Below, one piece after another: positions 1 through 64,000 of a DNA stretch of 64,000 bases. The stretch is from assembly GCF_900120195.1 (NCBI RefSeq), contig NZ_LT635539.1, forward strand, positions 1,686,649 through 1,750,648, given 5' to 3'. The notes beneath the pieces were generated by a model, which saw nothing but the letters and a program-made list of their open reading frames with translations, searched no databases and had not been told where the DNA came from. Within the stretch, counting starts at the first letter, position 1. The number at the start of each line of letters is the position of its first letter. The stretch is from Blautia sp. Marseille-P3087. Lineage in GTDB: Bacteria > Bacillota > Clostridia > Lachnospirales > Lachnospiraceae. Both the position numbers and the translations under genes were made by a program.

Positions 1-63
1 ATTTCCTATAATTATAAAAACAGTTCCACGACAACATCATTATTCTTTCCCGGGAGGATTTCC

Positions 64-891
64 ATGGATTATTCGCAGTACACACTTGAAAAAACAGGTT
101 ATCTCAAAGAAGAATTCCGTCTGTTCCACATTAATGACCGCACAGACCGGGAATTTTCTTATCATTATCATGACTTTCACAAGATCATCGTCTTTCTTTC
201 CGGAAAAGTCACCTATCACATCGAGGGAAAAGCCTACCATCTCAAACCACGGGATATCCTTCTGGTCAGTCAGGGCGCGATCCACAAACCGGAAATTGAT
301 CCGTCCGTTCCATATGAGCGTTACATTTTCTGGATCCGCGACGACCTTTCCATGCAGGAATTAAATACCTGTTTCCAGAAAGCAACTGACCGCAGTTTTA
401 ACCTCGTCCGCGTAGACTCTGCTGTCCAGGAACATCTCCGTGACCTTCTGCGCGAACTTGAAAATTCCATAAAAAATCAGGACTTTGGTGATGAAATACT
501 CAGCAATGCTCTTTTTACGCAGTTTATGGTTTATGTCAACCGTATTTTTCTGCAGACCAGCGCCATCCCTGACCGCAGATCTTATTCTTCTGATTCTCAG
601 GTTGAACAGCTTCTGAAATATATCAACCGTAATCTGACCGAAGATCTCTCGATTGACCGACTCTCTGAGAAGTTTTTTTTCAGCAAATATCATATGATGC
701 GAAAATTCAAAAACGAGACCGGCTACACCATTCACAATTACATTACAAGCAAGCGTCTCCTTCTTGCACGTTCTCTGATAAATGAAGGGACTCCTGTCAT
801 GAAAGCCGCGCAGATGAGCGGTTTTAACGACTACACGACCTTTGTACGCTCTTACAAAAAACACTTCGGAAATGCCCCTTCTCATGTCTGA
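64..891 (+). CDS. AraC-family transcriptional regulator
   Basis: A 275-aa DNA-binding regulator. Residues about 20-110 form a cupin-like sensing domain (HYHDFHKIIVFLSGKV, with LKPRDILLVSQG). Residues about 180-272 form the paired helix-turn-helix AraC domain (LSIDRLSEKFFFSKYHMMRKF, then the second helix region ending in FVRSYKKHFG). The ATG follows a GGGAGG ribosome binding site by 6 bases. AraC proteins of this size usually sense a sugar or metabolite and activate a nearby operon, but the next gene (a response regulator) has its own promoter, so the target is unknown and may lie left of the window. Confidence 0.9.
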   Translation: MDYSQYTLEKTGYLKEEFRLFHINDRTDREFSYHYHDFHKIIVFLSGKVTYHIEGKAYHLKPRDILLVSQGAIHKPEIDPSVPYERYIFWIRDDLSMQELNTCFQKATDRSFNLVRVDSAVQEHLRDLLRELENSIKNQDFGDEILSNALFTQFMVYVNRIFLQTSAIPDRRSYSSDSQVEQLLKYINRNLTEDLSIDRLSEKFFFSKYHMMRKFKNETGYTIHNYITSKRLLLARSLINEGTPVMKAAQMSGFNDYTTFVRSYKKHFGNAPSHV

Positions 892-931
892 TTCTGTCGA
901 TGTATCTCGAACGATTTACCCGTCTATATAC

Positions 932-960
932 TTGAAGTCTGCCCGTGTCCAGTATATAAT
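932..960 (+). promoter_or_regulatory. SigmaA-type promoter for the LytTR regulator
   Basis: TTGAAG at 932-937 and a perfect TATAAT at 955-960 are separated by 17 bases and lie 41 bases before the response-regulator ATG. It separates the two-gene signalling unit from the AraC gene. Confidence 0.65.
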
Positions 961-1001
961 AAACGCTATTCAAAAAACATGAACATTCATGGAGAAAAAT
1001 T

Positions 1002-1733
1002 ATGATAAGAATTGCAGTTTGCGAAGACGACTATGTCTACACCGAAATAATCCGATCGATTCTGCAGTCATGTGTCACAGTACCTTACGAGGTAAAATTT
1101 TTTTCATCCGGTACTGAATTTTTGAATACGCTTACTGATCACGGCTGCCCTTATACGCTTGCAATTACAGATATCGATCTCGGAGCTCAATCCGTCAACG
1201 GAATTACCGTTGCCAAAAGAATCAATAAGATAAATGGCGATACACAGATTATTTTTGTCAGTCAGTATCTGGAATTTGCTTCTGACGTTTACGAAACTTC
1301 ACACCTCTATTTCGTGAACAAGGAAAAACTCCTTGAATACCTGCCCAAAGCCCTGACTGCCGCCCACGAAAAATATGCGCTTCGTGGAGAACAGTACCTT
1401 TATTTTCAATCTTCCTATAAAGAATATCAGGTTCCGCAAAACGATGTTCTTTATCTGGAACATATTGCCCGACAAACCTGCATTCATACAGCAACTCATG
1501 TTTATTCCGCAAATGAAAAGCTGCAGGATCTTCTGAATCGTATGGGTTCACAGTTCTGCTCCTGTCACAAAAGTTTTGCTGTAAATCTTTACCAGGTCAG
1601 GACACTCCATCATACCTGCATCACCCTGCGAAACGGCGTTTCCGTCCCGGTCAGCCGTTCACGCTATCCTCATGTACGGGATGTTTTTGCCCGCCTTACA
1701 ATGCACAACGGAAAGGAGAATTTCTATGGATAA
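1002..1733 (+). CDS. LytTR-family response regulator
   Basis: A 243-aa two-component response regulator of the AgrA/VirR type. The receiver domain spans about residues 2-120, with the acidic pair E8/D9 and likely phospho-acceptor D57 in ITDIDLG. A LytTR DNA-binding domain follows at about 135-235 (YKEYQVPQNDVLYLEH, later HKSFAVNLYQV and VPVSRSRY). Ribosome binding site GGAGAA precedes the ATG. Its last codons overlap the start of the next gene by 8 bases, so the two are translationally coupled. LytTR regulators normally pair with a GHKL histidine kinase; here the coupled partner keeps only the kinase's DHp-like helices. Confidence 0.9.
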   Translation: MIRIAVCEDDYVYTEIIRSILQSCVTVPYEVKFFSSGTEFLNTLTDHGCPYTLAITDIDLGAQSVNGITVAKRINKINGDTQIIFVSQYLEFASDVYETSHLYFVNKEKLLEYLPKALTAAHEKYALRGEQYLYFQSSYKEYQVPQNDVLYLEHIARQTCIHTATHVYSANEKLQDLLNRMGSQFCSCHKSFAVNLYQVRTLHHTCITLRNGVSVPVSRSRYPHVRDVFARLTMHNGKENFYG

Positions 1734-2142
1734 TCTTAAACAAAATATCCGCAAATGGAACCACGACATTCTGACTCATATGATTGGAATCACTTATCTC
1801 ATGGACATGCAGCGATATCCGGAAGCCGAACGCTACTGCGAGAAAATTCTAAACAGTCTCTCCTCATTTTCAGAGACCTTCCGAACTCGCGCCACATCCC
1901 CTGATCCGGATAGTGTAAGTGAATCCCCTGTTCCAACCGATTATCTTCCTGAGGGATTTATAGAATATCAGGAAAAACTTCCGGCAGAAATAACAGCATT
2001 CCAGACGCTTCTTCAACAAAAAAAATACCCAGAGGCACATTACAAACTTCATCTTCTTACTACAGAATTTGACAACAGGCGGCCTCAGCCCACACCTGCA
2101 GATGATATTATTAAAAATATCGTAGATGAGGTCAGGAACTAG
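1726..2142 (+). CDS. DHp-only, GHKL-kinase-like phosphotransfer protein (hypothetical)
   Basis: A 138-aa protein; the chosen ATG sits 6 bases after AAAGGAGA and overlaps the regulator's stop, while an upstream in-frame start has no ribosome binding site. Residues 10-45 (WNHDILTHMIGITYLM, then RYPEAERYCEKI) match the dimerisation/histidine-phosphotransfer helix of AgrC/GHKL kinases, whose usual form is RHDxxNHLxxLxxLL followed by a tetratricopeptide-like helix; H13-D14 would be the phospho-acceptor pair. No ATPase domain, sensor domain or membrane segment follows; residues 50-138 repeat a similar helical pattern (FQTLLQQKKYPEAHYKLHLL). It may be a Spo0B-like phosphotransferase or a kinase remnant. 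Function is inferred. Confidence 0.6.
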   Translation: MDNLKQNIRKWNHDILTHMIGITYLMDMQRYPEAERYCEKILNSLSSFSETFRTRATSPDPDSVSESPVPTDYLPEGFIEYQEKLPAEITAFQTLLQQKKYPEAHYKLHLLTTEFDNRRPQPTPADDIIKNIVDEVRN

Positions 2143-2191
2143 TATATTTCTGCTATTGAAATAAATTCACAATTATTACATTTCTTCCGGA

Positions 2192-2220
2192 TTGCAGTAT
2201 TGGCAAATAAATGCTATTAT
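2192..2220 (+). promoter_or_regulatory. Probable promoter for the pilin-like gene
   Basis: TTGCAG at 2192-2197 and TATTAT at 2215-2220 with a 17-base spacer, 42 bases before the ATG. The -35 is weak (3 of 6). Confidence 0.4.
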
Positions 2221-2262
2221 AAAATTTACTATTGATTTTTTATGCTTTGAGGTAAATATAAA

Positions 2263-3174
2263 ATGCAAAACCGGAACAAAGGATTTACACTTATAGAACT
2301 TATAGTTGTTGTTTCCATTCTTGCAGTTCTTGTCGGGCTGCTCGCCCCGGCTTATACAAAATATATTGAAAGGAGCCGGGAATCTGTTGATCTTGCAAAT
2401 GTCCGCTCGGCATATGATGAGCTGATGATAGAAGAGGCAACAGAAAATCAGACTACAACAAAAGTTGTACCACTGAAACAGAAAATAGCTGGCTGGCAGT
2501 CTATGAACACAGTATCAATTGGCGGTATTTCTCATACTAACGGTGAAGCGGACACCGAGCACTGGATAGGTGATCCGGTTAAGGGAGGAGTATGTGAAGT
2601 TTCTCTCACTGAAAACGGTGTTTTGTTTAACTGGAAAGGTGGAAGTGAAAACAGTACAAAAAAATATTTCTTTGATATTAACGAAGATCTGGATGAGCCA
2701 ATACGGAAAAGCGGGGTCCTTGAACAATTAATTACAGACAAGAATTACTATTTTGAAATTGACTCTCGTTGTCCAAATTCCTCTATGCTTCCCTCCGTGC
2801 TTTCTAATATTAAAGAAGACAGTTTATTAAAAAATGGTACCTGGGCATATCTGGGAAGCGCCTCTAATAAATCTAAGAGATATTTATTTTGGACTTCCGT
2901 AAATACAGCTACTGTGGGGGCAAATCAAAAAATCCCCGTTATAATGAGTACTGCTGATGGCAGATTTTATGTTTCCGAAACAACAACAGCTGTTCGAAAT
3001 AATAATGGTTACAAATATGTCACCATCGCAGAACATCTTACTGATTCCAAGCATCAGCAGCTTATCAATGATGGTACAAAATATAATACTCTGAAAGACG
3101 CATATGATGCATATGCAAAACTGGTTACTGAAGGTAAATACCAAAATTATAAGGACACACTCCCAAAATCATAA
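2263..3174 (+). CDS. Type IV pilin-like (prepilin) protein
   Basis: A 303-aa protein with a class III (prepilin) signal: a short basic leader (MQNRNKG), predicted cleavage after G7, then FTLIELIVVVSILAVLVGLL with the conserved glutamate at +5. The hydrophobic helix continues to about residue 30. The rest is a soluble, polar domain without recognisable repeats (residues 60-303). Prepilin peptidase would process it and a pilus ATPase would assemble it, but none of the assembly genes (pilB, pilC, pilD, pilT) is in this window, so it is an orphan major or minor pilin-like subunit. The ribosome binding site (TTGAGGTA) is modest. The C-terminal domain is not recognised. Confidence 0.8.
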   Translation: MQNRNKGFTLIELIVVVSILAVLVGLLAPAYTKYIERSRESVDLANVRSAYDELMIEEATENQTTTKVVPLKQKIAGWQSMNTVSIGGISHTNGEADTEHWIGDPVKGGVCEVSLTENGVLFNWKGGSENSTKKYFFDINEDLDEPIRKSGVLEQLITDKNYYFEIDSRCPNSSMLPSVLSNIKEDSLLKNGTWAYLGSASNKSKRYLFWTSVNTATVGANQKIPVIMSTADGRFYVSETTTAVRNNNGYKYVTIAEHLTDSKHQQLINDGTKYNTLKDAYDAYAKLVTEGKYQNYKDTLPKS

Positions 3175-3217
3175 TTAATAAAAGAAGCACGTAAAGCTGC
3201 AAAATAATAAATTTTAT

Positions 3218-3246
3218 TTGACATATCATCTTCTTTTGCTTACTAT
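3218..3246 (+). promoter_or_regulatory. Promoter of the riboswitch-antiporter unit
   Basis: Perfect TTGACA at 3218-3223 and TACTAT at 3241-3246 with a 17-base spacer. The expected start (about 3253) is at the first bases of the riboswitch. Confidence 0.7.
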
Positions 3247-3249
3247 AGT

Positions 3250-3350
3250 ATTAGTGAAAGGGAGTAGTTATCATCCTGCATCCAGGGTGAAACAATGATC
3301 GTCATCACGCCATAAGGCCGGTTATTGTTGTAATCAACGAGACTTTTATC
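3250..3350 (+). ncRNA. yybP-ykoY-type (manganese) riboswitch aptamer
   Basis: The leader carries the family hallmarks in order: AAAGGGAGTAG at about 3257-3267, a distal arm with CGTCATCACGCC at about 3300-3311 and a GGCCGG turn, and the closing strand CAACGAGACTTT at 3336-3347. AAAG near 3257 can pair with CTTT near 3344 to form the closing helix P1. The same GAGAC strand is also the left arm of a terminator, so ligand-stabilised P1 would prevent termination (an ON switch). yybP-ykoY RNAs sense Mn2+ and commonly precede cation exporters, as here. Identification is from remembered consensus, not a covariance search. Confidence 0.75.
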
Positions 3351-3385
3351 AATCATTTTTTGATGTGGTAAAGGTCTCTTTTTTT
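3339..3385 (+). terminator. Riboswitch-controlled intrinsic terminator
   Basis: GAGACTTTTATC (3339-3350) pairs with GGTAAAGGTCTC (3367-3378), extended by ATCA/TGAT, and is followed by seven T residues (3379-3385). Its left arm overlaps the closing strand of the aptamer, giving two mutually exclusive folds. Confidence 0.8.
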
Positions 3386-3418
3386 ATTCCATACCTTTAT
3401 CACAGGAAAGGAGATCAT

Positions 3419-4336
3419 ATGGAATATCTGTTACTGATTATCGGTTTTGTACTATTAATTAAAGGTGCTGACTTCTTTGTGGATGGAAGTTCTTCGCTTG
3501 CCCGATTTCTCAAAATTCCCAGTGTCATCATCGGTCTCACAATTGTTGCCATGGGAACCAGTGCCCCGGAAGCTTCTGTCAGCATCAACGCTGCCCTTGC
3601 CGGAAACAACGATATTGCCGTCAGCAATGTTATCGGCTCAAACATTTTTAACGGTCTTGTTGTTATAGGTATTTGTGCATTTATTTCCACATTTAAAACA
3701 AACAAAGATATTTTAAAACGGGATATGCCTGTAAATATTCTGATCACACTTATTCTCTGTATTATGATTGCTGACGGAAAGCTCAGCAGAATTGAGGGAT
3801 TTCTTCTTTTAGCCGGAATGTTTTTTTATATTCTGAATATGATTCATACCGCATTAAAAAAGAGAAATGAATGTTCCGAGGAACAAACTATTCCTCTTTA
3901 TAAAGCTCTTATTTTTATCATCGGCGGGCTTGCCGCTGTCATTCTGGGAGGTAATCTGGTAGTAAATAATGCAAGCCAAATTGCCGTATCTTTCGGTGTT
4001 AGCCAAAATTTTATCGGCCTCACAATTGTTGCAATCGGTACATCGCTGCCAGAGCTTGTAACCTCCATCGTTGCTACACGAAAAGGGGACAGTGCGCTTG
4101 CTCTGGGAAATGCAATTGGCTCAAACATATTTAATATTCTTTTTATCCTCGGTATATCAGCAGTGATTTCGCCACTCCACATTCTCTCAGAATCTCTTAT
4201 TGACTGTATAATTCTCCTCATCAGCGGAATTCTGTTGTTTATTTTTGCTTTTACTAAAAAATCCATGAGCCGGATAGAAGGTATAATCTGTGTACTGGCT
4301 TATGTCGGATATACAGCATATCTTTTTATCAGATAA
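3419..4336 (+). CDS. Calcium/sodium (cation) antiporter, CaCA/YrbG family
   Basis: A 305-aa integral membrane exchanger with about ten helices arranged as two homologous halves. Each half carries an alpha-repeat signature: VAMGTSAPEASVSI with NVIGSNIFN, and VAIGTSLPELVTSI with NAIGSNIFN. The glutamates of the (A/L)PE motifs are the expected cation ligands. ATG 3419 is preceded by GGAAAGGAG; an upstream in-frame start lies inside the terminator hairpin and is rejected. Control by a yybP-ykoY-type leader suggests the physiological substrate may be Mn2+ (efflux) rather than Ca2+; this is inference from the riboswitch. Confidence 0.88.
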   Translation: MEYLLLIIGFVLLIKGADFFVDGSSSLARFLKIPSVIIGLTIVAMGTSAPEASVSINAALAGNNDIAVSNVIGSNIFNGLVVIGICAFISTFKTNKDILKRDMPVNILITLILCIMIADGKLSRIEGFLLLAGMFFYILNMIHTALKKRNECSEEQTIPLYKALIFIIGGLAAVILGGNLVVNNASQIAVSFGVSQNFIGLTIVAIGTSLPELVTSIVATRKGDSALALGNAIGSNIFNILFILGISAVISPLHILSESLIDCIILLISGILLFIFAFTKKSMSRIEGIICVLAYVGYTAYLFIR

Positions 4337-4449
4337 TATTTTTGTTTCAGTCTCACATACAACAGAAATTTTGGTTACCGTTCACAGTAACAAATTTTGT
4401 AAACTACCACCACATAATTGCAATATTTCAGATAAAATGTCATAATTAT

Positions 4450-4481
4450 GGCATACAGATTTTGCTCTGTATGCCGTTTTT
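4450..4481 (+). terminator. Intrinsic terminator of the antiporter gene
   Basis: Perfect 10-bp stem GGCATACAGA / TCTGTATGCC with a 6-base loop followed by GTTTTT. Confidence 0.85.
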
Positions 4482-4517
4482 ACCCTTTAAATTCTTATAT
4501 AAGGAGGCCTGAATTTC

Positions 4518-5057
4518 ATGGAATTTCAGAAAGTACTTGAAACAAGAAGATCGGTTCGTAAATACGATCCGAATGTATCTGTCACCAGAGAGCAGATGGA
4601 AGAACTGATTCGCGCCGCACAGGAGGCACCATCCTGGAAAAACTCCCAGACCGGTCGTTATTACTGTGTTTTATCCGAAGAGATCGTTAACAAAATCCGC
4701 GAGAATTGTCTTCCGGGTGCAAGAAATGCAGAAAAATCCGAACATGCTGCGCTGATCGTTACCACCTTTGTACATAACCGCGCCGGCTTCCAGACCGACG
4801 GCACACCAGATAACGAACTCGGAAATGGATGGGGATGCTACGATCTCGGACTGCAGAACGCAAACCTGATTCTCAAAGCCACCGACCTCGGGCTTTCCAC
4901 CCTGATCATGGGGCTCCGCGAAGCTGACAAACTACGCGAAATCCTCTCCATCCCTGAAACAGAAACCATCGCAGCCGTTATCGCAGTCGGCAAAGCCGCC
5001 GAAGAACCGACCCGCAAACCACGCAAATCCCTCGGCGAAATCACGAAATTCTTCTAA
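4518..5057 (+). CDS. Nitroreductase-family FMN oxidoreductase
   Basis: A 179-aa member of the NfnB/NfsB-like nitroreductase fold. The N-terminal FMN-phosphate motif is TRRSVRKYDP; APSWKNSQ (about residues 37-44) and the later glycine-rich GWGCYDLGLQNANLIL and STLIMGLREADKLREIL blocks are standard. The length fits the family's short single-domain type. It would use NAD(P)H to reduce a quinone, nitro compound or other small electrophile in the cytoplasm. A good ribosome binding site (AGGAGG) precedes the ATG. It is flanked by terminators and so is monocistronic. A second nitroreductase lies at 21552-22073. The substrate cannot be told. Confidence 0.88.
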   Translation: MEFQKVLETRRSVRKYDPNVSVTREQMEELIRAAQEAPSWKNSQTGRYYCVLSEEIVNKIRENCLPGARNAEKSEHAALIVTTFVHNRAGFQTDGTPDNELGNGWGCYDLGLQNANLILKATDLGLSTLIMGLREADKLREILSIPETETIAAVIAVGKAAEEPTRKPRKSLGEITKFF

Positions 5058-5079
5058 TATTAAAACACCTGCGCAACAT

Positions 5080-5262
5080 ACAGACTCAGCGTGGCTTCCG
5101 TTGTTCTGGCTACACATCCGACAGACTGGCGCGTCGCGCGGTTCACCACCGGCGTAAACTATGGAGGCATTACATAAGAAAATAACTGACAACTCTAAAT
5201 AACCAGCAGCTTTGAACAGGGACAGTCCCGACAGACTCAGCGTGGCTTCCATGGTTCTGACT
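5080..5262 (+). repeat. 32-bp direct repeat pair in the gap after the nitroreductase
   Basis: Copies at 5080-5111 and 5231-5262 match at 29 of 32 bases; the first 20 bases are identical. They lie in a 358-bp gap (5058-5415) in which no credible gene is seen. A CAGGGACAGTCC element (5217-5228) sits just before the second copy. Confidence 0.75.
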
Positions 5263-5271
5263 GCGCTAATT

Positions 5272-5322
5272 TCTGCCACAGAGTGCACTGTCTGAGCGAA
5301 GCGAGTTTGCACGAATGGCAGA
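5272..5322 (+). repeat. Structured interspersed repeat, copy A
   Basis: The arms TCTGCCA (5272-5278) and TGGCAGA (5316-5322), with inner GTGCA/TGCAC, can form a long hairpin. The segment from 5288 onward matches 40563-40611 (CTGTCTGAGCG, AAGCGAGTT, TGGCAGAT and ATAA blocks), so it is one copy of a dispersed element. Confidence 0.6.
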
Positions 5323-5345
5323 TAATAAATGCGCGGGAAGAACAG

Positions 5346-5395
5346 GAAACGCAGCTGGTCTGACGGGGCTGTCCCTGTCTCACAAGCTGCGTTTC
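5346..5395 (+). terminator. Possible terminator between nitroreductase and secA
   Basis: GAAACGCAGCT (5346-5356) pairs perfectly with AGCTGCGTTTC (5385-5395), then TATTTAA. The loop is 28 bases and contains a GGGCTGTCCCTGT element. The T-run is weak, so termination is uncertain. Confidence 0.45.
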
Positions 5396-5415
5396 TATTT
5401 AATACGTTATTTATA

Positions 5416-7992
5416 TCATGCCTTCATCAGTTTACGTCCACAGCACTGTTTGTACTTCTTGCCGCTTCCGCACGGACACGGATCATTCGGATAAACCTTG
5501 TCCTCTTTTCTCTGAACCGGTTTCTTAACCGAAGTATCGTCCTTATTAGTTCCTGTAACCTTCGCTACCTGCTCACGCTCGATCTTCTGCTCTACATGAA
5601 CATGATACAGCATACGAACCGTATCCTCCTGAATAGAGCCGATCATATCATTGAACATCTTGAACGCTCTCGTCTTGTACTCAACAACCGGATCTTTCTG
5701 TCCATATCCGACAAGACCAATACCCTGACGAAGAAGTTCCATATCGTCAATATGATCCATCCACTTGCTGTCGATAGATTTCAGGAGAACTACTCGTTCC
5801 AGCTCACGAAGCTGCTCTGCTTCCGGGAATTCAGCTTCCTTCATCTCATAAAGCTTCACCGCTTCTTCTTTCAGCTGCTGTTTCACCTCATCTTTTTTCT
5901 TACCCTTAATCTTCTCGGTCGTAAGAGGCTCGATCGGGATGATTGAAGTCAGCATAGGATTGAACTCATCCAGATTCCATTCAACAGAATCCACCTCATC
6001 AGAGAAGCACATATCTACTGTGCTGTCTACAATATCTGTGATCATCTTGTAGATGGTATCACGCATGTTCTCTCCATCCAGGACCTGACGACGTTCTTTG
6101 TAGATAATCTCACGCTGGTCATTGTTAACCTGGTCATAATCCAGAAGATTTTTACGAATACCGAAGTTGTTGAACTCGATCTTCTCCTGTGCTTTCTGGA
6201 TTGCATTGGAAAGCATTTTATGCTCGATCTGCTCATTCTCGGCAACACCCAGAGAAGTGAAGACCTTCATAAGTCTCTCAGAACCGAACAGACGCATAAG
6301 GTCGTCCTCCAGAGAGATGTAGAAACGGGATTCACCCGGGTCTCCCTGACGTCCGGAACGTCCACGGAGCTGATTGTCAATACGTCTGGACTCATGACGC
6401 TCTGTACCGATGATCTTCAGACCACCAGCTTCTCTTGCCACATCGTCCAGCTTGATATCAGTACCACGGCCAGCCATGTTGGTTGCGATCGTAACAGCAC
6501 CAGCCTGACCAGCCTGTGCAACGATCTCAGCCTCAAGCTCATGGAATTTCGCATTCAATACATTGTGCTGAATACCCTCACGGCGAAGCATTCTGCTGAG
6601 GAGCTCGGAAGTCTCGATTGTGATCGTACCGACCAGAACCGGCTGCTGTTTCGCATGGGCTTCCTTAACAGCCTCAACAACTGCATTGAATTTTTCTTTC
6701 TTTGTCATGTATACGGCATCTTCGAGGTCTTTACGCTGTACAGGTCTGTTGGTCGGAATCTCTACAACGTCCATTCCGTAGATATCACGGAACTCTTTTT
6801 CCTCGGTAAGAGCTGTACCGGTCATACCGCCCTTCTTGTCATATTTATTGAAGAAGTTCTGGAATGTAATGGTTGCAAGAGTCTTGCTCTCTCTCTTGAC
6901 CTTAACATGCTCTTTGGCTTCGATTGCCTGATGAAGTCCGTCAGAATAACGACGTCCCGGCATGATACGTCCGGTAAATTCATCAACGATCAGAATCTCA
7001 TCATCTTTTACAACATAATCCTGATCTTTGTGCATCAGGTTGTGTGCACGAAGCGCCAGTGTGATGTTGTGCTGGATCTCGAGGTTTTCCGGATCTGCAA
7101 GGTTTTCGATATTAAAGAATTTCTCAACCTTCTTGACACCCTGTTCGGTAAGGTTGACAATCTTGTCTTTCTCATTTACAACAAAATCACCGGTCTCGAC
7201 AACTTCTTCACCCATAATGGCAGCCATCTTTGTCATTTCGTGACTCGCTTCACCACGCTCAAGCTGCTGTGCAAGGATGTCACACACTTCATAGAGCTTT
7301 GTGGACTTACCGCTCTGTCCGGAAATGATCAGAGGTGTACGTGCCTCGTCGATCAGGACGGAGTCGATCTCATCGATGATACAGTAGTGCAAATCTCTCT
7401 GTACAAGCTGTTCTTTATAGATAACCATGTTATCACGAAGGTAATCAAATCCCAGTTCGTTGTTGGTTACGTAAGTAATGTCACATCCGTATGCTTCACG
7501 ACGTTCTTCCGGTTTCATATCGTTGAGTACAACACCAACAGTCAGACCAAGAAATTCATGAACCTTACCCATCCACTCAGCATCTCGTTTTGCCAGGTAG
7601 TCATTGACGGTTACGATGTGAACACCCTTACCTTCCAGCGCATTCAGATATGCCGGAAGTGTGGAAACAAGTGTCTTACCTTCACCTGTCTTCATCTCGG
7701 CGATACGTCCCTGATGAAGGATAATACCACCAATGATCTGTACACGGTAATGCTCCATACCAAGAACTCGCTTCGCGCCTTCACGTACTACAGCGAATGC
7801 TTCCGGAAGAAGATCATCCAGTGTCTCGCCCTCGCCCAGACGTTTCTTGAACTCTCTGGTCTTGTCTCTCAGCTGTTCATCTGTTAATTTCTGCATTTCC
7901 GGACGAAGAGATTCTGTCTTCTCTACAAGCGGCATAATACGCTTTACTTCATGCTCGCTTCGTGTTCCGAATACTTTTTGAAATAAATTCAT
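5416..7992 (-). CDS. secA: Preprotein translocase ATPase SecA
   Basis: An 858-aa motor ATPase that drives unfolded preproteins through SecYEG. Visible motifs are Walker A in [10 protein letters not shown] (about residue 100), the DEAD-like [18 protein letters not shown], helicase motif VI in [15 protein letters not shown], and the C-terminal zinc-binding SEC-C tail [13 protein letters not shown]. The length fits the standard housekeeping SecA of Clostridia, so there is no sign of an accessory SecA2. AGGAG precedes the ATG. It is transcribed alone from a promoter at 8076-8104. It would export the secreted proteins of the neighbouring electron-transfer cluster, though that link is general, not specific. 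Confidence 0.98.
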
Positions 7993-8075
7993 ATCAAACT
8001 CCTGTTTCTATATTTATTCTGATCACTTTTATATACGAAATCATCCGTATTTACCCTATTTAAGAAATCCCTACT

Positions 8076-8104
8076 ATTTTACCACTTTCCACCGTATAAA
8101 ACAA
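8076..8104 (-). promoter_or_regulatory. Probable secA promoter
   Basis: On the minus strand TTGTTT (8099-8104) and TAAAAT (8076-8081) with a 17-base spacer, 84 bases before the secA ATG. The -10 is good, the -35 weak. Confidence 0.5.
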
Positions 8105-8186
8105 TGAATATTTCTTAAATAAAATGTGTCCACCCCATTACCCGGCATAAAATCTCCGCTCTCTGTTCGTTTCATCTAACTTATCC

Positions 8187-8215
8187 TTGTCAACCCTCAT
8201 TCAATATGCTATGAT
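8187..8215 (+). promoter_or_regulatory. Promoter of the NusG-II/Gx transporter unit
   Basis: TTGTCA (8187-8192) and TATGAT (8210-8215) with a 17-base spacer; each matches consensus at 5 of 6. The -10 overlaps a Fur-like palindrome at 8211-8221. Confidence 0.7.
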
Positions 8216-8221
8216 AATCAT
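8211..8221 (+). promoter_or_regulatory. Fur-like operator core overlapping the -10
   Basis: ATGATAATCAT is a perfect palindrome and equals the central part of the classical 19-bp Fur box. The flanks match poorly, so this is a suggestive partial site. A stronger Fur-like site lies upstream of the other unit of the same cluster (17604-17618). Confidence 0.4.
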
Positions 8222-8283
8222 CGAATCACACGCTGTTTCTTATATAACAGCACTATTTTAACTGAAAGCTGAGGAATTTTTGT

Positions 8284-8655
8284 TTGAAGAAAAAAGAACT
8301 GACTTTCATCATCGGCATCGTTGTTTTTGCCCTGATCCTCTGGGCTGGCATGTACTTTGTCCGACGCGGTCACTATGGGACTGTCCGAATCACGGTAAAC
8401 GGTGAAGAATACGGCACCTACTCCCTTGCAAAGGATCAGGTGATCCGCATCAATGATACCAATGTATGTGAAATAAAAGACGGAGAAATCCACATGACGG
8501 AAGCCAACTGTCCGGATCACCTCTGCATGAAACAAAAAGCTGTCGACAGTACAGGCGGTACAATCGTCTGCCTGCCAAATAAGGTTGTCATAGAAGGCGA
8601 AAAAGGAGACTCCTCCGCTGAAGAAGATACCCCTGAATTTGACACTGTCGTCTGA
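8284..8655 (+). CDS. NusG domain II-containing membrane-anchored protein
   Basis: A 123-aa protein with one N-terminal membrane segment (residues about 6-26) followed by an extracytosolic beta domain of the NusG domain II family (VRITVNGEEYGTYSL, then INDTNVCEIKDGEI, NCPDHLCMKQ and GGTIVCLPNKVVIEG). The CPDHLC motif and a third cysteine (IVCLP) are typical of the family. The start is TTG at 8284, 7 bases after GAGGAA. In gut Firmicutes this family sits beside Rnf-type complexes, ApbE and Gx transporters, and it is unrelated in role to the elongation factor NusG. Its exact job is unknown. Confidence 0.8.
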   Translation: MKKKELTFIIGIVVFALILWAGMYFVRRGHYGTVRITVNGEEYGTYSLAKDQVIRINDTNVCEIKDGEIHMTEANCPDHLCMKQKAVDSTGGTIVCLPNKVVIEGEKGDSSAEEDTPEFDTVV

Positions 8656-8741
8656 ATATAAATACCTGTAACCGACCACCAGATCATAATCGTGGTTCTG
8701 CCGGTCAGTTACAGCCAGTCTACTAATAAAGGATGTCACAT

Positions 8742-9227
8742 ATGAATCAGAAAAAGCTTTCATATCTCGGCCTTTTTGCCGCAGTTGCTATCATTTTCGG
8801 TTATGTAGAATCACTGATTCCTTTTTTTGCAGGAATCCCGGGAATGAAGCTTGGACTTGCCAATCTGGCAGTTCTTTTTATACTGGAGAAATATACATGG
8901 AAAGAAGCTGCGCTTGTTTCTATCGTCCGTATCATCGTGATCGGATTTATGTTCGGAAACCTGTTCAGCATTCTCTACAGCCTTGCGGGCGCTGCACTCA
9001 GCCTCGCAGTTATGACTTTCATGAAGAACAAATCCGGATTCAGCATCCTCGGCATCAGTGTTGCAGGAGGTGTTTCCCACAACATCGGTCAGCTCATCAT
9101 CGCAGGTCTTATCACGATGACTTCCGGACTGATCTACTATGCACCGGCACTTTTGATCTCCGGTGTCATTACCGGACTTCTCATCGGAACGCTGACAAAC
9201 GAGGTACTGAAACGTATCCACTTCTAA
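8742..9227 (+). CDS. Gx transporter family membrane protein (heptaprenyl-diphosphate synthase component I-like)
   Basis: A 161-aa membrane protein with about five helices and the family features GYVESLIPFFAGIPGMKLGLANL and GVSHNIGQL. The start at 8742 is 8 bases after AAAGGA; an in-frame ATG at 8733 lies inside that ribosome binding site. The Pfam name 'heptaprenyl diphosphate synthase component I' is historical; such proteins look like small S-component-type transporters. They recur beside NusG-II, FMN-binding and ApbE genes, as here, so a role in flavin or quinone supply to the extracytosolic redox chain is a fair guess. It shares a transcript with the NusG-II gene and ends at a bidirectional terminator. 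Confidence 0.82.
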   Translation: MNQKKLSYLGLFAAVAIIFGYVESLIPFFAGIPGMKLGLANLAVLFILEKYTWKEAALVSIVRIIVIGFMFGNLFSILYSLAGAALSLAVMTFMKNKSGFSILGISVAGGVSHNIGQLIIAGLITMTSGLIYYAPALLISGVITGLLIGTLTNEVLKRIHF

Positions 9228-9235
9228 ACAATAAT

Positions 9236-9285
9236 AAAAATGCAGAGTACTGATATCCACAATCAATACTCTGCATTTCTTTTTG
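9236..9285. terminator. Bidirectional intrinsic terminator
   Basis: AAATGCAGAGTA (9238-9249) pairs with TACTCTGCATTT (9267-9278), flanked by A-runs on the left and CTTTTTG on the right. It serves the convergent Gx transporter and apbE genes. Confidence 0.85.
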
Positions 9286-9287
9286 AA

Positions 9288-10331
9288 TTACTGCAACTCC
9301 TTAACTGTATAGGTATTCTTCATCAATTCAAAGCGTTCTTTCATCCCGGAAGTCAGGTAAATATTCTTATCCTCATCCACGAACACTGCATCTGCATTAT
9401 ATTTTTCCAGAAGTTTCAATGCATCATCCATTCCCAGTACAAAGCATGCAGTAGAAAGTCCATCCGCAAAAAGTCCGCTGTCACAGATGACTGTGACAGA
9501 ATCCAGACCGTTCCACACCGGATATCCGGTCTTCGGATCAAGGATGTGATGATAGCGTTTCCCGTCTTCTATGAAATATTTCTCATAGTCTCCAGACGTC
9601 GAAAGAAATTCCCCGTCATTCAATGTGATTGCACCGAGATAGTCCCCCTCCGGATCACGCGGATCAGTGAGCGCTACTTTCCAATCAGAACCATCCGGTT
9701 TTTCGCCATAAGCCATTACACTGCTGCCGCCGAGATTCAGAATCATTCCTGACACATCCGTCTGTGTTTTCAGAAAGTCCGAAACCACATCACACCCGAT
9801 TCCCTTTCCGGTTGCACCGAGGTCAAGTGTTGCACCTTTTTCCAGTGTCACTTTATCTCCATCCAAAGAAACTTTACCATAACCTACATCTTTCAGAAGC
9901 TCGTCCAGTTCTGACTGTTCCGGCACATGCGGATTCTCTCCGGCAATATCCCACAGACGTATGATCTTGCCTATCGTCGGGTCGAATGCCCCGTCTGAAT
10001 CCTGTGCAAGCTGAAAAATCTTTTTCAGGTAACCGGCAAGTTCATCGGATACTTCTGCCGTTTCACCGGAAGCTGCATTTAACTTCGCGATCTGCGAATT
10101 CTCGTCAGTCCATGAAAGCAGTTCTGTCTCAATTTCGCGGATCTTATCACCGACAGTCGCATTCAGATCCTTACCTGTTGTATACAGTGTCTCTGAGACG
10201 ACTGTATCCATTGCAAAATCAGTATTCGTATATTTCTGTATATCAGCGTCTGCCATTACCGGCACCGCAGCCAGCATGAAACAGCTCATTCCACAGAGCA
10301 GACTGGTCACAAACTTCTTTTTATTTCTCAT
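9288..10331 (-). CDS. apbE: Exported FAD:protein FMN transferase (ApbE)
   Basis: A 347-aa flavin transferase that splits FAD and attaches FMN to threonine in SGAT-type motifs of exported proteins. A signal peptide spans residues 1-27 (hydrophobic core, cleavage near VMADA). Family motifs follow: FAMDTVVS, then GAFDPTIGKIIRLWDI, LDLGATGKGIGCDVV, LNLGGSSVMAYG, and DPKTGYPVWNGLDSVTVIC with the later GLSTACFVLG. The start overlaps the upstream 4Fe-4S gene by 11 bases. Export matches the position of its likely substrates, the FMN-binding proteins encoded at 11112-13543. It is the last gene of the unit. Confidence 0.95.
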   Translation of the reverse strand: MRNKKKFVTSLLCGMSCFMLAAVPVMADADIQKYTNTDFAMDTVVSETLYTTGKDLNATVGDKIREIETELLSWTDENSQIAKLNAASGETAEVSDELAGYLKKIFQLAQDSDGAFDPTIGKIIRLWDIAGENPHVPEQSELDELLKDVGYGKVSLDGDKVTLEKGATLDLGATGKGIGCDVVSDFLKTQTDVSGMILNLGGSSVMAYGEKPDGSDWKVALTDPRDPEGDYLGAITLNDGEFLSTSGDYEKYFIEDGKRYHHILDPKTGYPVWNGLDSVTVICDSGLFADGLSTACFVLGMDDALKLLEKYNADAVFVDEDKNIYLTSGMKERFELMKNTYTVKELQ

Positions 10332-11115
10332 TTTTCTCCATTTCCCGGACCTTTACCGGCCCAATCTGTATATTTTTACGCGGACAGGTCACTTCGCAGG
10401 CATGACAGCAGATACATTCTCCCGAAAAAGGAGTGTCTCCGTCAATCTCCAGATGTGCCGGACAGCGCTTTTTGCAAAGTCCACATTTCGACGGACATTT
10501 TTCACAATTTCTGTGAAACAGCGCCGTCGGCAATATCGGCATCATTGCAAAAACAGCTCCCATCGGGCAAAGAAACTGACAGAAAAAACGCTCCTGCGTG
10601 CACATCCCGATCAGAATCAGAATAAATAACGCAATCCCGATCTTATAGGAAGCATTCGGAAGTTTTCCTGCGGTCAGCATGGAAAAAACATCCCACGGAC
10701 TCATGCCCTGAAGATTTGCATACCATCCGTTCAGTATGGAAAGCATCAAAAAGGCCAGAAGAATGTATTTTACTTTCTGAAGCATCCGCACCACTTTTTC
10801 CGTATAACCATGACGTCCTTTTTTATGGAAAACCTTCTGCCGGATAAAAAGTGTCAGCTCATACATGGCATCACCAAGTGAACCAAACGCGCAGGCATAT
10901 CCGCAGAAATGACGTCCAAACAAAATCGTAATTACCAGCAGGACTCCCGTCACATCAAGGAAAGAGTTCCATGTGATCGGCTGGTGCGCAGCAAGCACCT
11001 GAAAAATAGATTTGATCCCTGCAAATGCTGTGGAAAAGAGTGCCGGATAAAAGATGAAAAACGCAAGCTGTATCGCAGCCCGGATCAGCCGGACCTTTCT
11101 CTGCCTCTTTTTCAT
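10321..11115 (-). CDS. NapH/CcoG-like membrane 4Fe-4S electron-transfer protein
   Basis: A 264-aa polytopic membrane protein with about five helices. Two cytosol-facing cysteine motifs of the NapH/NosR/RdxA kind are visible: GRHFCGYACAFGSL and RFFCQFLCPMGAVF. The C-terminal 65 residues are cysteine-rich and ferredoxin-like (NCEKCPSKCGLCKKRCP, then CICCHACEVTCPRKNI), enough for two [4Fe-4S] clusters. The ORF starts within the stop of the FMN-binding gene (ATGA overlap) and ends inside apbE. It is the obvious electron conduit across the membrane between cytosolic donors and the covalent flavins. The donor (ferredoxin, NADH or quinol) is not encoded here. Confidence 0.85.
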   Translation of the reverse strand: MKKRQRKVRLIRAAIQLAFFIFYPALFSTAFAGIKSIFQVLAAHQPITWNSFLDVTGVLLVITILFGRHFCGYACAFGSLGDAMYELTLFIRQKVFHKKGRHGYTEKVVRMLQKVKYILLAFLMLSILNGWYANLQGMSPWDVFSMLTAGKLPNASYKIGIALFILILIGMCTQERFFCQFLCPMGAVFAMMPILPTALFHRNCEKCPSKCGLCKKRCPAHLEIDGDTPFSGECICCHACEVTCPRKNIQIGPVKVREMEKNEK

Positions 11116-11687
11116 TCGTTTTCCGCCTTTCCAAGGGCGTCAACAACAGCGTTGATGATACCGGTAGAACTGAATGTAGCGCCTGATACAGTATCCACAT
11201 CTGTGCTCTGTGCAGATATGATCGAGCTTATCACACTCTGTGCCTGAGAAAGATATGCAGAATCTTCCCCTGATGCACCTGTCACCTGAATATCGGTGAT
11301 CTCATCGTCTTTCAGTGTTACCTGAACCTCGATCGCACCGCCGAATCCCTGTGCAGAACCGGTATAAGTACCGTCCTTGTAGAAATTCTCGGAATCATCC
11401 GTACTTTCTGCATCTTCACTGTCTGCCGCGCCTTCTTTGACTGCATCGTCTTTTGTGTCAGTCTCTACCTGTGCTTTTGCAGTTTTCTGATTTTGGGCTG
11501 CTTCTTCAAGAGCGGCAAGCATTTCTTTTTGCTGTTCTTCAAGTGTATCCACACGTTTCTGTAACTGTGTGATCTCCTGAGTTTCCTGTTCCTGTGTATC
11601 TTTTTTCTGCATAGAATTATAGCCTATTACAGACGCCAGAATCAATAGAAGACACAAAACTCTCATACAAAAACTCTGGTATTTCAT
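11112..11687 (-). CDS. FMN-binding domain protein with membrane anchor and coiled coil
   Basis: A 191-aa protein. Residues 8-22 form an N-terminal membrane anchor, residues 30-75 a charged heptad-type coiled coil (QLQKRVDTLEEQQKEMLAAL), residues 78-100 an acidic linker, and residues 102-188 a single FMN-binding domain. The domain shows YKDGTYTGSAQGFGG, the beta strands VQVTLKDDEITDIQV, and the flavinylation motif DTVSGATFSS with T171 the predicted FMN attachment site. AGGAGA precedes the ATG. Overlap with the membrane iron-sulfur gene implies tight coupling. Likely the first flavin acceptor after the membrane protein; that order is inference. Confidence 0.9.
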   Translation of the reverse strand: MKYQSFCMRVLCLLLILASVIGYNSMQKKDTQEQETQEITQLQKRVDTLEEQQKEMLAALEEAAQNQKTAKAQVETDTKDDAVKEGAADSEDAESTDDSENFYKDGTYTGSAQGFGGAIEVQVTLKDDEITDIQVTGASGEDSAYLSQAQSVISSIISAQSTDVDTVSGATFSSTGIINAVVDALGKAENE

Positions 11688-11722
11688 TCCATCTTCTCCT
11701 TTTATAACCTGTATTTCTGCAA

Positions 11723-13543
11723 TTACTGCCTTTTCGCCTGACTCAGTGCATTTCGAAATGCTTGTAAGATTCCGTTTGAAGAATAAGTTGCTCCGCTCAC
11801 AGCATCCACCCCGTCTGCTGACTGATTATTCAGAATCTGACCGTAAATACCATTCCATGCATCGGTAAAATAATCTGCATCGTCTATCGTATCATAAGAA
11901 GCAGCTGTAATTTTTCCGCCGGATATTGTTACATTCACAGTTACACTTCCCACGCCGTAGTTCCCATCGCCACTTCCGCTGTAATTGCCATCCACATATT
12001 GTCCTTCCGGTATCGGAGCAGGTGTTTCCGTTGGATTTGGTGTCGGAGTTAAATTTTCTGTCGGAGCAGGTGTTGGCGTAACAGTTGGTGTAGCTGTTGG
12101 TGCCGGAGTCGCTGTTGGTTTCGGTGTTGCCGTCGGCTTCGGTGCCGGCGGTTCCGTTGGGGTCGGAGTTGCAGTCGGTACTGCCGTTACCTTCGCACTT
12201 TCCAGTGCACTTCTTGCAGCTTCAAGGATTCCGTTTGAGGAAAATGTTGCTCCGCTCACCGTATCAATTCCATCAGCACTCTGTTTTTCCAGAATTGCCG
12301 GCTGTAAATACCGCCATGCCTTTCTGAAATAGGACATCGTATCACTGTTGGTGTTATTGACCTCTGTAATTTTTCCATCCTTGATCGTCAGTGTGATTGT
12401 TACAAATCCGGAATATCCCCGTGCCCGTCCACTGTAAGTTCCATCCTTATAAAGTTTATTATCAGTATCGGATGAATCTCCTGTATCAGGTTTCACCGGT
12501 ACAGGTGTTGCCGTTGGAGTCGGTGTCGGAGAAGTCGTTTTCTTTACAGCTGCTTTTTCTAATGCTTTCTGTGTGGCTTCAAGAATGCCATTAGAAGAAA
12601 AAGTTGCTCCGCTGACCGTATCTACTCCGTATACTGCCTGTTTTTTCAGAATTGCCGGCCTGATTTTTGCCCAGGCTTTGCCGAAGTATTCTTTCGTATC
12701 TGTATTCGTATTTGTAATGACTGTAATTTTTCCGTTTTTAATCGTAAAAGTCACCTTTACCGGACCGTCAAATCCCTCTGCCTGCGCAGTATAAGTACCA
12801 TCCTTATAGGCAACATCCCCTGTCGGTTTTGAAATCACAACAGGTTTTGTGGTACTTGTATTTGTTTTCTTTTTCTTCGTATTCTTGTCTGTTTCTACAG
12901 TGGAAACCTCAGCAGCACCTGCCTTTGAAAGTGCATTCTGAACGGCCTGAATGATTCCGTTTGATGAGTACGTTGCACCGCTGACTGCATCCACATTCGG
13001 CGTCTGACCCGCAAGGATTTTGCTGACAACACCTCTTGCCGAAGCAAAATAAGACGGGGTTTCTCCTGATGCATCAAGAATGTCTATCCCTGTGATCTTG
13101 CCGTCCGCAACAGTCACCTGTACCGTGACAGTTCCGCCAAATCCTGTACCGCTTCCCTGATAAGTTCCGTCTTTATATCCGCCTTCCGGAACCTCTGTCG
13201 TCGGAGTTGTCGTACTTCCCTGACCTTCTGCTGACGTTTTCTTCGATTCATCCGGTAATGCTTTTGCAGCAGCTTTTTTGATACCCCTTTTTTTCTTTTT
13301 GTTTTTTGCGGCAGTCGTTGTACTCTTATCAGATAAAGTATTATCGTCAAAATATGCTGCATTTAGCAAACCAGACAATTCTCCGGCATCTTTTATTTCC
13401 ATACCAGCTGACACTTTCGTAAGTCCCTCAGCCGATTTTCCCTGCACTGCTGTGACAGTCACTGCCGCAATTACAGCTGCAGCCGGAAGGAGTTTGAGCA
13501 GATTTTTTTTGTCATGTATATTTTTTCTGTCTTTTTTGTTCAT
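11723..13543 (-). CDS. Multi-flavin protein with four FMN-binding domains
   Basis: A 606-aa exported protein. ATG 13543 follows CAGGAGA; an upstream in-frame start lacks a site. A hydrophobic N-terminal helix (residues about 18-33) is followed by a lysine-rich stretch and four FMN-binding domains at roughly 122-210, 246-332, 364-451 and 515-604. Each opens with YKDGTY or YVDGNY and ends with D-x-VSGAT-Y/F-SSNGI; predicted FMN sites are T191, T314, T433 and T586. Linkers are Thr/Pro-rich; the last (about 454-512) is a long TPTP repeat of wall-spanning type. Domains 2 and 3 are close duplicates. Such flavin arrays are thought to act like multiheme cytochromes. No sortase motif or lipobox is seen. 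Confidence 0.9.
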   Translation of the reverse strand: MNKKDRKNIHDKKNLLKLLPAAAVIAAVTVTAVQGKSAEGLTKVSAGMEIKDAGELSGLLNAAYFDDNTLSDKSTTTAAKNKKKKRGIKKAAAKALPDESKKTSAEGQGSTTTPTTEVPEGGYKDGTYQGSGTGFGGTVTVQVTVADGKITGIDILDASGETPSYFASARGVVSKILAGQTPNVDAVSGATYSSNGIIQAVQNALSKAGAAEVSTVETDKNTKKKKTNTSTTKPVVISKPTGDVAYKDGTYTAQAEGFDGPVKVTFTIKNGKITVITNTNTDTKEYFGKAWAKIRPAILKKQAVYGVDTVSGATFSSNGILEATQKALEKAAVKKTTSPTPTPTATPVPVKPDTGDSSDTDNKLYKDGTYSGRARGYSGFVTITLTIKDGKITEVNNTNSDTMSYFRKAWRYLQPAILEKQSADGIDTVSGATFSSNGILEAARSALESAKVTAVPTATPTPTEPPAPKPTATPKPTATPAPTATPTVTPTPAPTENLTPTPNPTETPAPIPEGQYVDGNYSGSGDGNYGVGSVTVNVTISGGKITAASYDTIDDADYFTDAWNGIYGQILNNQSADGVDAVSGATYSSNGILQAFRNALSQAKRQ

Positions 13544-13624
13544 GCTGTCTCCTGTCTGTTTAACGTACAAAGGCAGGGGCTGTCCGGAAACGGCCCCCGT
13601 CTTTGCTTTTTCCTGAATATGATC

Positions 13625-16600
13625 TTATTTTACAGTTACTTTGAATCTTGCTATCATGCCATTGCATTTGACAGTGATTGTTGCCGTACCTCTTCTGATG
13701 CCTTTTACAACACCCCTGGAAGTTACGGTTGCAATACGCTTGTTACTGCTTGTATAAGTAACTTTTCCGCTCGGAACCGCACTTACTCTGATCCTGGTTG
13801 TTTTACCTCTCCTGACAGTTGCTGCAGTTCTTGCAAGTTTCAGAGAAGCATTTCTTACTCTGACAGTTACGACTTTTTTATATTTACCAACCTGAACTGT
13901 AATTCTGGCGTTTCCGGCTTTTCTTGCTCTTACAACGCCTCTTGAATCTACAGTTGCAATACGTCTGTCACTTGTTGTAAATTTTGCATTTCCGGATACA
14001 CCGATTTTTGTTACAGTAATTTTTGTTGCTGTCTGACCTTTGGTGTAAATGGTAGAAGCTGCTGCTTTTACTGCAATTCCCGGATTCTTGACAGTTACTT
14101 TGCAGGTTACTTTGCATTTTCCGGCTGTAGCTGTGATCACTGCTGTTCCGGCTTTTTTTGCTGTTACAACACCTTTGGAATCTACGGTTGCAACATTTTT
14201 GTTGTTTGTTGCATATTTTACTGTTCCACCAAGTGCAGATGTCGCTTTAAGTGTGTATTTTGCCGGTGTTCCGCCTGCATATACAGTAACTGCTGTTTTG
14301 TTGATAGTCATTGCATTTTTTACAGTTACTTTATATGTTGCTGTCTTCCCGCCCAGAGTTGCTGTAATGTTGGCTGTGCCTGCTGCTTTGGCTGTTACAA
14401 CACCTTTGGAATCTACGGTTGCAACTTTTGTGTTGCTGGATTTCCATGTTACAGTACCTTCCAGGTTTGTAGTTGCTTTAAGAGTTGTAGATGTTTTGTC
14501 CTGTGTATAAAGTGTTCCTGATGTTGCATTGAGTTTGAGTTCTGCTTTTACAAGACCGTCGATTGCTTCTCTTAAGTGACCAATCTGCTCTTCAATTCCA
14601 TACTGGGTCTGGTTTGCGATATTAGCCAGCATGTCTTCGCATTCTTCCAGCTCGTTTACAAGAGTATCCCAGCTGTCCGGTGTGTAGTCTGCCTCTTTAA
14701 GTGCTTTTGCTTCCGCAATAATATTTTTTAGTGGTGTGGAATCTGCATCGCCTGCCGGTTTTGCAATATTTTCGTCTGTTGCCTGAAACCTAAATGTATA
14801 ATCGCTGTATCCCAGACCGTAAACGGTTACTTCCCAGTATCCTGTTCCGTCAGTATCTGCCGGAAGTTTGCAGCGTACAGAATCTGTCAGGCCAAGCTGA
14901 ATACCGTGGAATTTGTGCATCCAGTTGTCTGCCGCAAATTTTGTACCATAGCTCTGAAGTGCATTGCTGTATGTATCGTCATCACCATAATATGTCCATT
15001 TTACAGCCTGCATTGCACCACCGAGACCGCCATAGTTGCCTGTAAGGTCTACACGGAGGAATTCACCGTAGCTACCGCTTCCCGGCTTCATTTTAGTCGT
15101 AATGCCATCTGTTGTTTTCAGCGCTTCTCCCTTAAGGCCGGAAGTTGTTCCGTTTGCTCTTGCGCTGAATGTAAAGGTATCTCCGTCCTTTGTTGCTGTC
15201 TTAAGTCCGTTGGTATTTGCATTGACTTCTGCTGTTTCTTCATAAGCACTAAGGTTATTTTCAGCATAACCACCAAACAGTTTTTCGCCGTTTTCTACTA
15301 CTTTAAATGCCTTCTTGAATGCATCATAATCTGCTGTTTTTACTTTTACCGGAATATATTTCAGGCCGGTTACTTTATACTCAGTGACATCTATACCGTT
15401 TATTTTTCCTTTGCTGCAGGAAACAGTGCTTCCGTCTGTAAGAATCATTGTTGTTTTGTCTTTCCATCCGGCAAGTGCATAGGTCTTTCCGTTCGCATCG
15501 TAAACAGTTGCCATTGTCTGGAAACTTCCTCTGTGGAGACCATGGTTTGCAGTTGCTCTTGTGACAGCATCAAAACCGCCCATATCGCTTTCACCACGTC
15601 TGTCTTTGTCCTCAGAAGCTGAAGTATTTGTTGCTTCGTATACACCTTCAGATGCCCAGTACTGTTCCCATGTAAGTCCTGCGTATACGTATTTGTATTC
15701 ACCGGAATCCTGTGTAACGGTACCTGTAACATCATTAAATCCGGATGATGTCAGCTCTACATTGTAGCTTCCGCCATCACCTTTTGCAAATACTGCCGTA
15801 TTATTAACCTTTGCATCAAAGTTGACTGCACCTGTTTTCTCATCAAAAACTGTTTTGGCAATTTCACTGATGTTTGCTTTTTTTCCACCCAGTGCCTGTC
15901 CGTCGATTTTAATGGAAGTGATGTTTTTGATGTAATCTTTTGCTTCGTATATAGTGTCTCCATTCGGATCAATTTTTACCAGCTTATTGTCCTGAATGGC
16001 AAACTGAACTTTTGTTTCGTCAGCACTTAACACAATCGGAACTGTAATGTCTTCATACGGTGCTTCTGACTGATCTGTAAAAGTAAGAGTATAAGTTCCT
16101 ACTCCGGTCGTACTATTACTCCATGTATCACCATTTACTGTTAACATCTTTTTATCTTCATCGTATGTATATCCTGCATAAGCACCCTGTTCAAGCTCAT
16201 TGCCGTCGTATTTTACAGAAGAAAGTTTATAACTGGAAGTCTCCGGAACTTGATATGTCATCTGGACATTAGTTCTTCCATATCCTCTCTGATATGCAAC
16301 TTTTTCCTCCGGTCCGGTGATTCCCTGACCGTCTGCAAGTTTGTATTTGCAGAGAAGATTTGTCGGAATAACAATATCCGCACCATCTTTTACAAGATAA
16401 GTGATTTTTTTAATTGTCTTTCCTTCCAGTCCCTGGCTGCGTTTTGCATCAATTGTGTTACCATGTGGTTCCACAAAACCGTCTTTTACTGCAAAAGCAA
16501 TTTTGCCGGTTTTAAGCCACAGGTTCTGGGAATGTTCCATTCCATATTTTTCACCGTCAGATGTTTCAAAGATAACACCCATCATGTTTGCTGTTTTTGG

Positions 16601-17470
16601 CTGATCTGGATTTTCATCTCCGAACTCTACGATGACCTCATAATTTCCCCATGCAGATGATGTTGAAATGGAAGAATTGATCTTAAGTTCTTTTGTCTCT
16701 GTCTTCATTGCAGTAAGTGTTCCGTTACCGTTCAGGACTTTATATTCGCCGGATTCCGGAGCAGTTTCACTTACATTCTGAAGATTTCCGATAATAGTAA
16801 GGAGCTGGTTGGAGCAACTCTTGCCCTCTTCAACTGCTTTCAGCGCATCATTATAAAGACTTTTCGGAACTGCAATATTTACATCCCTGATACCCTCAAG
16901 AGTCACACTTCCGTTTTCTGTGTTTTCTGTATAGTAGGAAGTCTCATATTTTTTAGATTTATTGTTTGTGCAGCTTGTAACTGCATCATACATACCTTCC
17001 TCGCGATAACCTGCTTCTGTCACAGGATCTGCTGCATCCAGCTGCATTTCTGTATTCTGCTGTACATCATTCATTTCACCATAAAAGAAATCGGCATACG
17101 GAATGTTTGCTGTACCATATACAAATTCACTTTCAGCAGGAGTTTCTTCACCATCTGCCGCAAAAGCATCTGCCTCACCCTCTGCGCCAAAAACATCTTC
17201 TGCCCCGGAAGTTTCTTCTGTCGTATCAGCTTCTGTGTCCTCTGTATTTTCTTCGGCATCCTCGATTGTAATATCTGCCTCATCTTCTGCCGCATCAACT
17301 TCTGTGTCCTCTATCTCCACATCCGTTGCTTCGTCTTCTGCTCTTTCGTCCAGAACTACTTCTTCATCAGAGAATTCTGCTGCAAAAGCTGCAGACGGCA
17401 TACCAGTCATCGCTACTGTCGCACTGAGGACAACCGGTGCAATTTTCTTTAACAAATTATTGTTAGCCAT
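13625..17470 (-). CDS. Large secreted surface protein with FIVAR-like and four Big2 domains
   Basis: A 1281-aa secreted protein with a clear signal peptide (residues 1-30, cleavage after AAFAA), a strongly acidic Glu/Asp/Thr region (32-110), two or three large beta-rich modules (about 160-905), a helical FIVAR-like segment (about 910-975), and four bacterial Ig-like (Big2) domains to the C-terminus, each with TVDSKGVVTAKxAGTAxIT-type cores. The central block containing GLTWEQYWASEGVY recalls Firmicute proteins annotated with Treponema Tp47 domains; that match is from memory and weak. No LPxTG. It is the first gene before the multi-flavin protein, with only a hairpin in the 81-bp gap, and its promoter region holds metal-regulator-like palindromes. 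It may be the extracellular substrate-binding partner. Confidence 0.8.
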   Translation of the reverse strand: MANNNLLKKIAPVVLSATVAMTGMPSAAFAAEFSDEEVVLDERAEDEATDVEIEDTEVDAAEDEADITIEDAEENTEDTEADTTEETSGAEDVFGAEGEADAFAADGEETPAESEFVYGTANIPYADFFYGEMNDVQQNTEMQLDAADPVTEAGYREEGMYDAVTSCTNNKSKKYETSYYTENTENGSVTLEGIRDVNIAVPKSLYNDALKAVEEGKSCSNQLLTIIGNLQNVSETAPESGEYKVLNGNGTLTAMKTETKELKINSSISTSSAWGNYEVIVEFGDENPDQPKTANMMGVIFETSDGEKYGMEHSQNLWLKTGKIAFAVKDGFVEPHGNTIDAKRSQGLEGKTIKKITYLVKDGADIVIPTNLLCKYKLADGQGITGPEEKVAYQRGYGRTNVQMTYQVPETSSYKLSSVKYDGNELEQGAYAGYTYDEDKKMLTVNGDTWSNSTTGVGTYTLTFTDQSEAPYEDITVPIVLSADETKVQFAIQDNKLVKIDPNGDTIYEAKDYIKNITSIKIDGQALGGKKANISEIAKTVFDEKTGAVNFDAKVNNTAVFAKGDGGSYNVELTSSGFNDVTGTVTQDSGEYKYVYAGLTWEQYWASEGVYEATNTSASEDKDRRGESDMGGFDAVTRATANHGLHRGSFQTMATVYDANGKTYALAGWKDKTTMILTDGSTVSCSKGKINGIDVTEYKVTGLKYIPVKVKTADYDAFKKAFKVVENGEKLFGGYAENNLSAYEETAEVNANTNGLKTATKDGDTFTFSARANGTTSGLKGEALKTTDGITTKMKPGSGSYGEFLRVDLTGNYGGLGGAMQAVKWTYYGDDDTYSNALQSYGTKFAADNWMHKFHGIQLGLTDSVRCKLPADTDGTGYWEVTVYGLGYSDYTFRFQATDENIAKPAGDADSTPLKNIIAEAKALKEADYTPDSWDTLVNELEECEDMLANIANQTQYGIEEQIGHLREAIDGLVKAELKLNATSGTLYTQDKTSTTLKATTNLEGTVTWKSSNTKVATVDSKGVVTAKAAGTANITATLGGKTATYKVTVKNAMTINKTAVTVYAGGTPAKYTLKATSALGGTVKYATNNKNVATVDSKGVVTAKKAGTAVITATAGKCKVTCKVTVKNPGIAVKAAASTIYTKGQTATKITVTKIGVSGNAKFTTSDRRIATVDSRGVVRARKAGNARITVQVGKYKKVVTVRVRNASLKLARTAATVRRGKTTRIRVSAVPSGKVTYTSSNKRIATVTSRGVVKGIRRGTATITVKCNGMIARFKVTVK

Positions 17471-17493
17471 GTTCTTCCTCCTCTTTCTTTTCC

Positions 17494-17509
17494 GTTAGTT
17501 TCTTCTAAC
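17494..17509 (-). promoter_or_regulatory. Palindromic operator candidate 1 (GTTAG-N6-CTAAC)
   Basis: GTTAG (17494-17498) and CTAAC (17505-17509) form an inverted repeat just upstream of the ribosome binding site of the 1281-aa gene. An identical-arm copy lies at 17553-17568, which argues for a protein binding site rather than chance. Confidence 0.5.
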
Positions 17510-17552
17510 CTATATTTTTATATCATAAATCAAAGTTCGTGTCTATATTATC

Positions 17553-17568
17553 GTTAGGTTTTTCTAAC
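17553..17568 (-). promoter_or_regulatory. Palindromic operator candidate 2 (GTTAG-N6-CTAAC)
   Basis: Same arms as the first copy. On the minus strand it lies between a weak -35 (TTCGAG) and a -10-like TAATAT with 17-base spacing, a position expected for a repressor. The half-sites resemble those of DtxR/IdeR boxes, but the spacing is different. Confidence 0.5.
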
Positions 17569-17603
17569 TCGAAACCGACTTTTTTTCTCAATAATTTTGT
17601 TAT

Positions 17604-17618
17604 TGATAATATTTATCA
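17604..17618 (-). promoter_or_regulatory. Fur-like box upstream of the surface-protein/flavin operon
   Basis: TGATAATATTTATCA matches the 7-1-7 Fur consensus TGATAATnATTATCA at 13 of the 14 defined positions. It lies 134 bases before the ATG at 17470, in an AT-rich promoter region. PerR and Zur boxes have similar form, so the metal is inferred. Confidence 0.6.
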
Positions 17619-17688
17619 TATAAAAGCAGTACAAAATACACTTGTTGCTTTTATTTGCATCTGGTCGCATCCTCGCGGAGCGTTTTTA

Positions 17689-17724
17689 CGTTATTGGAAC
17701 ATTACGAAGTAATTTCCTATAACG
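17689..17724. repeat. Imperfect 36-bp palindrome
   Basis: CGTTAT, GGAA and ATTAC pair in order with GTAAT, TTCC and ATAACG around a GAA loop, with single-base bulges. It directly abuts the terminator of the DNA glycosylase transcript. In the rest of the gap 17471-17789 the only sites seen are the palindromes listed separately. Confidence 0.6.
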
Positions 17725-17774
17725 CAAAAAAGAGACCTGCCGTTCCCTTCTAACAGGGAATGAAACAGGTCTCT
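17725..17774 (-). terminator. Intrinsic terminator of the glycosylase transcript
   Basis: On the minus strand AGAGACCTG ... CAGGTCTCT enclose an inner TTCCCT/AGGGAA hairpin and are followed by TTTTTTG. Confidence 0.85.
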
Positions 17775-17789
17775 GTATCTCACCATTTT

Positions 17790-18599
17790 TCAGTTTTTAT
17801 TCAGTTCGTAATAAAAAATATACTGCTGCATGATACCTCTCATGCCATGATACCGACGGTTCGGGAAACCTCTCCTGTAATGCTCATCAAGTACCTGGCG
17901 GATATGGGTATCAACCGGAAATGCATCCATATGATGCAGTGCAAAAAGACAAATGCAGTCTGCTACCTTTTCCCCCACGCCGCTCAGTTTCATAAGCTCC
18001 TGCTTCGCACGGCGATAATAACGGAATCGGTAGATTCGCTCCAGCGAAATCTCTCCGTCCAGAATACTTCGAGTCGTCTCCGCAATATAACGTGCCCGGT
18101 ATCCCATTCCCAGTTTACGTAAATCTTCTTCAGATACGCCCGCAAGCTGCTCCGGGGTCGGAAATGCGTAATATTCCTTTTCGCCGGAGATTTTTTTCTC
18201 TCCATATGCTTCGCACAGCCGCTCTACACATCCCCTGATCCGGGAGATATTATTCTGCTGTGAGATCAGAAATGTAATGATCATTTCCCACAGATCCTGC
18301 TGAAGAATACGGATGCCGTTTCCACACTCTGCAGCTGCCATCAGATAAGCATCTCTTGGATTTATCTTTGCTATATAGCTGCTGTAATCCGCATCAATGT
18401 CAAAGTATGGCACCCAGTAGCAGATAAACTCCATGTCACTGCAGTAAAAATTTACGATACTGCCTTCCTGTGCCATTTTCAGGTACTTGTCTCCTGCGAT
18501 CAGTTCATAAGTATTTTCTTCTGTCTCATACATCCGAAAGCACTGCCCGGACTGACAGATTTCCTTCAGGCTGAAATTATCCAGCTCTACTGTAATCAT
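17790..18599 (-). CDS. 8-oxoguanine DNA glycosylase/AP lyase (OGG1-type, HhH-GPD)
   Basis: A 269-aa base-excision repair enzyme. The N-terminal OGG domain (residues 1-90: NFSLKEICQSGQCFRM, typical FxxxxxxxSGQxFRW form) precedes the HhH-GPD catalytic domain. The hairpin and active site read LSGVGEKVADCICLF, with the catalytic lysine after GVGE, and AFPVDTHIRQVL supplies the catalytic aspartate. This pattern (K plus D) marks a bifunctional OGG glycosylase rather than AlkA, although pipelines often call it a 3-methyladenine glycosylase. It removes 8-oxoguanine from DNA in the cytoplasm. It ends the - strand run with the DUF6472 and RfbF genes. Confidence 0.88.
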   Translation of the reverse strand: MITVELDNFSLKEICQSGQCFRMYETEENTYELIAGDKYLKMAQEGSIVNFYCSDMEFICYWVPYFDIDADYSSYIAKINPRDAYLMAAAECGNGIRILQQDLWEMIITFLISQQNNISRIRGCVERLCEAYGEKKISGEKEYYAFPTPEQLAGVSEEDLRKLGMGYRARYIAETTRSILDGEISLERIYRFRYYRRAKQELMKLSGVGEKVADCICLFALHHMDAFPVDTHIRQVLDEHYRRGFPNRRYHGMRGIMQQYIFYYELNKN

Positions 18600-18617
18600 T
18601 TGTTTTCTCCGTTTCCC

Positions 18618-18803
18618 TTACATCTGATGGCGCACTACCCGGTACTCATCTCCGTTTCGGTAATACGGACATTCCTTATATTCTGTGCTGACGAAACGAT
18701 AGTATTCATCTTCGTCCAGGTTTACATCACAATAATAGCTCTCACTGTCCTCATCGTACACATAATTCGCACAGTAATCGCAGCTCGTTGCCTTTCCGCT
18801 CAA
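18618..18803 (-). CDS. Small DUF6472-like Cys-rich protein
   Basis: A 61-aa protein with CDYC near the N-terminus, a later YYCDVNLDEDEYYRF segment and ECPYYRNGDEY. Four cysteines (CxxC plus two) suggest one bound metal ion. The TTG at 18803 is chosen because GGAGGAAG lies 5-6 bases upstream; a TTG six codons earlier would place that site inside the coding frame. It is widespread in Lachnospiraceae as a protein of unknown function. It sits 18 bp from the glycosylase and 21 bp from rfbF, so it is probably co-transcribed with them. Confidence 0.7.
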   Translation of the reverse strand: MSGKATSCDYCANYVYDEDSESYYCDVNLDEDEYYRFVSTEYKECPYYRNGDEYRVVRHQM

Positions 18804-18824
18804 AAGTCTTCCTCCAGCCAAATA

Positions 18825-19601
18825 TTATTTCCAGATCTTCCATGGGGCTTCGCCACTCTGCCAGAGTTCTTCCAGCATATTTTTCTCGCGAAGCGTATCC
18901 ATGCACTGCCAGAAACCTTTATGCTTGTATGCATTCAGCTCTCCCATTCGTGCCGCTTCTACAAGAGGTCCTTTTTCAAAGACAGTCTCATCGCCATCGA
19001 TCAGATCGATGATTCCCGGCTCCAGCACCATAAATCCGGCATTGATCCAGCCACCGTCTTCTTTTTTCTTTTCTCTGAAGTTTGTAATGGTTCCGTCTTT
19101 TTCAATATCAAGGATACCGAAACGTCCACCCGGCTGTGCCGCCGTGAGCGTCGCCATTTTTCCGTGTGATCTGTGATATTCCAGAAGTTCTTTAATGTTG
19201 ATATCAGCCACACCATCACCGTAAGTCATCATGAATGTGTCTTCTTCGAGATATTCACGGACACGTTTGATACGACCGCCGGTCATCGTGTTCAATCCTG
19301 TATCAACAATAGTCACCTTCCAGGGCTCCAGCACATTATTGTGCACGATCATCTTATTTTCCTGTGTGAAGTCAAAGGTGATGTTGCTGTTGTGAAGATA
19401 ATAGTCTGCAAACCATTCTTTAATGACATGCTGCTTATATCCGCAGCAGATTACAAACTCATTAAATCCATAAGCGGAATACATCTTCATAATATGCCAG
19501 AGAATCGGTTTCTCCCCGATTTCTATCATAGGCTTTGGTTTCAGATGGCTTTCCTCACTGATTCTGGTGCCGAATCCACCTGCTAAAATCACAACCTTCA
19601 T
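18825..19601 (-). CDS. rfbF: Glucose-1-phosphate cytidylyltransferase
   Basis: A 258-aa nucleotidyltransferase making CDP-glucose from CTP and glucose-1-phosphate, the first step to CDP-3,6-dideoxyhexoses. The N-terminal signature is VVILAGGFGTRISEE with LKPKPMIEIGEKPILWHI; TYGDGVADI supplies the metal-binding aspartate and GGWINAGFMVLEP is the sugar-binding region. The length is the family norm. The usual partners (CDP-glucose 4,6-dehydratase rfbG, rfbH) are absent from the window, so the enzyme is an orphan here. It heads a - strand group with a small Cys-rich gene and the glycosylase. Confidence 0.93.
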   Translation of the reverse strand: MKVVILAGGFGTRISEESHLKPKPMIEIGEKPILWHIMKMYSAYGFNEFVICCGYKQHVIKEWFADYYLHNSNITFDFTQENKMIVHNNVLEPWKVTIVDTGLNTMTGGRIKRVREYLEEDTFMMTYGDGVADINIKELLEYHRSHGKMATLTAAQPGGRFGILDIEKDGTITNFREKKKEDGGWINAGFMVLEPGIIDLIDGDETVFEKGPLVEAARMGELNAYKHKGFWQCMDTLREKNMLEELWQSGEAPWKIWK

Positions 19602-19689
19602 ATATTCTCTCCAATCCGTTCGTTACATTGTAATCAATACTGTTATTCTAATACAAAGCAGGCAAAAAAGAAAGACCAACGTTAGCAGA

Positions 19690-19730
19690 AGCAAAAGAAA
19701 GCCCCCACAGCTTCCGCCATGAGGGTTTCC
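19690..19730 (-). terminator. Likely terminator after the Big2 remnant
   Basis: On the minus strand GGAAACCC (19723-19730) pairs with GGGCTTTC (19697-19704) with one mismatch, followed by TTTTG. Confidence 0.5.
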
Positions 19731-19745
19731 TTTCATTAATTTTGT

Positions 19746-19994
19746 TTATCTTACTGTGATCCTGATGTTGTATTTCTTGTTTCCGGACCTCACAGTAATG
19801 ATAGCTCTGCCTTTATTCTTTGCTTTGATCACACCAGATCTGCTGACAGTTACAATCTTCTTGTGGGAAGTATACCATGTAACCTTCTGTAAACTTGTCA
19901 CCGGTGTAAGTGTAGCTTTGAGTTTCAGTCTCTGTCCGCGTTTCAGTGTTGCACTCTTGCCCTGAATCTTTCCGGTTGCTGTGATGGAACTACA
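19746..19994 (-). pseudogene. C-terminal remnant of a Big2-domain surface protein
   Basis: The minus strand reads open for about 82 codons, between an in-frame TAA just upstream of 19994 and a TAA at 19746-19748, without a usable start or ribosome binding site. The translation is a near-complete Ig-like Big2 domain: KSATLKRGQRLKLKATLTP, then VTWYTSHKKIVTVSRSGVI, KAKNKGRAIITV and a final IRITVR. It resembles the last domain of the 1281-aa protein at 13625-17470 and ends in the same fashion. Probably the tail of a former surface-protein gene whose 5' part was deleted. Confidence 0.7.
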
Positions 19995-20012
19995 TTATTT
20001 CATATTTGTTTA

Positions 20013-21404
20013 TTATTTATTGGCTTCTTTTGCTGCTTTTTCAGCCTTTTCTTCTGACCAGAGTTTCTCAGCTACCGGAGCCCATTCTTCTGCGTAATGT
20101 ACACATTTACCACAAAGATGCTCTGCTGTCTCATTAGATTGAAGGTCTGTGGAGTGTGCACCGGATTCTTTTACGATACGCTGCAGAATCTCTGGATTCT
20201 CCAGCATCGGGCACGGACGGAGCATATTGTCATTGAACGGCTGGTTGTCATGATAAGCCATGAACAGCGGCTGTTTCAGAATCTCAAGGATCGTGTTCTC
20301 ATGAATATTTCCGTTAGAATAGTGGATAAATACGCATGGTTCTGCATCACCGTTTGCATTGATATGGAAGTAGTTTCTTCCTCCGGCGATACATCCGCCT
20401 ACAAACTCACCGTCATTCTGGAAGTCCATAGTGAAGATTCCAGGACCGTGTTCCATGTTACGGATCTCTCTTACACGGTTCTTTACATAAATTCTCTGTT
20501 CCGGATTCAGAAGCAGATCAACAGATGCTGCATTTCCAACAGGCATGTAATGGAAGTACAGTGCGTAACGGCATCCTTTTTCTACAAGCATCTGAATGAA
20601 GTCTTCGCTTGTAACGCTCTTGTAGTTGGCACTTGTGTAGCAGATAGATGTACCGAATACAAGACCGTGCTCTTTCAGAAGATCCATTGCATGCATAACT
20701 TTATTGTATACACCTTCACCACGACGCATATCGTTGACATCCGGCTCACCCTCAACGCTTAATGCAAGGAACAGGTTGCCGACTTCCTGCATCTGTTTGC
20801 AGAGTGCTTCATCAACAAGTGTACCATTTGTGTAAGCAAAAAATACACAGTCGTTATGTTTTCTGCAGAGTTCGATGATATCTTTCTTTCTTACCATCGG
20901 TTCTCCACCTGTCATCATATAGAAGTAGACACCGAGTTCTTTACCCTGTGTTACGATGGAATCCATATCATCAAAGGAAAGATTCAGCTTGTTTCCGTAT
21001 TCTGCTGCCCAGCATCCTGTACAATGCAGGTTACATGCACTGGTAGGATCCATCAGAATGATCCACGGGATGTTGCATTTATGTATTTCTCTCATCTCGT
21101 GAATGGTCTTTGTTCCATTATAAAAGGCTTCAAATCCAAGGTTCATCAATGTTGTCTTCAGAACGTTCGGATGAAGATCCTGAACCATAGATGTGATATA
21201 ACGGTTCAATGTATATTCCGGATTACAGGCAACTTTTCTCAGGTAATCCCAGTTTACGCCCTTTCCGAAATCTTTTAAATACTTCTCAGCAGTATCGATC
21301 AGTTTTTCATATGCCGCTTCAGGATTCTTGTGCACCTGAGCGACTGCATAATCAGCAACCCCTGCAAAAACTTTCTTTGCTGCTGCATGTTTAAGTTTGT
21401 TCAT
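20013..21404 (-). CDS. Radical SAM protein (SPASM-like C-terminus)
   Basis: A 463-aa radical SAM enzyme. The cluster motif CNLHCTGC (C124, C128, C131) follows a 120-residue N-terminal helical extension. MTGGEPMVRKKDI is the GGEP motif binding SAM's amino group. The C-terminal part has cysteines in GGCIAGGRNYFHINANGDAEPCVFIHYS (SPASM-like), RPCPMLENP and LCGKCVHY, probably for an auxiliary [4Fe-4S] cluster. ATG 21404 is placed 8 bases after GGAGG; earlier in-frame codons have no site. The overall type resembles uncharacterised Clostridial radical SAM proteins. No peptide substrate or partner is adjacent, so the reaction is unknown. Confidence 0.88.
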   Translation of the reverse strand: MNKLKHAAAKKVFAGVADYAVAQVHKNPEAAYEKLIDTAEKYLKDFGKGVNWDYLRKVACNPEYTLNRYITSMVQDLHPNVLKTTLMNLGFEAFYNGTKTIHEMREIHKCNIPWIILMDPTSACNLHCTGCWAAEYGNKLNLSFDDMDSIVTQGKELGVYFYMMTGGEPMVRKKDIIELCRKHNDCVFFAYTNGTLVDEALCKQMQEVGNLFLALSVEGEPDVNDMRRGEGVYNKVMHAMDLLKEHGLVFGTSICYTSANYKSVTSEDFIQMLVEKGCRYALYFHYMPVGNAASVDLLLNPEQRIYVKNRVREIRNMEHGPGIFTMDFQNDGEFVGGCIAGGRNYFHINANGDAEPCVFIHYSNGNIHENTILEILKQPLFMAYHDNQPFNDNMLRPCPMLENPEILQRIVKESGAHSTDLQSNETAEHLCGKCVHYAEEWAPVAEKLWSEEKAEKAAKEANK

Positions 21405-21482
21405 TGGTATTTCCTCCATCTCTGGCAATCATTATTTTTATTGTTTACATTATATTCAGATTCTGCTTCTGTTTTCAATGGA

Positions 21483-21517
21483 CAAAAAAGGGTCAGTGGT
21501 AAATTTCCCCACTGACC
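21483..21517 (-). terminator. Intrinsic terminator of the hisA-like/nitroreductase transcript
   Basis: Perfect 9-bp stem GGTCAGTGG / CCACTGACC with a 9-base loop; on the minus strand it is followed by CTTTTTTG. Confidence 0.9.
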
Positions 21518-21551
21518 GCTGCTGCTCAAAACAGTTATTTTAGTATTTCTA

Positions 21552-22073
21552 TTATTTTACATAATATACATAGGAATCTTTTCTCGGTGCGGCTTTTGGC
21601 TCCGGACCGTCCGCATAGCCGAGCACACAGTGACCGATTCCCTCGTAGTCGCCCTCAATTCCAAGTGATTTCAGGATTTCTTTGCCTTCTTCACTTTCAA
21701 ACTCTTCTTTTGCTCTGTGGATCCAGCAGCTTCCAACTCCCTGCGCTTCTGCTTCCAGCATCAGATTTCCCATAACAAGGCTTCCATCATAAAGATATGT
21801 AGGTCTGCTCTTGTCTGCAAGTACAATCAGCACGACCGGCGCGCCATAGAAAGGATCACTGTTTACGCCCATGATCTTTGCATTCATTGCAGAAAGTTTA
21901 TCGCGGAGTTCTTTGTTTGTTACCGCAACGATGATCGGGGACTGTTTGCCCATTCCGGTTGCCGCATAGGTTCCCGCTTCGATGATCTTTTCAAGTTTGT
22001 CCTGCGGAACCATATCACTCTTGTATTTGCGGATACTTCTTCTGCTTTTGATTGTTTCCAGTACATCATTCAT
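21552..22073 (-). CDS. Nitroreductase-family protein
   Basis: A 173-aa FMN-dependent oxidoreductase. It begins VLETIKSRRSIRKYKSDMV (FMN phosphate site), has TYAATGMGKQSPIIVAV in place of the substrate pocket loop, then GSLVMGNLMLEAEAQGVGSC and IHRAKEEF. It differs clearly from the first nitroreductase at 4518. The gene starts 19 bp after the hisA-like stop and shares its terminator, so the two form an operon. Whether the reductase acts in the same pathway as the HisA-like enzyme is unknown. Confidence 0.88.
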   Translation of the reverse strand: MNDVLETIKSRRSIRKYKSDMVPQDKLEKIIEAGTYAATGMGKQSPIIVAVTNKELRDKLSAMNAKIMGVNSDPFYGAPVVLIVLADKSRPTYLYDGSLVMGNLMLEAEAQGVGSCWIHRAKEEFESEEGKEILKSLGIEGDYEGIGHCVLGYADGPEPKAAPRKDSYVYYVK

Positions 22074-22092
22074 GATAAATACCTCCTGAATT

Positions 22093-22860
22093 TTATAAAT
22101 TTATTAGTGTTTCAAAGGGAATTGTCCCCCCGAAAAGATCCAGTGCACTTCCGACCGTCACATCCAGCCGGTCTTTGCCGTATTTTCTGAGAAGTTCAAT
22201 ATCGTACATACTTCCCACGCCGCCTGCGTAAGTGACCGGGCGGTCTGTATATCCAGAAAGCAGTTCGGCAAGCTCTGTCTCAATTCCGTTTGCTTTACCC
22301 TCAACATCCACCGCATGAACAAGAAACTCTGCACAGTGGCTTCCCAGTTCTTTCATTGTTTCAAGCGTTACAGGCACGTCGGTAAATTTCTGCCAGCGAT
22401 CTGTCACAATAAAATACTGTCCGTCCTTTTTTCGGCAGCTCAAATCCAGTACAAGATGCTCTGGCCCGACTGCATCTTCCATCTTCTGTAAGTTTTCCCA
22501 GGAAAGGCTGCCATCTTTAAATACATAGGAAGTTACGATCACATGGCTTGCTCCCGCTTCAAGATAGTCTGCTGCATTGTCCGGACACACACCACCGCCA
22601 ATCTGCAGTTCCTTCGGATAAGCTTTAAGAGCTTTCATTGCCTGCGCCCTTGTAGCCCCATAATACTCGGAGCCGACACTGTTCAATAAAATCACATGTC
22701 CGCCTTTCAAACCGGCTTTCTTATATAATTTAGCATAAAAAGCCGCATCCTGCTCTGCAACAAAGTTCTCTTTTGCCTGATCTCCGGCATCTTTAAGACT
22801 TCCGCCGATGATCTGTTTGACCTTACCGTTATGTATATCAATGCATGGACGAAATTTCAT
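22093..22860 (-). CDS. Eukaryotic-type HisA (ProFAR isomerase, His6-like)
   Basis: A 255-aa TIM-barrel enzyme of the phosphoribosylformimino-AICAR-phosphate isomerase family. The start MKFRPCIDIHNGKVKQIIGG, the QIGGGV loop and the C-terminal YAGGVGS plus VTVGSALDLFGG phosphate-binding loops match the HIS6 type of fungi and plants (the bacterial form begins MIIPAIDL). The catalytic aspartate in CIDIHNG is present. It isomerises ProFAR to PRFAR in histidine synthesis. No other his gene is in the window; it is paired with a nitroreductase. Confidence 0.82.
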   Translation of the reverse strand: MKFRPCIDIHNGKVKQIIGGSLKDAGDQAKENFVAEQDAAFYAKLYKKAGLKGGHVILLNSVGSEYYGATRAQAMKALKAYPKELQIGGGVCPDNAADYLEAGASHVIVTSYVFKDGSLSWENLQKMEDAVGPEHLVLDLSCRKKDGQYFIVTDRWQKFTDVPVTLETMKELGSHCAEFLVHAVDVEGKANGIETELAELLSGYTDRPVTYAGGVGSMYDIELLRKYGKDRLDVTVGSALDLFGGTIPFETLINL

Positions 22861-23042
22861 AATTCAATACTCCCTGTCCGGCAGAAACAGGCTCCGGATT
22901 CCTTTTGGAACCCGGGCTTCCCGTTTATCTGCGTATTTCATTTCTCTGATGCTATGATAATATGAAATCCATTTTCATGCAAGTATTTTTACTTTATCAA
23001 ATTACTATGATGAATTATTTTCGCTCATAACGTTGCGGATTA

Positions 23043-23489
23043 CTACTCTCTTCCGTCCACAACATCGCCCACTGCGTTACCGACATCTTCTACAGCATCT
23101 CCAACGCCATCTCCGACTGCACGGACTCCGTCACCCAGATCCTGAGACACACTTCCATCCTCAACAGTTGTTCCGTCCGTTTTATTATCTGTTGTTCCGA
23201 CACCCTCCGTACCTTCGGATACAGTATCTCCATTGTCTATTGCAGCATCATCTGTCATCTTTTCATTTTCTGACGCATTATTGTCTGCATTATTTTTGTT
23301 ATCGTTGTTGTTTTTATCGTTTTTATCCGCATTCTGATTTTCATCTTCCGTAGTCGTATCGGTGTTGCCGCTATTCTCGTTCGTAGTATCGACCTCATCA
23401 GCTGCCATATCATTGTTTCCGCAGGCCGTAAACACACTGAGTGCCATGATAAGTAATACTCCTGTCAGGATCTGTCTTATTTTTTTCAT
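23043..23489 (-). CDS. Acidic low-complexity lipoprotein (hypothetical)
   Basis: A 148-aa predicted lipoprotein. The signal peptide MKKIRQILTGVLLIMALSVF ends in the lipobox FTAC, so C23 is the lipidated residue. The mature part is almost all Asp, Asn, Glu, Thr and Gly and looks disordered, with an Asn/Lys-rich stretch (about 55-75) and a C-terminal near-repeat of the form GDGVxxAVxDVGNAVGDVV (about 118-146), which could form an amphipathic helix. Ribosome binding site AAAGGAG. No homologous function is recognised. It stands alone between the HisA pair and the dap operon. Confidence 0.75.
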   Translation of the reverse strand: MKKIRQILTGVLLIMALSVFTACGNNDMAADEVDTTNENSGNTDTTTEDENQNADKNDKNNNDNKNNADNNASENEKMTDDAAIDNGDTVSEGTEGVGTTDNKTDGTTVEDGSVSQDLGDGVRAVGDGVGDAVEDVGNAVGDVVDGRE

Positions 23490-23623
23490 CTCCGTTTTCT
23501 CCTTTACCGTGATTTTTGCTTGTATCTATAATATTTACAGAATGGCAAAATCCTACACTGGAAAAAAATGGTGTTTCAAAGTAAACTTTTAAAGCTTTTA
23601 TATAAAACAAGAAAGATATCAGA

Positions 23624-23669
23624 CAAAAAATCCCCGGTTTCTGTATCACTTGCGATACAGAATCCGGGG
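23624..23669 (-). terminator. Intrinsic terminator of the cobO-dapA-dapB operon
   Basis: CCCCGG plus CTGTATC arms pair across a six-base loop (23632-23669, 16-bp stem with one mismatch); on the minus strand it runs into ATTTTTTG. Confidence 0.9.
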
Positions 23670-23693
23670 GTATTCATGTCAAAATAAAATATA

Positions 23694-24452
23694 TCAGCCT
23701 TCGATCACATCTGCCATATCATAGCGTCCTGCCGGTTTGCCGGCAAGGTATTTCGCCGCTTCAATTGCACCCTTGCCGAAGATAGCTTTCGAATATGCGG
23801 TATGCTTAAACTCGATCACTTCATCCGTACCGGCAAAGATCACTTCATGTTCTCCGACGATCGTGCCGCCACGTACTGCAGAAATACCGATTTCTTTATC
23901 GTCTCTCTGCTGACGTCTCTGGCTTCTGTCATATACATAATGATACTGGTTATCCATTGCTTCATTCAGACTGTCTGCCAGTGCCAGAGCTGTTCCGCTC
24001 GGTGCATCCAGTTTCAGGCGATGATGCTTCTCAACGATTTCCATATCAAATCCTGCAGTTGCAAGAACCTTCGCAGCATCCTGAATCAGCTTCATCAGAG
24101 TATTGATACCAAGAGACATATTTGCTGATTTGAGAACCGGAATCTTCTTCGCGGTCTCTTCTACTTTTGCAAGCTGTTCTTCTGACAGACCTGTCGTACA
24201 GAGCACTACCGGAAGACTACGCTCTACACAGTAATCAAGGAGCGCATCTGCTGCTTTTGCAGAAGAAAAATCGATCAGAACATCTGCTTCTGTCTTACAT
24301 TCGTGAATATCTGTAAATACTGGATAGCTGGTGTTTCCTTTGTCTGTGACATCGATTCCTGCCACGATCTCAGCATTTGTGTCTTTTTCTACGAGGTCTG
24401 AGATCACCTGTCCCATATGACCACAGCATCCGTGCATGATGATTTTTACCAT
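23694..24452 (-). CDS. dapB: 4-hydroxy-tetrahydrodipicolinate reductase
   Basis: A 252-aa NAD(P)H-dependent reductase of the lysine/diaminopimelate pathway, producing tetrahydrodipicolinate. The Rossmann motif is HGCCGHMGQVI at the N-terminus; the catalytic and substrate-binding segment is EKHHRLKLDAPSGTAL (about 150-165), with the family lysine and DAPSGT. VRGGTIVGEHEV and GTDEVIEFKHTAYS complete the C-terminal domain. It lies 26 bp after dapA in one operon. The product feeds both lysine and the peptidoglycan peptide. Confidence 0.96.
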   Translation of the reverse strand: MVKIIMHGCCGHMGQVISDLVEKDTNAEIVAGIDVTDKGNTSYPVFTDIHECKTEADVLIDFSSAKAADALLDYCVERSLPVVLCTTGLSEEQLAKVEETAKKIPVLKSANMSLGINTLMKLIQDAAKVLATAGFDMEIVEKHHRLKLDAPSGTALALADSLNEAMDNQYHYVYDRSQRRQQRDDKEIGISAVRGGTIVGEHEVIFAGTDEVIEFKHTAYSKAIFGKGAIEAAKYLAGKPAGRYDMADVIEG

Positions 24453-24478
24453 AATTTATTGTCCTCCTGCGTATGTCT

Positions 24479-25372
24479 TTATGCCAGTTTGATACCGAAA
24501 TCTTTCATTGCTTTAATCAGAGTTTCTTTGTTACTTTCTTCCATCTCGCAGAGTGGCATACGAAGAGGTCCTACATTCATTCCCATAAGGTTGAGTGCAG
24601 TCTTGACCGGAATCGGATTGACTTCGCAGAACAATGCATTGATCAGCGGAATTGCATTGATCTGGATCTTAGCAGCACCTGCAACATCACCTTCCATGAA
24701 TTTCATGACCATATCATGTGTTTCCTTCGGAGCAACGTTGGAAAGCACGGAAATAACACCAAGTCCGCCAAGTGAAAGGATCGGCAGTACCTGATCATCG
24801 TTTCCGGAATACAGTTCAAGGTCTGCACCTGCAAGAGATACGGTCTTGGCGATCTGAGAAAGATCTCCGCTTGCAGCCTTCAGACCAACGATATTCTTGA
24901 CATTCTTAACGAGTGTAGCTACTGTTGCCGGCTGGATATTGCATCCTGTACGGCTCGGTACGTTGTACATGATGATCGGTGTCTCCGGAACTGCATTTGC
25001 GATTGCAGTATAGTGAGCGATCAGCCCCTTCTGTGTAGCTTTATTATAATAAGGAGTTACGACAAGCAGTGCATCTGCACCATAAGACGCAGCTTCTTTT
25101 GACATCATGATCGCAGTCTCTGTACAGTTGGAACCTGTTCCTGCAATGACCGGCACACGTTTGTTTACCTTATCAATTGCGAATTTGATTGTCTTTAAAT
25201 GCTCCCCGTGAGTCATCGTTGAAGATTCGCCTGTAGTACCGCAGATAATGATTGCGTCTGTGCTGTTTGCAATCTGATACTCAAGCAGTTCTTCAAGTTT
25301 ATCGTAGTTCACCTTTCCGTCATCATACATAGGTGTAACGATTGCAACACCTGCACCTTTAAAAATTGCCAT
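24479..25372 (-). CDS. dapA: 4-hydroxy-tetrahydrodipicolinate synthase
   Basis: A 297-aa (beta/alpha)8 lyase condensing pyruvate with aspartate semialdehyde. GTTGESSTMTHGEH holds the threonine pair, VTPYYNKATQKG the proton-relay tyrosine, YNVPSRTGCNI the substrate-binding arginine, and NIVGLKAASGD the Schiff-base lysine. ATG 25372 has GGAGGAG upstream; an in-frame start 17 codons earlier overlaps the preceding gene's end and is less likely. It is the middle gene of cobO-dapA-dapB. Confidence 0.96.
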   Translation of the reverse strand: MAIFKGAGVAIVTPMYDDGKVNYDKLEELLEYQIANSTDAIIICGTTGESSTMTHGEHLKTIKFAIDKVNKRVPVIAGTGSNCTETAIMMSKEAASYGADALLVVTPYYNKATQKGLIAHYTAIANAVPETPIIMYNVPSRTGCNIQPATVATLVKNVKNIVGLKAASGDLSQIAKTVSLAGADLELYSGNDDQVLPILSLGGLGVISVLSNVAPKETHDMVMKFMEGDVAGAAKIQINAIPLINALFCEVNPIPVKTALNLMGMNVGPLRMPLCEMEESNKETLIKAMKDFGIKLA

Positions 25373-25409
25373 TAGAACTCCTCCTTCATTCTTCTGTAAT
25401 TTATTGTAT

Positions 25410-25919
25410 TCATTCGCCGTCAAGCGGATGAGTTTCTTCCGTATTTAATGTAGTGATCACATCTACGTAAGGTCTTAATTTCTCCGGAAAGTTCCAGCCC
25501 GTCATTACGATGTGCATAGATTCATCCTTCTGCTTCAGCATATCAATGATCCCATCCACTGTCGCAATCCCACAGTCCAGAAGTCCAAGAATCTCATCCA
25601 GTAACAGAAAATCACATTCCTGCGTCGCAATTACCTTACGTGCAAAATTAAGACCATTTAAAATGTTTGACTTCTCTTCAGCCTTTTCTTCCTCTGTCAG
25701 GTCTTCATAACAGCAGTCTCTCTTCTCAAAGCGAAAAATCTTGAAGTCCAGATTGTCCACATCCTGCAGAAAATCAAGTGAATGTGTCTCTCTTCCTTTC
25801 AGAAACTGGATCACGATCACGCTTTTTCCCTGCGTTGCCACACGGAGGCTCTGACCGATTGCCAGTGCAGTCTTGCCCTTACCGTTTCCGCAGTACACTT
25901 CTGTTAATTCTTTTTCCAT
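25410..25919 (-). CDS. cobO: Corrinoid adenosyltransferase (CobA/CobO/BtuR type)
   Basis: A 169-aa P-loop ATPase that adenosylates cob(I)alamin or cob(I)yrinate diamide. The phosphate loop is CGNGKGKTALAIG at residues 10-22; VIVIQFLKG and CDFLLLDEILGLLDCGI (Walker B-like) and VMTGWNFPEKLRPYVDVIT match the family. It is the first gene of an operon with dapA and dapB, with which it has no known metabolic link; no other cobalamin gene is nearby. Symbol assigned by family, the substrate (cobyrinate or salvaged cobinamide) is not determinable. Confidence 0.88.
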   Translation of the reverse strand: MEKELTEVYCGNGKGKTALAIGQSLRVATQGKSVIVIQFLKGRETHSLDFLQDVDNLDFKIFRFEKRDCCYEDLTEEEKAEEKSNILNGLNFARKVIATQECDFLLLDEILGLLDCGIATVDGIIDMLKQKDESMHIVMTGWNFPEKLRPYVDVITTLNTEETHPLDGE

Positions 25920-25940
25920 AATACTTCCTCTTAATGTTGA

Positions 25941-25963
25941 TAAACACCGCCCATAAGGGCGGC
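25941..25963 (-). terminator. Likely terminator after the SSB-like gene
   Basis: Seven-bp stem GCCGCCC / GGGCGGT (fwd 25946-25963) with an ATAA loop; the minus-strand tail TGTTTATC is only a weak U-tract. Confidence 0.55.
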
Positions 25964-26052
25964 ACTCATATAATTCGCATTATTGGTTTTATCTTACCGC
26001 AGTTCAGCCAAAAAAGCAATACCTGAACTTCTCTGTCCAGTCTTATCCCTTC

Positions 26053-26679
26053 TTAATCAATATACTCCAGTTTGCTTACAGATACTTCATAGGCGATCCG
26101 CCTCTCTGTCTGATTTTCCCCGGTACGTTTCATGTATTCGCGGCTCTGGATTCTTCCCCACAGAAGTACATGTCCTCCTACTGTGAAAGCCGAAGCATAT
26201 CGCGCATTTCTGCCCCAGCAGATACATGGTATGTAATCCGACTTGCCATACGGACGGTTGACTGCAAGAAGCATATCCGCAATCTCTCTTCCGAGAGGGG
26301 TCCTTCTGTATACAGGCGGCTTGCAGATATAGCCATCCAGAAAGATCTGGTTCAGCGGAACCGTTTCCTCGTCCTCTTCCACAAATTTCAGTTCTCTTGC
26401 AAATACCGAAAGGACAAGCCGGTTATGTTTCTCTTCATGACGGTTGTACGAACGAAACTGTCCCTGAATCTCAATATACTCACCGGTGTAATCCTGCGTT
26501 ACATCCAGAAGCCTCTCGGAAACCATGACCGGAATCCGGTCCTCGGAATCACTCAGTCTGCGTACAAGGATTTCCATTGTATAAAAGCCCTCGCCAAAAA
26601 CCTGATGACTGAATGTAAAGCCTGTATCAATTTTCCCCATGATTGATACCTGATTGTTTTCGATGATTTTGTCTGCCAT
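26053..26679 (-). CDS. SSB-like protein with two predicted OB folds
   Basis: A 208-aa protein. The C-terminal half (about 108-205) is a recognisable single-stranded-DNA-binding OB fold: IFLDGYICKPPVYRRTPLGR, IADMLLAVNRPYGKSDYIPC and GHVLLWGRIQSREY. The N-terminal half (about 8-100) has a similar strand pattern (NNQVSIMGKIDTGF, then GEYIEIQGQFRSYNR). It lacks the acidic C-terminal tip that recruits repair proteins in canonical SSB, ending instead in SVSKLEYID. It probably binds single-stranded DNA as an auxiliary SSB. Monocistronic, divergent from typA. Confidence 0.78.
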   Translation of the reverse strand: MADKIIENNQVSIMGKIDTGFTFSHQVFGEGFYTMEILVRRLSDSEDRIPVMVSERLLDVTQDYTGEYIEIQGQFRSYNRHEEKHNRLVLSVFARELKFVEEDEETVPLNQIFLDGYICKPPVYRRTPLGREIADMLLAVNRPYGKSDYIPCICWGRNARYASAFTVGGHVLLWGRIQSREYMKRTGENQTERRIAYEVSVSKLEYID

Positions 26680-26877
26680 AATGTTGTTCTCCTTCCTCTT
26701 TGGGTATTTTGTCTATACTAGACTATGAACACCCATGAAGGTTTAGAACCAAAACTTTAAAATAAAAAATTTTTTCAGGATTTCCTTGTAATCTGCGAAA
26801 AATGTGGTAAACTGAAATATCGTACTATGCAAAAAACACATTAATATAGAAGTAATTAAAGAAAGGATTTCGATTTT

Positions 26878-28710
26878 ATGAATACCAAACGCGAAGACGT
26901 ACGCAACGTTGCCATCATTGCACATGTCGATCATGGTAAAACTACTCTGGTAGACCAGTTACTGAAACAGAGCGGTGTATTCCGTGAAAATCAGGAAGTT
27001 CAGGAACGTGTCATGGACTCCAATGACATCGAGCGTGAACGTGGAATTACTATTTTATCTAAAAATACTGCTGTCCATTACAAAGGAGTCAAAATCAACA
27101 TCATCGACACACCTGGACATGCTGATTTCGGTGGTGAGGTAGAGCGTGTTCTGAAAATGGTCGATGGCGTTATTCTTCTCGTAGATGCATTCGAGGGTGC
27201 TATGCCTCAGACCAAATTTGTTCTCCGTAAAGCACTGGAGCTTGACCTTCACGTCATCGTCTGCATCAACAAGATCGACCGTCCGGAAGCACGTCCGGAA
27301 GAAGTTATTGATGAAGTTCTGGAACTTCTCATGGATCTGGAAGCCTCTGATGAGCAGCTTGACTGCCCGTTCCTGTATGCATCTGCAAAAGCAGGCCATG
27401 CAGTTCTTGACCTTGCAGATACACCGGAAAACATGGCTCCGCTGTTTGAGACCATTCTGAAATATATCCCTGCACCGGAAGGTGATCCGGACGCTGACAC
27501 ACAGGTGCTGATCAGCACCATCGACTACAACGAATATGTCGGACGTATCGGTGTCGGTAAAGTAGAAAACGGTAAGATTGCTGTCAACCAGGAGCTTACT
27601 CTTCTGAACCATCATGACCTTGACAAACGCAAAAAAGTCAAGATCAGCAAACTTTATGAATTTGACGGACTGAACAAAATCGAAGTAAAAGAAGCATCCA
27701 TCGGTTCCATCGTAGCTGTATCCGGTATCGAAGATATCCATATCGGTGATACCCTCTGCGGCGGCGACAATCCGGAAGCAATCCCGTTCCAGAAGATCTC
27801 CGAACCTACTCTTTCCATGAACTTCATGGTAAATGACAGCCCTCTTGCAGGACAGGAAGGTAAATACATCACTTCCCGCCATCTTCGTGACCGTCTGTAT
27901 CGTGAGCTGAATACAGATGTCAGCCTTCGTGTAGAAGACACAGAGACTACCGAGTGCTTCAAAGTTTCCGGTCGTGGAGAACTTCATCTTTCCGTCCTGA
28001 TTGAGAACATGCGCCGTGAAGGTTATGAATTTGCAGTAAGCAAGCCGGAAGTTCTGTATCATATCGATGAACGCGGTAAGAAGCTTGAACCAATGGAAAT
28101 TGCTTATGTCGATGTTCCGGAAGAATTTTCCGGTACAGTTATCCAGAAGTTAAGTGAACGTAAAGGTGAACTTCAGGGAATGAGTACTGCCAGCGATGGC
28201 TCCGTACGTCTTGAGTTCCATATCCCGTCCCGTGGTCTGATCGGTTTCCGTGGTGAGTTCCTTACCTCTACCAAGGGTACCGGTATCCTGAATACCACAT
28301 TTGACGGATATGCACCATACAAGGGAGATTTCCAGTATCGTAAGCAGGGATCTCTGATCGCATTCGAATCCGGTGAGGCAGTTGCTTACGGTCTGTTCTC
28401 CGCTCAGGATCGTGGCACACTCTTTGTAGGGCCTGGAGAAAAAGTATACAGCGGTATGGTTATCGGACAGAATGGTAAGGCCGAAGACATCGAGCTGAAT
28501 GTCTGCAAAACCAAGCATCTGACTAATACACGTTCTTCCTCCGCTGATGAAGCTCTGAAGCTGACACCTCCGAGAGTTCTCAGTCTGGAGCAGGCAATTG
28601 AATTCATCGATCAGGATGAACTTCTTGAGGTAACACCGGAAAGTCTCCGTATCCGTAAGAGAATCCTTGATCCAAGAGAAAGAAAACGTGCTGCTTTCCG
28701 TAAACAGTAA
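26878..28710 (+). CDS. typA: Ribosome-associated GTPase TypA/BipA
   Basis: A 610-aa translational GTPase of the EF-G family that assists 50S assembly and stress growth. The G domain has [17 protein letters not shown] (G1), RGITI (G2), [16 protein letters not shown] (G3) and [15 protein letters not shown] (G4). Later domains include the BipA-specific C-terminal region with [19 protein letters not shown] and [14 protein letters not shown]. The full length is typical. The ATG has AAAGGA 10 bases upstream. Single gene ended by a strong terminator. Confidence 0.97.
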
Positions 28711-28751
28711 TTTCTCTGAGCAAAATCAAAAACAGTATTTTAGGGCGCATA

Positions 28752-28787
28752 AAACCCCATGAGCAATCTGCCCATGGGGTTTCCTTT
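28752..28787. terminator. Bidirectional terminator between typA and the AI-2E permease
   Basis: Perfect 10-bp stem AAACCCCATG / CATGGGGTTT with an 11-base loop, followed on the + strand by CCTTTT and on the - strand by TATG after the T-run of the stem. Confidence 0.8.
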
Positions 28788-28795
28788 TGTATATC

Positions 28796-30097
28796 TTATT
28801 TATTATTTACATTTTTATTAATGTACTCATTAATCTGTTTATTGATTTTATCACTGACAGAAGGCTTTGATTTCTTCTTCGTCTCTTCTTTTTTCTCATG
28901 AAATTCTTTATTGTATTCCTGCAGTATGTCTTCCCGCTGATTTCGTTCCAGTCCACGTGCAGTAAGCTTACGTACAATATCATAAATGACACCAAAGAGC
29001 GGAACCGCGATCACCATACCGACAATTCCCCATAGACCTCCGAATAAAAGGATGGAAAACAATACCCAGAAACTGGATACACCCGTTGTATTTCCGAGAA
29101 TCTTCGGTCCGATGATATTCCCATCAATCTGCTGCAGAATCACAATAAATATCAGGAAATACAGAGCATCCCACGGATGAGTTCCCAGAAGCAGTAATAA
29201 TGCGCATGGGATTGCACCGATAAACGGCCCGAAAAACGGAATGATGTTCGTCACTCCGATCACAACACTGATAAATGCAGCGGATTCAAATCCCAGCAGA
29301 GTTGTTCCCGCAAAGCAGATCAGACCGATGATTGCAGAGTCAATAATCTTTCCGACAAAAAATCCATTAAACATCTTATCTGTATAACGAACCTCTTCTT
29401 CGATGATCTTTGCCCATTTATTCGGGAAAACACCATAAAGCAGAAGCTTCGCCTGTGCGCCAAAAAGCTTACGGCTTGCAAGAAGATATACTGCGATCAG
29501 AAATCCAAGGAACATATTCTTGAATACGCTCAAAACCTCGATCAACTGTACAGTAATATTGTTGACAATTCCCTGAATCGTCTGCATCATACTGGAATTG
29601 GCACTCAGGATATCATTCAGTCCACTTTCCATCTGAGATGAAAAATGATTAAAATAATTCTGCAATTCCGGCTGATCTTTCAATAGTTGATCGATCATAC
29701 GGTTCGCATAGGAAACTCGTGCCGGAAGGATACGGATAAGCCTCACTGTACTGTCCCATACCTGCGGAAGGATCAGAATGATCAACAATACCACAACCGT
29801 TACAGCAAGAATAACCGCAATTGCAATAGACAGAAATTTCAGCCCCTTTTTCTTTTTCTCTGTCGCATTCGGAAACCATTTCAGAAAGCGTTCATCCATC
29901 CGGTTGCACATCGGTGCAAGGATATAGGCGATCAGTGCGCCGTACAGGAACGGTTTCAAAATGTTGAATACAACCTGGATACCTGCCGCAATATTTGCAC
30001 TTTGATTCAGGATATATGCTGTTGCAAATCCAAATGCCAGAACGGCAGCGCCTGTGATACCAAGTTTCACGTATTTTGTGTTTTCATTATGTTTCAA
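28796..30097 (-). CDS. AI-2E family transporter (UPF0118 permease)
   Basis: A 433-aa membrane protein with about eight helices and a long periplasmic-type loop (about 100-200) typical of the family. Signature segments include NILKPFLYGALIAYILAPMCNRM, KIIDSAIIGLICFAGTTLLG, FFGPFIGAIPCALLLLLG and the C-terminal GPKILGNTTGVSSFWVLFSILLFG. The C-terminal 50 residues are a charged, Lys-rich cytosolic tail. Family members have been linked to AI-2 or Na+/H+ transport; the substrate here is unknown. Confidence 0.88.
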   Translation of the reverse strand: MKHNENTKYVKLGITGAAVLAFGFATAYILNQSANIAAGIQVVFNILKPFLYGALIAYILAPMCNRMDERFLKWFPNATEKKKKGLKFLSIAIAVILAVTVVVLLIILILPQVWDSTVRLIRILPARVSYANRMIDQLLKDQPELQNYFNHFSSQMESGLNDILSANSSMMQTIQGIVNNITVQLIEVLSVFKNMFLGFLIAVYLLASRKLFGAQAKLLLYGVFPNKWAKIIEEEVRYTDKMFNGFFVGKIIDSAIIGLICFAGTTLLGFESAAFISVVIGVTNIIPFFGPFIGAIPCALLLLLGTHPWDALYFLIFIVILQQIDGNIIGPKILGNTTGVSSFWVLFSILLFGGLWGIVGMVIAVPLFGVIYDIVRKLTARGLERNQREDILQEYNKEFHEKKEETKKKSKPSVSDKINKQINEYINKNVNNK

Positions 30098-30276
30098 TAA
30101 TCACGCCTCCTGAAGCTATTGCTTCTTTTTCTTATATATAACCAGAAAAGCGTTACTATATAAGTTCTGTTTCTATGTTAACATTGTCATTGGTGTTTAT
30201 TGTAACACCCATATCCTGCCACTTGCAATACATAGATTCTTAATTTTGTTACAATATTTCTCCTGTTGTTAAAACA

Positions 30277-30314
30277 ACAGCCCCGGCATCACGTTCCTGT
30301 AACGCCGGGGCTGT
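30277..30314 (-). terminator. Intrinsic terminator of adhE
   Basis: Perfect 11-bp stem ACAGCCCCGGC / GCCGGGGCTGT with a 16-base loop; the minus-strand tail is TGTTTTAAC. Confidence 0.8.
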
Positions 30315-30360
30315 CGCTGCTTATAATATTTTTATGGAAGAAAACGAAGGCTTATCCTGC

Positions 30361-32970
30361 TTATTTACCGTAGTATGCTTTCAGGTAGATTTCTTTCAAC
30401 TCTGCAATCAGTGGATATCTCGGGTTTGCGCCGGTGCACTGGTCGTTGAAGGCCTGTTCGCTCATCTCATCCAGAGTCTCCAGGAAATATTTTTCATCTA
30501 CGTTGTAATCTTTGATCGTAGGTTTGATCTCAATGATTTTTTTGAGTTCTTCCAGTTTCTCCAGAAGTTTTTCAAATACTTCATTGTCGTCTTTTCCTGT
30601 CAGTCCTACGAAGCGGCCGATCTCTGCGTAACGTGCCAGTGTCTTCGGATACTGATACTGCGGGAAAGTACCCATCTTGGTCGGAACTTCTGCTGCATTA
30701 TAACGCATAACATCTGTAAGTACCAGAGCATTTGCGATTCCGTGAGGAATGTGGTGAAAAGCACCCAGTTTGTGAGCCAGAGAGTGGTTTACTCCGAGAA
30801 ATGCATTTGCAAAGGCCATACCTGCCATACAGGAAGCGTTTGCCATATGGTCTCTTGCCTCTACATCATTACCGTCTCTGTATGCTCTCGGCAGATAATC
30901 AAATACAAGTTTGATGGCACGAAGTGCAAGTCCGTCTGTGTAGTCAGATGCCATCATAGAAACATATGCTTCGATCGCATGTGTCATAACATCGATACCG
31001 GAAGCACTTGTCAGTCCTTTCGGTGCACTCATCATGTTATCTGTATCAACGATTGCCATATCAGGCATCAGCTCGTAATCAGCCAGCGGCCATTTTATTC
31101 CTGTTTCTTTATCTGTGATAATGGCAAAAGGTGTTACCTCAGAACCGGTACCGGAAGATGTCGGTACGGCGATGAAGTACGCTTTTTTACCCATTTTCGG
31201 GAATGTGTAAATTCTCTTACGGATATCCATGAAATCCATTGCCATATCATCAAAATCTGCATCCGGATTTTCATAAAGCACCCACATGATCTTACCGGCA
31301 TCCATTGCAGATCCACCACCCATAGCGATGATGCAGTCCGGCTCGAATGCACGCATTGCTGCAGCACCGGCTCTTGCAGAAGCGAGAGACGGATCCGGTT
31401 CTACATCAGAGAAGCAGGTATGCACGATGCCCATTTCATCAAGTTTGTCTTCTATTTTCTTTGTATAACCGTTCTTGTAAAGGAAGGAGTCTGTAACGAT
31501 GAAGCAGCGTTTCTTGCCCATTACGTTTTTCAGCTCATCCAGAGCAACCGGCAGGCAGCCTTTTTTGAAGTAAACTTTTTCCGGGGTTCTCATCCAGAGC
31601 ATGTTCTCTCTCCTCTCAGCAACAGTTTTGATATTGATCAGGTGTTTTACACCAACATTTTCGGATACGGAGTTTCCTCCCCAGGAACCGCAGCCCAGTG
31701 TCAGGGACGGAACAAGTTTGAAGTTATAAAGGTCTCCAATACCACCCTGAGAAGAAGGAGTGTTGATCAGGATACGGCAGGTCTTCATGGCTGCTGCATG
31801 TTTTGCCATTTTTTCTTTCTCATTTACATTGATGTAAAGGGAAGATGTATGTCCGTATCCGCCGTCAGCTACGAGCTGTTCTGCTTTTGCAATTGCTTCA
31901 TCAAATGTTTTTGCTTTGTACATGGCAAGTACCGGAGACAGTTTCTCATGCGCAAATTCTTCACTGATGTCTACAGATTCTACTTCACCGATCAGGATCT
32001 TGGTTTCTGCAGGAACTTTTATACCTGCCATCTCAGCGATCGTAGCTGCTTTCTGTCCAACGATCTTTGCATTCAGTGCGCCGTTGATCAGAATTGTTTT
32101 TCTTACTTTTTCGATTTCGTCTTTCTTAAGGAAATAGCATCCTCTGTACTGGAACTCTTCTTTTACTGCTTTATATACACCTTCCAGAACTGTTACAGAC
32201 TGTTCGGATGCACAGATCATACCATTGTCAAATGTTTTGGAGTGGATGATGGAGTTTACTGCAAGACGGATATCGGCAGTATCATCAATGATAACCGGTG
32301 TGTTTCCGGCTCCAACACCAAGTGCCGGTTTTCCGGAGGAATATGCTGCCTTAACCATTCCAGGACCGCCTGTTGCAAGGATGATGTCTGCTTCTTTCAT
32401 TACCATGTTGGTAAGTTCCAGACTCGGTACGTCGATCCATCCGATGATGCCTTCCGGTGCGCCTGCTTTCACTGCTGCTTCAAGCACAACTTTGGCAGCT
32501 TCGATAGTGCTTCCTTTTGCACGCGGATGTGGGCTGATGATGATTGCATTTCTTGTCTTCAGCGCGATCAGAGTTTTGAAGATTGCGGTGGAAGTCGGGT
32601 TTGTAGTCGGGATAACTGCTGCGATCAGTCCGATCGGTTCTGCAATTTTCTTGATTCCGTAAACCGGATCTTCTTCGATCACACCACAGGTCTTTGTGTT
32701 TTTGTATGCATTGTAGATGTATTCAGATGCATAGTGATTTTTGATGACTTTATCTTCAACAATACCCATTCCTGTTTCTTCTACAGTTGCTTTTGCAAGC
32801 GGGATACGCGCTTTGTCAGCAGCCGTTGCAGCAGCTTTGAAGATCTTGTCTACCTGCTCCTGTGTGTAAGTGGCGAAAAGTTTCTGTGCTTCTTTCATCG
32901 CAGCGATCTTTGCTTCCAGTGCTTCCGGAGTGTCAATGATTGCCGGGATGTGGGTTTCTTTCTTTGCCAT
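30361..32970 (-). CDS. adhE: Bifunctional acetaldehyde-CoA/alcohol dehydrogenase
   Basis: An 869-aa fermentative enzyme that reduces acetyl-CoA to ethanol with two NADH. Residues 1-430 form the aldehyde dehydrogenase domain with TGGPGMVKAAYSSGKP (NAD loop) and NGMICASEQSV containing the catalytic cysteine. Residues about 455-865 form the iron-dependent alcohol dehydrogenase with MGGGSAMDAGK, VPTSSGTGSEVTPFA and the metal-binding histidines in HSLAHKLGAFHHIPHG. AGGAGG precedes the ATG. A consensus promoter and Rex-like sites lie upstream, fitting NADH/NAD+ control. Monocistronic. Confidence 0.97.
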   Translation of the reverse strand: MAKKETHIPAIIDTPEALEAKIAAMKEAQKLFATYTQEQVDKIFKAAATAADKARIPLAKATVEETGMGIVEDKVIKNHYASEYIYNAYKNTKTCGVIEEDPVYGIKKIAEPIGLIAAVIPTTNPTSTAIFKTLIALKTRNAIIISPHPRAKGSTIEAAKVVLEAAVKAGAPEGIIGWIDVPSLELTNMVMKEADIILATGGPGMVKAAYSSGKPALGVGAGNTPVIIDDTADIRLAVNSIIHSKTFDNGMICASEQSVTVLEGVYKAVKEEFQYRGCYFLKKDEIEKVRKTILINGALNAKIVGQKAATIAEMAGIKVPAETKILIGEVESVDISEEFAHEKLSPVLAMYKAKTFDEAIAKAEQLVADGGYGHTSSLYINVNEKEKMAKHAAAMKTCRILINTPSSQGGIGDLYNFKLVPSLTLGCGSWGGNSVSENVGVKHLINIKTVAERRENMLWMRTPEKVYFKKGCLPVALDELKNVMGKKRCFIVTDSFLYKNGYTKKIEDKLDEMGIVHTCFSDVEPDPSLASARAGAAAMRAFEPDCIIAMGGGSAMDAGKIMWVLYENPDADFDDMAMDFMDIRKRIYTFPKMGKKAYFIAVPTSSGTGSEVTPFAIITDKETGIKWPLADYELMPDMAIVDTDNMMSAPKGLTSASGIDVMTHAIEAYVSMMASDYTDGLALRAIKLVFDYLPRAYRDGNDVEARDHMANASCMAGMAFANAFLGVNHSLAHKLGAFHHIPHGIANALVLTDVMRYNAAEVPTKMGTFPQYQYPKTLARYAEIGRFVGLTGKDDNEVFEKLLEKLEELKKIIEIKPTIKDYNVDEKYFLETLDEMSEQAFNDQCTGANPRYPLIAELKEIYLKAYYGK

Positions 32971-33032
32971 TTCTGAATCCTCCTGTTTTTCCTCTTATGA
33001 TATGATCCTTATAATTTAGTCCGATAAACAAT

Positions 33033-33052
33033 TCTGTTAATTGATTAACGTT
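33033..33052 (-). promoter_or_regulatory. Rex-like operator downstream of the adhE promoter
   Basis: TGTTAA-TTGA-TTAACG (33035-33050) closely follows the Rex consensus TTGTTAA-N4-TTAACAA, lying about 40 bases into the transcript. Rex senses NADH/NAD+ and controls adhE in many Clostridia. Confidence 0.65.
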
Positions 33053-33081
33053 AATTATTTATCAATGATTGATATGTGCTT

Positions 33082-33110
33082 ATTATACGGATTTGTTAAT
33101 CATTTGTCAA
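33082..33110 (-). promoter_or_regulatory. Consensus adhE promoter overlapped by a second Rex-like site
   Basis: On the minus strand a perfect TTGACA (33105-33110), 17-base spacer and perfect TATAAT (33082-33087). The -35 and spacer read TTGACAA-ATGA-TTAACAA (33093-33110), a Rex-like site with a perfect right half and 5 of 7 in the left half. Repressor binding there would block the polymerase. Confidence 0.75.
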
Positions 33111-33290
33111 TCTGTAATTTGTTAAAATTTTAACCGAATTCTTTCATGTATCTTCTCTGTTTTTCTATAGATTCTACAAATTGACTTCTTCTGCGCATCT
33201 CTGCAATCCTGCCGGAGTCTATATCCGATGCCCATAGTCATTTTTGTCATATTTTTCCATCTGCTTTCATACATTAATTGATGGGAAACG

Positions 33291-33331
33291 AAAATAAGGA
33301 ATCTGTGATTTTCCATCACTTTTCTTATTTT
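33291..33331 (+). promoter_or_regulatory. Leader hairpin before the alarmone synthetase gene
   Basis: AAAATAAG (33291-33298) pairs with CTTATTTT (33324-33331), with an inner GTGAT/ATCAC stem. It ends in T-rich sequence 52 bases before the ATG, so it could attenuate transcription. The rest of the 33111-33383 gap shows no gene. Confidence 0.4.
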
Positions 33332-33383
33332 ACGTTGATTTAACACAAAACACTTACAGATTTATTACAGAAGGAGTATTTTC

Positions 33384-34094
33384 ATGGGAACCTGCAATAC
33401 ATTACGAACGACTGAAACTTACACGACTGAAAATTTTACTTTGATACAGTTAGAGGAAGAAAGACAGAAATTGAAGAAAAAAGAACTTTTAAAAAACATG
33501 CTGACTGACGGGGAATTCAGCATCAAAGGACAATGTGCCATCAACCTTATGATGACCAAACTGGAAATTATCAATACTTTTTTACTGATGAAATATAACC
33601 GGAGCTTTATCCAGATGACGACGGGAAGGCTCAAAAGCTATGACAGCGTCTGCAAAAAAATGCAGAAAAAGGAACTGGATCTGAACTTCGCTCAGGCGTT
33701 GGAAAAAATCAATGACCTGATCGGCGTGCGTGCCGTTTGTTCTTATGTAGATGATATTTATAAAGTCGCGGAACTGATCGAGAAACAACAGGATATCCGT
33801 ATCATCAAGACAAAGGACTATATCAAAGAGCCAAAGAAATCCGGCTATCAGAGTCTGCATCTGATTCTTGAGGTCGCTATGCCATTCCAGAATGAAAGCC
33901 AGTGGATCAAAGTCGAACTGCAGCTTCGCACAGCCGCCATGGATTACTGGGCAAATCTCGATCATCAGCTTCGCTATAAAAGAGGTCAGAAACAGGCCGC
34001 TGTCATCAACGAGGAATTACAGAGATGTGCTTCTGTAATCTCCGAACTGGACCAGAAAATGCTGGATATCCGCAAAAAAATCGATAGAATCTGA
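33384..34094 (+). CDS. Small alarmone synthetase (RelA/SpoT synthetase domain only)
   Basis: A 236-aa (p)ppGpp synthetase with no hydrolase (HD), TGS or ACT domain. Motifs of the synthetase fold are present: TGRLKSYDSVCKKMQKKEL, INDLIGVRAVCSYVDDIYKV, then YIKEPKKSGYQSLHLILEV and VELQLRTAAMDYWANLDHQL. The residues of the GTP-binding YxSxH block (GYQSLH) and catalytic glutamate in VELQLRT are intact. Residues 20-75 form an extra N-terminal helical region. AGAAGGAG precedes the ATG. It would convert ATP and GTP (or GDP) to alarmones under envelope or nutrient stress. Confidence 0.9.
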   Translation: MGTCNTLRTTETYTTENFTLIQLEEERQKLKKKELLKNMLTDGEFSIKGQCAINLMMTKLEIINTFLLMKYNRSFIQMTTGRLKSYDSVCKKMQKKELDLNFAQALEKINDLIGVRAVCSYVDDIYKVAELIEKQQDIRIIKTKDYIKEPKKSGYQSLHLILEVAMPFQNESQWIKVELQLRTAAMDYWANLDHQLRYKRGQKQAAVINEELQRCASVISELDQKMLDIRKKIDRI

Positions 34095-34112
34095 TCAGCA
34101 GACGCACCACCG
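34094..34112 (+). repeat. 19-nt post-stop repeat, copy 1
   Basis: ATCAGCAGACGCACCACCG, immediately overlapping the alarmone synthetase stop; matches 61091-61109 at 18 of 19 bases, also immediately after a stop codon and before a terminator. Confidence 0.6.
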
Positions 34113-34145
34113 TCAACTTCGCTTGCATACTTTGGTATACAGAAA

Positions 34146-34190
34146 ACGCAGGGGCATCGACATCATCGTCAGCTCCTGCGTCTGTTTTAT
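34146..34190 (+). terminator. Terminator of the alarmone synthetase gene
   Basis: ACGCAGGGGC (34146-34155) pairs with GCTCCTGCGT (34172-34181) with one G-T pair, followed by CTGTTTTATT. Confidence 0.75.
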
Positions 34191-34217
34191 TTCTGCCTGC
34201 ATGGCAGTTTTTTTGCT

Positions 34218-34479
34218 TTATTCTGCAACGAAATGATACAGTCTGCTCTGGAAATCCCCTCTGAAATCTCTCATCAAAAATCCCATCTTCATCAACATTT
34301 CACCATTGTACACTTCGTCTGTACCTTCCAGACGGTAAGCTTTGTCCGGATCAAATCCATCAAGGTAAATTCTTCGGCTATGTACATTGGCCTGTCCAAG
34401 TACCTGTACATACGTTACCAGTATCTCGGAACGGTCTTTTGCCGCCGACGCCCATCCGCCATGAGTTTCCTCCCTTAAT
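34218..34479 (-). pseudogene. C-terminal remnant of a GH36 alpha-galactosidase
   Basis: The minus strand between the aminotransferase stop and a TAA at 34218-34220 reads open for 86 codons in a frame without a start. The translation includes KDRSEILVTYVQVL, then RRIYLDGFDPDKAYRLEG, YNGEMLMKMGF and DFQSRLYHFVAE, the characteristic tail of GH36 alpha-galactosidases (EALVTYVQVL, LKGLDPxxxYRL, DFxSRLWHF). Only about the last 85 of some 730 residues survive. The start of the fragment abuts the neighbouring stop codon, so a deletion probably removed the rest. Confidence 0.72.
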
Positions 34480-35670
34480 TTAGTTCAGGCCGAATTCTGC
34501 TGCAAGCTTCTTAAATTCCGGCAGGGAATTCTGAATTGTGTCATAGGATACACAATATGCCAGTCTTACATAGCCCGGGCAGGAAAAAGAACTTCCCGGT
34601 ACCATCAGAATATTGTATTTCTTTCCGGCTTCACAGAACTGCTTTTCGTCTGCGACCGGAGATTTTACGAACAGGTAAAAAGCTCCCTGCGGTTTGATAC
34701 ACTCGAAACCACATTCTTTCAGTCCATTGTAAAGTGCCAGACGGTTGCGGTCATAAGCAGCCACATCTACCTCTGCGTCCACGCATTTCTGGATGACTTT
34801 CTGCATCAGAGATGGTGCATTGACACTTCCGAGTACACGGTTGGCGATCGCTGCTGCCGTGATCACGGTCGCACTGTCCTCAAGCTCATCCGGGATAACC
34901 AGATAACCGATACGCTCGCCCGGAAGGGACAGAGATTTGCTGTAGGAATATCCTACAACTGTATTCTTATAGTATTTTGTCAGATAAGGAACTTCCACAC
35001 CATCGTATGCCAGTTCTCTGTATGGCTCATCAGAGATCAGATAGATGACGGAACCAAATTCCTCCTGTTTCTTCTCAAGGATTGCAGCAAGCTCTTTAAT
35101 CGTCTCTTCGGAATAAACAACACCCGTAGGATTATGTGGTGTATTTACGATCACAGCCCGGGTGTTGGCGTTGAGCTTTTCTTCCAGTTCTTTCAGATTC
35201 GGCTGGAAAGTCTCGGTATTCGGAGAGATTTCCACAAGCTTGCCGTCATAGTTACGTACATATGCACCATATTCCAGGAAATACGGTGCAAAAACGATCA
35301 CTTCCTCACCCGGATTCAGGATCGTCTTGAGGATGACATTCAGACCGCTGGCAGCTCCAACGGTCATGATCAGATTATGTGCAGAAAAAGTGGTTCCGAA
35401 GCGGCGGTTCAGAGACTGCGCAATGGTCTCTCTGACATCCTCAAAACCAGCATTGTTCATATATCCGTGAAGGACTGTCGGTTCTTCGTTATTTACGAGA
35501 TCAATGATTGCCTCACGTACACAGTCCGGTGCCGGAACACTCGGATTTCCAAGACTGAAATCATATACTTTGTCTGCGCCGTATTTTGCACGGAGACGAT
35601 TTCCTTCCTCGAACATCATGCGGATCGCTGAGTTGTTCTGGACAAAAGGTTTCATTTTTTCTGCTATCAT
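34480..35670 (-). CDS. PLP-dependent class I/II aminotransferase
   Basis: A 396-aa cytosolic transaminase of the aspartate/alanine aminotransferase type. YDFSLGNPSVPAP and HGYMNNAGFEDVRETIA are N-terminal signatures, IVNTPHNPTGVVYSEE the substrate/cofactor loop, and GYSYSKSLSLPGERIGYL contains the PLP-binding lysine. ATG 35670 is preceded by AGAGGAGG; the frame extends 25 codons upstream but through the intergenic gap. It begins 19 bp after the sodium symporter stop, so the two are an operon: uptake of an amino acid followed by transamination. Exact substrate unknown. Confidence 0.93.
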   Translation of the reverse strand: MIAEKMKPFVQNNSAIRMMFEEGNRLRAKYGADKVYDFSLGNPSVPAPDCVREAIIDLVNNEEPTVLHGYMNNAGFEDVRETIAQSLNRRFGTTFSAHNLIMTVGAASGLNVILKTILNPGEEVIVFAPYFLEYGAYVRNYDGKLVEISPNTETFQPNLKELEEKLNANTRAVIVNTPHNPTGVVYSEETIKELAAILEKKQEEFGSVIYLISDEPYRELAYDGVEVPYLTKYYKNTVVGYSYSKSLSLPGERIGYLVIPDELEDSATVITAAAIANRVLGSVNAPSLMQKVIQKCVDAEVDVAAYDRNRLALYNGLKECGFECIKPQGAFYLFVKSPVADEKQFCEAGKKYNILMVPGSSFSCPGYVRLAYCVSYDTIQNSLPEFKKLAAEFGLN

Positions 35671-35689
35671 AATTGTGCCTCCTCTAATT

Positions 35690-37156
35690 TTATTTCTTTT
35701 TGCTGTGCCCGAAGGAAATCCATCCGATAAGAACAAGCATTGCAAGACCGATGATCATCCACGGAACCAGATAATTCATTCCTTTCGGCTGGAACATATC
35801 ATAGTATCCTTTCAGATAAATAACCGCAACAACTGCCGGAATCACCCAGAGCATGTAGTTTCTAATAAATTTCGGAAATTTCAGTCCTGATCCTGTGTTG
35901 GCTTCTTTGATAAAATTGTCCCATCCCCATCCATTCTTCGATGCACAGAAAATGACGAAAACTACAGAACCAAGCGGCAGGATATTATTGGAAATGATAA
36001 AGTCCTCAAGATCCATGATGTTGGTTCCTTCACCGAGAATCTGGATACCGGACCATGGTCCGAATCCGAGGATTGCCGGCATGGAAAGAATGATGATCAG
36101 TACAATATTAAACACAACTGCCTTGTTACGCTTCCATCCCCACAGATCCATTGCAAAGGACAGGATATTCTCAAATACAGCAATGACCGTAGACAGTGCC
36201 GCAAAAGACATAAACAGGAAGAACAAAGCTCCCCAGAGTCTTCCGCCTGCCATCTGGTTAAACACGTTTGGCAGTGTGATAAATACAAGTCCCGGACCTG
36301 CCCCCGGCTCTACACCAAATGCAAAACATGCCGGAATGATGATCAATCCAGCCATCAACGCTACAAATGTATCAAGGATCAGAATATTGACACTTTCGCC
36401 TGCAAGCGTACATTCCTTACCCATGTAGCTTCCGAAGATTTCCATCGCACCGATACCAATGCTTAATGTGAAGAATGCCTGAGAAAGTGCACCGAAGATC
36501 ACATTTCCGAGACCTGCCGCACGGATGTTGTCAAGGTTTGGCACCAGATAAAATTTCACACCTTCCATTGCACCGTCAAGTGTCACAGAATGAACTGCCA
36601 GCACAACGATCAGTGCAAAAAGACAGATCATCATCACCTTCGTGATGCGCTCGATTCCGTTCTTAAGTCCAAGTGAACATACTCCAAATGCAAGAAGAAC
36701 TGCTGCGATCATCCAGCCGGTCATAGTACCTGTCGATGTCATCAGATTGGAAAAGAACCCACTGACCTCATCAGAAGATGCTCCACTCAGCTTACCGGTT
36801 GCCATAACATAACAGTAATACATCATCCAGCCGGCGACCATGGTATAAAACATCATCAGCATATAGTTACCGATCATTCCCATATAACTGTATTTATGGA
36901 AATTGGAACCCTCCGGCTCCAGTTTGTGAAATGCTCTCGCTGTACTTAATCTGCTGCTTCGTCCTACAGCAAACTCGCTTACAAGGATCGGCAGACCCAG
37001 CAGCACCAGAAATACCAGATAGATCAGGATAAAAGCTGCCCCGCCATATTTTCCTGTCATATATGGAAACTTCCATACGTTTCCAAGCCCTACGGCACAT
37101 CCTGCGGAAACCAGAATAAAACCAAGTCTTGATCCAAATGTTTCTCTTTCTTTCAA
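35690..37156 (-). CDS. Sodium-dependent amino-acid symporter (NSS/SNF family)
   Basis: A 488-aa LeuT-fold transporter with twelve helices. TM1 carries the Na+/substrate signature SAGCAVGLGNVWKFPYMTGKYGG split here as GCAVGLGNVWKFPY and GGAAFIL; TM6 has LSQAFFTLSIGIGAMEIFGSY and TM8 SFAALSTVIAVFEN. The start is TTG 37156, 6 bases after AGGAGG; an upstream ATG has no site. A Na+ gradient drives uptake of an amino acid or related compound. It heads an operon with the aminotransferase. A second, shorter NSS protein is at 59689-61089. Confidence 0.92.
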   Translation of the reverse strand: MKERETFGSRLGFILVSAGCAVGLGNVWKFPYMTGKYGGAAFILIYLVFLVLLGLPILVSEFAVGRSSRLSTARAFHKLEPEGSNFHKYSYMGMIGNYMLMMFYTMVAGWMMYYCYVMATGKLSGASSDEVSGFFSNLMTSTGTMTGWMIAAVLLAFGVCSLGLKNGIERITKVMMICLFALIVVLAVHSVTLDGAMEGVKFYLVPNLDNIRAAGLGNVIFGALSQAFFTLSIGIGAMEIFGSYMGKECTLAGESVNILILDTFVALMAGLIIIPACFAFGVEPGAGPGLVFITLPNVFNQMAGGRLWGALFFLFMSFAALSTVIAVFENILSFAMDLWGWKRNKAVVFNIVLIIILSMPAILGFGPWSGIQILGEGTNIMDLEDFIISNNILPLGSVVFVIFCASKNGWGWDNFIKEANTGSGLKFPKFIRNYMLWVIPAVVAVIYLKGYYDMFQPKGMNYLVPWMIIGLAMLVLIGWISFGHSKKK

Positions 37157-37237
37157 AAAATTTCCTCCTCTGTTTTGCCATAACATACTTTGATCGAAGT
37201 TGCTTTTTATTTCAATTCAATCTTTTTCATTATAACA

Positions 37238-37266
37238 CAGGGACAGTCCAATGTGAACTGTCCCTG
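37238..37266. repeat. CAGGGACAGT hairpin element
   Basis: Perfect 10-bp inverted repeat CAGGGACAGT (37238-37247) / ACTGTCCCTG (37257-37266). The same core (CAGGGACAGTCC) occurs at 5217-5228 and as GGGCTGTCCCTGT at about 5365-5378, so it is a dispersed motif. It may act as a weak terminator. Confidence 0.6.
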
Positions 37267-37329
37267 TCGGATATCAGGATTAACTTTTCTCTTACATATC
37301 ATATCACGTCATCCTGCGTATATTCTCTT

Positions 37330-38454
37330 TTATTTGCTGTACAGATAATTGCCGTTTGACGCATCATCAATATTAGACGCGTCAATCCATTTCGGCTCAA
37401 GCAGAACATTTTTTTCTACAGAAGCCGCCTGTGCCGGATCTGTAGACATAGCCTGTGCTGCAGCTATGATCGTCTGATAGCCGATATCATATGGATCCTG
37501 TGATACGGTTCCAAGCTCCTGTCCATCCGAGATTGCCTTCTGCTGTACGCTTGTCGCATCTACACCGACCATAACCGGTACATTCTCTCCTTTATCCAGT
37601 CCGAGATACATATCCGCAACATCTTCATTGGTACAGAATACTCCGTCCAGATCCGGGTAACGTTTCAGCACATCTGCCATTGCCTCTGACATATCTTTGA
37701 CCTTATCGGTATATAACTCACTTACAATTGAGATTCCCTCGTAATCTGCCAACGCTTCCTTAAATCCCTCGACACGTTTCTGTGAGCTCTCTGTTTTTTC
37801 CTGTGCAGAAAATACTGCAATCTTACCGTTTTCTCCGATTGCATCCACAAGTTTTTCTGCCGCAAGTTTTCCTGCATATGCATTATCTGTACCACGGAAC
37901 GCTGCCACCAGCTCATCGTCACTGACATTGGAATCAAAAACTACAACCGGAATGCCATTCTCACTGGACGCCTCAAGCTGTGCCTGACAGGATTCAATAT
38001 CTCCGGCTGACATGCACAAGACGGTAGGATTCTCTGCAATTACCGCATCGAGCGTATTAACCTGAGTTTCAATATCCTGCTCATCCGAAGGCCCCTCGAA
38101 AGTCATAGAAATTTCATCATCGGATGAAAACTCATAGGCTTTATTAATATCCTTAACTGCATCTTCCATTCCCTTACGGACAAGTTTCCAATATTCTCCA
38201 TCTGTAGCCTTGCTCACAACTGCAATTCTGCTGCCTGCACCAAGTGTGATTGAAGTATCAATAGCAGCGACTCTGTCCTCCTCTGTAGTATCTGACTCTT
38301 CTATAATCTCTTTCTGGTCTTTATCACTTTCAGACAGTTCATCTTCGGCCTGCACATCTGAAATAAAATTACCAAAGCCGCCCATCTTACCACTCTCGCC
38401 TGCCGCTACGACTGCACCGGCAAGAAAAAGCACCGCAATAGCTGCTTTTTTCAT
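37330..38454 (-). CDS. Orphan sugar-type periplasmic binding protein (Peripla_BP_4)
   Basis: A 374-aa exported protein. An N-terminal hydrophobic segment (residues 4-18) is followed by an acidic linker (33-62), then a ribose/galactose-binding-protein fold: RIAVVSKATDGEYWKLVRKGMEDAV, PVVVFDSNVSDDELVAAFRGTDN, GKIAVFSAQEKTESSQKRVEGF and LDGVFCTNEDVADMYLGL, ending in the hinge GTVSQDPYDIGYQTI. There is no lipobox cysteine. No ABC permease or ATPase is adjacent, so it may serve a distant transporter or a sensor. The ligand is probably a monosaccharide or similar. Confidence 0.85.
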   Translation of the reverse strand: MKKAAIAVLFLAGAVVAAGESGKMGGFGNFISDVQAEDELSESDKDQKEIIEESDTTEEDRVAAIDTSITLGAGSRIAVVSKATDGEYWKLVRKGMEDAVKDINKAYEFSSDDEISMTFEGPSDEQDIETQVNTLDAVIAENPTVLCMSAGDIESCQAQLEASSENGIPVVVFDSNVSDDELVAAFRGTDNAYAGKLAAEKLVDAIGENGKIAVFSAQEKTESSQKRVEGFKEALADYEGISIVSELYTDKVKDMSEAMADVLKRYPDLDGVFCTNEDVADMYLGLDKGENVPVMVGVDATSVQQKAISDGQELGTVSQDPYDIGYQTIIAAAQAMSTDPAQAASVEKNVLLEPKWIDASNIDDASNGNYLYSK

Positions 38455-38595
38455 TGTATTTTCCTCTTTTCTACTATAAATTTTACATCAATGCGATTCT
38501 TTTCTACATTATACACATTTTCATTTTTCCGTCTATAGATTTCATAGTTTTTTCATTTTTTCGAAGAAAATACGGCAATTTCACTATATTCTGAT

Positions 38596-39297
38596 TCAGA
38601 TATTTGGGAAATCTGCAAAACATTCTCCTTTCGGAGTTACCTGAAATTCCAACTTCTTTCCTGTGACCGGATGTCGGAACACAAGATGACAGGAACACAG
38701 TCCCAGCGGAAGTCCTGAAGAATCCTCCGGATTATATTTTCGATCTCCGAGAAGCGACATTCCGGCATGTGCCATCTGTACCCTGATCTGATGATGGCGG
38801 CCTGTTCCCAGCTGTATCCTGACCAAAATTCTTTTACCGGTCGAAGTCCGCTCATCTGAAACTTCATTAAGTACTTCATAATCCAGAACTGCTTTTTTTG
38901 CCCTATCGGTTTTTGATGTAACTACTGCAGATGTATTTGTTTTTCCGTCTTTCTTCAGATAATCCTCCAGATGTCCCTGCACATTCTCCGGTTTCTGATC
39001 TGTTACGGCAAGATACTCCTTCGTAACGCTTCCTGATGTAATCTGACCTGTCAGCCCGGCAGCCGCCCTTTTATTTTTTGCAAAAACAAGCACCCCTTCC
39101 ACCGGCTGATCCAGACGATGAACAATCCCCAGATATGGCATTGTCCCTGTTTTTTTTGATGCCAGATAATTTTTCAGAGTACTTTCCATATCCGGCATCC
39201 CGATTCTCGCACTCTGTACGGCAATACCTGCCACTTTGTGACAGACAATAATATCTCTATCCTCATATAAAATCATATCTTCTATATTATTCCACAT
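38596..39297 (-). CDS. RluA-family RNA pseudouridine synthase
   Basis: A 233-aa enzyme isomerising uridine to pseudouridine in rRNA or tRNA. The catalytic motif is GIVHRLDQPVEGVLVFAKN (HRLDxPxxG, catalytic aspartate), with GRHHQIRVQMAHAGMSLLGD as the second conserved block and LCSCHLVFRHPVTGKKLEF near the C-terminus. It lacks an S4 domain. AAAGGAGAG precedes the ATG. It lies directly downstream of the 0.9-kb candidate non-coding RNA on the same strand and may have its own promoter. Target site unknown. Confidence 0.92.
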   Translation of the reverse strand: MWNNIEDMILYEDRDIIVCHKVAGIAVQSARIGMPDMESTLKNYLASKKTGTMPYLGIVHRLDQPVEGVLVFAKNKRAAAGLTGQITSGSVTKEYLAVTDQKPENVQGHLEDYLKKDGKTNTSAVVTSKTDRAKKAVLDYEVLNEVSDERTSTGKRILVRIQLGTGRHHQIRVQMAHAGMSLLGDRKYNPEDSSGLPLGLCSCHLVFRHPVTGKKLEFQVTPKGECFADFPNI

Positions 39298-39371
39298 AAA
39301 AAAAGCTCTCCTTTAGCGCTTACCGCACTTTCTATGGAGAGTATAACGTAAAAATCATCTTTACACAACAG

Positions 39372-39433
39372 TAAGACGGTCATCACTTTTTCTTATAATT
39401 TACTTCTCATAATCTAAAATGATGACCGTCTTA
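39372..39433. repeat. 14-bp perfect inverted repeat
   Basis: TAAGACGGTCATCA (39372-39385) and TGATGACCGTCTTA (39420-39433), spacer 34 bases. It lies at the 3' side of the candidate RNA on the minus strand; without a clear U-tract it may be a processing or termination structure. Confidence 0.75.
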
Positions 39434-40278
39434 ACAATCTTCGCTATTCAATTTTAATTAACCTCTTTGTTCTTTCAAAACTTATCGTCTTGTTTACTAA
39501 TTGAAATCTTTGATACCTCTTTTAGTATACTTCATTCAATTATCTGTATTTAGTTTTTATATTTATTAATTATCTTTTTATCTGATATTGTGTCTTTTGG
39601 TTTCTTGTAATTTCCTGCTCACAAACGAGATGATTTTTATCATTCGGTTCATTTAGAAAGTTGATAGAGTTTAAATTATAATTTACGGATTATAATTTAA
39701 TTTAGAAATATGAAAGTATCTTTTCCTTCTGATTAGAGCAACTCCAAACTTAACTTCTTAAATTTCGAACTGTTTTCATCGGGAATAAGACCCCATTAAT
39801 TTCTGATGTAATATCTTTTGTGAGAAGATATTCTTCTGATGCAAAGCTTCGATTCATATAACTCACATCATCTGGATCTCAACTTTTAAAAATGTTTCTT
39901 TACACATTTCTAAAATTCTTTGTATCAGGTTCGTGACAGTTATTCAATATGAGTGATCGATTCTATATACCTGTAATACGTTTTGTATGATTCATTACTT
40001 TCGGAAAGTCCTGTTCACCAGGTAATATTTTAAATATTTCTTTCGAGTGTTCTGTAATGATCGTTATAAATAATGGATAATTTATGTATCAGGTCTTTCT
40101 TGCAGGAAACTCAATCTCTGTCACTTCTCATATTGATATGATGTGTGGCTAGTGTCCCAACGGTATCACCTTACCCTTTCTTTTTGATTTCATTCCTTTC
40201 ATGTAACGTTTATTTATACTATGAATTGAATGATTTTTTATTTTGTTTGATTTATTTTTCTCTTGTTTTCTTTTGATG
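39372..40278 (-). ncRNA. Candidate large structured non-coding RNA (about 0.9 kb)
   Basis: The block 39298-40684 has no credible gene. On the minus strand a consensus promoter (40284-40312) fires into AT-rich sequence with many short stems: TTAAATTATAAT/ATTATAATTTAA (39671-39700, 12 bp, 6-base loop), ATATCTT/AAGATAT (near 39815-39835), CCTG-GTGAA-CAGG and CTTT-CCG-AAAG inside an ATTAC/GTAAT helix (near 40005-40040), and CAC-TCATAT/ATATGA-GTG (near 40120-40146). It ends near a 14-bp inverted repeat. Size and structure recall the large bacterial RNAs ROOL, GOLLD or OLE, but no family could be confirmed. Ends are approximate. Confidence 0.5.
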
Positions 40279-40283
40279 TCATT

Positions 40284-40312
40284 ATAATATCACCGTCCAC
40301 CGCATTTGTCAA
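40284..40312 (-). promoter_or_regulatory. Strong promoter of the non-coding block
   Basis: On the minus strand a perfect TTGACA (40307-40312), 17-base spacer and TATTAT (40284-40289). No start codon with a ribosome binding site and long frame follows for about 0.9 kb. Confidence 0.75.
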
Positions 40313-40562
40313 CGCTTTTTTATATTTTTCTCATAATTATTATTTATTTCATTATTTGTAGTATATTTATATTGTGTATTTTTCGTATTATATATTGTTT
40401 TCTGACAATTTATCCTGCTCCGTCTTTTCCTTCTCGTCCCCATACCGGTCACCCTTCTTTCCCCATACTAATAAACAGACAGAACACCATTCATACAGAA
40501 ACCGCAAATACTTATGAGTACTGCGTTATGCGATACATGCTTAGCTTCTACCACCAAGCTCG

Positions 40563-40611
40563 CTGTCTGAGCGTAAGCGAGTTCGAGCGACTGGCAGATT
40601 ATAAGCGCATG
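40563..40611 (+). repeat. Structured interspersed repeat, copy B
   Basis: Shares CTGTCTGAGCG, AAGCGAGTT, TGGCAGAT and ATAA blocks, in order and spacing, with 5288-5336. Here GCTCGC (just before) can pair with GCGAGT. It lies between the non-coding RNA promoter and the aconitase stop; the rest of 40313-40684 holds no credible gene. Confidence 0.6.
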
Positions 40612-40684
40612 TATCACATAGCAGACGCAATGGTATTTGCGGAGCTGTATGGATGGTGTCCTGTCGTCTTTATAGCAATATATA

Positions 40685-42943
40685 TTATCCTCTGTTGTAA
40701 TTGATCAGACAGCCTTTCAGGATGATCTCACGCTCATCGTCAGTCAGTTCACCCAGAGTTACCTGGAACTCTTTCAGTCCGTCTTCTTTTACTACATAAC
40801 CTGTGATACTGTCCGCTTTGTCTGCAACAGCTCCTCGAACCTCAGGGAAGAACAGGTAGTCCCCGTTCTCAAACGGAAGATCTCCCTGCGGGATCAGGAA
40901 CGGAAGCATACCCCAGTTGATCAGGTTGGAGCGATAACGCTTCGTTGCATATTCGTTGGCGATATTTGCCCATCCGCCAAGAACCTTTTGACAGGAAGCT
41001 GCCTGCTCACGTGCAGAACCATCACCAGGTTTTACTGCAAAAATCGTACTTCCGATACCGATGTTCTCATTGCTGATACCTGCAAACTGTTTCTTAATGG
41101 TTTCCATAACAGGCTTCAGTTCTGGGACTGTCTCTGCCGGACATTCTCCTGCCTCCAGAGCTTTCTGTGCTTTCTGGATTTCCTTTGCACGTCCAACGTA
41201 TGCCGGATCTTTACGGGACAGAGTAAACTCAGCCAGTCCGAGCGGATTGGAACGGAAGGAGGAAGTTTCACCTGACGGGATCAGCTCATCCGTTGTTGTA
41301 ACCGGATCATGGATCTCAGATACAACTTTCAGCACAAGATTATCTGCCAGTGCAGGCATCTTCGGCCAGTCTTTGATGTTTGGTCCAAACTGGATCTCCA
41401 CGCTCGGATCCGCAACACCCTTGCTGTCAAAAATACGATTCTCATAAATCGTCTTGTCGAAGAAGTATTTCTGATGTGTGTAGTTTCCGTTAAATTCTTC
41501 TGCTGAAGTCAGGAAACCTTTATTTGCTGCTGTTGCTGCGATAGATCTTGCATCCATGAGAGCAACAGAAGAAATCTGTCCGTTCTGAACTTTAGATCCT
41601 TCACGGTTCGGGAAGTTTCTGGTCGTATGACGGATACTGAATGCATTATTTGCCGGTGTATCGCCTGCGCCAAAGCATGGTCCGCAGAATGCAGTCTTAA
41701 CAACAGCACCTGTAGCAAGGAGATCTGCAAGGACACCGTTTCTTGCAAGTTCCATATAGATCGGAGTACTTGCCGGATATACGCTGAGTGTAAATGCATC
41801 TGATCCGATGCTTGCGCCACGAAGAATGTCAGCTGCTGCACAAATATTTTCGAAACCACCGCCTGCACATCCTGCGATGATTCCCTGCTCTACATAAAGC
41901 TTTCCGTCGATCACTTTGTCTTTCAGAGTATATGGAACTTTGCCATCAAGGCTGATCTGTGCTTTTTTCTCAACATCATCCAGAATGTCGTAAAGATTTG
42001 CTTTCAGTTCATCGATGGTATAGGTGTTGCTCGGATGGAACGGCATTGCGATCATTGGTTTGATTTCGCTTAAATCAACTTCTACGCAGCCGTCATAATA
42101 AGCCACTTTACCCGGTTTCAGTTCTTTGTAATCTTCTTTTCTGCCATGGATCTCATAGAATTCTTCAATCTTTTCATCTGTCTGCCAGATAGAGGAAAGA
42201 CATGTAGTCTCTGTTGTCATAACGTCCACACCGATACGGAAATCAGCGCTCAGTCCTGCAACACCAGGTCCTACGAATTCCATAACTTTATTCTTAACAT
42301 AGCCGTTTGCGAATACTTTGCCGATGATTGCAAGTGCAACGTCCTGCGGGCCTACTCCCGGACGTGGTTCACCTTTCAGATAGATTGCCACAACGCCTGG
42401 CATATTAATATCATATGTCTGGGAAAGAAGCTGTTTTACAAGTTCTCCGCCGCCTTCGCCCATAGCCATGGTACCAAGTGCACCATAACGGGTATGGCTG
42501 TCTGAACCAAGAATCATCTTGCCACCCCCTGCCAGCATTTCGCGTGCAAACTGGTGGATAACAGCCTGATGAGGAGGTACATAAACTCCGCCATATTTCT
42601 TCGCACAGGTAAGTCCAAACATATGATCATCTTCATTGATCGTACCGCCTACTGCACAAAGAGAGTTATGACAGTTTGTCAGTACATAGGGAACCGGGAA
42701 TTTCTCGAGTCCTGATGCACGTGCTGTTTGAATAATACCAACAAAGGTGATATCATGAGATGTCAGCTTATCAAATTTAATCTGAAGCTTTTCCATATTT
42801 CCGGATGTATTATGTGCATCCAGAATTCTGTATGCCATTGTATTTCCGGCTGCTTCTTCTCTGGATACCGGCTGGTTCATACTGCCTTCTTCAACGATGT
42901 CATGACCGTTCACCAGATAAATGCCACTGTCGTATAACTTCAT
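40685..42943 (-). CDS. Aconitase-family hydratase
   Basis: A 752-aa [4Fe-4S] hydro-lyase. Domains 1-3 (about 1-500) show [52 protein letters not shown] and [16 protein letters not shown], with the cluster cysteines in those segments. The swivelling domain 4 (about 560-740) has [18 protein letters not shown] and a catalytic serine region near [14 protein letters not shown] 42943 follows GGAGGAG; five codons upstream add no site. Likely aconitate hydratase (citrate to isocitrate), though Clostridial members are often just called hydratase. No citrate synthase or isocitrate dehydrogenase is nearby. Confidence 0.88.
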
Positions 42944-43153
42944 TAACAACTCCTCCATTCATAAAAAATATGCATCCTGTATTTTGTGACGATGCAAAAT
43001 GTATTTCCATTAAGCTTACTGTTCACTCCGCTCACAGTAATCATTATACTTTATCTCACTAAAATCTGCAATGAATTTTCTTTACATATTTCTTTACTTA
43101 TCTGCAAAGAATGGCTATACTGATTTAGAAAATATTTCTGACAGGAGGCAGCT

Positions 43154-43420
43154 ATGTTTCGTTTATGGGGAAAAATGTGGGAAAATAACCACTTAATAAG
43201 AGATATTGTAATAGATGATGATTCTGAAGATACCAGAACTCATAAGATTTTTCGTGCACTACAGGAAATCTGCTATGAATTTGACCTGGAGAACCCGATC
43301 TGGCTTGACAACAATATTGCTGATTTTAAGCGCCACTCCAGAGCCAGGTTTAACCAGGACAGTTTTATAGAAAATATTTCGTTTGATTATCTTGAGATTC
43401 AGGTAATTGAAGAAGACTGA
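43154..43420 (+). CDS. Small acidic conserved hypothetical protein
   Basis: An 88-aa protein preceded by AGGAGG 6 bases before the ATG. It is acidic (RDIVIDDDSEDTRTHKIF) with predicted mixed helix and strand and no membrane segment, cysteine motif or recognised domain. Its TGA is directly followed, with no gap, by the stop codon of the convergent acyltransferase, and no terminator is visible there. Similar small proteins of unknown role occur widely in Lachnospiraceae, from memory. Function unknown. Confidence 0.7.
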   Translation: MFRLWGKMWENNHLIRDIVIDDDSEDTRTHKIFRALQEICYEFDLENPIWLDNNIADFKRHSRARFNQDSFIENISFDYLEIQVIEED

Positions 43421-44491
43421 TCATACGATCCACTTCTTCAATACCGGAATTTTCTTTATGATCACTACCGCCCCAAAGCTCAGGGTAAAGATCAGTGCGA
43501 TCACGATCGGTATTGCTATAAATGTATTACTGATCATCATACTGTCAATACCTGCTTTGTGGAGAAGTGATCTCACCAGCACATGGATAAGAAAAATTCC
43601 GAATGTGCAGCTTCCAACAAAGCAGATTCGTTTTTCCTGCTTGTCATTCCATTTTATCTTTGAAACATAATTTTTGAAAAACAAAAATACAGAAATGCCC
43701 CAGAAAAAAGCAGCCAGGGTATAATTCTCATAAAAATCCTGTATATCTGTTCCCTTCTGCTGTGACCTGATATAACAAAACAGGATGCCCATACTGATTG
43801 AAACGATTCCCAGTATGTAGATCAGTTTTTCAAGTTTTTTAGATACTCCGTACTGATACAGATAGTGTCCTGCGATATAATATCCTACAAATCCGGTAAC
43901 CATCTGCGGCTGTACCGTATTCAAAACATTCATCACATGTTCTTTGCAAGGTATCGGAAAAACCTTAACCGTATATGGCAGGATCTTAAAAATCAAATAC
44001 AGGAGGATCATATATTCTTCCCATTGTTTCCCGTTCTTACTGTTGACGATTTCCCACAGCATTGGCGTGATGATAAGAAGCCCGATCAGCATCGGCAAAT
44101 ACCACAGATGAAAATAGGGATCTGATATCATAACCAGAAAGCGCTTGAAAAAAGCAACTGACCCGAATTTCAGACCTTCATCCGTCAGACTTCGGTAAAG
44201 CGCATAAAACACCTGCCAGAATATATATGCAACAGCAATCGGAAGAATACTGTGTGTCCACAATTTCTTAAGATTCCATGTCCGTTTACGATCAAGATAC
44301 AGACCTCCGCTGATCATTACAAAGCAGGCAACTGCATATCGGTTGATTCCATGATAAAAATTAGATACTGCCCATACGGATGTATTGACCGGCATGTCAT
44401 GAAAATGTTGCGAAGCAACATGAATACCGATGACGCCGATGCACGCACAAATGCGCAGCAGCTCTATCCATATAATTCTTCTTTTGTTCAT
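43421..44491 (-). CDS. Membrane acyltransferase (Acyl_transf_3 family)
   Basis: A 356-aa protein with about ten membrane helices. RRIIWIELLRICACIGVIGIH carries the family histidine at the end of the first helix region, followed by YHGINRYAVACFVMISGGLYLD and FHLWYLPMLIGLLIITPML. The fold transfers acyl groups (acetyl, succinyl) to sugars of surface glycans or peptidoglycan. GGAGGTAC precedes the ATG. No glycan-synthesis cluster is adjacent, so the acceptor is unknown. It lies 24 bp after the membrane protein gene upstream and may be co-transcribed. Confidence 0.87.
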   Translation of the reverse strand: MNKRRIIWIELLRICACIGVIGIHVASQHFHDMPVNTSVWAVSNFYHGINRYAVACFVMISGGLYLDRKRTWNLKKLWTHSILPIAVAYIFWQVFYALYRSLTDEGLKFGSVAFFKRFLVMISDPYFHLWYLPMLIGLLIITPMLWEIVNSKNGKQWEEYMILLYLIFKILPYTVKVFPIPCKEHVMNVLNTVQPQMVTGFVGYYIAGHYLYQYGVSKKLEKLIYILGIVSISMGILFCYIRSQQKGTDIQDFYENYTLAAFFWGISVFLFFKNYVSKIKWNDKQEKRICFVGSCTFGIFLIHVLVRSLLHKAGIDSMMISNTFIAIPIVIALIFTLSFGAVVIIKKIPVLKKWIV

Positions 44492-44515
44492 TTGTACCTC
44501 CAGATTTCTCTGTGT

Positions 44516-45136
44516 TTATTCCATAAATTCCCGTATGATCTCCCGCATGATCTCTTCCTCCTCAGGGCTCAGCATCTTGCTGAAATGACTGCCCGTTGCC
44601 GCAGTCTGCCGGATACTGGAAGCAATCCGCTCAACCATTTCTTCCCTGAGGATCGGGTCTGTTTTCTGAGAGGTCTGCTGCGGTTCGTACTTACGGGCTG
44701 TGGGGGGATTTTCCTTTCGGGAACGTGCCTGAAGGATATAATCCGCGAGAGAATTTGTCACCAGTTCTTCCCTGTATGAAAAATCCAGCGCCTGCCGCAA
44801 GATCAGAAGTGCAACCGGAACCGCTGTGCCGATATATAGATACTGCAGTGAAAGTCCCTGTTCCGATCCGAGTTTCGTAACAAAAAAAAGCGACAACCCC
44901 AGGCAAACCGTAGATAACAATGAAGGAATCCAGACCAGAAGATTCATTCTGTTCAGAAGCTTATCCCTTGTTTTCCACAGATTCAGCCACTTTTCTCTCA
45001 GGTTCGTTGTCGCTTTTGTCTTTCGCATGGTTCTTCTGTAGGTAAGGTGTACTGCCAGCATACCCACTCCTCCTGCTGTTCCGAGAACAGCCATCAGATA
45101 AAGCAGAATATGCAGGTCCATGATTCGTTCCAGCAT
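44516..45136 (-). CDS. Membrane protein of unknown function
   Basis: A 206-aa protein starting at ATG 45136, which follows AAGGAGGG; the frame extends 26 codons further without a site. It has a first membrane helix at about 8-28, a charged, Arg/Lys-rich helical region (29-55), two further helices at about 61-80 and 91-110 (MNLLVWIPSLLSTVCLGLSLFF and LYIGTAVPVALLILR), and a long soluble C-terminal tail that ends in an acidic helix (LSPEEEEIMREIIREFME). No family is recognised. It lies between murF and the acyltransferase on the same strand. Confidence 0.65.
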   Translation of the reverse strand: MLERIMDLHILLYLMAVLGTAGGVGMLAVHLTYRRTMRKTKATTNLREKWLNLWKTRDKLLNRMNLLVWIPSLLSTVCLGLSLFFVTKLGSEQGLSLQYLYIGTAVPVALLILRQALDFSYREELVTNSLADYILQARSRKENPPTARKYEPQQTSQKTDPILREEMVERIASSIRQTAATGSHFSKMLSPEEEEIMREIIREFME

Positions 45137-45242
45137 AAGCCCTCCTTGTTTTACAGTCTGTGAACAGTTATCCGATAAACTCATTCTACACCTCTTAAGG
45201 CCTGTATGGAACAAAAATCGTTCGTCAAATTCCTGCAGAATT

Positions 45243-46613
45243 TTACATTTTTTCCAGTGCGTCTACCACTTCTTCAAACTTCATAAAATGAGACGCTTTT
45301 ACGAGAATCGTATCTCCCTTACGGACATACCCTTCAAGATTCTTAAGAAGAGATTCCCGGTCTTTTTCATAATGAACTTCAAAATTCGGATCTGCTGTGC
45401 GCGCAGCGTCTGCCATATGTACAGAAAGTTCTCCCACACAGATGCAGACATCAATGCCACATTTTGCAGCATGCTCTCCGACTTCTTTATGCAGAGAAAT
45501 CTCATTCTCGCCAAGTTCTCCCATATCTCCGAGAATCGCCACTCTTCGTCCCTCTCCATCATGAAGTACATCCAGAGAAGCTTTCATGGACATCGGATTG
45601 GCATTATAACAGTCATCTACAACCAGAAAATTCTCTGTCTCGATCATCTTGAAACGACCACGGATTGTCTCCAGGCTTTCAATACCTCTTTTAATTTCTT
45701 CGATCGTAAGTCCGTAGATTCTGCCTACAGCCGCTGCTGCAAGCGCATTATAGACCATATGGATGCCCGGTGTCGGCACCAGTACATCAAAAGCATCTTC
45801 GTCCATATGAATACGACAGGAAACACCTTTCAGCCCCCTGCTCACGATCTGGTCTGCATAAACATCACGCTTCGCATCCAAACCGAAAAATACCGGTTTC
45901 ACACCATGATAGCCATCAACCGTTGCCAGCTTATCATCATCCCCGTTCAGTACAATATGGCCGTTCGGTTGCATGGACTGGAAAATTTCCGTCTTTGCTT
46001 TGAGAACACCGTCTCTGTCTCCAAGATTTTCGAGATGACAGGTTCCGATATTTGTGATCACACAGGTATCCGGTTTCGCTATCCGGGTAAGTCGTGTCAT
46101 TTCTCCAAAATCACTGATTCCCATTTCCAGAACGGCGATCTGATCGTCTTCTCTCAGACGGAATACGGTCAGTGGCAGTCCAAGTTCGTTATTAAAGTTT
46201 CCCTGTGTTTTCAGGGTACGATATTTTTCTTTCAGTACAGATGCAATCACTTCTTTCGTACTGGTCTTACCAACACTTCCGGTGATTCCGACTACCGGAA
46301 TCTGAAGCTGCTGTAAATAAAATTCTGCGATATCTTTTACTGCCTGCAGAGAAGATGCAACCTGAATATACGGGTAAGTTGCATCTGGCAGCTCTCTCTC
46401 TGAAAGTGTCGCAAGTGCCCCTTTCGCCATAACATCCGGGATAAAACGATGTGCATCCACGCGTTCTCCAACAATCGGCACAAACAGACAGTCTTTCTCA
46501 ATCTTACGGCTGTCTGTGGTAATTGCAGAAATTTCACGGTCGCGAAGCGCATCATCGCCATGCCAGGTTCCACTGCACACCTCTGTAAGATTTCTTAAGG
46601 TAAGATTTTTCAT
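45243..46613 (-). CDS. murF: UDP-MurNAc-tripeptide--D-Ala-D-Ala ligase
   Basis: A 456-aa ATP-dependent ligase adding D-Ala-D-Ala to UDP-MurNAc-tripeptide, the last cytosolic step of the peptidoglycan precursor. The N-terminal substrate domain has DSRKIEKDCLFVPIVGERVDAHRF, the central domain the P-loop GITGSVGKTSTKEVI (about 108-122) and NNELGLPLTVFRL, and the C-terminal domain DDCYNANPMSMKASLDVL. Length and motifs are complete. It follows ddl by 10 bp; the pair makes and attaches the dipeptide. Confidence 0.97.
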   Translation of the reverse strand: MKNLTLRNLTEVCSGTWHGDDALRDREISAITTDSRKIEKDCLFVPIVGERVDAHRFIPDVMAKGALATLSERELPDATYPYIQVASSLQAVKDIAEFYLQQLQIPVVGITGSVGKTSTKEVIASVLKEKYRTLKTQGNFNNELGLPLTVFRLREDDQIAVLEMGISDFGEMTRLTRIAKPDTCVITNIGTCHLENLGDRDGVLKAKTEIFQSMQPNGHIVLNGDDDKLATVDGYHGVKPVFFGLDAKRDVYADQIVSRGLKGVSCRIHMDEDAFDVLVPTPGIHMVYNALAAAAVGRIYGLTIEEIKRGIESLETIRGRFKMIETENFLVVDDCYNANPMSMKASLDVLHDGEGRRVAILGDMGELGENEISLHKEVGEHAAKCGIDVCICVGELSVHMADAARTADPNFEVHYEKDRESLLKNLEGYVRKGDTILVKASHFMKFEEVVDALEKM

Positions 46614-46623
46614 TTATTTTTCC

Positions 46624-47658
46624 TCATTCGTACTTTTTCATTGAGACTCTGATCAGTTCTTCACACAGAGTCGGATAATCCATACCGAGCACTGCTGCCT
46701 CCTGCGGAATCAGACTGGTAGGTGTCATTCCCGGAAGAGTGTTTGCCTCGAGGCAGTAGATCTTTTCATCTTTTGTTACAATGAAATCAAGACGACCATA
46801 GCTTTCCATTTCAAGTGCGTGATAGCCTTCTACCGCATATTCCTGAAGACGTCTGGTCAGTTCTTCGGAAATCGGTGCCGGACAGGTTTCTTTCACTGCG
46901 CCCGGTTTGTATTTATTCTCATAATCATAGAATCCCTGAACCGGAACGATCTGTACAACCGGATATGCTTTGCCGTCCACAACAGCAACCGTATACTCAG
47001 TACCTTCGACAAATTCTTCTACGACAACTTCATTTTCATAGGTAAATGCTCCATCCAGAGCTTTCGTATAATCAGCCTGATTATCTACGATATAAACACC
47101 AATGCTGGAACCGCCACAACATGTCTTGACTACAACAGGGAAATCCATGCCAAGCTCCTGCGGTGTCTCCACGCGGTCTTTTTTCTTCATGGCTTTGCCG
47201 CCCGGTGTCGGTACACCGCGCATCTGGAACATGGCTTTCGTAACACCTTTATCCATTGCCATCGCACTGCTGAGATAGCCTGTTCCGGTATACGTAATTC
47301 CCATCAGGTCAAATACAGCCTGCAGTCTTCCGTCCTCGCCGTTGGATCCATGCAGTCCGAGGAAAACAAAATCCGCTTTCTTACAAAGTTCCAGAACATT
47401 CGGTCCGAAAAATTCTTTCCTGCTTTTTTTTAACTCTTCGATGCGCGTATTAAAACTCTTGATGTAGGAAACTGCCTGCTCTACATCATAGCTTTCCGGA
47501 AAAGGATCTGCCCAGTCTACATTCTCCAGTCCGCAAAAAACATCGACCAGAATTGCCTGATGATTTTTCTGACGCAGCGCACCGCAGATTCCTGTGCCGG
47601 ATACGATCGATACATCCCTTTCTGTACTTGTTCCCCCTGCTAATACAACAATTTTCAT
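46624..47658 (-). CDS. ddl: D-alanine--D-alanine ligase
   Basis: A 344-aa ATP-grasp ligase. VVLAGGTSTERDVSIVSG begins the protein (glutamate of the first substrate site), FLGLHGSNGEDGRLQAVFDL and TGTGYLSSAMAMDKGVTK follow, then PVVVKTCCGGSSIGVYIV and EANTLPGMTPTSLIPQEA. ATG 47658 lies after AGGAGAGG; an upstream start 12 codons earlier has none. Unlike most Ddl, the loop region is typical of larger Clostridial enzymes. It is the first gene of the ddl-murF pair and follows a terminator. Confidence 0.96.
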   Translation of the reverse strand: MKIVVLAGGTSTERDVSIVSGTGICGALRQKNHQAILVDVFCGLENVDWADPFPESYDVEQAVSYIKSFNTRIEELKKSRKEFFGPNVLELCKKADFVFLGLHGSNGEDGRLQAVFDLMGITYTGTGYLSSAMAMDKGVTKAMFQMRGVPTPGGKAMKKKDRVETPQELGMDFPVVVKTCCGGSSIGVYIVDNQADYTKALDGAFTYENEVVVEEFVEGTEYTVAVVDGKAYPVVQIVPVQGFYDYENKYKPGAVKETCPAPISEELTRRLQEYAVEGYHALEMESYGRLDFIVTKDEKIYCLEANTLPGMTPTSLIPQEAAVLGMDYPTLCEELIRVSMKKYE

Positions 47659-47679
47659 ATTATCACCTCTCCTGAAACG

Positions 47680-47719
47680 CAAAAACCGCTGCAAAGATCC
47701 CTCTCAGAATCCCTGCAGC
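47680..47719 (-). terminator. Intrinsic terminator of the YkuD-like gene
   Basis: On the minus strand GCTGCAGGGAT pairs with ATCTTTGCAGC (one wobble), followed by GGTTTTTG. Confidence 0.7.
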
Positions 47720-47765
47720 TCCTTTGCTGTACTGGTTACACTGTTTTGTCTTTTCACAGTTATGA

Positions 47766-49199
47766 TCACTTATATATGACAACCGGTATTCCAGCTTCTA
47801 CTGTCTGATAAATTAACTGCGCCTGCTCTTCAGGTACCGCTATACAGCCCTCTGTGGATGATTTCGGCTCTGAAAATACGCTGGTTCCACTATTCTCATC
47901 GTCACTTCCGAAAGCTGCGATATCCGCATCATCTGAAAAATCATATCCGTTTACATCCAGACCTGCTTTTCCATATATGCCTGTTTTGTCTGTAAATGGC
48001 ATCCAGAAATCTACTGTTTCACCATCTCTACCGCCTGGTACTGCAGAAGATTCTTTTTCTCCCAGTGCATATACACCGGTCAGCGTACTGCTGTCTGCCA
48101 CCAGCCCGGTATCCACCACCGGACTTCCACTCTGATATAATACCATTCTTTGGGCACTCAGGTCAATTTCAATATAAGAATATCCTATATCATTTATCTT
48201 TCTGCTGGCAGCTTCCTGCTCGTAGATCGGTTCACGCACCTCAGTTTTTTTCTCTGTGATGTCTTTGTACAGTGCATCGGCTTCTTTTTGCTGGTCGATC
48301 ACCCATCCGTAATTTCCACCGGATACAGTGATATCTCTGTTATCATACGTAGAAAATGCCCGTTCTGTACCTGCCGTATCATATTTACCGGCAAGATCTG
48401 CCACATAAGCAGCTACTGCATCCTTACTCACGACCAGATTATCATTTTCATCTCTGTCAAGCATGCCCTTTATCACAGAGCGATTCACCGTCTCCTTGCG
48501 GTCACTGAAATCATAAGTCACCACAACATCGGTCAGATCATTCATCTGCTCACAGTCCTTAGTAAGATCCGATGCATAGGCTGTCGGGTTGATATAACAA
48601 CCGTCAGCTTCCAGCTCTGCAACTGTACGACCTGTCCTGACCGCATTAGAAATGTCTTCCATCAGCTTTTCATAATCAATCTTTGTACCTTCAATCTCAG
48701 GAACGACTTCGAAACTATCCTCCAGCTCTCTGATATAGGCATCCTCCGGCTCTATATTATTCTGAAGGCACTTCAGGCTGTCGATCTTCTTCTTAAACAG
48801 ATCTTCGTCATACGATACCGAAGCCGGCAATTCATAAGTCTGCTGCTGGCTGAATGCAAGGAACCAGATAAAACGATTCTGGTCATGCAAAAGCTTCCTG
48901 ACACTGCCATCTGATGTATATTGAAGGTTGATTTCTTCTGCTGTGATTCCCTCCTGACCGTCTCCTCTTGTACGCACCGCAAGTGCATAGACTGCAGTCT
49001 TTTGTTTCAGAAGATTTTCGGTCTCGTCCTCAGTCATGTAAGAACAATTAAAACCATTCACCTGTGACCCAGGAAGAAAATGCCCGGTAAAATAATATAC
49101 ACCAAAAAAGTAGGCGCCTGCGGTAAGCAGGAGCAGTACAATGATTAAACCGATCAGTAGTTTTCTTCCTTTGTCCATACTCTTGTTTTTTTCCGTCAT
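47766..49199 (-). CDS. YkuD-type L,D-transpeptidase-like protein with altered active site
   Basis: A 477-aa membrane-anchored protein. One N-terminal helix (about 14-35) is followed by peptidoglycan-binding-type repeats (PG_binding_4-like; about 40-320) and a C-terminal YkuD domain from about 340 (YSYIEIDLSAQRMVLYQSG, then VDFWMPFTDKTGIYG). The catalytic cysteine C452 is retained in SSTEGCIAVP. The motif is normally GIHD...SHGCINxP, but here the first histidine is tyrosine (GIYG) and the second is glutamate (TEGC). Activity may be lost or changed. AAGGAGG precedes the ATG. It sits beside ddl and murF, fitting a cell-wall role. Confidence 0.85.
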   Translation of the reverse strand: MTEKNKSMDKGRKLLIGLIIVLLLLTAGAYFFGVYYFTGHFLPGSQVNGFNCSYMTEDETENLLKQKTAVYALAVRTRGDGQEGITAEEINLQYTSDGSVRKLLHDQNRFIWFLAFSQQQTYELPASVSYDEDLFKKKIDSLKCLQNNIEPEDAYIRELEDSFEVVPEIEGTKIDYEKLMEDISNAVRTGRTVAELEADGCYINPTAYASDLTKDCEQMNDLTDVVVTYDFSDRKETVNRSVIKGMLDRDENDNLVVSKDAVAAYVADLAGKYDTAGTERAFSTYDNRDITVSGGNYGWVIDQQKEADALYKDITEKKTEVREPIYEQEAASRKINDIGYSYIEIDLSAQRMVLYQSGSPVVDTGLVADSSTLTGVYALGEKESSAVPGGRDGETVDFWMPFTDKTGIYGKAGLDVNGYDFSDDADIAAFGSDDENSGTSVFSEPKSSTEGCIAVPEEQAQLIYQTVEAGIPVVIYK

Positions 49200-49257
49200 G
49201 GCGCCTCCTTAACGTTCGCGGCTATGAAATTTTATTATTGCTGTTCAAGTCAGAATT

Positions 49258-50547
49258 TTATTCTGCCAGAAGTTTCTCTACGCTGGCAAGTTTTACGCAG
49301 ACAACGAAAACCTTCGCAGCCTTTTCCAGCTCGTCAATTGGTGGGAAAGACGGAGCAATACGGATATTGCTGTCCTTTGGATCTTTACCATATGGATAGG
49401 TAGCTCCTGCTCCGGTCATTACGACACCGGCTTCTTTTGCCATTGCTACAATTCTTTTCGCGCATCCCTCCATGGATTCGAAAGAAATGAAGTAGCCTCC
49501 CTTCGGAGTTGTCCATTCTCCGATTCCGAATCCGCCGAGTTCTTTCTCGAGAGTTGCCTCTACCATCTCAAATTTCGGACGGAGGATTGCTGCATGCCTG
49601 CTCATGTGTGCATGAACACCGTCAAGATTCTTGAAGAATTTTACATGACGGAGCTGATTCAGTTTATCATGTCCGATGGTCTGTACTGTAATATATTTAC
49701 GAATATCATCAAGGTTTGCTTTTGATGCAGCTAATGCAGCGATACCGGAACCCGGGAAGCTGATCTTGGAAGTTGAAGTAAATTTGTAAACCATATCCGG
49801 ATTGCCGGCTTTTGCGCACTCATCCAGAATCTCAAGCAGGAAATCCTGTTCTTTCTCGTCATCATAAAGATGATGTACACTGTACGCATTGTCCCAGTAG
49901 ATACGGAAATCCGGTGCTGCCGGTTTCAGACGTGCAAAACGTTTTACGGTTTCTTCAGAATAAGTATATCCCTGCGGATTAGAGTATTTCGGTACACACC
50001 AGATACCTTTGATTGCCGGATCTTCGCTTACAAGTTTCTCAACCATATCCATATCCGGGCCTTCCGGTGACATCGGCACATTGATCATCTCGATACCGAA
50101 AAATTCTGTAATCTTGAAGTGGCGGTCATATCCCGGAACCGGACAGAGAAATTTTACTTTATCCAGTTTACACCATGGAGTATTTCCCATAACACCATGA
50201 GTCATAGAACGTGATACAGTATCAAACATAACATTCAGACTGGAGTTTCCGTAAATAATAATGTGTTCCGGATCTACTTCGGAAATCTCTCCGAGAAGAC
50301 GTTTGGCTTCCGGAATACCATCCATGACACCATAGTTACGGCAGTCAACACCAGTCTCACATCTCAGGTCTGTACTGCTTGACAGAACATCCATCATATC
50401 CATGGAAATATTCAGCTGATCAACTGACGGCTTACCACGTGACATATCAAGGGCCAGTCCCTGTGCCTTAATTTCTGCATACTGCTGATCCAGCTCTTTC
50501 TTGAGAGCCTGAAGCTGTTCTTTACTCATCTCACTGTATTTCTGCAT
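49258..50547 (-). CDS. PLP-dependent aminotransferase (aspartate-aminotransferase-like, large type)
   Basis: A 429-aa enzyme of the fold type I group often annotated as aminotransferase class I/II or MocR-like Asp aminotransferase. GLALDMSRGKPSVDQLNIS, NYGVMDGIPEAKRLLGEI, YGNSSLNVMFDTVSR, WCVPKYSNPQGYTYSEETV and FTSTSKISFPGSGIAAL (PLP lysine in STSKISF) are visible. ATG 50547 follows GAGGAGG; the frame extends 18 codons upstream without a site. Substrate unknown. Between it and the divergent methyltransferase lies an AT-rich gap. Confidence 0.9.
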   Translation of the reverse strand: MQKYSEMSKEQLQALKKELDQQYAEIKAQGLALDMSRGKPSVDQLNISMDMMDVLSSSTDLRCETGVDCRNYGVMDGIPEAKRLLGEISEVDPEHIIIYGNSSLNVMFDTVSRSMTHGVMGNTPWCKLDKVKFLCPVPGYDRHFKITEFFGIEMINVPMSPEGPDMDMVEKLVSEDPAIKGIWCVPKYSNPQGYTYSEETVKRFARLKPAAPDFRIYWDNAYSVHHLYDDEKEQDFLLEILDECAKAGNPDMVYKFTSTSKISFPGSGIAALAASKANLDDIRKYITVQTIGHDKLNQLRHVKFFKNLDGVHAHMSRHAAILRPKFEMVEATLEKELGGFGIGEWTTPKGGYFISFESMEGCAKRIVAMAKEAGVVMTGAGATYPYGKDPKDSNIRIAPSFPPIDELEKAAKVFVVCVKLASVEKLLAE

Positions 50548-50784
50548 ATTCGTCCTCCTCGTGCCGCTTCCAGAATCCTGTCCCGGCAAAAATTCTTTCA
50601 TCTTAAATAGCTTTTTGATCTTAAATTATTATCTCGTATATTTTAGTATTGTAAAGTACTGCTTGTCAAGCCCCGCCACCTCTCTATTTGTAAAAAATTT
50701 TTTCAAATCAAAGTGATAAAGTGCGAATTTGAACGAATTTCCGCAAAATGTATCGTCTGTATACCCGAAACTACATAGTTTTAC

Positions 50785-50813
50785 TTGCGGAATCGTCACG
50801 ATTCACCTATACT
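50785..50813 (+). promoter_or_regulatory. Promoter of the methyltransferase gene
   Basis: TTGCGG (50785-50790) and TATACT (50808-50813) with a 17-base spacer. A start near 50820 fits the ATG at 50871 and would exclude an upstream in-frame extension. The rest of 50548-50870 is AT-rich, and no gene is seen in it. Confidence 0.5.
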
Positions 50814-50870
50814 GATGAGATAGAGATATTTTACTATATAAATAAGACTATAAGAAAGGTTATCATATAT

Positions 50871-51731
50871 ATGTGGATTGCAAATGACTGGAAAGAATAC
50901 GAAGTAATTGACACTTCCTGCGGCGAGAAACTGGAGCGCTGGGGTAAATACACGCTGGTCCGTCCGGACCCGCAGGTTATCTGGGATACCCCGAAGGTAA
51001 GCCGTGGATGGAAAAACATGAATGCCCACTACCACAGAAGCAAAAAAGGCGGCGGGGAATGGGAATTCTTTGATCTGCCACAGCAGTGGGATCTTCATTA
51101 CAAAGATCTGACCTTCCATCTGAAACCATTCAGTTTCAAACATACCGGACTTTTTCCGGAACAGGCAGTCAACTGGGACTGGTTCGGAGATAAGATCCGT
51201 AACGCAGGCCGTCCGGTCAAAGTTCTGAATCTTTTTGCCTATACAGGCGGTGCGACTCTGGCTGCTGCCGCTGCCGGCGCACATGTTACACATGTTGATG
51301 CCTCCAAAGGTATGGTCAACTGGGCAAAAGAAAATGCGGCTGCATCCGGACTCTCCGAAGCACCGATCCGCTGGCTCGTTGATGACTGTGTAAAATTTGT
51401 AGAACGTGAGATCCGACGTGGAAATCACTACGATGCGATCATCATGGATCCACCTTCTTACGGCCGTGGACCAAAAGGTGAGATCTGGAAGATCGAAGAT
51501 GCAATTCATCCGCTCATCAAGCTGTGCGTAAAGCTTTTAAGCCCGAATCCACTGTTTTTCCTGATCAACTCCTATACAACGGGACTTGCACCGGCTGTGC
51601 TGACCTACATGCTTTCAACAGAACTTAAGGACTTCGACGGACATGTTGATTCTCAGGAAATCGGACTTCCTGTAACATCCAACGGACTGGTACTTCCATG
51701 TGGTGCTTCCGGACGCTGGGAAGCAAAATAG
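50871..51731 (+). CDS. Class I SAM-dependent methyltransferase (RlmI-like)
   Basis: A 286-aa methyltransferase of the type grouped with rRNA cytosine-C5 methyltransferases. KVLNLFAYTGGATLAAAAAG is the SAM-binding glycine loop (motif I), VTHVDASKGMVNWAKEN motif II, and IIMDPPSYGRGPKGEIW the DPPS(Y) catalytic motif. The PUA domain found in RlmI is absent; the N-terminus (WIANDWKEYEVIDTSCGEKLERWG) is the 'Methyltrans_SAM' type. ATG 50871 follows GAAAGG. The target is likely rRNA but not established. Confidence 0.85.
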   Translation: MWIANDWKEYEVIDTSCGEKLERWGKYTLVRPDPQVIWDTPKVSRGWKNMNAHYHRSKKGGGEWEFFDLPQQWDLHYKDLTFHLKPFSFKHTGLFPEQAVNWDWFGDKIRNAGRPVKVLNLFAYTGGATLAAAAAGAHVTHVDASKGMVNWAKENAAASGLSEAPIRWLVDDCVKFVEREIRRGNHYDAIIMDPPSYGRGPKGEIWKIEDAIHPLIKLCVKLLSPNPLFFLINSYTTGLAPAVLTYMLSTELKDFDGHVDSQEIGLPVTSNGLVLPCGASGRWEAK

Positions 51732-51777
51732 AATATTTTAATTCTTCTGAAAATTAATAATTTTTCTCATTATTTTC

Positions 51778-51806
51778 TTGAATCTGTTGATATACAGAGA
51801 TATAAT
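51778..51806 (+). promoter_or_regulatory. Promoter of the Cys-rich peptide gene
   Basis: TTGAAT (51778-51783) and a perfect TATAAT (51801-51806) with a 17-base spacer, 36 bases before the ATG. Confidence 0.7.
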
Positions 51807-51842
51807 ACAGTTATCAAAAACGTATCAGGAGAGGTGAAAATA

Positions 51843-52031
51843 ATGACGGAAGAACGCCCAAACGATACTCTTCCCTACACCTGTACTCCGGCCTATGACC
51901 GCAGCAACTGTGGGAATTGTGTCTGCGCCACCTGTTATGAACAGGAATTCTGCAACCGCTGCAGCTCCTGTGAGAATCTTTCCCGTAAGAAAGAATCCTG
52001 CAACAGTTATGAAGGCGCATATTGCTACTAA
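51843..52031 (+). CDS. Cysteine-rich small protein (10 Cys in 62 aa)
   Basis: A 62-aa peptide whose ATG lies 8 bases after AGGAGAGG. Ten cysteines are arranged in a CxxCxC-x2-C core (NCGNCVCATC), then CNRCSSC and two later cysteines (SCNSYEGAYC). Its own strong promoter and a strong terminator flank it, so it is an independent transcript. No signal peptide or membrane segment is seen, so metal binding in the cytoplasm is plausible. It does not match the SCIFF maturation peptide (no such leader or partner enzyme). Function unknown. Confidence 0.72.
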   Translation: MTEERPNDTLPYTCTPAYDRSNCGNCVCATCYEQEFCNRCSSCENLSRKKESCNSYEGAYCY

Positions 52032-52035
52032 CCAA

Positions 52036-52078
52036 AAAAGATACTGAACGCTTTTTTAATTGCGTCAGTATCTTTTTT
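52036..52078. terminator. Bidirectional terminator between the Cys-rich gene and phoR
   Basis: AAAGATACTGA and TCAGTATCTTT pair (10-11 bp), flanked by A-run on the left and T-run on the right. Confidence 0.85.
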
Positions 52079-52084
52079 ATGTTC

Positions 52085-53755
52085 TTAAATTGTTTTCCGT
52101 TTTTTCGGGAAGGTCATGGTAATCTCGGTTCCTCTGCCGATCTCGCTGACCAGATCCAGGGTTCCTCCCAGGAAACCTACACCATGTTTTACAATAGAAA
52201 GACCGAGGCCGGTACCTCCGATTTCTTTGGAGTGGCTCTTGTCCACGCGATAGAATCTTTCAAATACGCGCTTCTGATCTTCTGCCGGGATTCCTATACC
52301 GTTATCTTTGACTCGAATCTCTACCTGTTTGCCCAGATCACGCAGATGAATGCTTACTGTACCGTCCTCTTTATTATATTTGATTCCATTATCGCAGAGA
52401 TTATAAATGATTTCATCCAGAATCGGATGCACGCTGTACAGCATCGTTTTATCCCCGTCAATATAAAAATGAACGTTTTTCTTATCAGCAATCTCTTTCA
52501 GTCTGCCACACACATCTCTGACAACCTGACACACATCCAGCTCTTCCCAGTCATACGGAGTTTCTCCCTCATCAAGCTGAGATACACGGATCGTATCCTC
52601 TATCAACGCGATCAGGCGCTGGGCTTCATCATAAATTCTGCCTGCAAATTTCTGTACATCTTCCTGTCTGACCATACCATTTCGGATAATCTCTGCAAAG
52701 CCGGATACTGCAGTCAGAGGCGTCATCAGCTCATGTGAAACATTTGCTGAAAATTCTCTGCGCAGCTGTTCGCGTTCCACCTTTTCTGTTTCGTTGATCA
52801 GCAGAAGTACTGCACCTACCACCCGTTGTTCTCTGGTAACAGGGTTCGCGATCATCTGAACGACTTCGCCGCCCAGACGCAGACGTACACTTCCGTGTTC
52901 TCCACGCAGAACCTGTTCGATCATAAGACGGAATTCTTCACCACGGTTCAGCGAATAAACGCATTCCCCAATCTTTGGTGTCTGCATTTGAAACATTTTC
53001 CATGCACTGGAATTTCCCGACAGGATCATTGTATAACTGTCGATCACAAGGAGCCCTTCCTGCATATTTTCTGTAATGATCGTAAACTCTTCCTGATTTC
53101 GTCTGGCTGCTTCCAGCTGACTTCTGATCTGTCCGTTCTGCTTATATATCTTACTTAAAAGAGGTCCTACTTCTTCATAGATCTGATTTTCCTCCGGATG
53201 CTCAAGATCTACATTATTGATCGGCTCCACAATTTTATTTGCCATATGCATAGACACAAGACCGGCCAGTATCAGCATCACGACTGCAATACCGATCATC
53301 GGCGGTACCATCTCCATAAGAAGCACCCATACCGAGTACTGCGTACTGGAAACACGGAGTACTGTATTGTCTGAGAGGCGCAGTGCATAGTATATCGTCT
53401 TCTGTGACAATGTTTTTGAATCACGTTCTGCACGTCCGCTTCCTGATTTCAGCGCTTCCTGAACTTCTTTACGGTCACTGTGATTTTCCATAGAAGATGA
53501 ATCTGCCTGATTATCATAAAGAACCGTTCCGTCCTCTGCGATATACGTAATACGGTCATCTTTTTCTTTAATCTGATTCAGATAATCCACGCCGTTCTGT
53601 TCTATGCCATATGCCAGATACGACGCTTCTTTTTCCAGTTCTGTATTGATCTGTTTCCCAAAATGCTGATAAAGGATTGCCATCACACATGCAATCCCAA
53701 ATATCAGCACAACCACTGCCACCAGTATATTTGATTTAAAGATTTTCTTTGTCAC
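52085..53755 (-). CDS. phoR: Phosphate-sensing histidine kinase PhoR
   Basis: A 556-aa membrane kinase. Two helices (about 8-28 and 150-175) flank an extracytosolic sensor domain (about 30-148), then a HAMP-like segment, a PAS-like domain (about 228-320), the HisKA region with phospho-acceptor FSANVSHELMTPLTAVSGFAE, and HATPase motifs NGIKYN, VKDNGIGIPAEDQ and GGTGLGLSIVKH. The start is GTG 53755, 8 bases after GGGAGG; it lies 4 bp after the phoU stop. It is the last gene of the pst operon. The partner response regulator phoB is not in the window. Confidence 0.92.
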   Translation of the reverse strand: MTKKIFKSNILVAVVVLIFGIACVMAILYQHFGKQINTELEKEASYLAYGIEQNGVDYLNQIKEKDDRITYIAEDGTVLYDNQADSSSMENHSDRKEVQEALKSGSGRAERDSKTLSQKTIYYALRLSDNTVLRVSSTQYSVWVLLMEMVPPMIGIAVVMLILAGLVSMHMANKIVEPINNVDLEHPEENQIYEEVGPLLSKIYKQNGQIRSQLEAARRNQEEFTIITENMQEGLLVIDSYTMILSGNSSAWKMFQMQTPKIGECVYSLNRGEEFRLMIEQVLRGEHGSVRLRLGGEVVQMIANPVTREQRVVGAVLLLINETEKVEREQLRREFSANVSHELMTPLTAVSGFAEIIRNGMVRQEDVQKFAGRIYDEAQRLIALIEDTIRVSQLDEGETPYDWEELDVCQVVRDVCGRLKEIADKKNVHFYIDGDKTMLYSVHPILDEIIYNLCDNGIKYNKEDGTVSIHLRDLGKQVEIRVKDNGIGIPAEDQKRVFERFYRVDKSHSKEIGGTGLGLSIVKHGVGFLGGTLDLVSEIGRGTEITMTFPKKRKTI

Positions 53756-53759
53756 GTTA

Positions 53760-54413
53760 TCAGCCTCCCATTTGGTGTTCATTGTTTCTGTGTTCGCCTG
53801 TAATCGCATACTCGACCCACTCAGCAATATTCACCGCATGATCTCCGATTCGTTCCATATATTTTGCAGTCATTAAAAGATCCAGTCCTGCTTTTGCATC
53901 CAGATTCTGGTACATCAGCTCTGCCAGTTCCTCTTTAATCTGATTAAATGCATCATCTACCTGATCATCATCATCGATTACTTTTCGGCAGAGTTCCAGA
54001 TCACGTTTTACAAAGGCATCAACGCTTTCTGTGACCATGTTGACCGTCATTTCTGCCATCTTTCCGATAAGCGGAGGAATTTCAACATGTTTCTCATCAA
54101 TATACTTTGAAAGATCTGCAATATCTGCTGCCTGATCTCCGATTCGTTCCATATCTGAGATCATTTTCAGTGCTGCGGAAACCTCTCGTAAATCTCTTGC
54201 TACCGGCTGCTGGTGAAGCAGGATACGCATACAGAGATTCTCAATCTCACGTTCTTTTGTATCAATTTCTCTGTCTGTCTCAAAAATTGCTTTAATACAA
54301 TCCTCACCCCGGATTGCTTTATTAGAAAGAGAAATTGCTTTTTCGCAAAAGCTTCCCATCGTGATGATCTGCACATGGAGTGCTTCAAGCTGCCGTTCGA
54401 AATGCGTTGCCAT
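53760..54413 (-). CDS. phoU: Phosphate signalling protein PhoU
   Basis: A 217-aa all-helical protein of two PhoU repeats (about 10-95 and 110-205), each with the acidic metal-binding motif: ALKMISDMERIGDQAADIADL and TAKYMERIGDHAVNIAEWVEY. It inhibits PhoR when the PstSCAB transporter is saturated. ATG 54413 overlaps the pstB stop region and follows GGGAGG; a TTG two codons earlier is less likely. Its stop leads into phoR. Confidence 0.95.
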   Translation of the reverse strand: MATHFERQLEALHVQIITMGSFCEKAISLSNKAIRGEDCIKAIFETDREIDTKEREIENLCMRILLHQQPVARDLREVSAALKMISDMERIGDQAADIADLSKYIDEKHVEIPPLIGKMAEMTVNMVTESVDAFVKRDLELCRKVIDDDDQVDDAFNQIKEELAELMYQNLDAKAGLDLLMTAKYMERIGDHAVNIAEWVEYAITGEHRNNEHQMGG

Positions 54414-54415
54414 AA

Positions 54416-55174
54416 TCAACCAAACCTCCCTGTAATATAGTCCTCTGTTCTCTTGTCTTTCGGCATGGAAAACAGAGTATCTGTATCGCTAAATTCTACA
54501 ACTTCTCCCAGAAGAAAGAATGCTGTTTTATCAGAAATTCGGGTCGCCTGCTGCATATTATGCGTAACGATCACAATCGTATATTTTCCTTTTAATTCCA
54601 TTGCAAGCTCTTCGATCTTTGATGTAGAAATCGGATCAAGTGCAGATGTCGGCTCATCCATCAGAAGCACTTCCGGTTCAACTGCCAGTGCTCTAGCAAT
54701 GCAAAGTCTCTGCTGCTGTCCACCGGACATACCCAGCGCACTTTTCTTTAATCTGTCTTTGACTTCGTCCCAGATTGCTGCATCTCGAAGAGATTTTTCT
54801 ACGATTTCGTCCAGCTTTGCCTTGGATCTGATGCCATGTGTTCTCGGTCCGTAAGCTACATTATCATAAATACTCATCGGGAACGGATTCGGTTTCTGGA
54901 ATACCATTCCGACTCTTTTTCGGAGAAGATTTACATCCATGTCACCATAAATATCTTCTCCGTCAAGTTCTACTTTTCCAGTAATTTTACATCCCTCAAC
55001 AAGGTCATTCATTCGGTTCAGAGACTTCAGAAGAGTTGATTTTCCACATCCACTCGGTCCGATAAAAGCGGTTATTTCTTTTTCCGGAATATGCATATTG
55101 ATATCATGTAATGCATGAAAATTTCCGTAATAGAGATTCATATCTTCAATAGAAAGTTTAATATTATCACTCAT
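54416..55174 (-). CDS. pstB: Phosphate ABC transporter ATPase
   Basis: A 252-aa ABC ATPase powering phosphate import. Walker A is [13 protein letters not shown] (about 38-50), the Q-loop region VFQKPNPFP, the signature [17 protein letters not shown], Walker [14 protein letters not shown], and the switch histidine in [11 protein letters not shown]. Six bases separate it from pstA. Its length and motifs are standard. Confidence 0.97.
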
Positions 55175-55180
55175 GTTTCG

Positions 55181-56086
55181 TTATCCTTTCGCGATACGTT
55201 TTGCCACCATACCGGACAAACCGTTAATCAGTAATACAAATAACAGGATCACAACCGCAGTTGCAGATGCCTGATTCATGTGAAGGCCTTCACTGGAAAG
55301 TACATACATATGAAGTGCCAGTGTACGTCCGGAACCCATCAGATTCGGTACCTGTGCAACCGTTCCTGAAGTGTAAAGAAGAGCTGCTGTTTCGCCAATA
55401 ATACGTCCGATTGCAAGGATGATTCCTGCAAGGATTCCAGGTACTGCAGACGGCAGCACGATCGTAAAAATCGTACGAAGCTTGCCTGCTCCCAGACCGA
55501 AGCTTGCCTCTCTGTAAGAATCCGGAACTGCTTTCAATGCTTCTTCTGCGGTTCTCATAATCAACGGAAGTACCATTATAACAAGGGTACATGCACCTGC
55601 CAGAAGTGACATTCCCCAATGAAGTGCTGTTACAAAAAACAGCATACCAAACAGACCATATACGATAGACGGAATACCAGAGAGTGTCTCTGCCGTAATA
55701 CGAATAACCTGTACCAGTTTATTGCCTTTTTTTGCATATTCTACAAGATAAATTGCCGCGAAAATTCCGAGCGGTGCAGCAATCACCAGCGATAAAGCTG
55801 TCATGATAAAGGTATTGATCAGTGATGGCATAAGAGATACATTGTCGGATGTATATTCCAGGCTAAAAAGATCCGGTGTCAGATACGGGATACCTTTTAC
55901 GAGGATATATGCTACCAGAAAAAATAATACTGCAAAAGTAACTATTGCCGCCCCGATCGTGAGAAGGACAAGTACTCCGGAGCCCGGATGACGCAGATAC
56001 GAATGAATGCGGTCTGCTGTTGATGTCTGATTTCTTTTTTTCATATTTTCCACCGTCGGTTCAACTACTGCTGTATTAGTTTGCAT
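55181..56086 (-). CDS. pstA: Phosphate ABC transporter permease PstA
   Basis: A 301-aa permease with six helices. The EAA-type loop that contacts PstB reads AEEALKAVPDSYREASFGLGAGKLRTI, and LSGIPSIVYGLFG and LRTIFTIVLPSAVPGILAGIIL are typical. Its start overlaps the pstC stop by 11 bases. The N-terminal 30 residues are cytosolic and polar. Confidence 0.95.
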   Translation of the reverse strand: MQTNTAVVEPTVENMKKRNQTSTADRIHSYLRHPGSGVLVLLTIGAAIVTFAVLFFLVAYILVKGIPYLTPDLFSLEYTSDNVSLMPSLINTFIMTALSLVIAAPLGIFAAIYLVEYAKKGNKLVQVIRITAETLSGIPSIVYGLFGMLFFVTALHWGMSLLAGACTLVIMVLPLIMRTAEEALKAVPDSYREASFGLGAGKLRTIFTIVLPSAVPGILAGIILAIGRIIGETAALLYTSGTVAQVPNLMGSGRTLALHMYVLSSEGLHMNQASATAVVILLFVLLINGLSGMVAKRIAKG

Positions 56087-56933
56087 TCTCTGACCTCCTG
56101 TTCAGTAAAGAAAGACTCAGGTTGATGATCAGGATAAATACAAAAAGTACAACTCCTGTTGCAATCAGTGCTTCTCTGTGAAGTCCGGTTGCATAACCCA
56201 TTTCAGTTACGATATTTGCTGTCATTGTACGAAGACCTTTGAGTAAACCTGCAGGCATTCTTGCCTGGTTTCCGGCTACCATGATCACTGCCATTGTCTC
56301 ACCGATCGCACGACCGATTCCGAGAACTACAGCTGCCAGAATACCGGATTTTGCTGCCGGAAGCATAACCACAAAAATACTTCTTTCTTTCGTTGCCCCC
56401 AGTGCAAGTGAACCTTCATAATAGCTTTCCGGTACACTTCGGAGAGCGGATTCTGTCGGTCCGATAATTGTCGGCAGAATCATGATTCCCAGAAGAAGGG
56501 ATGCTGCCAGCCAGCTTGTACCAGTTCCTCCGAAGGTATTTCGAATAAGCGGTACCATCAGTACAAGACCAAAGAAACCATAAACTATGGAAGGAACTCC
56601 TGCCATCAGCTCAATTCCGGATTTCAGCGGACGATAAATTTTCTGCGGACAGTAGCGTGCCATAAATACAGATGTAAGTAAGGCAATCGGTACACCCACC
56701 AGAATTGCGCCGCCTGTTACATAAATACTGGCAATTATCATCGGGAAAATTCCAAATTTGTCATTGGATGGTTTCCAGACTGTTCCGAGTAAGAATTTCA
56801 GCGGTCCGATCTTGGCAATCGCCGGAATTCCATTGGCAAACAGAAACAAACAAATCAGAAATACTGCCAGGACTGAAGCACAGGCAGCCACCATAAAAAC
56901 AATTTTCATGGCCTGTTCTTTAAATCTATTCAT
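56076..56933 (-). CDS. pstC: Phosphate ABC transporter permease PstC
   Basis: A 285-aa permease with six helices. The EAA-type loop is ESALRSVPESYYEGSLALGATKERSIF; AGVPSIVYGFFG and PAAKSGILAAVVLGIGRAIGETMAV match the family. ATG 56933 follows GAGGAAG by 9 bases; the frame extends 25 codons upstream into the intercistronic hairpin side and is rejected. It forms the membrane channel with PstA. Confidence 0.93.
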   Translation of the reverse strand: MNRFKEQAMKIVFMVAACASVLAVFLICLFLFANGIPAIAKIGPLKFLLGTVWKPSNDKFGIFPMIIASIYVTGGAILVGVPIALLTSVFMARYCPQKIYRPLKSGIELMAGVPSIVYGFFGLVLMVPLIRNTFGGTGTSWLAASLLLGIMILPTIIGPTESALRSVPESYYEGSLALGATKERSIFVVMLPAAKSGILAAVVLGIGRAIGETMAVIMVAGNQARMPAGLLKGLRTMTANIVTEMGYATGLHREALIATGVVLFVFILIINLSLSLLNRRSENAN

Positions 56934-57012
56934 ACAGGACTCTTCCTCTCTCATAATTATCATCGGATGCACACCGCCGGCACGTCCCTGATATGTAATG
57001 CAGGACATACAC

Positions 57013-57034
57013 GAAGCCCGGTGACCCGGGCTTC
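57013..57034 (-). promoter_or_regulatory. Intercistronic hairpin between pstS and pstC
   Basis: Perfect 9-bp stem GAAGCCCGG / CCGGGCTTC with a 4-base loop and no T-run. Such a hairpin can protect the pstS message and raise its amount over the downstream genes; this is inference. Confidence 0.6.
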
Positions 57035-57062
57035 ATCTTCTGTCGTTTTGTATCGGTCTTAC

Positions 57063-57926
57063 TTATTTAGCCAGATCTTCCCAGTCTGTTGTCTCACCTG
57101 TGAAGATTGCTTTTACCTGATCACTGGTCAGCTCATCAATATTATTGTCATTGTTTACTACAACTGCGATGCCGTCTCTTGCAATTTCAGTTGCTGTAAG
57201 ATTTTCAGTTGTTTCTTCGTCTTTCAGTTCACGGGATGCCATACCGATGTCACAGATGCCTTCTGCTGCGGATGTGATACCTGTTGTGGAATCGCTCTGC
57301 TGTACTTCTACTGTGATCTTGCCGCCGTTTGCTTTTTCATATGCTTCTTTCAGTTTTTCCATAACCGGTGTTACGGAAGAAGAACCGGCTACAACGACTT
57401 TACCTTCTGCATCACTCTGCTCATATGCTTTAGCATCATCAGCTACTTTGATGTATCCGTTGTCTTCTACGATCTGCTGTCCGTCAGAACTGAGAATGTA
57501 GTTTTCGAAATCTTTTGCTGCATCGCTGAGTTTGTCAGTTGTTATGATGTTGAATGGACGGGATACTTTGTATGTATCATTTGCTACGTTTTCTGCGGAT
57601 GCTTCTGCACCGTCAATCTTTACTGCTTTTACTGTATCATTCAGGGAACCAAGGGAAATGTAACCGATTGCATTCTCATCACCTGCAACTGTTGTCATCA
57701 TAACGGAAGTACTGTTTGTGATACTTGCATCTTCTGTTGTCATGTCGACTTTTTCATCACCCTGTTTTTCTTCGATTCCGAACAGTTCGATGAATGCTCC
57801 TCTTGTTCCGGATCCGTCTTCTCGTGAAATTACATCAATAGTTCCGCTTGCTGCGCTTGCAGTTGCTGCGAATGCGGTTGTTCCGATAAGTGCTGCTGTA
57901 ACAATTGCTAAAAATTTTTTCTTCAT
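57063..57926 (-). CDS. pstS: Phosphate-binding protein PstS
   Basis: A 287-aa exported phosphate receptor. The signal peptide (residues 1-25) ends in AASA without a lipobox cysteine, so secretion as a cleaved rather than lipid-anchored protein is suggested. REDGSGTRGAFIELFG supplies the phosphate-binding SGTR segment, and VAGSSSVTPVMEKLKEAYEKANGG the second conserved block, in a circularly permuted order as in many Clostridial PstS. It heads the pst operon. A PhoP/PhoB-type box lies upstream. Confidence 0.93.
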   Translation of the reverse strand: MKKKFLAIVTAALIGTTAFAATASAASGTIDVISREDGSGTRGAFIELFGIEEKQGDEKVDMTTEDASITNSTSVMMTTVAGDENAIGYISLGSLNDTVKAVKIDGAEASAENVANDTYKVSRPFNIITTDKLSDAAKDFENYILSSDGQQIVEDNGYIKVADDAKAYEQSDAEGKVVVAGSSSVTPVMEKLKEAYEKANGGKITVEVQQSDSTTGITSAAEGICDIGMASRELKDEETTENLTATEIARDGIAVVVNNDNNIDELTSDQVKAIFTGETTDWEDLAK

Positions 57927-57983
57927 GATAAAATCTCCTCTTTATTTTGCTATATTCAATTGTTTTCCTCATTGACAAGTGCA

Positions 57984-58038
57984 AGTATAAGAGGAAAAAG
58001 TAAAATGCATAATCATAACACTGTAAAATGTTTGTAAA
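57984..58038 (-). promoter_or_regulatory. Pho box and promoter of pstS
   Basis: On the minus strand TTTACA (58033-58038), 5 bases, TTTACA (58022-58027): two direct repeats with 11-base period, matching the PhoP/PhoB recognition box TTNACA-N5-TTNACA. A -10-like TATACT lies at 57984-57989 with no recognisable -35, as expected for a PhoB-activated promoter. A third, weaker repeat TTTACT lies at 57999-58004. Confidence 0.75.
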
Positions 58039-58067
58039 AATGAATTTATATTTTGACAGCATAACGC

Positions 58068-58110
58068 AAAAAAGCTCCTCAGACAGCCTTGTTAATTGCC
58101 GTCCGGGAGC
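58068..58110 (-). terminator. Intrinsic terminator of the coat-protein gene
   Basis: On the minus strand GCTCCCGGAC..GC pairs with GC..GTCTGAGGAGC and is followed by TTTTTTG. It also shields the pst promoter region from read-through. Confidence 0.85.
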
Positions 58111-58149
58111 ATTTATATGCTTTTTGTTATTATATTCTGTTGTTGTATT

Positions 58150-58608
58150 TTATACCATACCGTTTACGGTTTTGTACTTGTAAAGCATCTCTGCGTGGTT
58201 CTGCTCTTCTACCTGAATGTCTGCAAGCAGCTTGCGCACACCACTATCACCAAAAGCAAACACTTCTGAATTATATTCTCCGGAAACAAGCTTTTCTGTC
58301 GCAATACAGTCAGTTGCCAGAAAAGCATCCTGCTGTTTGTCCTCCGGAGAACTCATTGCAGTATAAGCAGCTTTCGGCTGATAGTCCCTGCCGTCACTGT
58401 CGTTACAGTTACACTGCGGAACTTCTCCGCGAAGTACACGATCCAGAGATTCGTAATGTTCTCTTTCTTTCTGCTGCAAAGTCCGGAAAAGATTTTTCAG
58501 TTCCGGATCTTTTGCCTGTTGCGCATATCTTCCGTATTTTTCAATACAGCTTTTTTCCTGTGTCTGTAAGTCCTGAATCGTTGTGCGTTCTTTTTCTTTT
58601 AATATCAT
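58150..58608 (-). CDS. Ferritin-like/CotF-type spore coat protein
   Basis: A 152-aa mostly helical protein of the Coat_F/ferritin-like type. ERTTIQDLQTQEKSCIEKYGRYA and KNLFRTLQQKEREHYESLDR form the first helix pair, and VRKLLADIQVEEQNHAEMLYKY the last, with the repeated E-x-x-H of a ferritin-like fold. A short linker contains CNCN. Such proteins coat spores of Clostridia or act as small iron-binding proteins; spore association fits a spore-forming host but is inferred. Confidence 0.8.
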   Translation of the reverse strand: MILKEKERTTIQDLQTQEKSCIEKYGRYAQQAKDPELKNLFRTLQQKEREHYESLDRVLRGEVPQCNCNDSDGRDYQPKAAYTAMSSPEDKQQDAFLATDCIATEKLVSGEYNSEVFAFGDSGVRKLLADIQVEEQNHAEMLYKYKTVNGMV

Positions 58609-58693
58609 CGTATCCGCTTCCTCTCTTTTTATTTACAATACGGTGATAGTATCTGGAAGAAAACGGATTTTATGCATGATTCCGGAAATCTTT

Positions 58694-59398
58694 TTATAAG
58701 ATATTTTTCAGCTCGGCAAGCTCATAGATGATATAATCAGCTACTTTTCCACCATTATTTTGCTGAATGGCACTTTTATCCCCAGAGTGCACAAACCAGC
58801 ATGTGGACATCCCGTAAGCCTGTCCACCTTCAATATCTGCGGTCAGGGAATCTCCGATCATCATACATTCCGATGGCAGAACATCCGTAAATTCCTTCAT
58901 GCAGCCGTCAAAAAACTGCCGGCTGGGCTTGTCCGCTCCGACTGTCTCAGAAACAAAACAGTGTGTAAAATATTTCAGCATATCCGCGCTTTTCAGGCGG
59001 TTGATCTGCTGGTCATAAGGACCGTTGCTTGCAGCACAAAGGCAATATTCCTTCTTATATAAATATTCGAGAATATCTTTTGCCCCCTCTACCGGGACTG
59101 CACTTAAATGAAGAAGCCTGCGGAATTCTTTTTCCATCTCCACACCGTCTGCGGTAAGTCCGAGCTGTCGAAGCACCGTCTGCCAGCGCACATAAAAGAG
59201 GTCGTCCATCGTCAGTTTCCCGAGTTCGATCCGACGCCAGATTTTATTATTTTCTTCTTTAAATACCGCAAACATTTCCGGACGATATTCAAGCCCAGCC
59301 TTCTTAAAACACAGATTCATCGCCCATGCCGCACCTGCATCAAAATCCAGAAGTGTATTGTCTATGTCCAGAAAGAGGACTTTTATCTTATGATCCAT
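58694..59398 (-). CDS. yjjG: YjjG-family HAD nucleotidase
   Basis: A 234-aa haloacid-dehalogenase phosphatase. Motif I is VLFLDIDNTLLDFDAG with the nucleophilic aspartate; motif II is CAASNGPYDQQ; motif III region ADKPSRQFFDGCM, and motif IV MMIGDSLTADIEGGQAYG. A helical cap domain (about 25-100) follows motif I. YjjG-like enzymes dephosphorylate non-canonical pyrimidine nucleotides. It stands near cytidine deaminase and uridine phosphorylase in the same region, but not in an operon with them. Confidence 0.9.
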   Translation of the reverse strand: MDHKIKVLFLDIDNTLLDFDAGAAWAMNLCFKKAGLEYRPEMFAVFKEENNKIWRRIELGKLTMDDLFYVRWQTVLRQLGLTADGVEMEKEFRRLLHLSAVPVEGAKDILEYLYKKEYCLCAASNGPYDQQINRLKSADMLKYFTHCFVSETVGADKPSRQFFDGCMKEFTDVLPSECMMIGDSLTADIEGGQAYGMSTCWFVHSGDKSAIQQNNGGKVADYIIYELAELKNIL

Positions 59399-59640
59399 GT
59401 AAATTCTATTCTCCTTTAGTTTTTGTAATCCCTCATCATTTTTCAGTCTAAATGCAGTAAGATACCTTTATGATCCAGAAGACAGCCGGAAGCAGCGTCA
59501 GTACACTTCTTCTGGATTATGCATATGACCTGCCTTACGGTACTGATCTGTACAGTTCTGTTTCACAAACACGAAACTGTACTTCAGGCATTATTTTTAC
59601 CGGTTGCACTTCTGTTCTTTTCTGCTAAAATAGACTTAAC

Positions 59641-59660
59641 GGGTCAGGTTTTCCTGGCCC
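59641..59660 (+). promoter_or_regulatory. Leader hairpin before the sodium symporter
   Basis: GGGTCAGG and CCTGGCCC pair (8 bp, one G-T) around TTTT, 28 bases before the ATG. A -10-like TAAAAT lies upstream with a weak -35. A second inverted element (GTACAG...CTGTAC) lies in 59550-59585. The rest of the 290-base gap shows nothing. Confidence 0.4.
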
Positions 59661-59688
59661 TTAATTCAATTTGCAGGGGGAATTAAAA

Positions 59689-61089
59689 ATGAAAGAAAAA
59701 GGAAGTAGTTTTTCCGGCTCGATCGGCTTCGTTCTTGCCGCAGCCGGAAGCGCCGTGGGTGTGGGAAATATATGGCGCTTCCCATATCTCTGTGCGAAAG
59801 ACGGCGGCGGTCTGTTCCTGCTGGTTTATCTGGTTCTGGTGCTTACCTTCGGATTTGTTCTGCTCACAACAGATGTTGCGATTGGGCGAAAAACCAAGAA
59901 AAATGCACTCCGGGCGTTTGAAGCGCTCAATCCGAAATGGAAGTTTCTCGGTAAACTGACATTTCTTGTGCCGACATTGATCATGACATATTACTCTGTC
60001 ATCGGCGGATGGATCACGAAATATTTTGTAACCTATATTATCTCTGATGGAAAAGATGCCGCAACTGACGGGTATTTTACATCTTTTATCACCTCAGACA
60101 TTGCTCCGATCGTGTTTATGCTGGTCTTTCTTGCTCTGACTGCATGGGTCGTATATCGTGGCGTAGAAAAAGGAATCGAGCAGTTTTCAAAGATCATTAT
60201 GCCTGGCCTGATTTTACTTATCCTGATCATCGCAATCTTTTCACTGACACTGACACACACCGATACAGACGGAAGTGTCCGTACAGGTCTGCAGGGACTT
60301 GCTTTTTATGTAACGCCTGATTTCAGCGGTCTTACCGTGAAGCGCTTTCTTGAAATTCTTCTGGATGCCATGAGCCAGTTATTCTTTTCTCTGAGCGTTT
60401 CCATGGGTATCATGATCACTTATGGATCCTATGTAAAAAATGAAGTCAATCTGAGCAAGGCAACCAACCAGATTGAGCTTTTTGATACAGGTGTTGCTTT
60501 TCTTGCAGGAATGATGATCATTCCGGCTGTATTCGTATTTCTCGGCACAGACGGCATGGCTTCCGGACCAAGCCTGATCTTTATCTCACTGCCCAAAGTC
60601 TTCGATGCCATGGGAGTCCTTGGCCGTCCTGTTGCAGTCGCGTTCTTCCTGATGATGGGCTTTGCGGCACTGACATCCTGCGTTTCCGTCATGGAAACCC
60701 TGGTTGCTAACTGTATGGAACTTTACCATAAACCTCGTAAAAAAATGTGCGGTGCTGTCGGTATTTATTCGCTGATCACTGCAATTCTGATCTGTCTCGG
60801 ATACAACAAACTGTATTTCGAACTTAGCCTTCCAAATGGTTCCGTTGGACAGCTTCTTGATGTCATGGACTACATCAGCAACAGCTTCCTGATGCCGTTT
60901 ATTTCTCTGCTGACCAGTATTCTGATCGGCTGGGTAATCGGACCTGACTGGATCGTCGGAGAAGTAGAACGAAATGGCGAGCATTTCAAACGTGCCGGTC
61001 TGTACCACTTCATGATCCGCTATGTCGTGCCGGTCGTAATGCTGATCCTGTTTCTTGTATCCACCGGATTCACAGATCTGATTTTCTGA
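59689..61089 (+). CDS. Sodium-dependent symporter (NSS family), second copy
   Basis: A 466-aa LeuT-fold transporter with eleven or twelve helices. TM1 shows AAAGSAVGVGNIWRFPYLCAKDGG (split by a kink at the GVGN Na+ site), TM6 LDAMSQLFFSLSVSMGIMITYGSY, and TM8 GFAALTSCVSVMETLV. ATG 59689 follows GGGGGAA; six codons upstream lack a site. Compared with the copy at 35690 it has no adjacent aminotransferase, so its substrate may differ. Single gene, ended by a bidirectional terminator. Confidence 0.92.
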   Translation: MKEKGSSFSGSIGFVLAAAGSAVGVGNIWRFPYLCAKDGGGLFLLVYLVLVLTFGFVLLTTDVAIGRKTKKNALRAFEALNPKWKFLGKLTFLVPTLIMTYYSVIGGWITKYFVTYIISDGKDAATDGYFTSFITSDIAPIVFMLVFLALTAWVVYRGVEKGIEQFSKIIMPGLILLILIIAIFSLTLTHTDTDGSVRTGLQGLAFYVTPDFSGLTVKRFLEILLDAMSQLFFSLSVSMGIMITYGSYVKNEVNLSKATNQIELFDTGVAFLAGMMIIPAVFVFLGTDGMASGPSLIFISLPKVFDAMGVLGRPVAVAFFLMMGFAALTSCVSVMETLVANCMELYHKPRKKMCGAVGIYSLITAILICLGYNKLYFELSLPNGSVGQLLDVMDYISNSFLMPFISLLTSILIGWVIGPDWIVGEVERNGEHFKRAGLYHFMIRYVVPVVMLILFLVSTGFTDLIF

Positions 61090-61090
61090 A

Positions 61091-61109
61091 ATCAGCAGAC
61101 GCGCCACCG
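61091..61109 (+). repeat. 19-nt post-stop repeat, copy 2
   Basis: ATCAGCAGACGCGCCACCG, directly after the symporter stop; 18 of 19 bases match 34094-34112. Both copies sit between a stop codon and a terminator. Confidence 0.6.
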
Positions 61110-61132
61110 GCGCCTCCTCGATATGCAATGCC

Positions 61133-61169
61133 AAAAAGTCCCCCGGGCAATAAACCCGGAGGATTTTTT
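61133..61169. terminator. Bidirectional intrinsic terminator
   Basis: AAAAAGTCC-CCCGGG pairs with CCCGG-AGGATTTTTT around CAATAAA, giving U-tracts on both strands. It serves the convergent symporter and cupin genes. Confidence 0.85.
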
Positions 61170-61656
61170 ATACTGTGATCTTGAACCAGTCTTTTTCTTC
61201 AAATTCAACAACTGTGCAGTCATTTGCATATGTACATTCCGGAAGAATGATCATCGCGTGAAGCTCATCATTGTTGAGCGGAAGTGGACAGAGATGCCAG
61301 ATTGCCGCATTGATTTTTACCATGTATCCTTTCGGCACGATAAATGCTTTCGTCAGTTCCGGTACAGGTGTACCGCCGGATGCCGGTGCAACATGAATGA
61401 TCATATCATCGTCCAGTGCCACGATGCCTTCCCATGTCGTTGTATGATATTCTGCCATTTTGACAACTCTTTCATCCTTACGGACTGCAATTGGAGAAAA
61501 TGCCATGCTTCCCACACAGGTTCCGGAAATGCGATCCGGATAAAACTTATGGATCTCTCCTGCCAGCGGATATCCCTCCGGCTCTGTCATGTTACAGAAT
61601 GTGCCGTATGGTGCAAAATCTGCTGCATTGATTTTTACTGCTTTTACTTCTCTCAT
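61168..61656 (-). CDS. AllA-like (ureidoglycolate lyase family) cupin protein
   Basis: A 162-aa cupin. The N-terminus VKAVKINAADFAPYGTFCNM resembles ureidoglycolate lyase (AllA), and WEGIVALDDDMIIHVAPASG, KAFIVPKGYMVKINAAIWHLCPLPL and the final beta strands match a cupin barrel with a possible metal-binding HLCP region. ATG 61656 follows AGGAGG; the frame extends 16 codons upstream without a site. No other purine or allantoin gene is near, so the AllA function is uncertain. Confidence 0.7.
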   Translation of the reverse strand: MREVKAVKINAADFAPYGTFCNMTEPEGYPLAGEIHKFYPDRISGTCVGSMAFSPIAVRKDERVVKMAEYHTTTWEGIVALDDDMIIHVAPASGGTPVPELTKAFIVPKGYMVKINAAIWHLCPLPLNNDELHAMIILPECTYANDCTVVEFEEKDWFKITV

Positions 61657-61727
61657 TGAAAAAACCTCCTCTTGTTTTGTAAGAAACCCCATTGATAATT
61701 TCAATATATTCAGTATAGCACATTTCT

Positions 61728-62507
61728 TTATTTTTTTGTCAGTGTATGTTCGTATATTTCCCTGTCATAATCTTTAAATACATTGAAAATTACTTTTTTT
61801 ACACTGGTTTCTTTTTGTAAAAATTCTCTCACTGTCCGAACGGCAATCTCGGCTGCGCGTTCCTTCGGGAAATGGAATTCACCTGTGGAAATGCAGCAGA
61901 ATGCTACACTTTCGAGATGATTCTGTGCTGCAAGTTCGAGACAGGAACGATAACTCCCGGCAAGCAGTTCACAGTCTTTCTCCGTTACTCTGCCATAAAT
62001 GATCGGGCCTACCGTATGCAGGACATAACGACACGGCAGATTATATGCGGCAGTGATCTTCGCCTGCCCTGTCGGTTCCTCATGCCCCTGTGCTTTCATC
62101 ATCTGTGCACATTCATAGCGAAGCTGCGCACCTGCAAAGGTGTGGATGCAGTTGTCAATACATTTATGATTTGGCGCATAACATCCAGTCATTCCACTGT
62201 TCGCCGCATTGACAATCGCGTCACAGCGAAGCGTAGTAATATCACCCTGCCAGAGATAGATTCCCTGCTCGACCGGAGTGAGATCATCAAGCTCTGTGAT
62301 GCCTTTTTTCTCTGTCTCCTCTTTCAGATACTCATCCTGAATCTTCAGAAATTCTCTGCTGAGCATCTTCGGTGCACGTACATTGAGAAGTCCACGGAGC
62401 AGATCTTTCTGCCCCTGCGAATCTTCCGGAATCAAATAATTACTATATTCTTTTTGCTCGTTTAATAACTCCTGGATCAGGTATCTTCTTCTCTCACTCT
62501 GGTTCAT
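61728..62507 (-). CDS. Zinc-dependent macrodomain ADP-ribosyl hydrolase
   Basis: A 259-aa protein. Residues about 1-85 form an N-terminal helical extension (SERRRYLIQELLNEQKEYSNY). The macrodomain (about 88-255) has GDITTLRCDAIVNAANSGMTG and CYAPNHKCIDNCIHTFAG, whose Cys/His ligands bind zinc in the subfamily associated with bacterial sirtuin SirTM, then GQAKITAAYNLPCRYVLHTVGP and ISTGEFHFPKERAAEIAV. It would remove ADP-ribose from proteins. The usual SirTM and GcvH-L partners are absent. It lies just downstream of cdd. Confidence 0.9.
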   Translation of the reverse strand: MNQSERRRYLIQELLNEQKEYSNYLIPEDSQGQKDLLRGLLNVRAPKMLSREFLKIQDEYLKEETEKKGITELDDLTPVEQGIYLWQGDITTLRCDAIVNAANSGMTGCYAPNHKCIDNCIHTFAGAQLRYECAQMMKAQGHEEPTGQAKITAAYNLPCRYVLHTVGPIIYGRVTEKDCELLAGSYRSCLELAAQNHLESVAFCCISTGEFHFPKERAAEIAVRTVREFLQKETSVKKVIFNVFKDYDREIYEHTLTKK

Positions 62508-62535
62508 AACATCACCTCTTTTATGCTATTATAAT

Positions 62536-62955
62536 CTATGCCAGATTATCCGGTCCAAATCCAAGTGGAAAAAGTTCATTTAAGGTAAAGACATTATATT
62601 GATCTTTGCTGACTGCCAGAATAATCTTAAATGTTTTCGGATCACAAAACTCCATCATTACCTGTCTGCACACACCACACGGTGCTGCATACTCTGTCAG
62701 GATTCCATCCTTACCACCCACAATACAGATAGCTTCAAATTCTTTTATCCCTTCGCTGACTGCCTTAAAAAAAGCTGTTCTTTCAGCACAGTTTGTTGGC
62801 GTATAAGCTGCATTTTCAATGTTGCACCCTGTATAATATGTTCCATTCTTTGCCAGAAGTGCCGCACCTACATGAAAATGTGAATACGGTGCATAAGAAT
62901 AATCCAACTGCCTAATCGCCAGATCGATCATTTCTTCAATCTGTTTTTTATCCAT
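62536..62955 (-). CDS. cdd: Cytidine deaminase
   Basis: A 139-aa zinc deaminase converting cytidine to uridine. The motifs are TGCNIENAAYTPTNCAERTAFFKA (zinc and catalytic glutamate in CAE) and PCGVCRQVMMEFC (two cysteine ligands). The length is that of the tetrameric Gram-positive type. It lies 41 bp after uridine phosphorylase and 28 bp before the macrodomain gene on the same strand, so the three may be co-transcribed. Confidence 0.96.
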   Translation of the reverse strand: MDKKQIEEMIDLAIRQLDYSYAPYSHFHVGAALLAKNGTYYTGCNIENAAYTPTNCAERTAFFKAVSEGIKEFEAICIVGGKDGILTEYAAPCGVCRQVMMEFCDPKTFKIILAVSKDQYNVFTLNELFPLGFGPDNLA

Positions 62956-62996
62956 AATTCTGCCTGCCTTTCTGATTCTCTCTGAACCATCAGGTT

Positions 62997-63788
62997 TTAT
63001 TTTCTTTTTTCCTGTTCTTTATCTGCACGAATGAGTTCACGGACTGCATCTACTGCAACTTTGATTGCTTTGTCCGTATCATGCACTACCGGGTTTTCCA
63101 GTCCTGATTTTTCTCTTTCCTGATTGGCAATCACAAGAAAGCAGGCTCCTGCACGCACCCTTAAGTAATTTGCCACAACAAACAGTGCCGCAGATTCCAT
63201 CTCAGAAGCAAGACAGCCAAGACGTTTCCATGCTTCCCATTTATTCATCAGTTCATAGCTGACCGGTTTTACTTCCGGTTCATGCTGGCCGTAAAATGAA
63301 TCTTTAGACTGTACTACTCCTGTATGAAATTCACAGTGTTCTCTCTTTGCACCTTCCACAAGCGCGTTGATCACTTCCAGATTTGCCACTGCCGGAAATT
63401 CAATCGGAGCATACTCCTTACTGGTACCTTCCATACGGATAGCGCCCGTTGCAACGACCACATCACCACTCTTTACTTCCGGCTGCATTCCGCCACAGGT
63501 CCCGATGCGGACAAAGGTGTCTGCTCCGCAGCGATAAAGCTCTTCCATTGCGATTGAAGCTGACGGGCCGCCGATACCGGTAGAAGTTACACTTACTTTT
63601 ACGCCGTCCAGTGTTCCTGTATAAGTTACATATTCTCTGTTGTCCGCTACAAAAACCGGATCCTCAAAATACTGCGCAATCTTTTTGCAGCGTTTCGGGT
63701 CTCCCGGCAAAATTACGTAACGGCCAACCTCACCCTGACCTACCTGAATATGATACTGTTTGCTTGCATCTTCAGAATAATTTTTCAT
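62997..63788 (-). CDS. udp: Uridine phosphorylase
   Basis: A 263-aa nucleoside phosphorylase of the NP-I family. [23 protein letters not shown] is the N-terminal signature, [20 protein letters not shown] the phosphate-binding loop and [21 protein letters not shown] the ribose-binding block (EMES). It cleaves uridine with phosphate to uracil and ribose-1-phosphate. Together with cytidine deaminase it forms a pyrimidine salvage pair. AAAGGAGAAAG precedes the ATG. Confidence 0.92.
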
Positions 63789-63911
63789 GTTCGCTTTCTC
63801 CTTTTCCGGTTGATAAGAACAATCATTTAATCTATATTAAGTATAAATGCCATTGAAAGCTTTTTCAACCATCCATTTCTGCGCTGTGTTCCTATTTCCG
63901 CCTGCCGGAAA

Positions 63912-63944
63912 GAAAAAAAGCTGTACGATTTTCTCTCGTACAGC
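63912..63944 (-). terminator. Terminator of a - strand gene beyond the right edge
   Basis: Perfect 9-bp stem GCTGTACGA / TCGTACAGC; on the minus strand it is followed by seven T residues. No gene is seen in 63789-64000; this terminator implies one starting to the right. Confidence 0.75.
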
Positions 63945-64000
63945 ATTCTTTCTTATAAAACCATATGTTATTCTTTATGCAAGTCTGCTTCCTGCGCGCA

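Follow-up and report, generated by a model that had tools for sequence, protein, structure and literature searches.

Results

Gene content and organization of the locus

We analysed a 64,000-nucleotide stretch of DNA from Blautia sp. Marseille-P3087 (the window), in which two gene sets converge on a terminator-like stem-loop, recognized from the sequence between eetB and apbE (9236..9280). The plus strand carries the genes for an EetA-like NusG_II protein (8284..8655; PF07009, 7e-29) and for an EetB family, ECF-S-like FAD export subunit (8733..9227; “Gx transporter”, Hpre_diP_synt_I; PF07456, 1e-38). The minus strand encodes, from the operon head onwards, a 1281-aa secreted surface protein with a signal peptide recognized by eye (13625..17470; PF14888, 6e-69; PF14889, 2e-62; PF02368, 3e-25), a secreted four-flavin protein (11723..13570; PF04205, four stretches, 9e-59), a membrane-anchored one-flavin protein (11112..11687; PF04205, 8e-14, with a flavinylation motif and a hydrophobic N-terminus), a NapH-like membrane Fe-S protein (10321..11115; PF12801, 7e-10) and an exported ApbE, a FAD:protein FMN transferase (9288..10331; PF02424, 3e-79). 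The Pfam search recovered in place all genes reported in an initial annotation of this DNA, including the large secreted protein, whose kinship to Tp47 had gone unmentioned there.

Because the intergenic distances from the Tp47-type gene to apbE are only 54, 35, −4 and −11 nt, the five minus-strand genes probably form a single operon. A Na/Ca exchanger lies on the far side of the cluster, where SecA and a nitroreductase were also recognized (both by eye). Horizontal gain of the operon was rejected given its G+C content (0.41–0.46), which resembles that of the surroundings, and riboswitch control was rejected given zero Rfam matches at the gathering score within the window.

On the opposite strand, we take the NusG_II protein to be EetA, given its place beside eetB. 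The initial annotation was wrong in stating that no EetA/B is present, because its “Gx transporter” belongs to PF07456, which is taken as eetB in PMC9973259; the 8733..9227 product is thus an EetB as found in Listeria-type EET. Upstream of eetAB, a promoter-like TTGTCA-17-TATGAT (8187..8215, plus strand) is a consensus match only, and shuffled sequence yields such sites at least as often as this region does.

Flavin proteins and electron input

Five exact D-x-V-SGAT motifs are present, four in the four-flavin protein and one in the one-flavin protein, in agreement with the number reported before; T171 of the one-flavin protein is unchanged, and the previously numbered T191, T314, T433 and T586 of the four-flavin protein become T200, T323, T442 and T595 if counted from the upstream TTG start. 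With four PF04205 stretches and four SGAT motifs, the latter protein is multi-flavinylated in the sense of having more than one FMN_bind domain with the motif, and its domain 1 matches PDB 8p2b (domain 1 of CbFMN4, 1e-10). The one-flavin protein contains a coiled coil, as judged by eye, and hydrophobic N-terminal segments are found in ApbE and both FMN proteins. The ApbE of this locus is the sole one found in a search of the genome (1 match), and it would attach FMN covalently to the SGAT threonines.

Across 43 aligned sequences, the NapH-like protein invariably keeps the cysteines of two CxxxC pairs (C71/C75; C179/C183) and, towards its C-terminus, those of two 4Fe-4S motifs (C207/211/214/218; C234/237/240/244). 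The protein matches TIGR02163 at 5e-16, yet far under the curated cut-off. A scan of the 10 proteins encoded between 8284 and 21428 detected neither an Ndh2-like domain nor the membrane NADH dehydrogenase K03885. The reported lack of Rnf holds for the cluster, where no Rnf subunits were seen, but not for the genome, which has an rnfCDGEAB run ~1.29 Mb off (C2, about 405,900–410,930; RnfG was named via Pfam FMN_bind and the remaining subunits by eye). A genome search that was positive in 14 of 14 controls detected no UbiA here; therefore, a menaquinone route is not expected, and quinol is disfavoured as donor to the NapH-like protein.

The Tp47-type surface protein

The 1281-aa protein is a member of the Tp47 family (PBP-Tp47_a, 2e-62; PBP-Tp47_c, 6e-69), in which the signal peptide is followed by an N-domain (residues about 120–420; 16211..17113, supported by hhalign and tblastn), Tp47_a (residues 591–744; 15239..15700), Tp47_c (residues 751–905; 14756..15220) and four Big_2 domains, all on the minus strand, with Pfam matches and alignment supporting both Tp47 domains. 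The Tp47 structure 1o75 matches residues 589–892 at 2e-13, and at 1.6e-27 with a family profile. Alignment A1, in which the piece from the window is set beside one database protein and sequences from 42 of 48 loci (omitting L036, L037, L045, L060, L061 and L063), contains the invariant motif D634-x-V-[TS]-R-A-T640-x-x-H643-G-x-x-R647 in Tp47_a and invariant W850-M851-H852 in Tp47_c; the D-x-V-[TS]-R-A-T-x-x-H-G motif is mostly kept in the alignment with 1o75. The stretch D-A-V-T-R-A-T of Tp47_a resembles D-A-V-S-G-A-T of FMN_bind.

The first part of the N-domain appears to have arisen by duplication of Tp47_a followed by divergence (hhalign P 9e-6, probability 83), and the N-domain was matched by tblastn in 30 of the 48 loci. 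An FMN_bind domain is fused within 13 of 44 Tp47 proteins. Tp47_a was also considered as a hidden flavinylation domain and rejected, with only 10 residues aligned by profile-profile comparison (P 0.019, probability 2.5%); the comparison of the N-domain with the FMN_bind profile gave P 0.23. Tp47, the 47-kDa antigen of Treponema pallidum, is used in the diagnosis of syphilis, and its role in the cell is not known to be settled. In this spirochaete, Tp47 is TP0574, and the neighbouring TP0572 is catalogued as a membrane protein that binds FMN.

Conservation of the gene neighbourhood

Of 64 genomes of the genus, 13 contain Tp47_c, and these same 13 contain the NapH-like protein of the window (E <1e-100; the genome search for NapH listed matches at 1e-25 or better), with the two lying 2.0–6.0 kb apart. 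All 13 stretches contain EetB, ApbE and both FMN proteins, and 8 contain EetA. In a separate scan of named genomes with the Tp47 protein, which are partly the same genomes as in the genus set, 46 Tp47_a/c loci were identified, with NapH nearby in 41 and an FMN protein nearby in 42; the contig ends soon after Tp47 in L043 and L045, and only 940 bases precede Tp47 in L051. Two loci outside these counts, L036 and L037, combine the flavin module with a surface protein that lacks Tp47_a/c, and L080 was dropped from 49 loci because it matches the Big_2 part only. Thus, the neighbourhood is strongly conserved, and the lack of co-occurrence that the initial annotation had named as grounds for abandoning its proposal was not observed.

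Outside the module, no gene recurs in more than 6 of 48 loci in an ORF census, which uses a longest-ORF rule and loses some true genes in G+C-rich loci; in the same 48 loci, the census revealed no recurring iron transporter within the cluster and no recurring haem transporter beside the module. Mirror-tree comparison of 42 sequences each yielded r 0.54 for Tp47 and NapH, against at most 0.18 in 500 shuffles, a value for which shared ancestry alone may suffice, and r 0.35 for Tp47-ApbE and 0.71 for NapH-ApbE (32 each), for which common descent alone may likewise suffice.

An operator-like motif shared with metal genes

The palindrome GTTAG-N6-CTAAC occurs twice upstream of the operon, between a −10-like element (recognized by eye) and the start codon (17494..17509) and further upstream (17553..17568). 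A near-operator with one mismatch, GTTCG-N6-CTAAC (8165..8180), precedes the eetA-like gene, and the same form is found upstream of eetA in a relative (L140). We counted 35 sites in 956 kb, compared with 0–5 for 29 same-letter palindromes, with a spacer of 6 only. Exact sites lie 5′ of the Tp47 gene in 16 of the 45 Tp47 ORFs (of 46) that have at least 200 bases upstream, and the controls gave 0. An exact site precedes a module gene in 22 of 48 loci, and 11 of 48 are without even a one-mismatch site. Although the Tp47 gene is not linked to the flavin operon in Anaerostipes, each of them carries the motif.

Of 38 exact sites in five genomes, 20 lie directly before feoAB, DtxR/Fur, flavodoxin-DUF3793, ZIP, Nramp or module genes, a count that leaves out a G217 site adjoining a ZIP gene but preceding a methyltransferase-like gene; none of the other 18 directly precedes a gene that is evidently metal-related or part of the module. 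The motif is found at feoA-feoA-feoB with a DtxR-type gene on the opposite side in L016, with further cases in L117 and L119, and between feoA and feoB in L150, so that feoAB and a regulator gene share a palindrome as in a DtxR-type iron regulon. Flavodoxin and/or DUF3793 genes carry it in four genomes. Judging from these sites, the operon is probably metal-regulated, with iron as the probable metal, and we infer that a DtxR-type repressor sensing Fe or Mn binds the motif; the MntP, ZIP and Nramp neighbours of motif sites could point to Mn instead of Fe as the signal. The earlier proposal of an iron-responsive cluster is therefore supported, and better by this motif than by a Fur-like box. The Fur-like palindrome TGATAAATATTATCA (17604..17618, minus strand) is the only exact TGATAANNNTTATCA in the genome; therefore, there is no regulon to test, and Fur was rejected as regulator on the exact form searched. 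The end of this palindrome, 17618, coincides with the right end of the initially annotated feature.

Discussion

Proposed reductive iron acquisition and alternative explanations

The anatomy of the locus is that of a flavin-based extracytosolic electron chain fed by the NapH-like Fe-S protein, in line with the initial proposal. We lean towards the view that this is a metal-regulated, most likely iron-starvation-induced, system for reductive iron acquisition. When iron is scarce, a DtxR-type repressor would leave the operator and the operon would be switched on; EetB would export FAD, and ApbE would join FMN to the five SGAT threonines. A cytosolic flavodoxin or ferredoxin would pass electrons to the NapH-like protein at its C-terminal 4Fe-4S clusters, from where they would travel over the membrane to the one-flavin protein, then to the four-flavin protein and finally to ferric iron or haem held on the wall-associated Tp47 protein, which would act as a surface receptor or redox partner. 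The released Fe(II) could enter via FeoB, whose operon bears the same motif. The conserved module, the FMN_bind fusions, the motif common to iron genes, the absence of UbiA and the presence of TP0572 alongside Tp47 in Treponema pallidum speak for this reading. Against it speak a NapH-like protein with several clusters, costly to an iron-starved cell, the Pfam label of the Tp47 domains as penicillin-binding, the motif sites away from evident metal or module genes, the loci without a site, the lack of a recurring iron transporter in the cluster, the sub-threshold HID match and the flavin modules of L036 and L037 with their other surface protein. The Tp47 domains themselves may hold iron or haem. 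More tentatively still, Tp47 might generally be an extracytosolic receptor and redox partner of the flavin chain, not penicillin-binding by trade, that holds ferric iron or haem for reduction by FMN and is common to gut Firmicutes and Coriobacteriia, perhaps extending to Treponema pallidum via TP0572.

Extracellular respiration, in which the chain would be a terminal sink re-oxidising fermentation cofactors with external Fe(III), flavins or organics as acceptors, appears unlikely. This was the reading initially proposed; EetB, ApbE and flavoproteins are also parts of Listeria EET, and multi-flavin proteins have been proposed as long-range carriers. Respiration is, however, less likely than iron assimilation because the motif is common to feoAB, DtxR, flavodoxin and metal transporter genes, and because the scanned neighbours showed no Ndh2-like gene and the genome search no UbiA; moreover, the Pfam matches of the cluster include no fumarate-reductase-like domain.

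Scavenging of haem or haemoglobin, whereby the Tp47/HID protein would strip haem and the flavins would reduce haem iron for release or hand-over, is more doubtful again. Shr-like_HID (PF07550) has matches at E 0.01 or better in 15 of 44 Tp47 proteins, the strongest at 1.4e-17, binding of haemoglobin by HID2 of Shr is described in PMC10912661, and Tp47_a/c contain invariant Met-His and His residues. In the 1281-aa protein, however, HID scores 17.0 bits, under the Pfam cut-off of 22.3, phmmer with two HID stretches retrieves no Shr structure, and NEAT is absent from its Pfam matches and from the 25 of 44 families listed for relatives; the lack of a recurrent haem transporter beside the module also argues against this reading. 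With the HID label this weak and without a structural relative by phmmer, we rejected a haem receptor.

It is very improbable that the Tp47 protein is a carboxypeptidase- or beta-lactamase-like cell-wall enzyme protected or driven by the flavins, as the Pfam domain names and the match to 1o75 might suggest, since this leaves the FMN_bind fusions and the motif common to feoAB unexplained. An electron outlet replacing iron-rich redox enzymes during iron shortage, without a role in iron uptake, would fit the motif at flavodoxin and/or DUF3793 genes, like iron-sparing responses, but the chain's own NapH-like protein carries several motifs for Fe-S clusters and the surface Tp47 protein would be left without a role, so this is equally hard to credit.

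With iron acquisition as the preferred reading, the NapH-like multi-flavin chain gains a testable purpose, with a partner protein, flavodoxin as candidate donor, a regulon and strict gut anaerobes to study it in. Relatives of Tp47 are tied to flavin electron transfer via neighbourhood, co-occurrence, operator-like motif and domain fusion, which provides a new lead on Tp47, and the module recurs in many other bacteria.

Comparison with known systems

Of the architecture, thought at first to be possibly new, the NapH-like, multi-flavin class is already published (PMC8238504), whereas the Tp47 partnership and the operator motif were not found in print, and “Tp47” and “penicillin” have 0 occurrences in the main text of PMC8238504. 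Of 2,465 clusters with NapH-like flavinylation (Meheust et al. 2021, PMC8238504), 539 had a separate FMN_bind protein. The class is defined by PF12801 no more than five genes away from ApbE or FMN_bind, together with a signal peptide somewhere in the cluster; the present cluster belongs to it, with its PF12801 protein at such a distance from ApbE and with FMN_bind on a protein of its own. Enzymes for nitrite, nitrous oxide, organohalides or alcohols were not seen at this locus, which has instead a surface protein of the Tp47 type and an operator motif of the metal type.

Listeria-type EET (PplA, FmnB, EetA/B, Ndh2) has ApbE (FmnB), the EetB family and FMN_bind proteins in common with this locus, which instead of an Ndh2-like domain among the scanned neighbours and UbiA has the NapH-like protein. 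In P19/FTR1 iron assimilation, an FMN_bind protein is tied to iron uptake (PMC8238504); P19 (PF10634) and FTR1 (PF03239) are absent from the Pfam matches of this cluster. The haem receptor Shr of Streptococcus pyogenes, with its 1,275 residues, is about as long and is also exposed at the surface, with HID in common with the Tp47 relatives noted above, whereas the 1281-aa protein is without NEAT and is accompanied by a flavin chain. Tp47 of Treponema pallidum (PDB 1o75) shares domains a and c; the protein described here differs from that 47-kDa lipoprotein in being large and secreted and in carrying Big_2 repeats and an additional N-domain. Finally, multi-flavinylated proteins (PMC8238504; CbFMN4/SaFMN3, PMC10339131) are likewise secreted Gram-positive proteins with four FMN_bind domains, domain 1 of CbFMN4 (8p2b, PMC10339131) being related to domain 1 of the four-flavin protein. 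Clusters that include large wall-binding proteins, FIVAR among them, were described as having an unclear role (PMC8238504; PMC10339131), whereas here the large partner is identified as a Tp47 protein and a regulon is proposed.

Organization of the cluster and its flavin proteins

The source genome of the window (3.30 Mb, 99.98% complete) encodes on the minus strand a secreted protein of 1281 aa, a protein with four FMN domains, a protein with a single FMN domain, a NapH-like Fe-S protein of the membrane and ApbE, in that order and with intergenic distances of 54, 35, −4 and −11 nt; a NusG_II gene and a PF07456 gene lie on the opposite strand, convergent with this run. All five flavinylation motifs listed in the initial annotation are exact in the sequence, and domain 1 of the four-FMN protein is a relative of domain 1 of CbFMN4 (PDB 8p2b, 1e-10). 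According to PMC10339131, which describes CbFMN4, crystal structures confirm the covalent linkage of flavin to a threonine. The whole genome contains one ApbE match and two sets of FMN_bind genes, the window cluster and rnfG within an rnfCDGEAB run (the other rnf genes being named by eye), and therefore the ApbE of the window presumably serves Rnf as well as the cluster. EetA and EetB had been described as absent; however, the PF07456 protein belongs to the EetB family. The NusG_II protein we take to be EetA, a name supported by the place of its gene beside eetB. PF07456 is the definition of eetB in PMC9973259, where the product is described as a FAD-binding ECF-S-like subunit required for flavin export in Listeria, and where eetB adjoins eetA in 3,328 genomes and apbE in 2,169, as well as some NapH-like systems; the term 'NusG' does not occur in the text of that paper.

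Elsewhere in the window, two nearly coextensive long open frames occupy opposite strands, 30334-32976 on the plus strand (880 aa) and 30361-32970 on the minus strand (869 aa). Because the plus-strand frame has no Pfam match, the minus-strand frame is probably the gene.

A Tp47 relative conserved together with the flavin genes

The 1281-aa protein matches the Pfam families PBP-Tp47_a (2e-62) and PBP-Tp47_c (6e-69) and Big_2 repeats, and a phmmer search of PDB finds 1o75, the 47-kDa antigen of Treponema pallidum (2e-13; 1.6e-27 with the family profile). Judging by these matches, it is a relative of Tp47, with the only Tp47_c domain in its genome; a protein search with it yielded at least 7,982 relatives among at least 7,983 scored candidates. 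By hhalign (P 9e-6, probability 83), the N-terminal region seems to be a second, diverged copy of Tp47_a. Residues D634, V636, R638, A639, T640, H643, G644, R647, W850, M851 and H852 are invariant in 44 aligned relatives. The D-A-V-T-R-A-T stretch of Tp47_a (window 15239-15700) is similar to the flavinylation motif D-A-V-S-G-A-T, with Arg in the place of Gly; homology was not supported when the profiles were compared.

Tp47_c occurs in 13 of the 64 genomes of the genus (12 of the 34 good ones), and the NapH of the window has matches with E below 1e-100 in exactly those 13; among the matches listed, which extend to 1e-25, two further genus genomes have weak ones near 1e-29. Assuming independent genomes, the probability of this agreement by chance is 8e-14, a rough guide at most, because the genomes are not in fact independent. 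In the genus, a distance of 2.0-6.0 kb separates Tp47 from NapH, and genes for Tp47, the four-FMN and one-FMN proteins, NapH, ApbE and EetB are found within about 12 kb in 13/13 stretches. EetA is matched in 8/13, and a ZIP gene and a DtxR-type gene are nearby in 1/13 each. Beyond the genus Tp47_c is rare (3/147 genomes of the order, two of those three in this genus). When named genomes were scanned with the Tp47 protein, 49 loci were recovered, mainly from Lachnospiraceae and also from Faecalibacterium, Thomasclavelia, Collinsella and other Coriobacteriia. We excluded one of them, and 46 of the remaining 48 encode Tp47_a/c. Within the stretch examined, these 46 include NapH in 41, FMN proteins in 42, ApbE in 34, EetB in 24 and EetA in 20, counts that overlap with the genus count, several loci being contigs of genus members. 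Among 823 ORFs at the 48 loci, no gene from outside the module (the five-gene operon and the convergent EetA-like/EetB pair) recurs in more than 6 loci. The conserved co-occurrence that the initial annotation had proposed as a check is present, both in the genus and among the scan loci.

Some loci depart from this pattern. In three Anaerostipes loci (L043, L045 and L067) the stretch beside Tp47 lacks flavin genes and a multi-FMN gene lies elsewhere in each genome; the L067 genome has an unlinked run of ApbE, four-FMN, one-FMN and NapH genes with the palindrome GTTAG-N6-CTAAC in front. Loci L049 (8457-9851) and L050 (7142-8593) lack NapH and encode instead a multi-helix membrane protein of 464 and 483 aa, respectively, with FMN_bind at the C-terminus; its membrane part is ferric-reductase-like by eye, and Pfam gave no telling match for it, only a marginal DUF874 in L050. 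In loci L036 and L037 the flavin module is accompanied by a surface protein in which the N-domain is present and Tp47_a/c is absent. The NapH matches in locus L082 (genome G169) and at G185:C10:90859-91647 contain one internal stop each (TGA and TAG, respectively), which may reflect sequencing error, a pseudogene or the end of the match. In the Faecalibacterium genome behind locus L058 (G215), FMN_bind is matched 12 times across 7 contigs, and several of the matches lie in large proteins; on these matches, flavin-carrier proteins are multiplied in that genome.

In 13 of the 44 Tp47 proteins, an FMN_bind match (E 0.01 or better; 3.5e-16 in L033) falls within the same polypeptide, and we regard these fusions as the most direct indication of a joint function of the flavins and the Tp47 protein. 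Because some relatives have a signal peptide and a sortase-like tail, as judged by eye, and FIVAR, fn3 or Big_2 domains are found in Tp47 proteins, the protein is probably wall- or surface-bound. Haem is a possible ligand, since the Shr-like HID family is matched by 15/44 relatives, but the window's own protein scores below the cut-off. Separate secreted proteins with the N-domain motif of the window's Tp47 protein are encoded at L131:2350-3186, behind GTTAG-N6-CTAAC beside a ZIP gene, and at L127:2984-4810, at the end of a flavin operon.

An operator-like motif shared with metal genes

Two copies of GTTAG-N6-CTAAC precede the Tp47 gene of the window (17494-17509 and 17553-17568), and a Fur-like 7-1-7 palindrome (17604-17618), the sole exact copy in the genome, lies 35 bp upstream of the nearer one. 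The genome contains 8 sites vs. 2 for the reversed pattern: besides these two, one is at feoA-feoA-feoB, with a DtxR-type gene on the other side and the motif overlapping a TTGACA-17-TATACT element; two are at ZIP genes, one of them with mntP; one is at DUF3793-flavodoxin, with a P-type ATPase alongside; and two are at genes with no obvious part in metal handling. The 48 loci contain 35 sites vs. 0-5 for 29 same-letter palindromes, and the GTTAG/CTAAC palindrome is enriched with spacer 6 alone. Upstream of Tp47 the exact motif is present in 16/45 cases (controls 0) and the motif with at most one mismatch in 26/45 (controls at most 5), vs. 9/365 exact upstream of other ORFs at least 200 aa long. 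Counted per locus, without a control, it precedes a module gene in 22/48 (exact) or 37/48 (at most one mismatch).

The sites that immediately precede a metal or module gene number 6/10 in Anaerostipes (Tp47, flavin operon, feoAB, DtxR/Fur, DUF3793-flavodoxin, Nramp), 4/13 in Faecalibacterium (DUF3793, flavodoxin, Tp47, ZIP), 2/2 in a Coriobacteriia genome (Tp47 and feoB, just behind feoA), 2/5 in Anaerobutyricum hallii (DUF3793-flavodoxin, Tp47/ApbE) and 6/8 in the window's genome, or 20/38 exact sites for the five genomes pooled; the corresponding site counts for the reversed pattern are 2, 2, 0, 1 and 2. In Faecalibacterium duncaniae, ferrous sulfate represses feoB, and a flavodoxin gene rises along with feoAABC (PMC10781979, the main text of which does not mention 'FMN'). 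The regulon is, on this evidence, metal-responsive, with iron most likely its signal; we infer the identity of the regulator and of the metal sensed.

Five motif loci (L010, L114, L115, L120 and L149) have a DUF3793 and/or flavodoxin gene behind the motif, in four genomes (window genome, Anaerostipes, Faecalibacterium and Anaerobutyricum), and for this reason DUF3793 looks like an iron-limitation protein. The motif is also followed by a methyltransferase gene (Pfam Methyltransf_11) at L130:1508-2296 in Anaerostipes and by a methyltransferase-like gene, by eye, at L131:422-1090 in Faecalibacterium.

Electron path

Menaquinol is unlikely as the electron donor, because no UbiA prenyltransferase was found in the window's genome, vs. 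14/14 control genomes positive. Across 43 sequences, the two CxxxC pairs and the two C-terminal 4Fe-4S motifs of the NapH-like protein are invariant. Most simply, this protein would be reduced directly by ferredoxin, or by the flavodoxin whose gene shares the GTTAG-N6-CTAAC motif. Because that motif links the module with feoAB, the likely product of the chain would be Fe(II).

Comparison with known systems

The NapH-like, multi-flavinylated, EetB-fed class has already been published (PMC8238504, PMC11334425). A link between Tp47 and flavinylation was not found in the flavinylation literature searched, although it may exist in subscription papers, which lay mostly outside the search; the three publications found that name PBP-Tp47, PF14888, PF14889 or the Tp47 domain concern syphilis, by title and abstract. 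We judge the electron chain to be known, and the Tp47 surface partner and the regulon to be newly recognised. In Treponema pallidum, TP0572 is listed as 'FMN-binding domain protein, putative membrane protein' in the genome table of subsp. pertenue (yaws; PMC5607219), and in subsp. pallidum Tp47 has the locus tag TP0574 (PMC11100446); as far as locus numbering tells, this spacing of two locus tags resembles the FMN/Tp47 neighbourhood of the gut bacteria.
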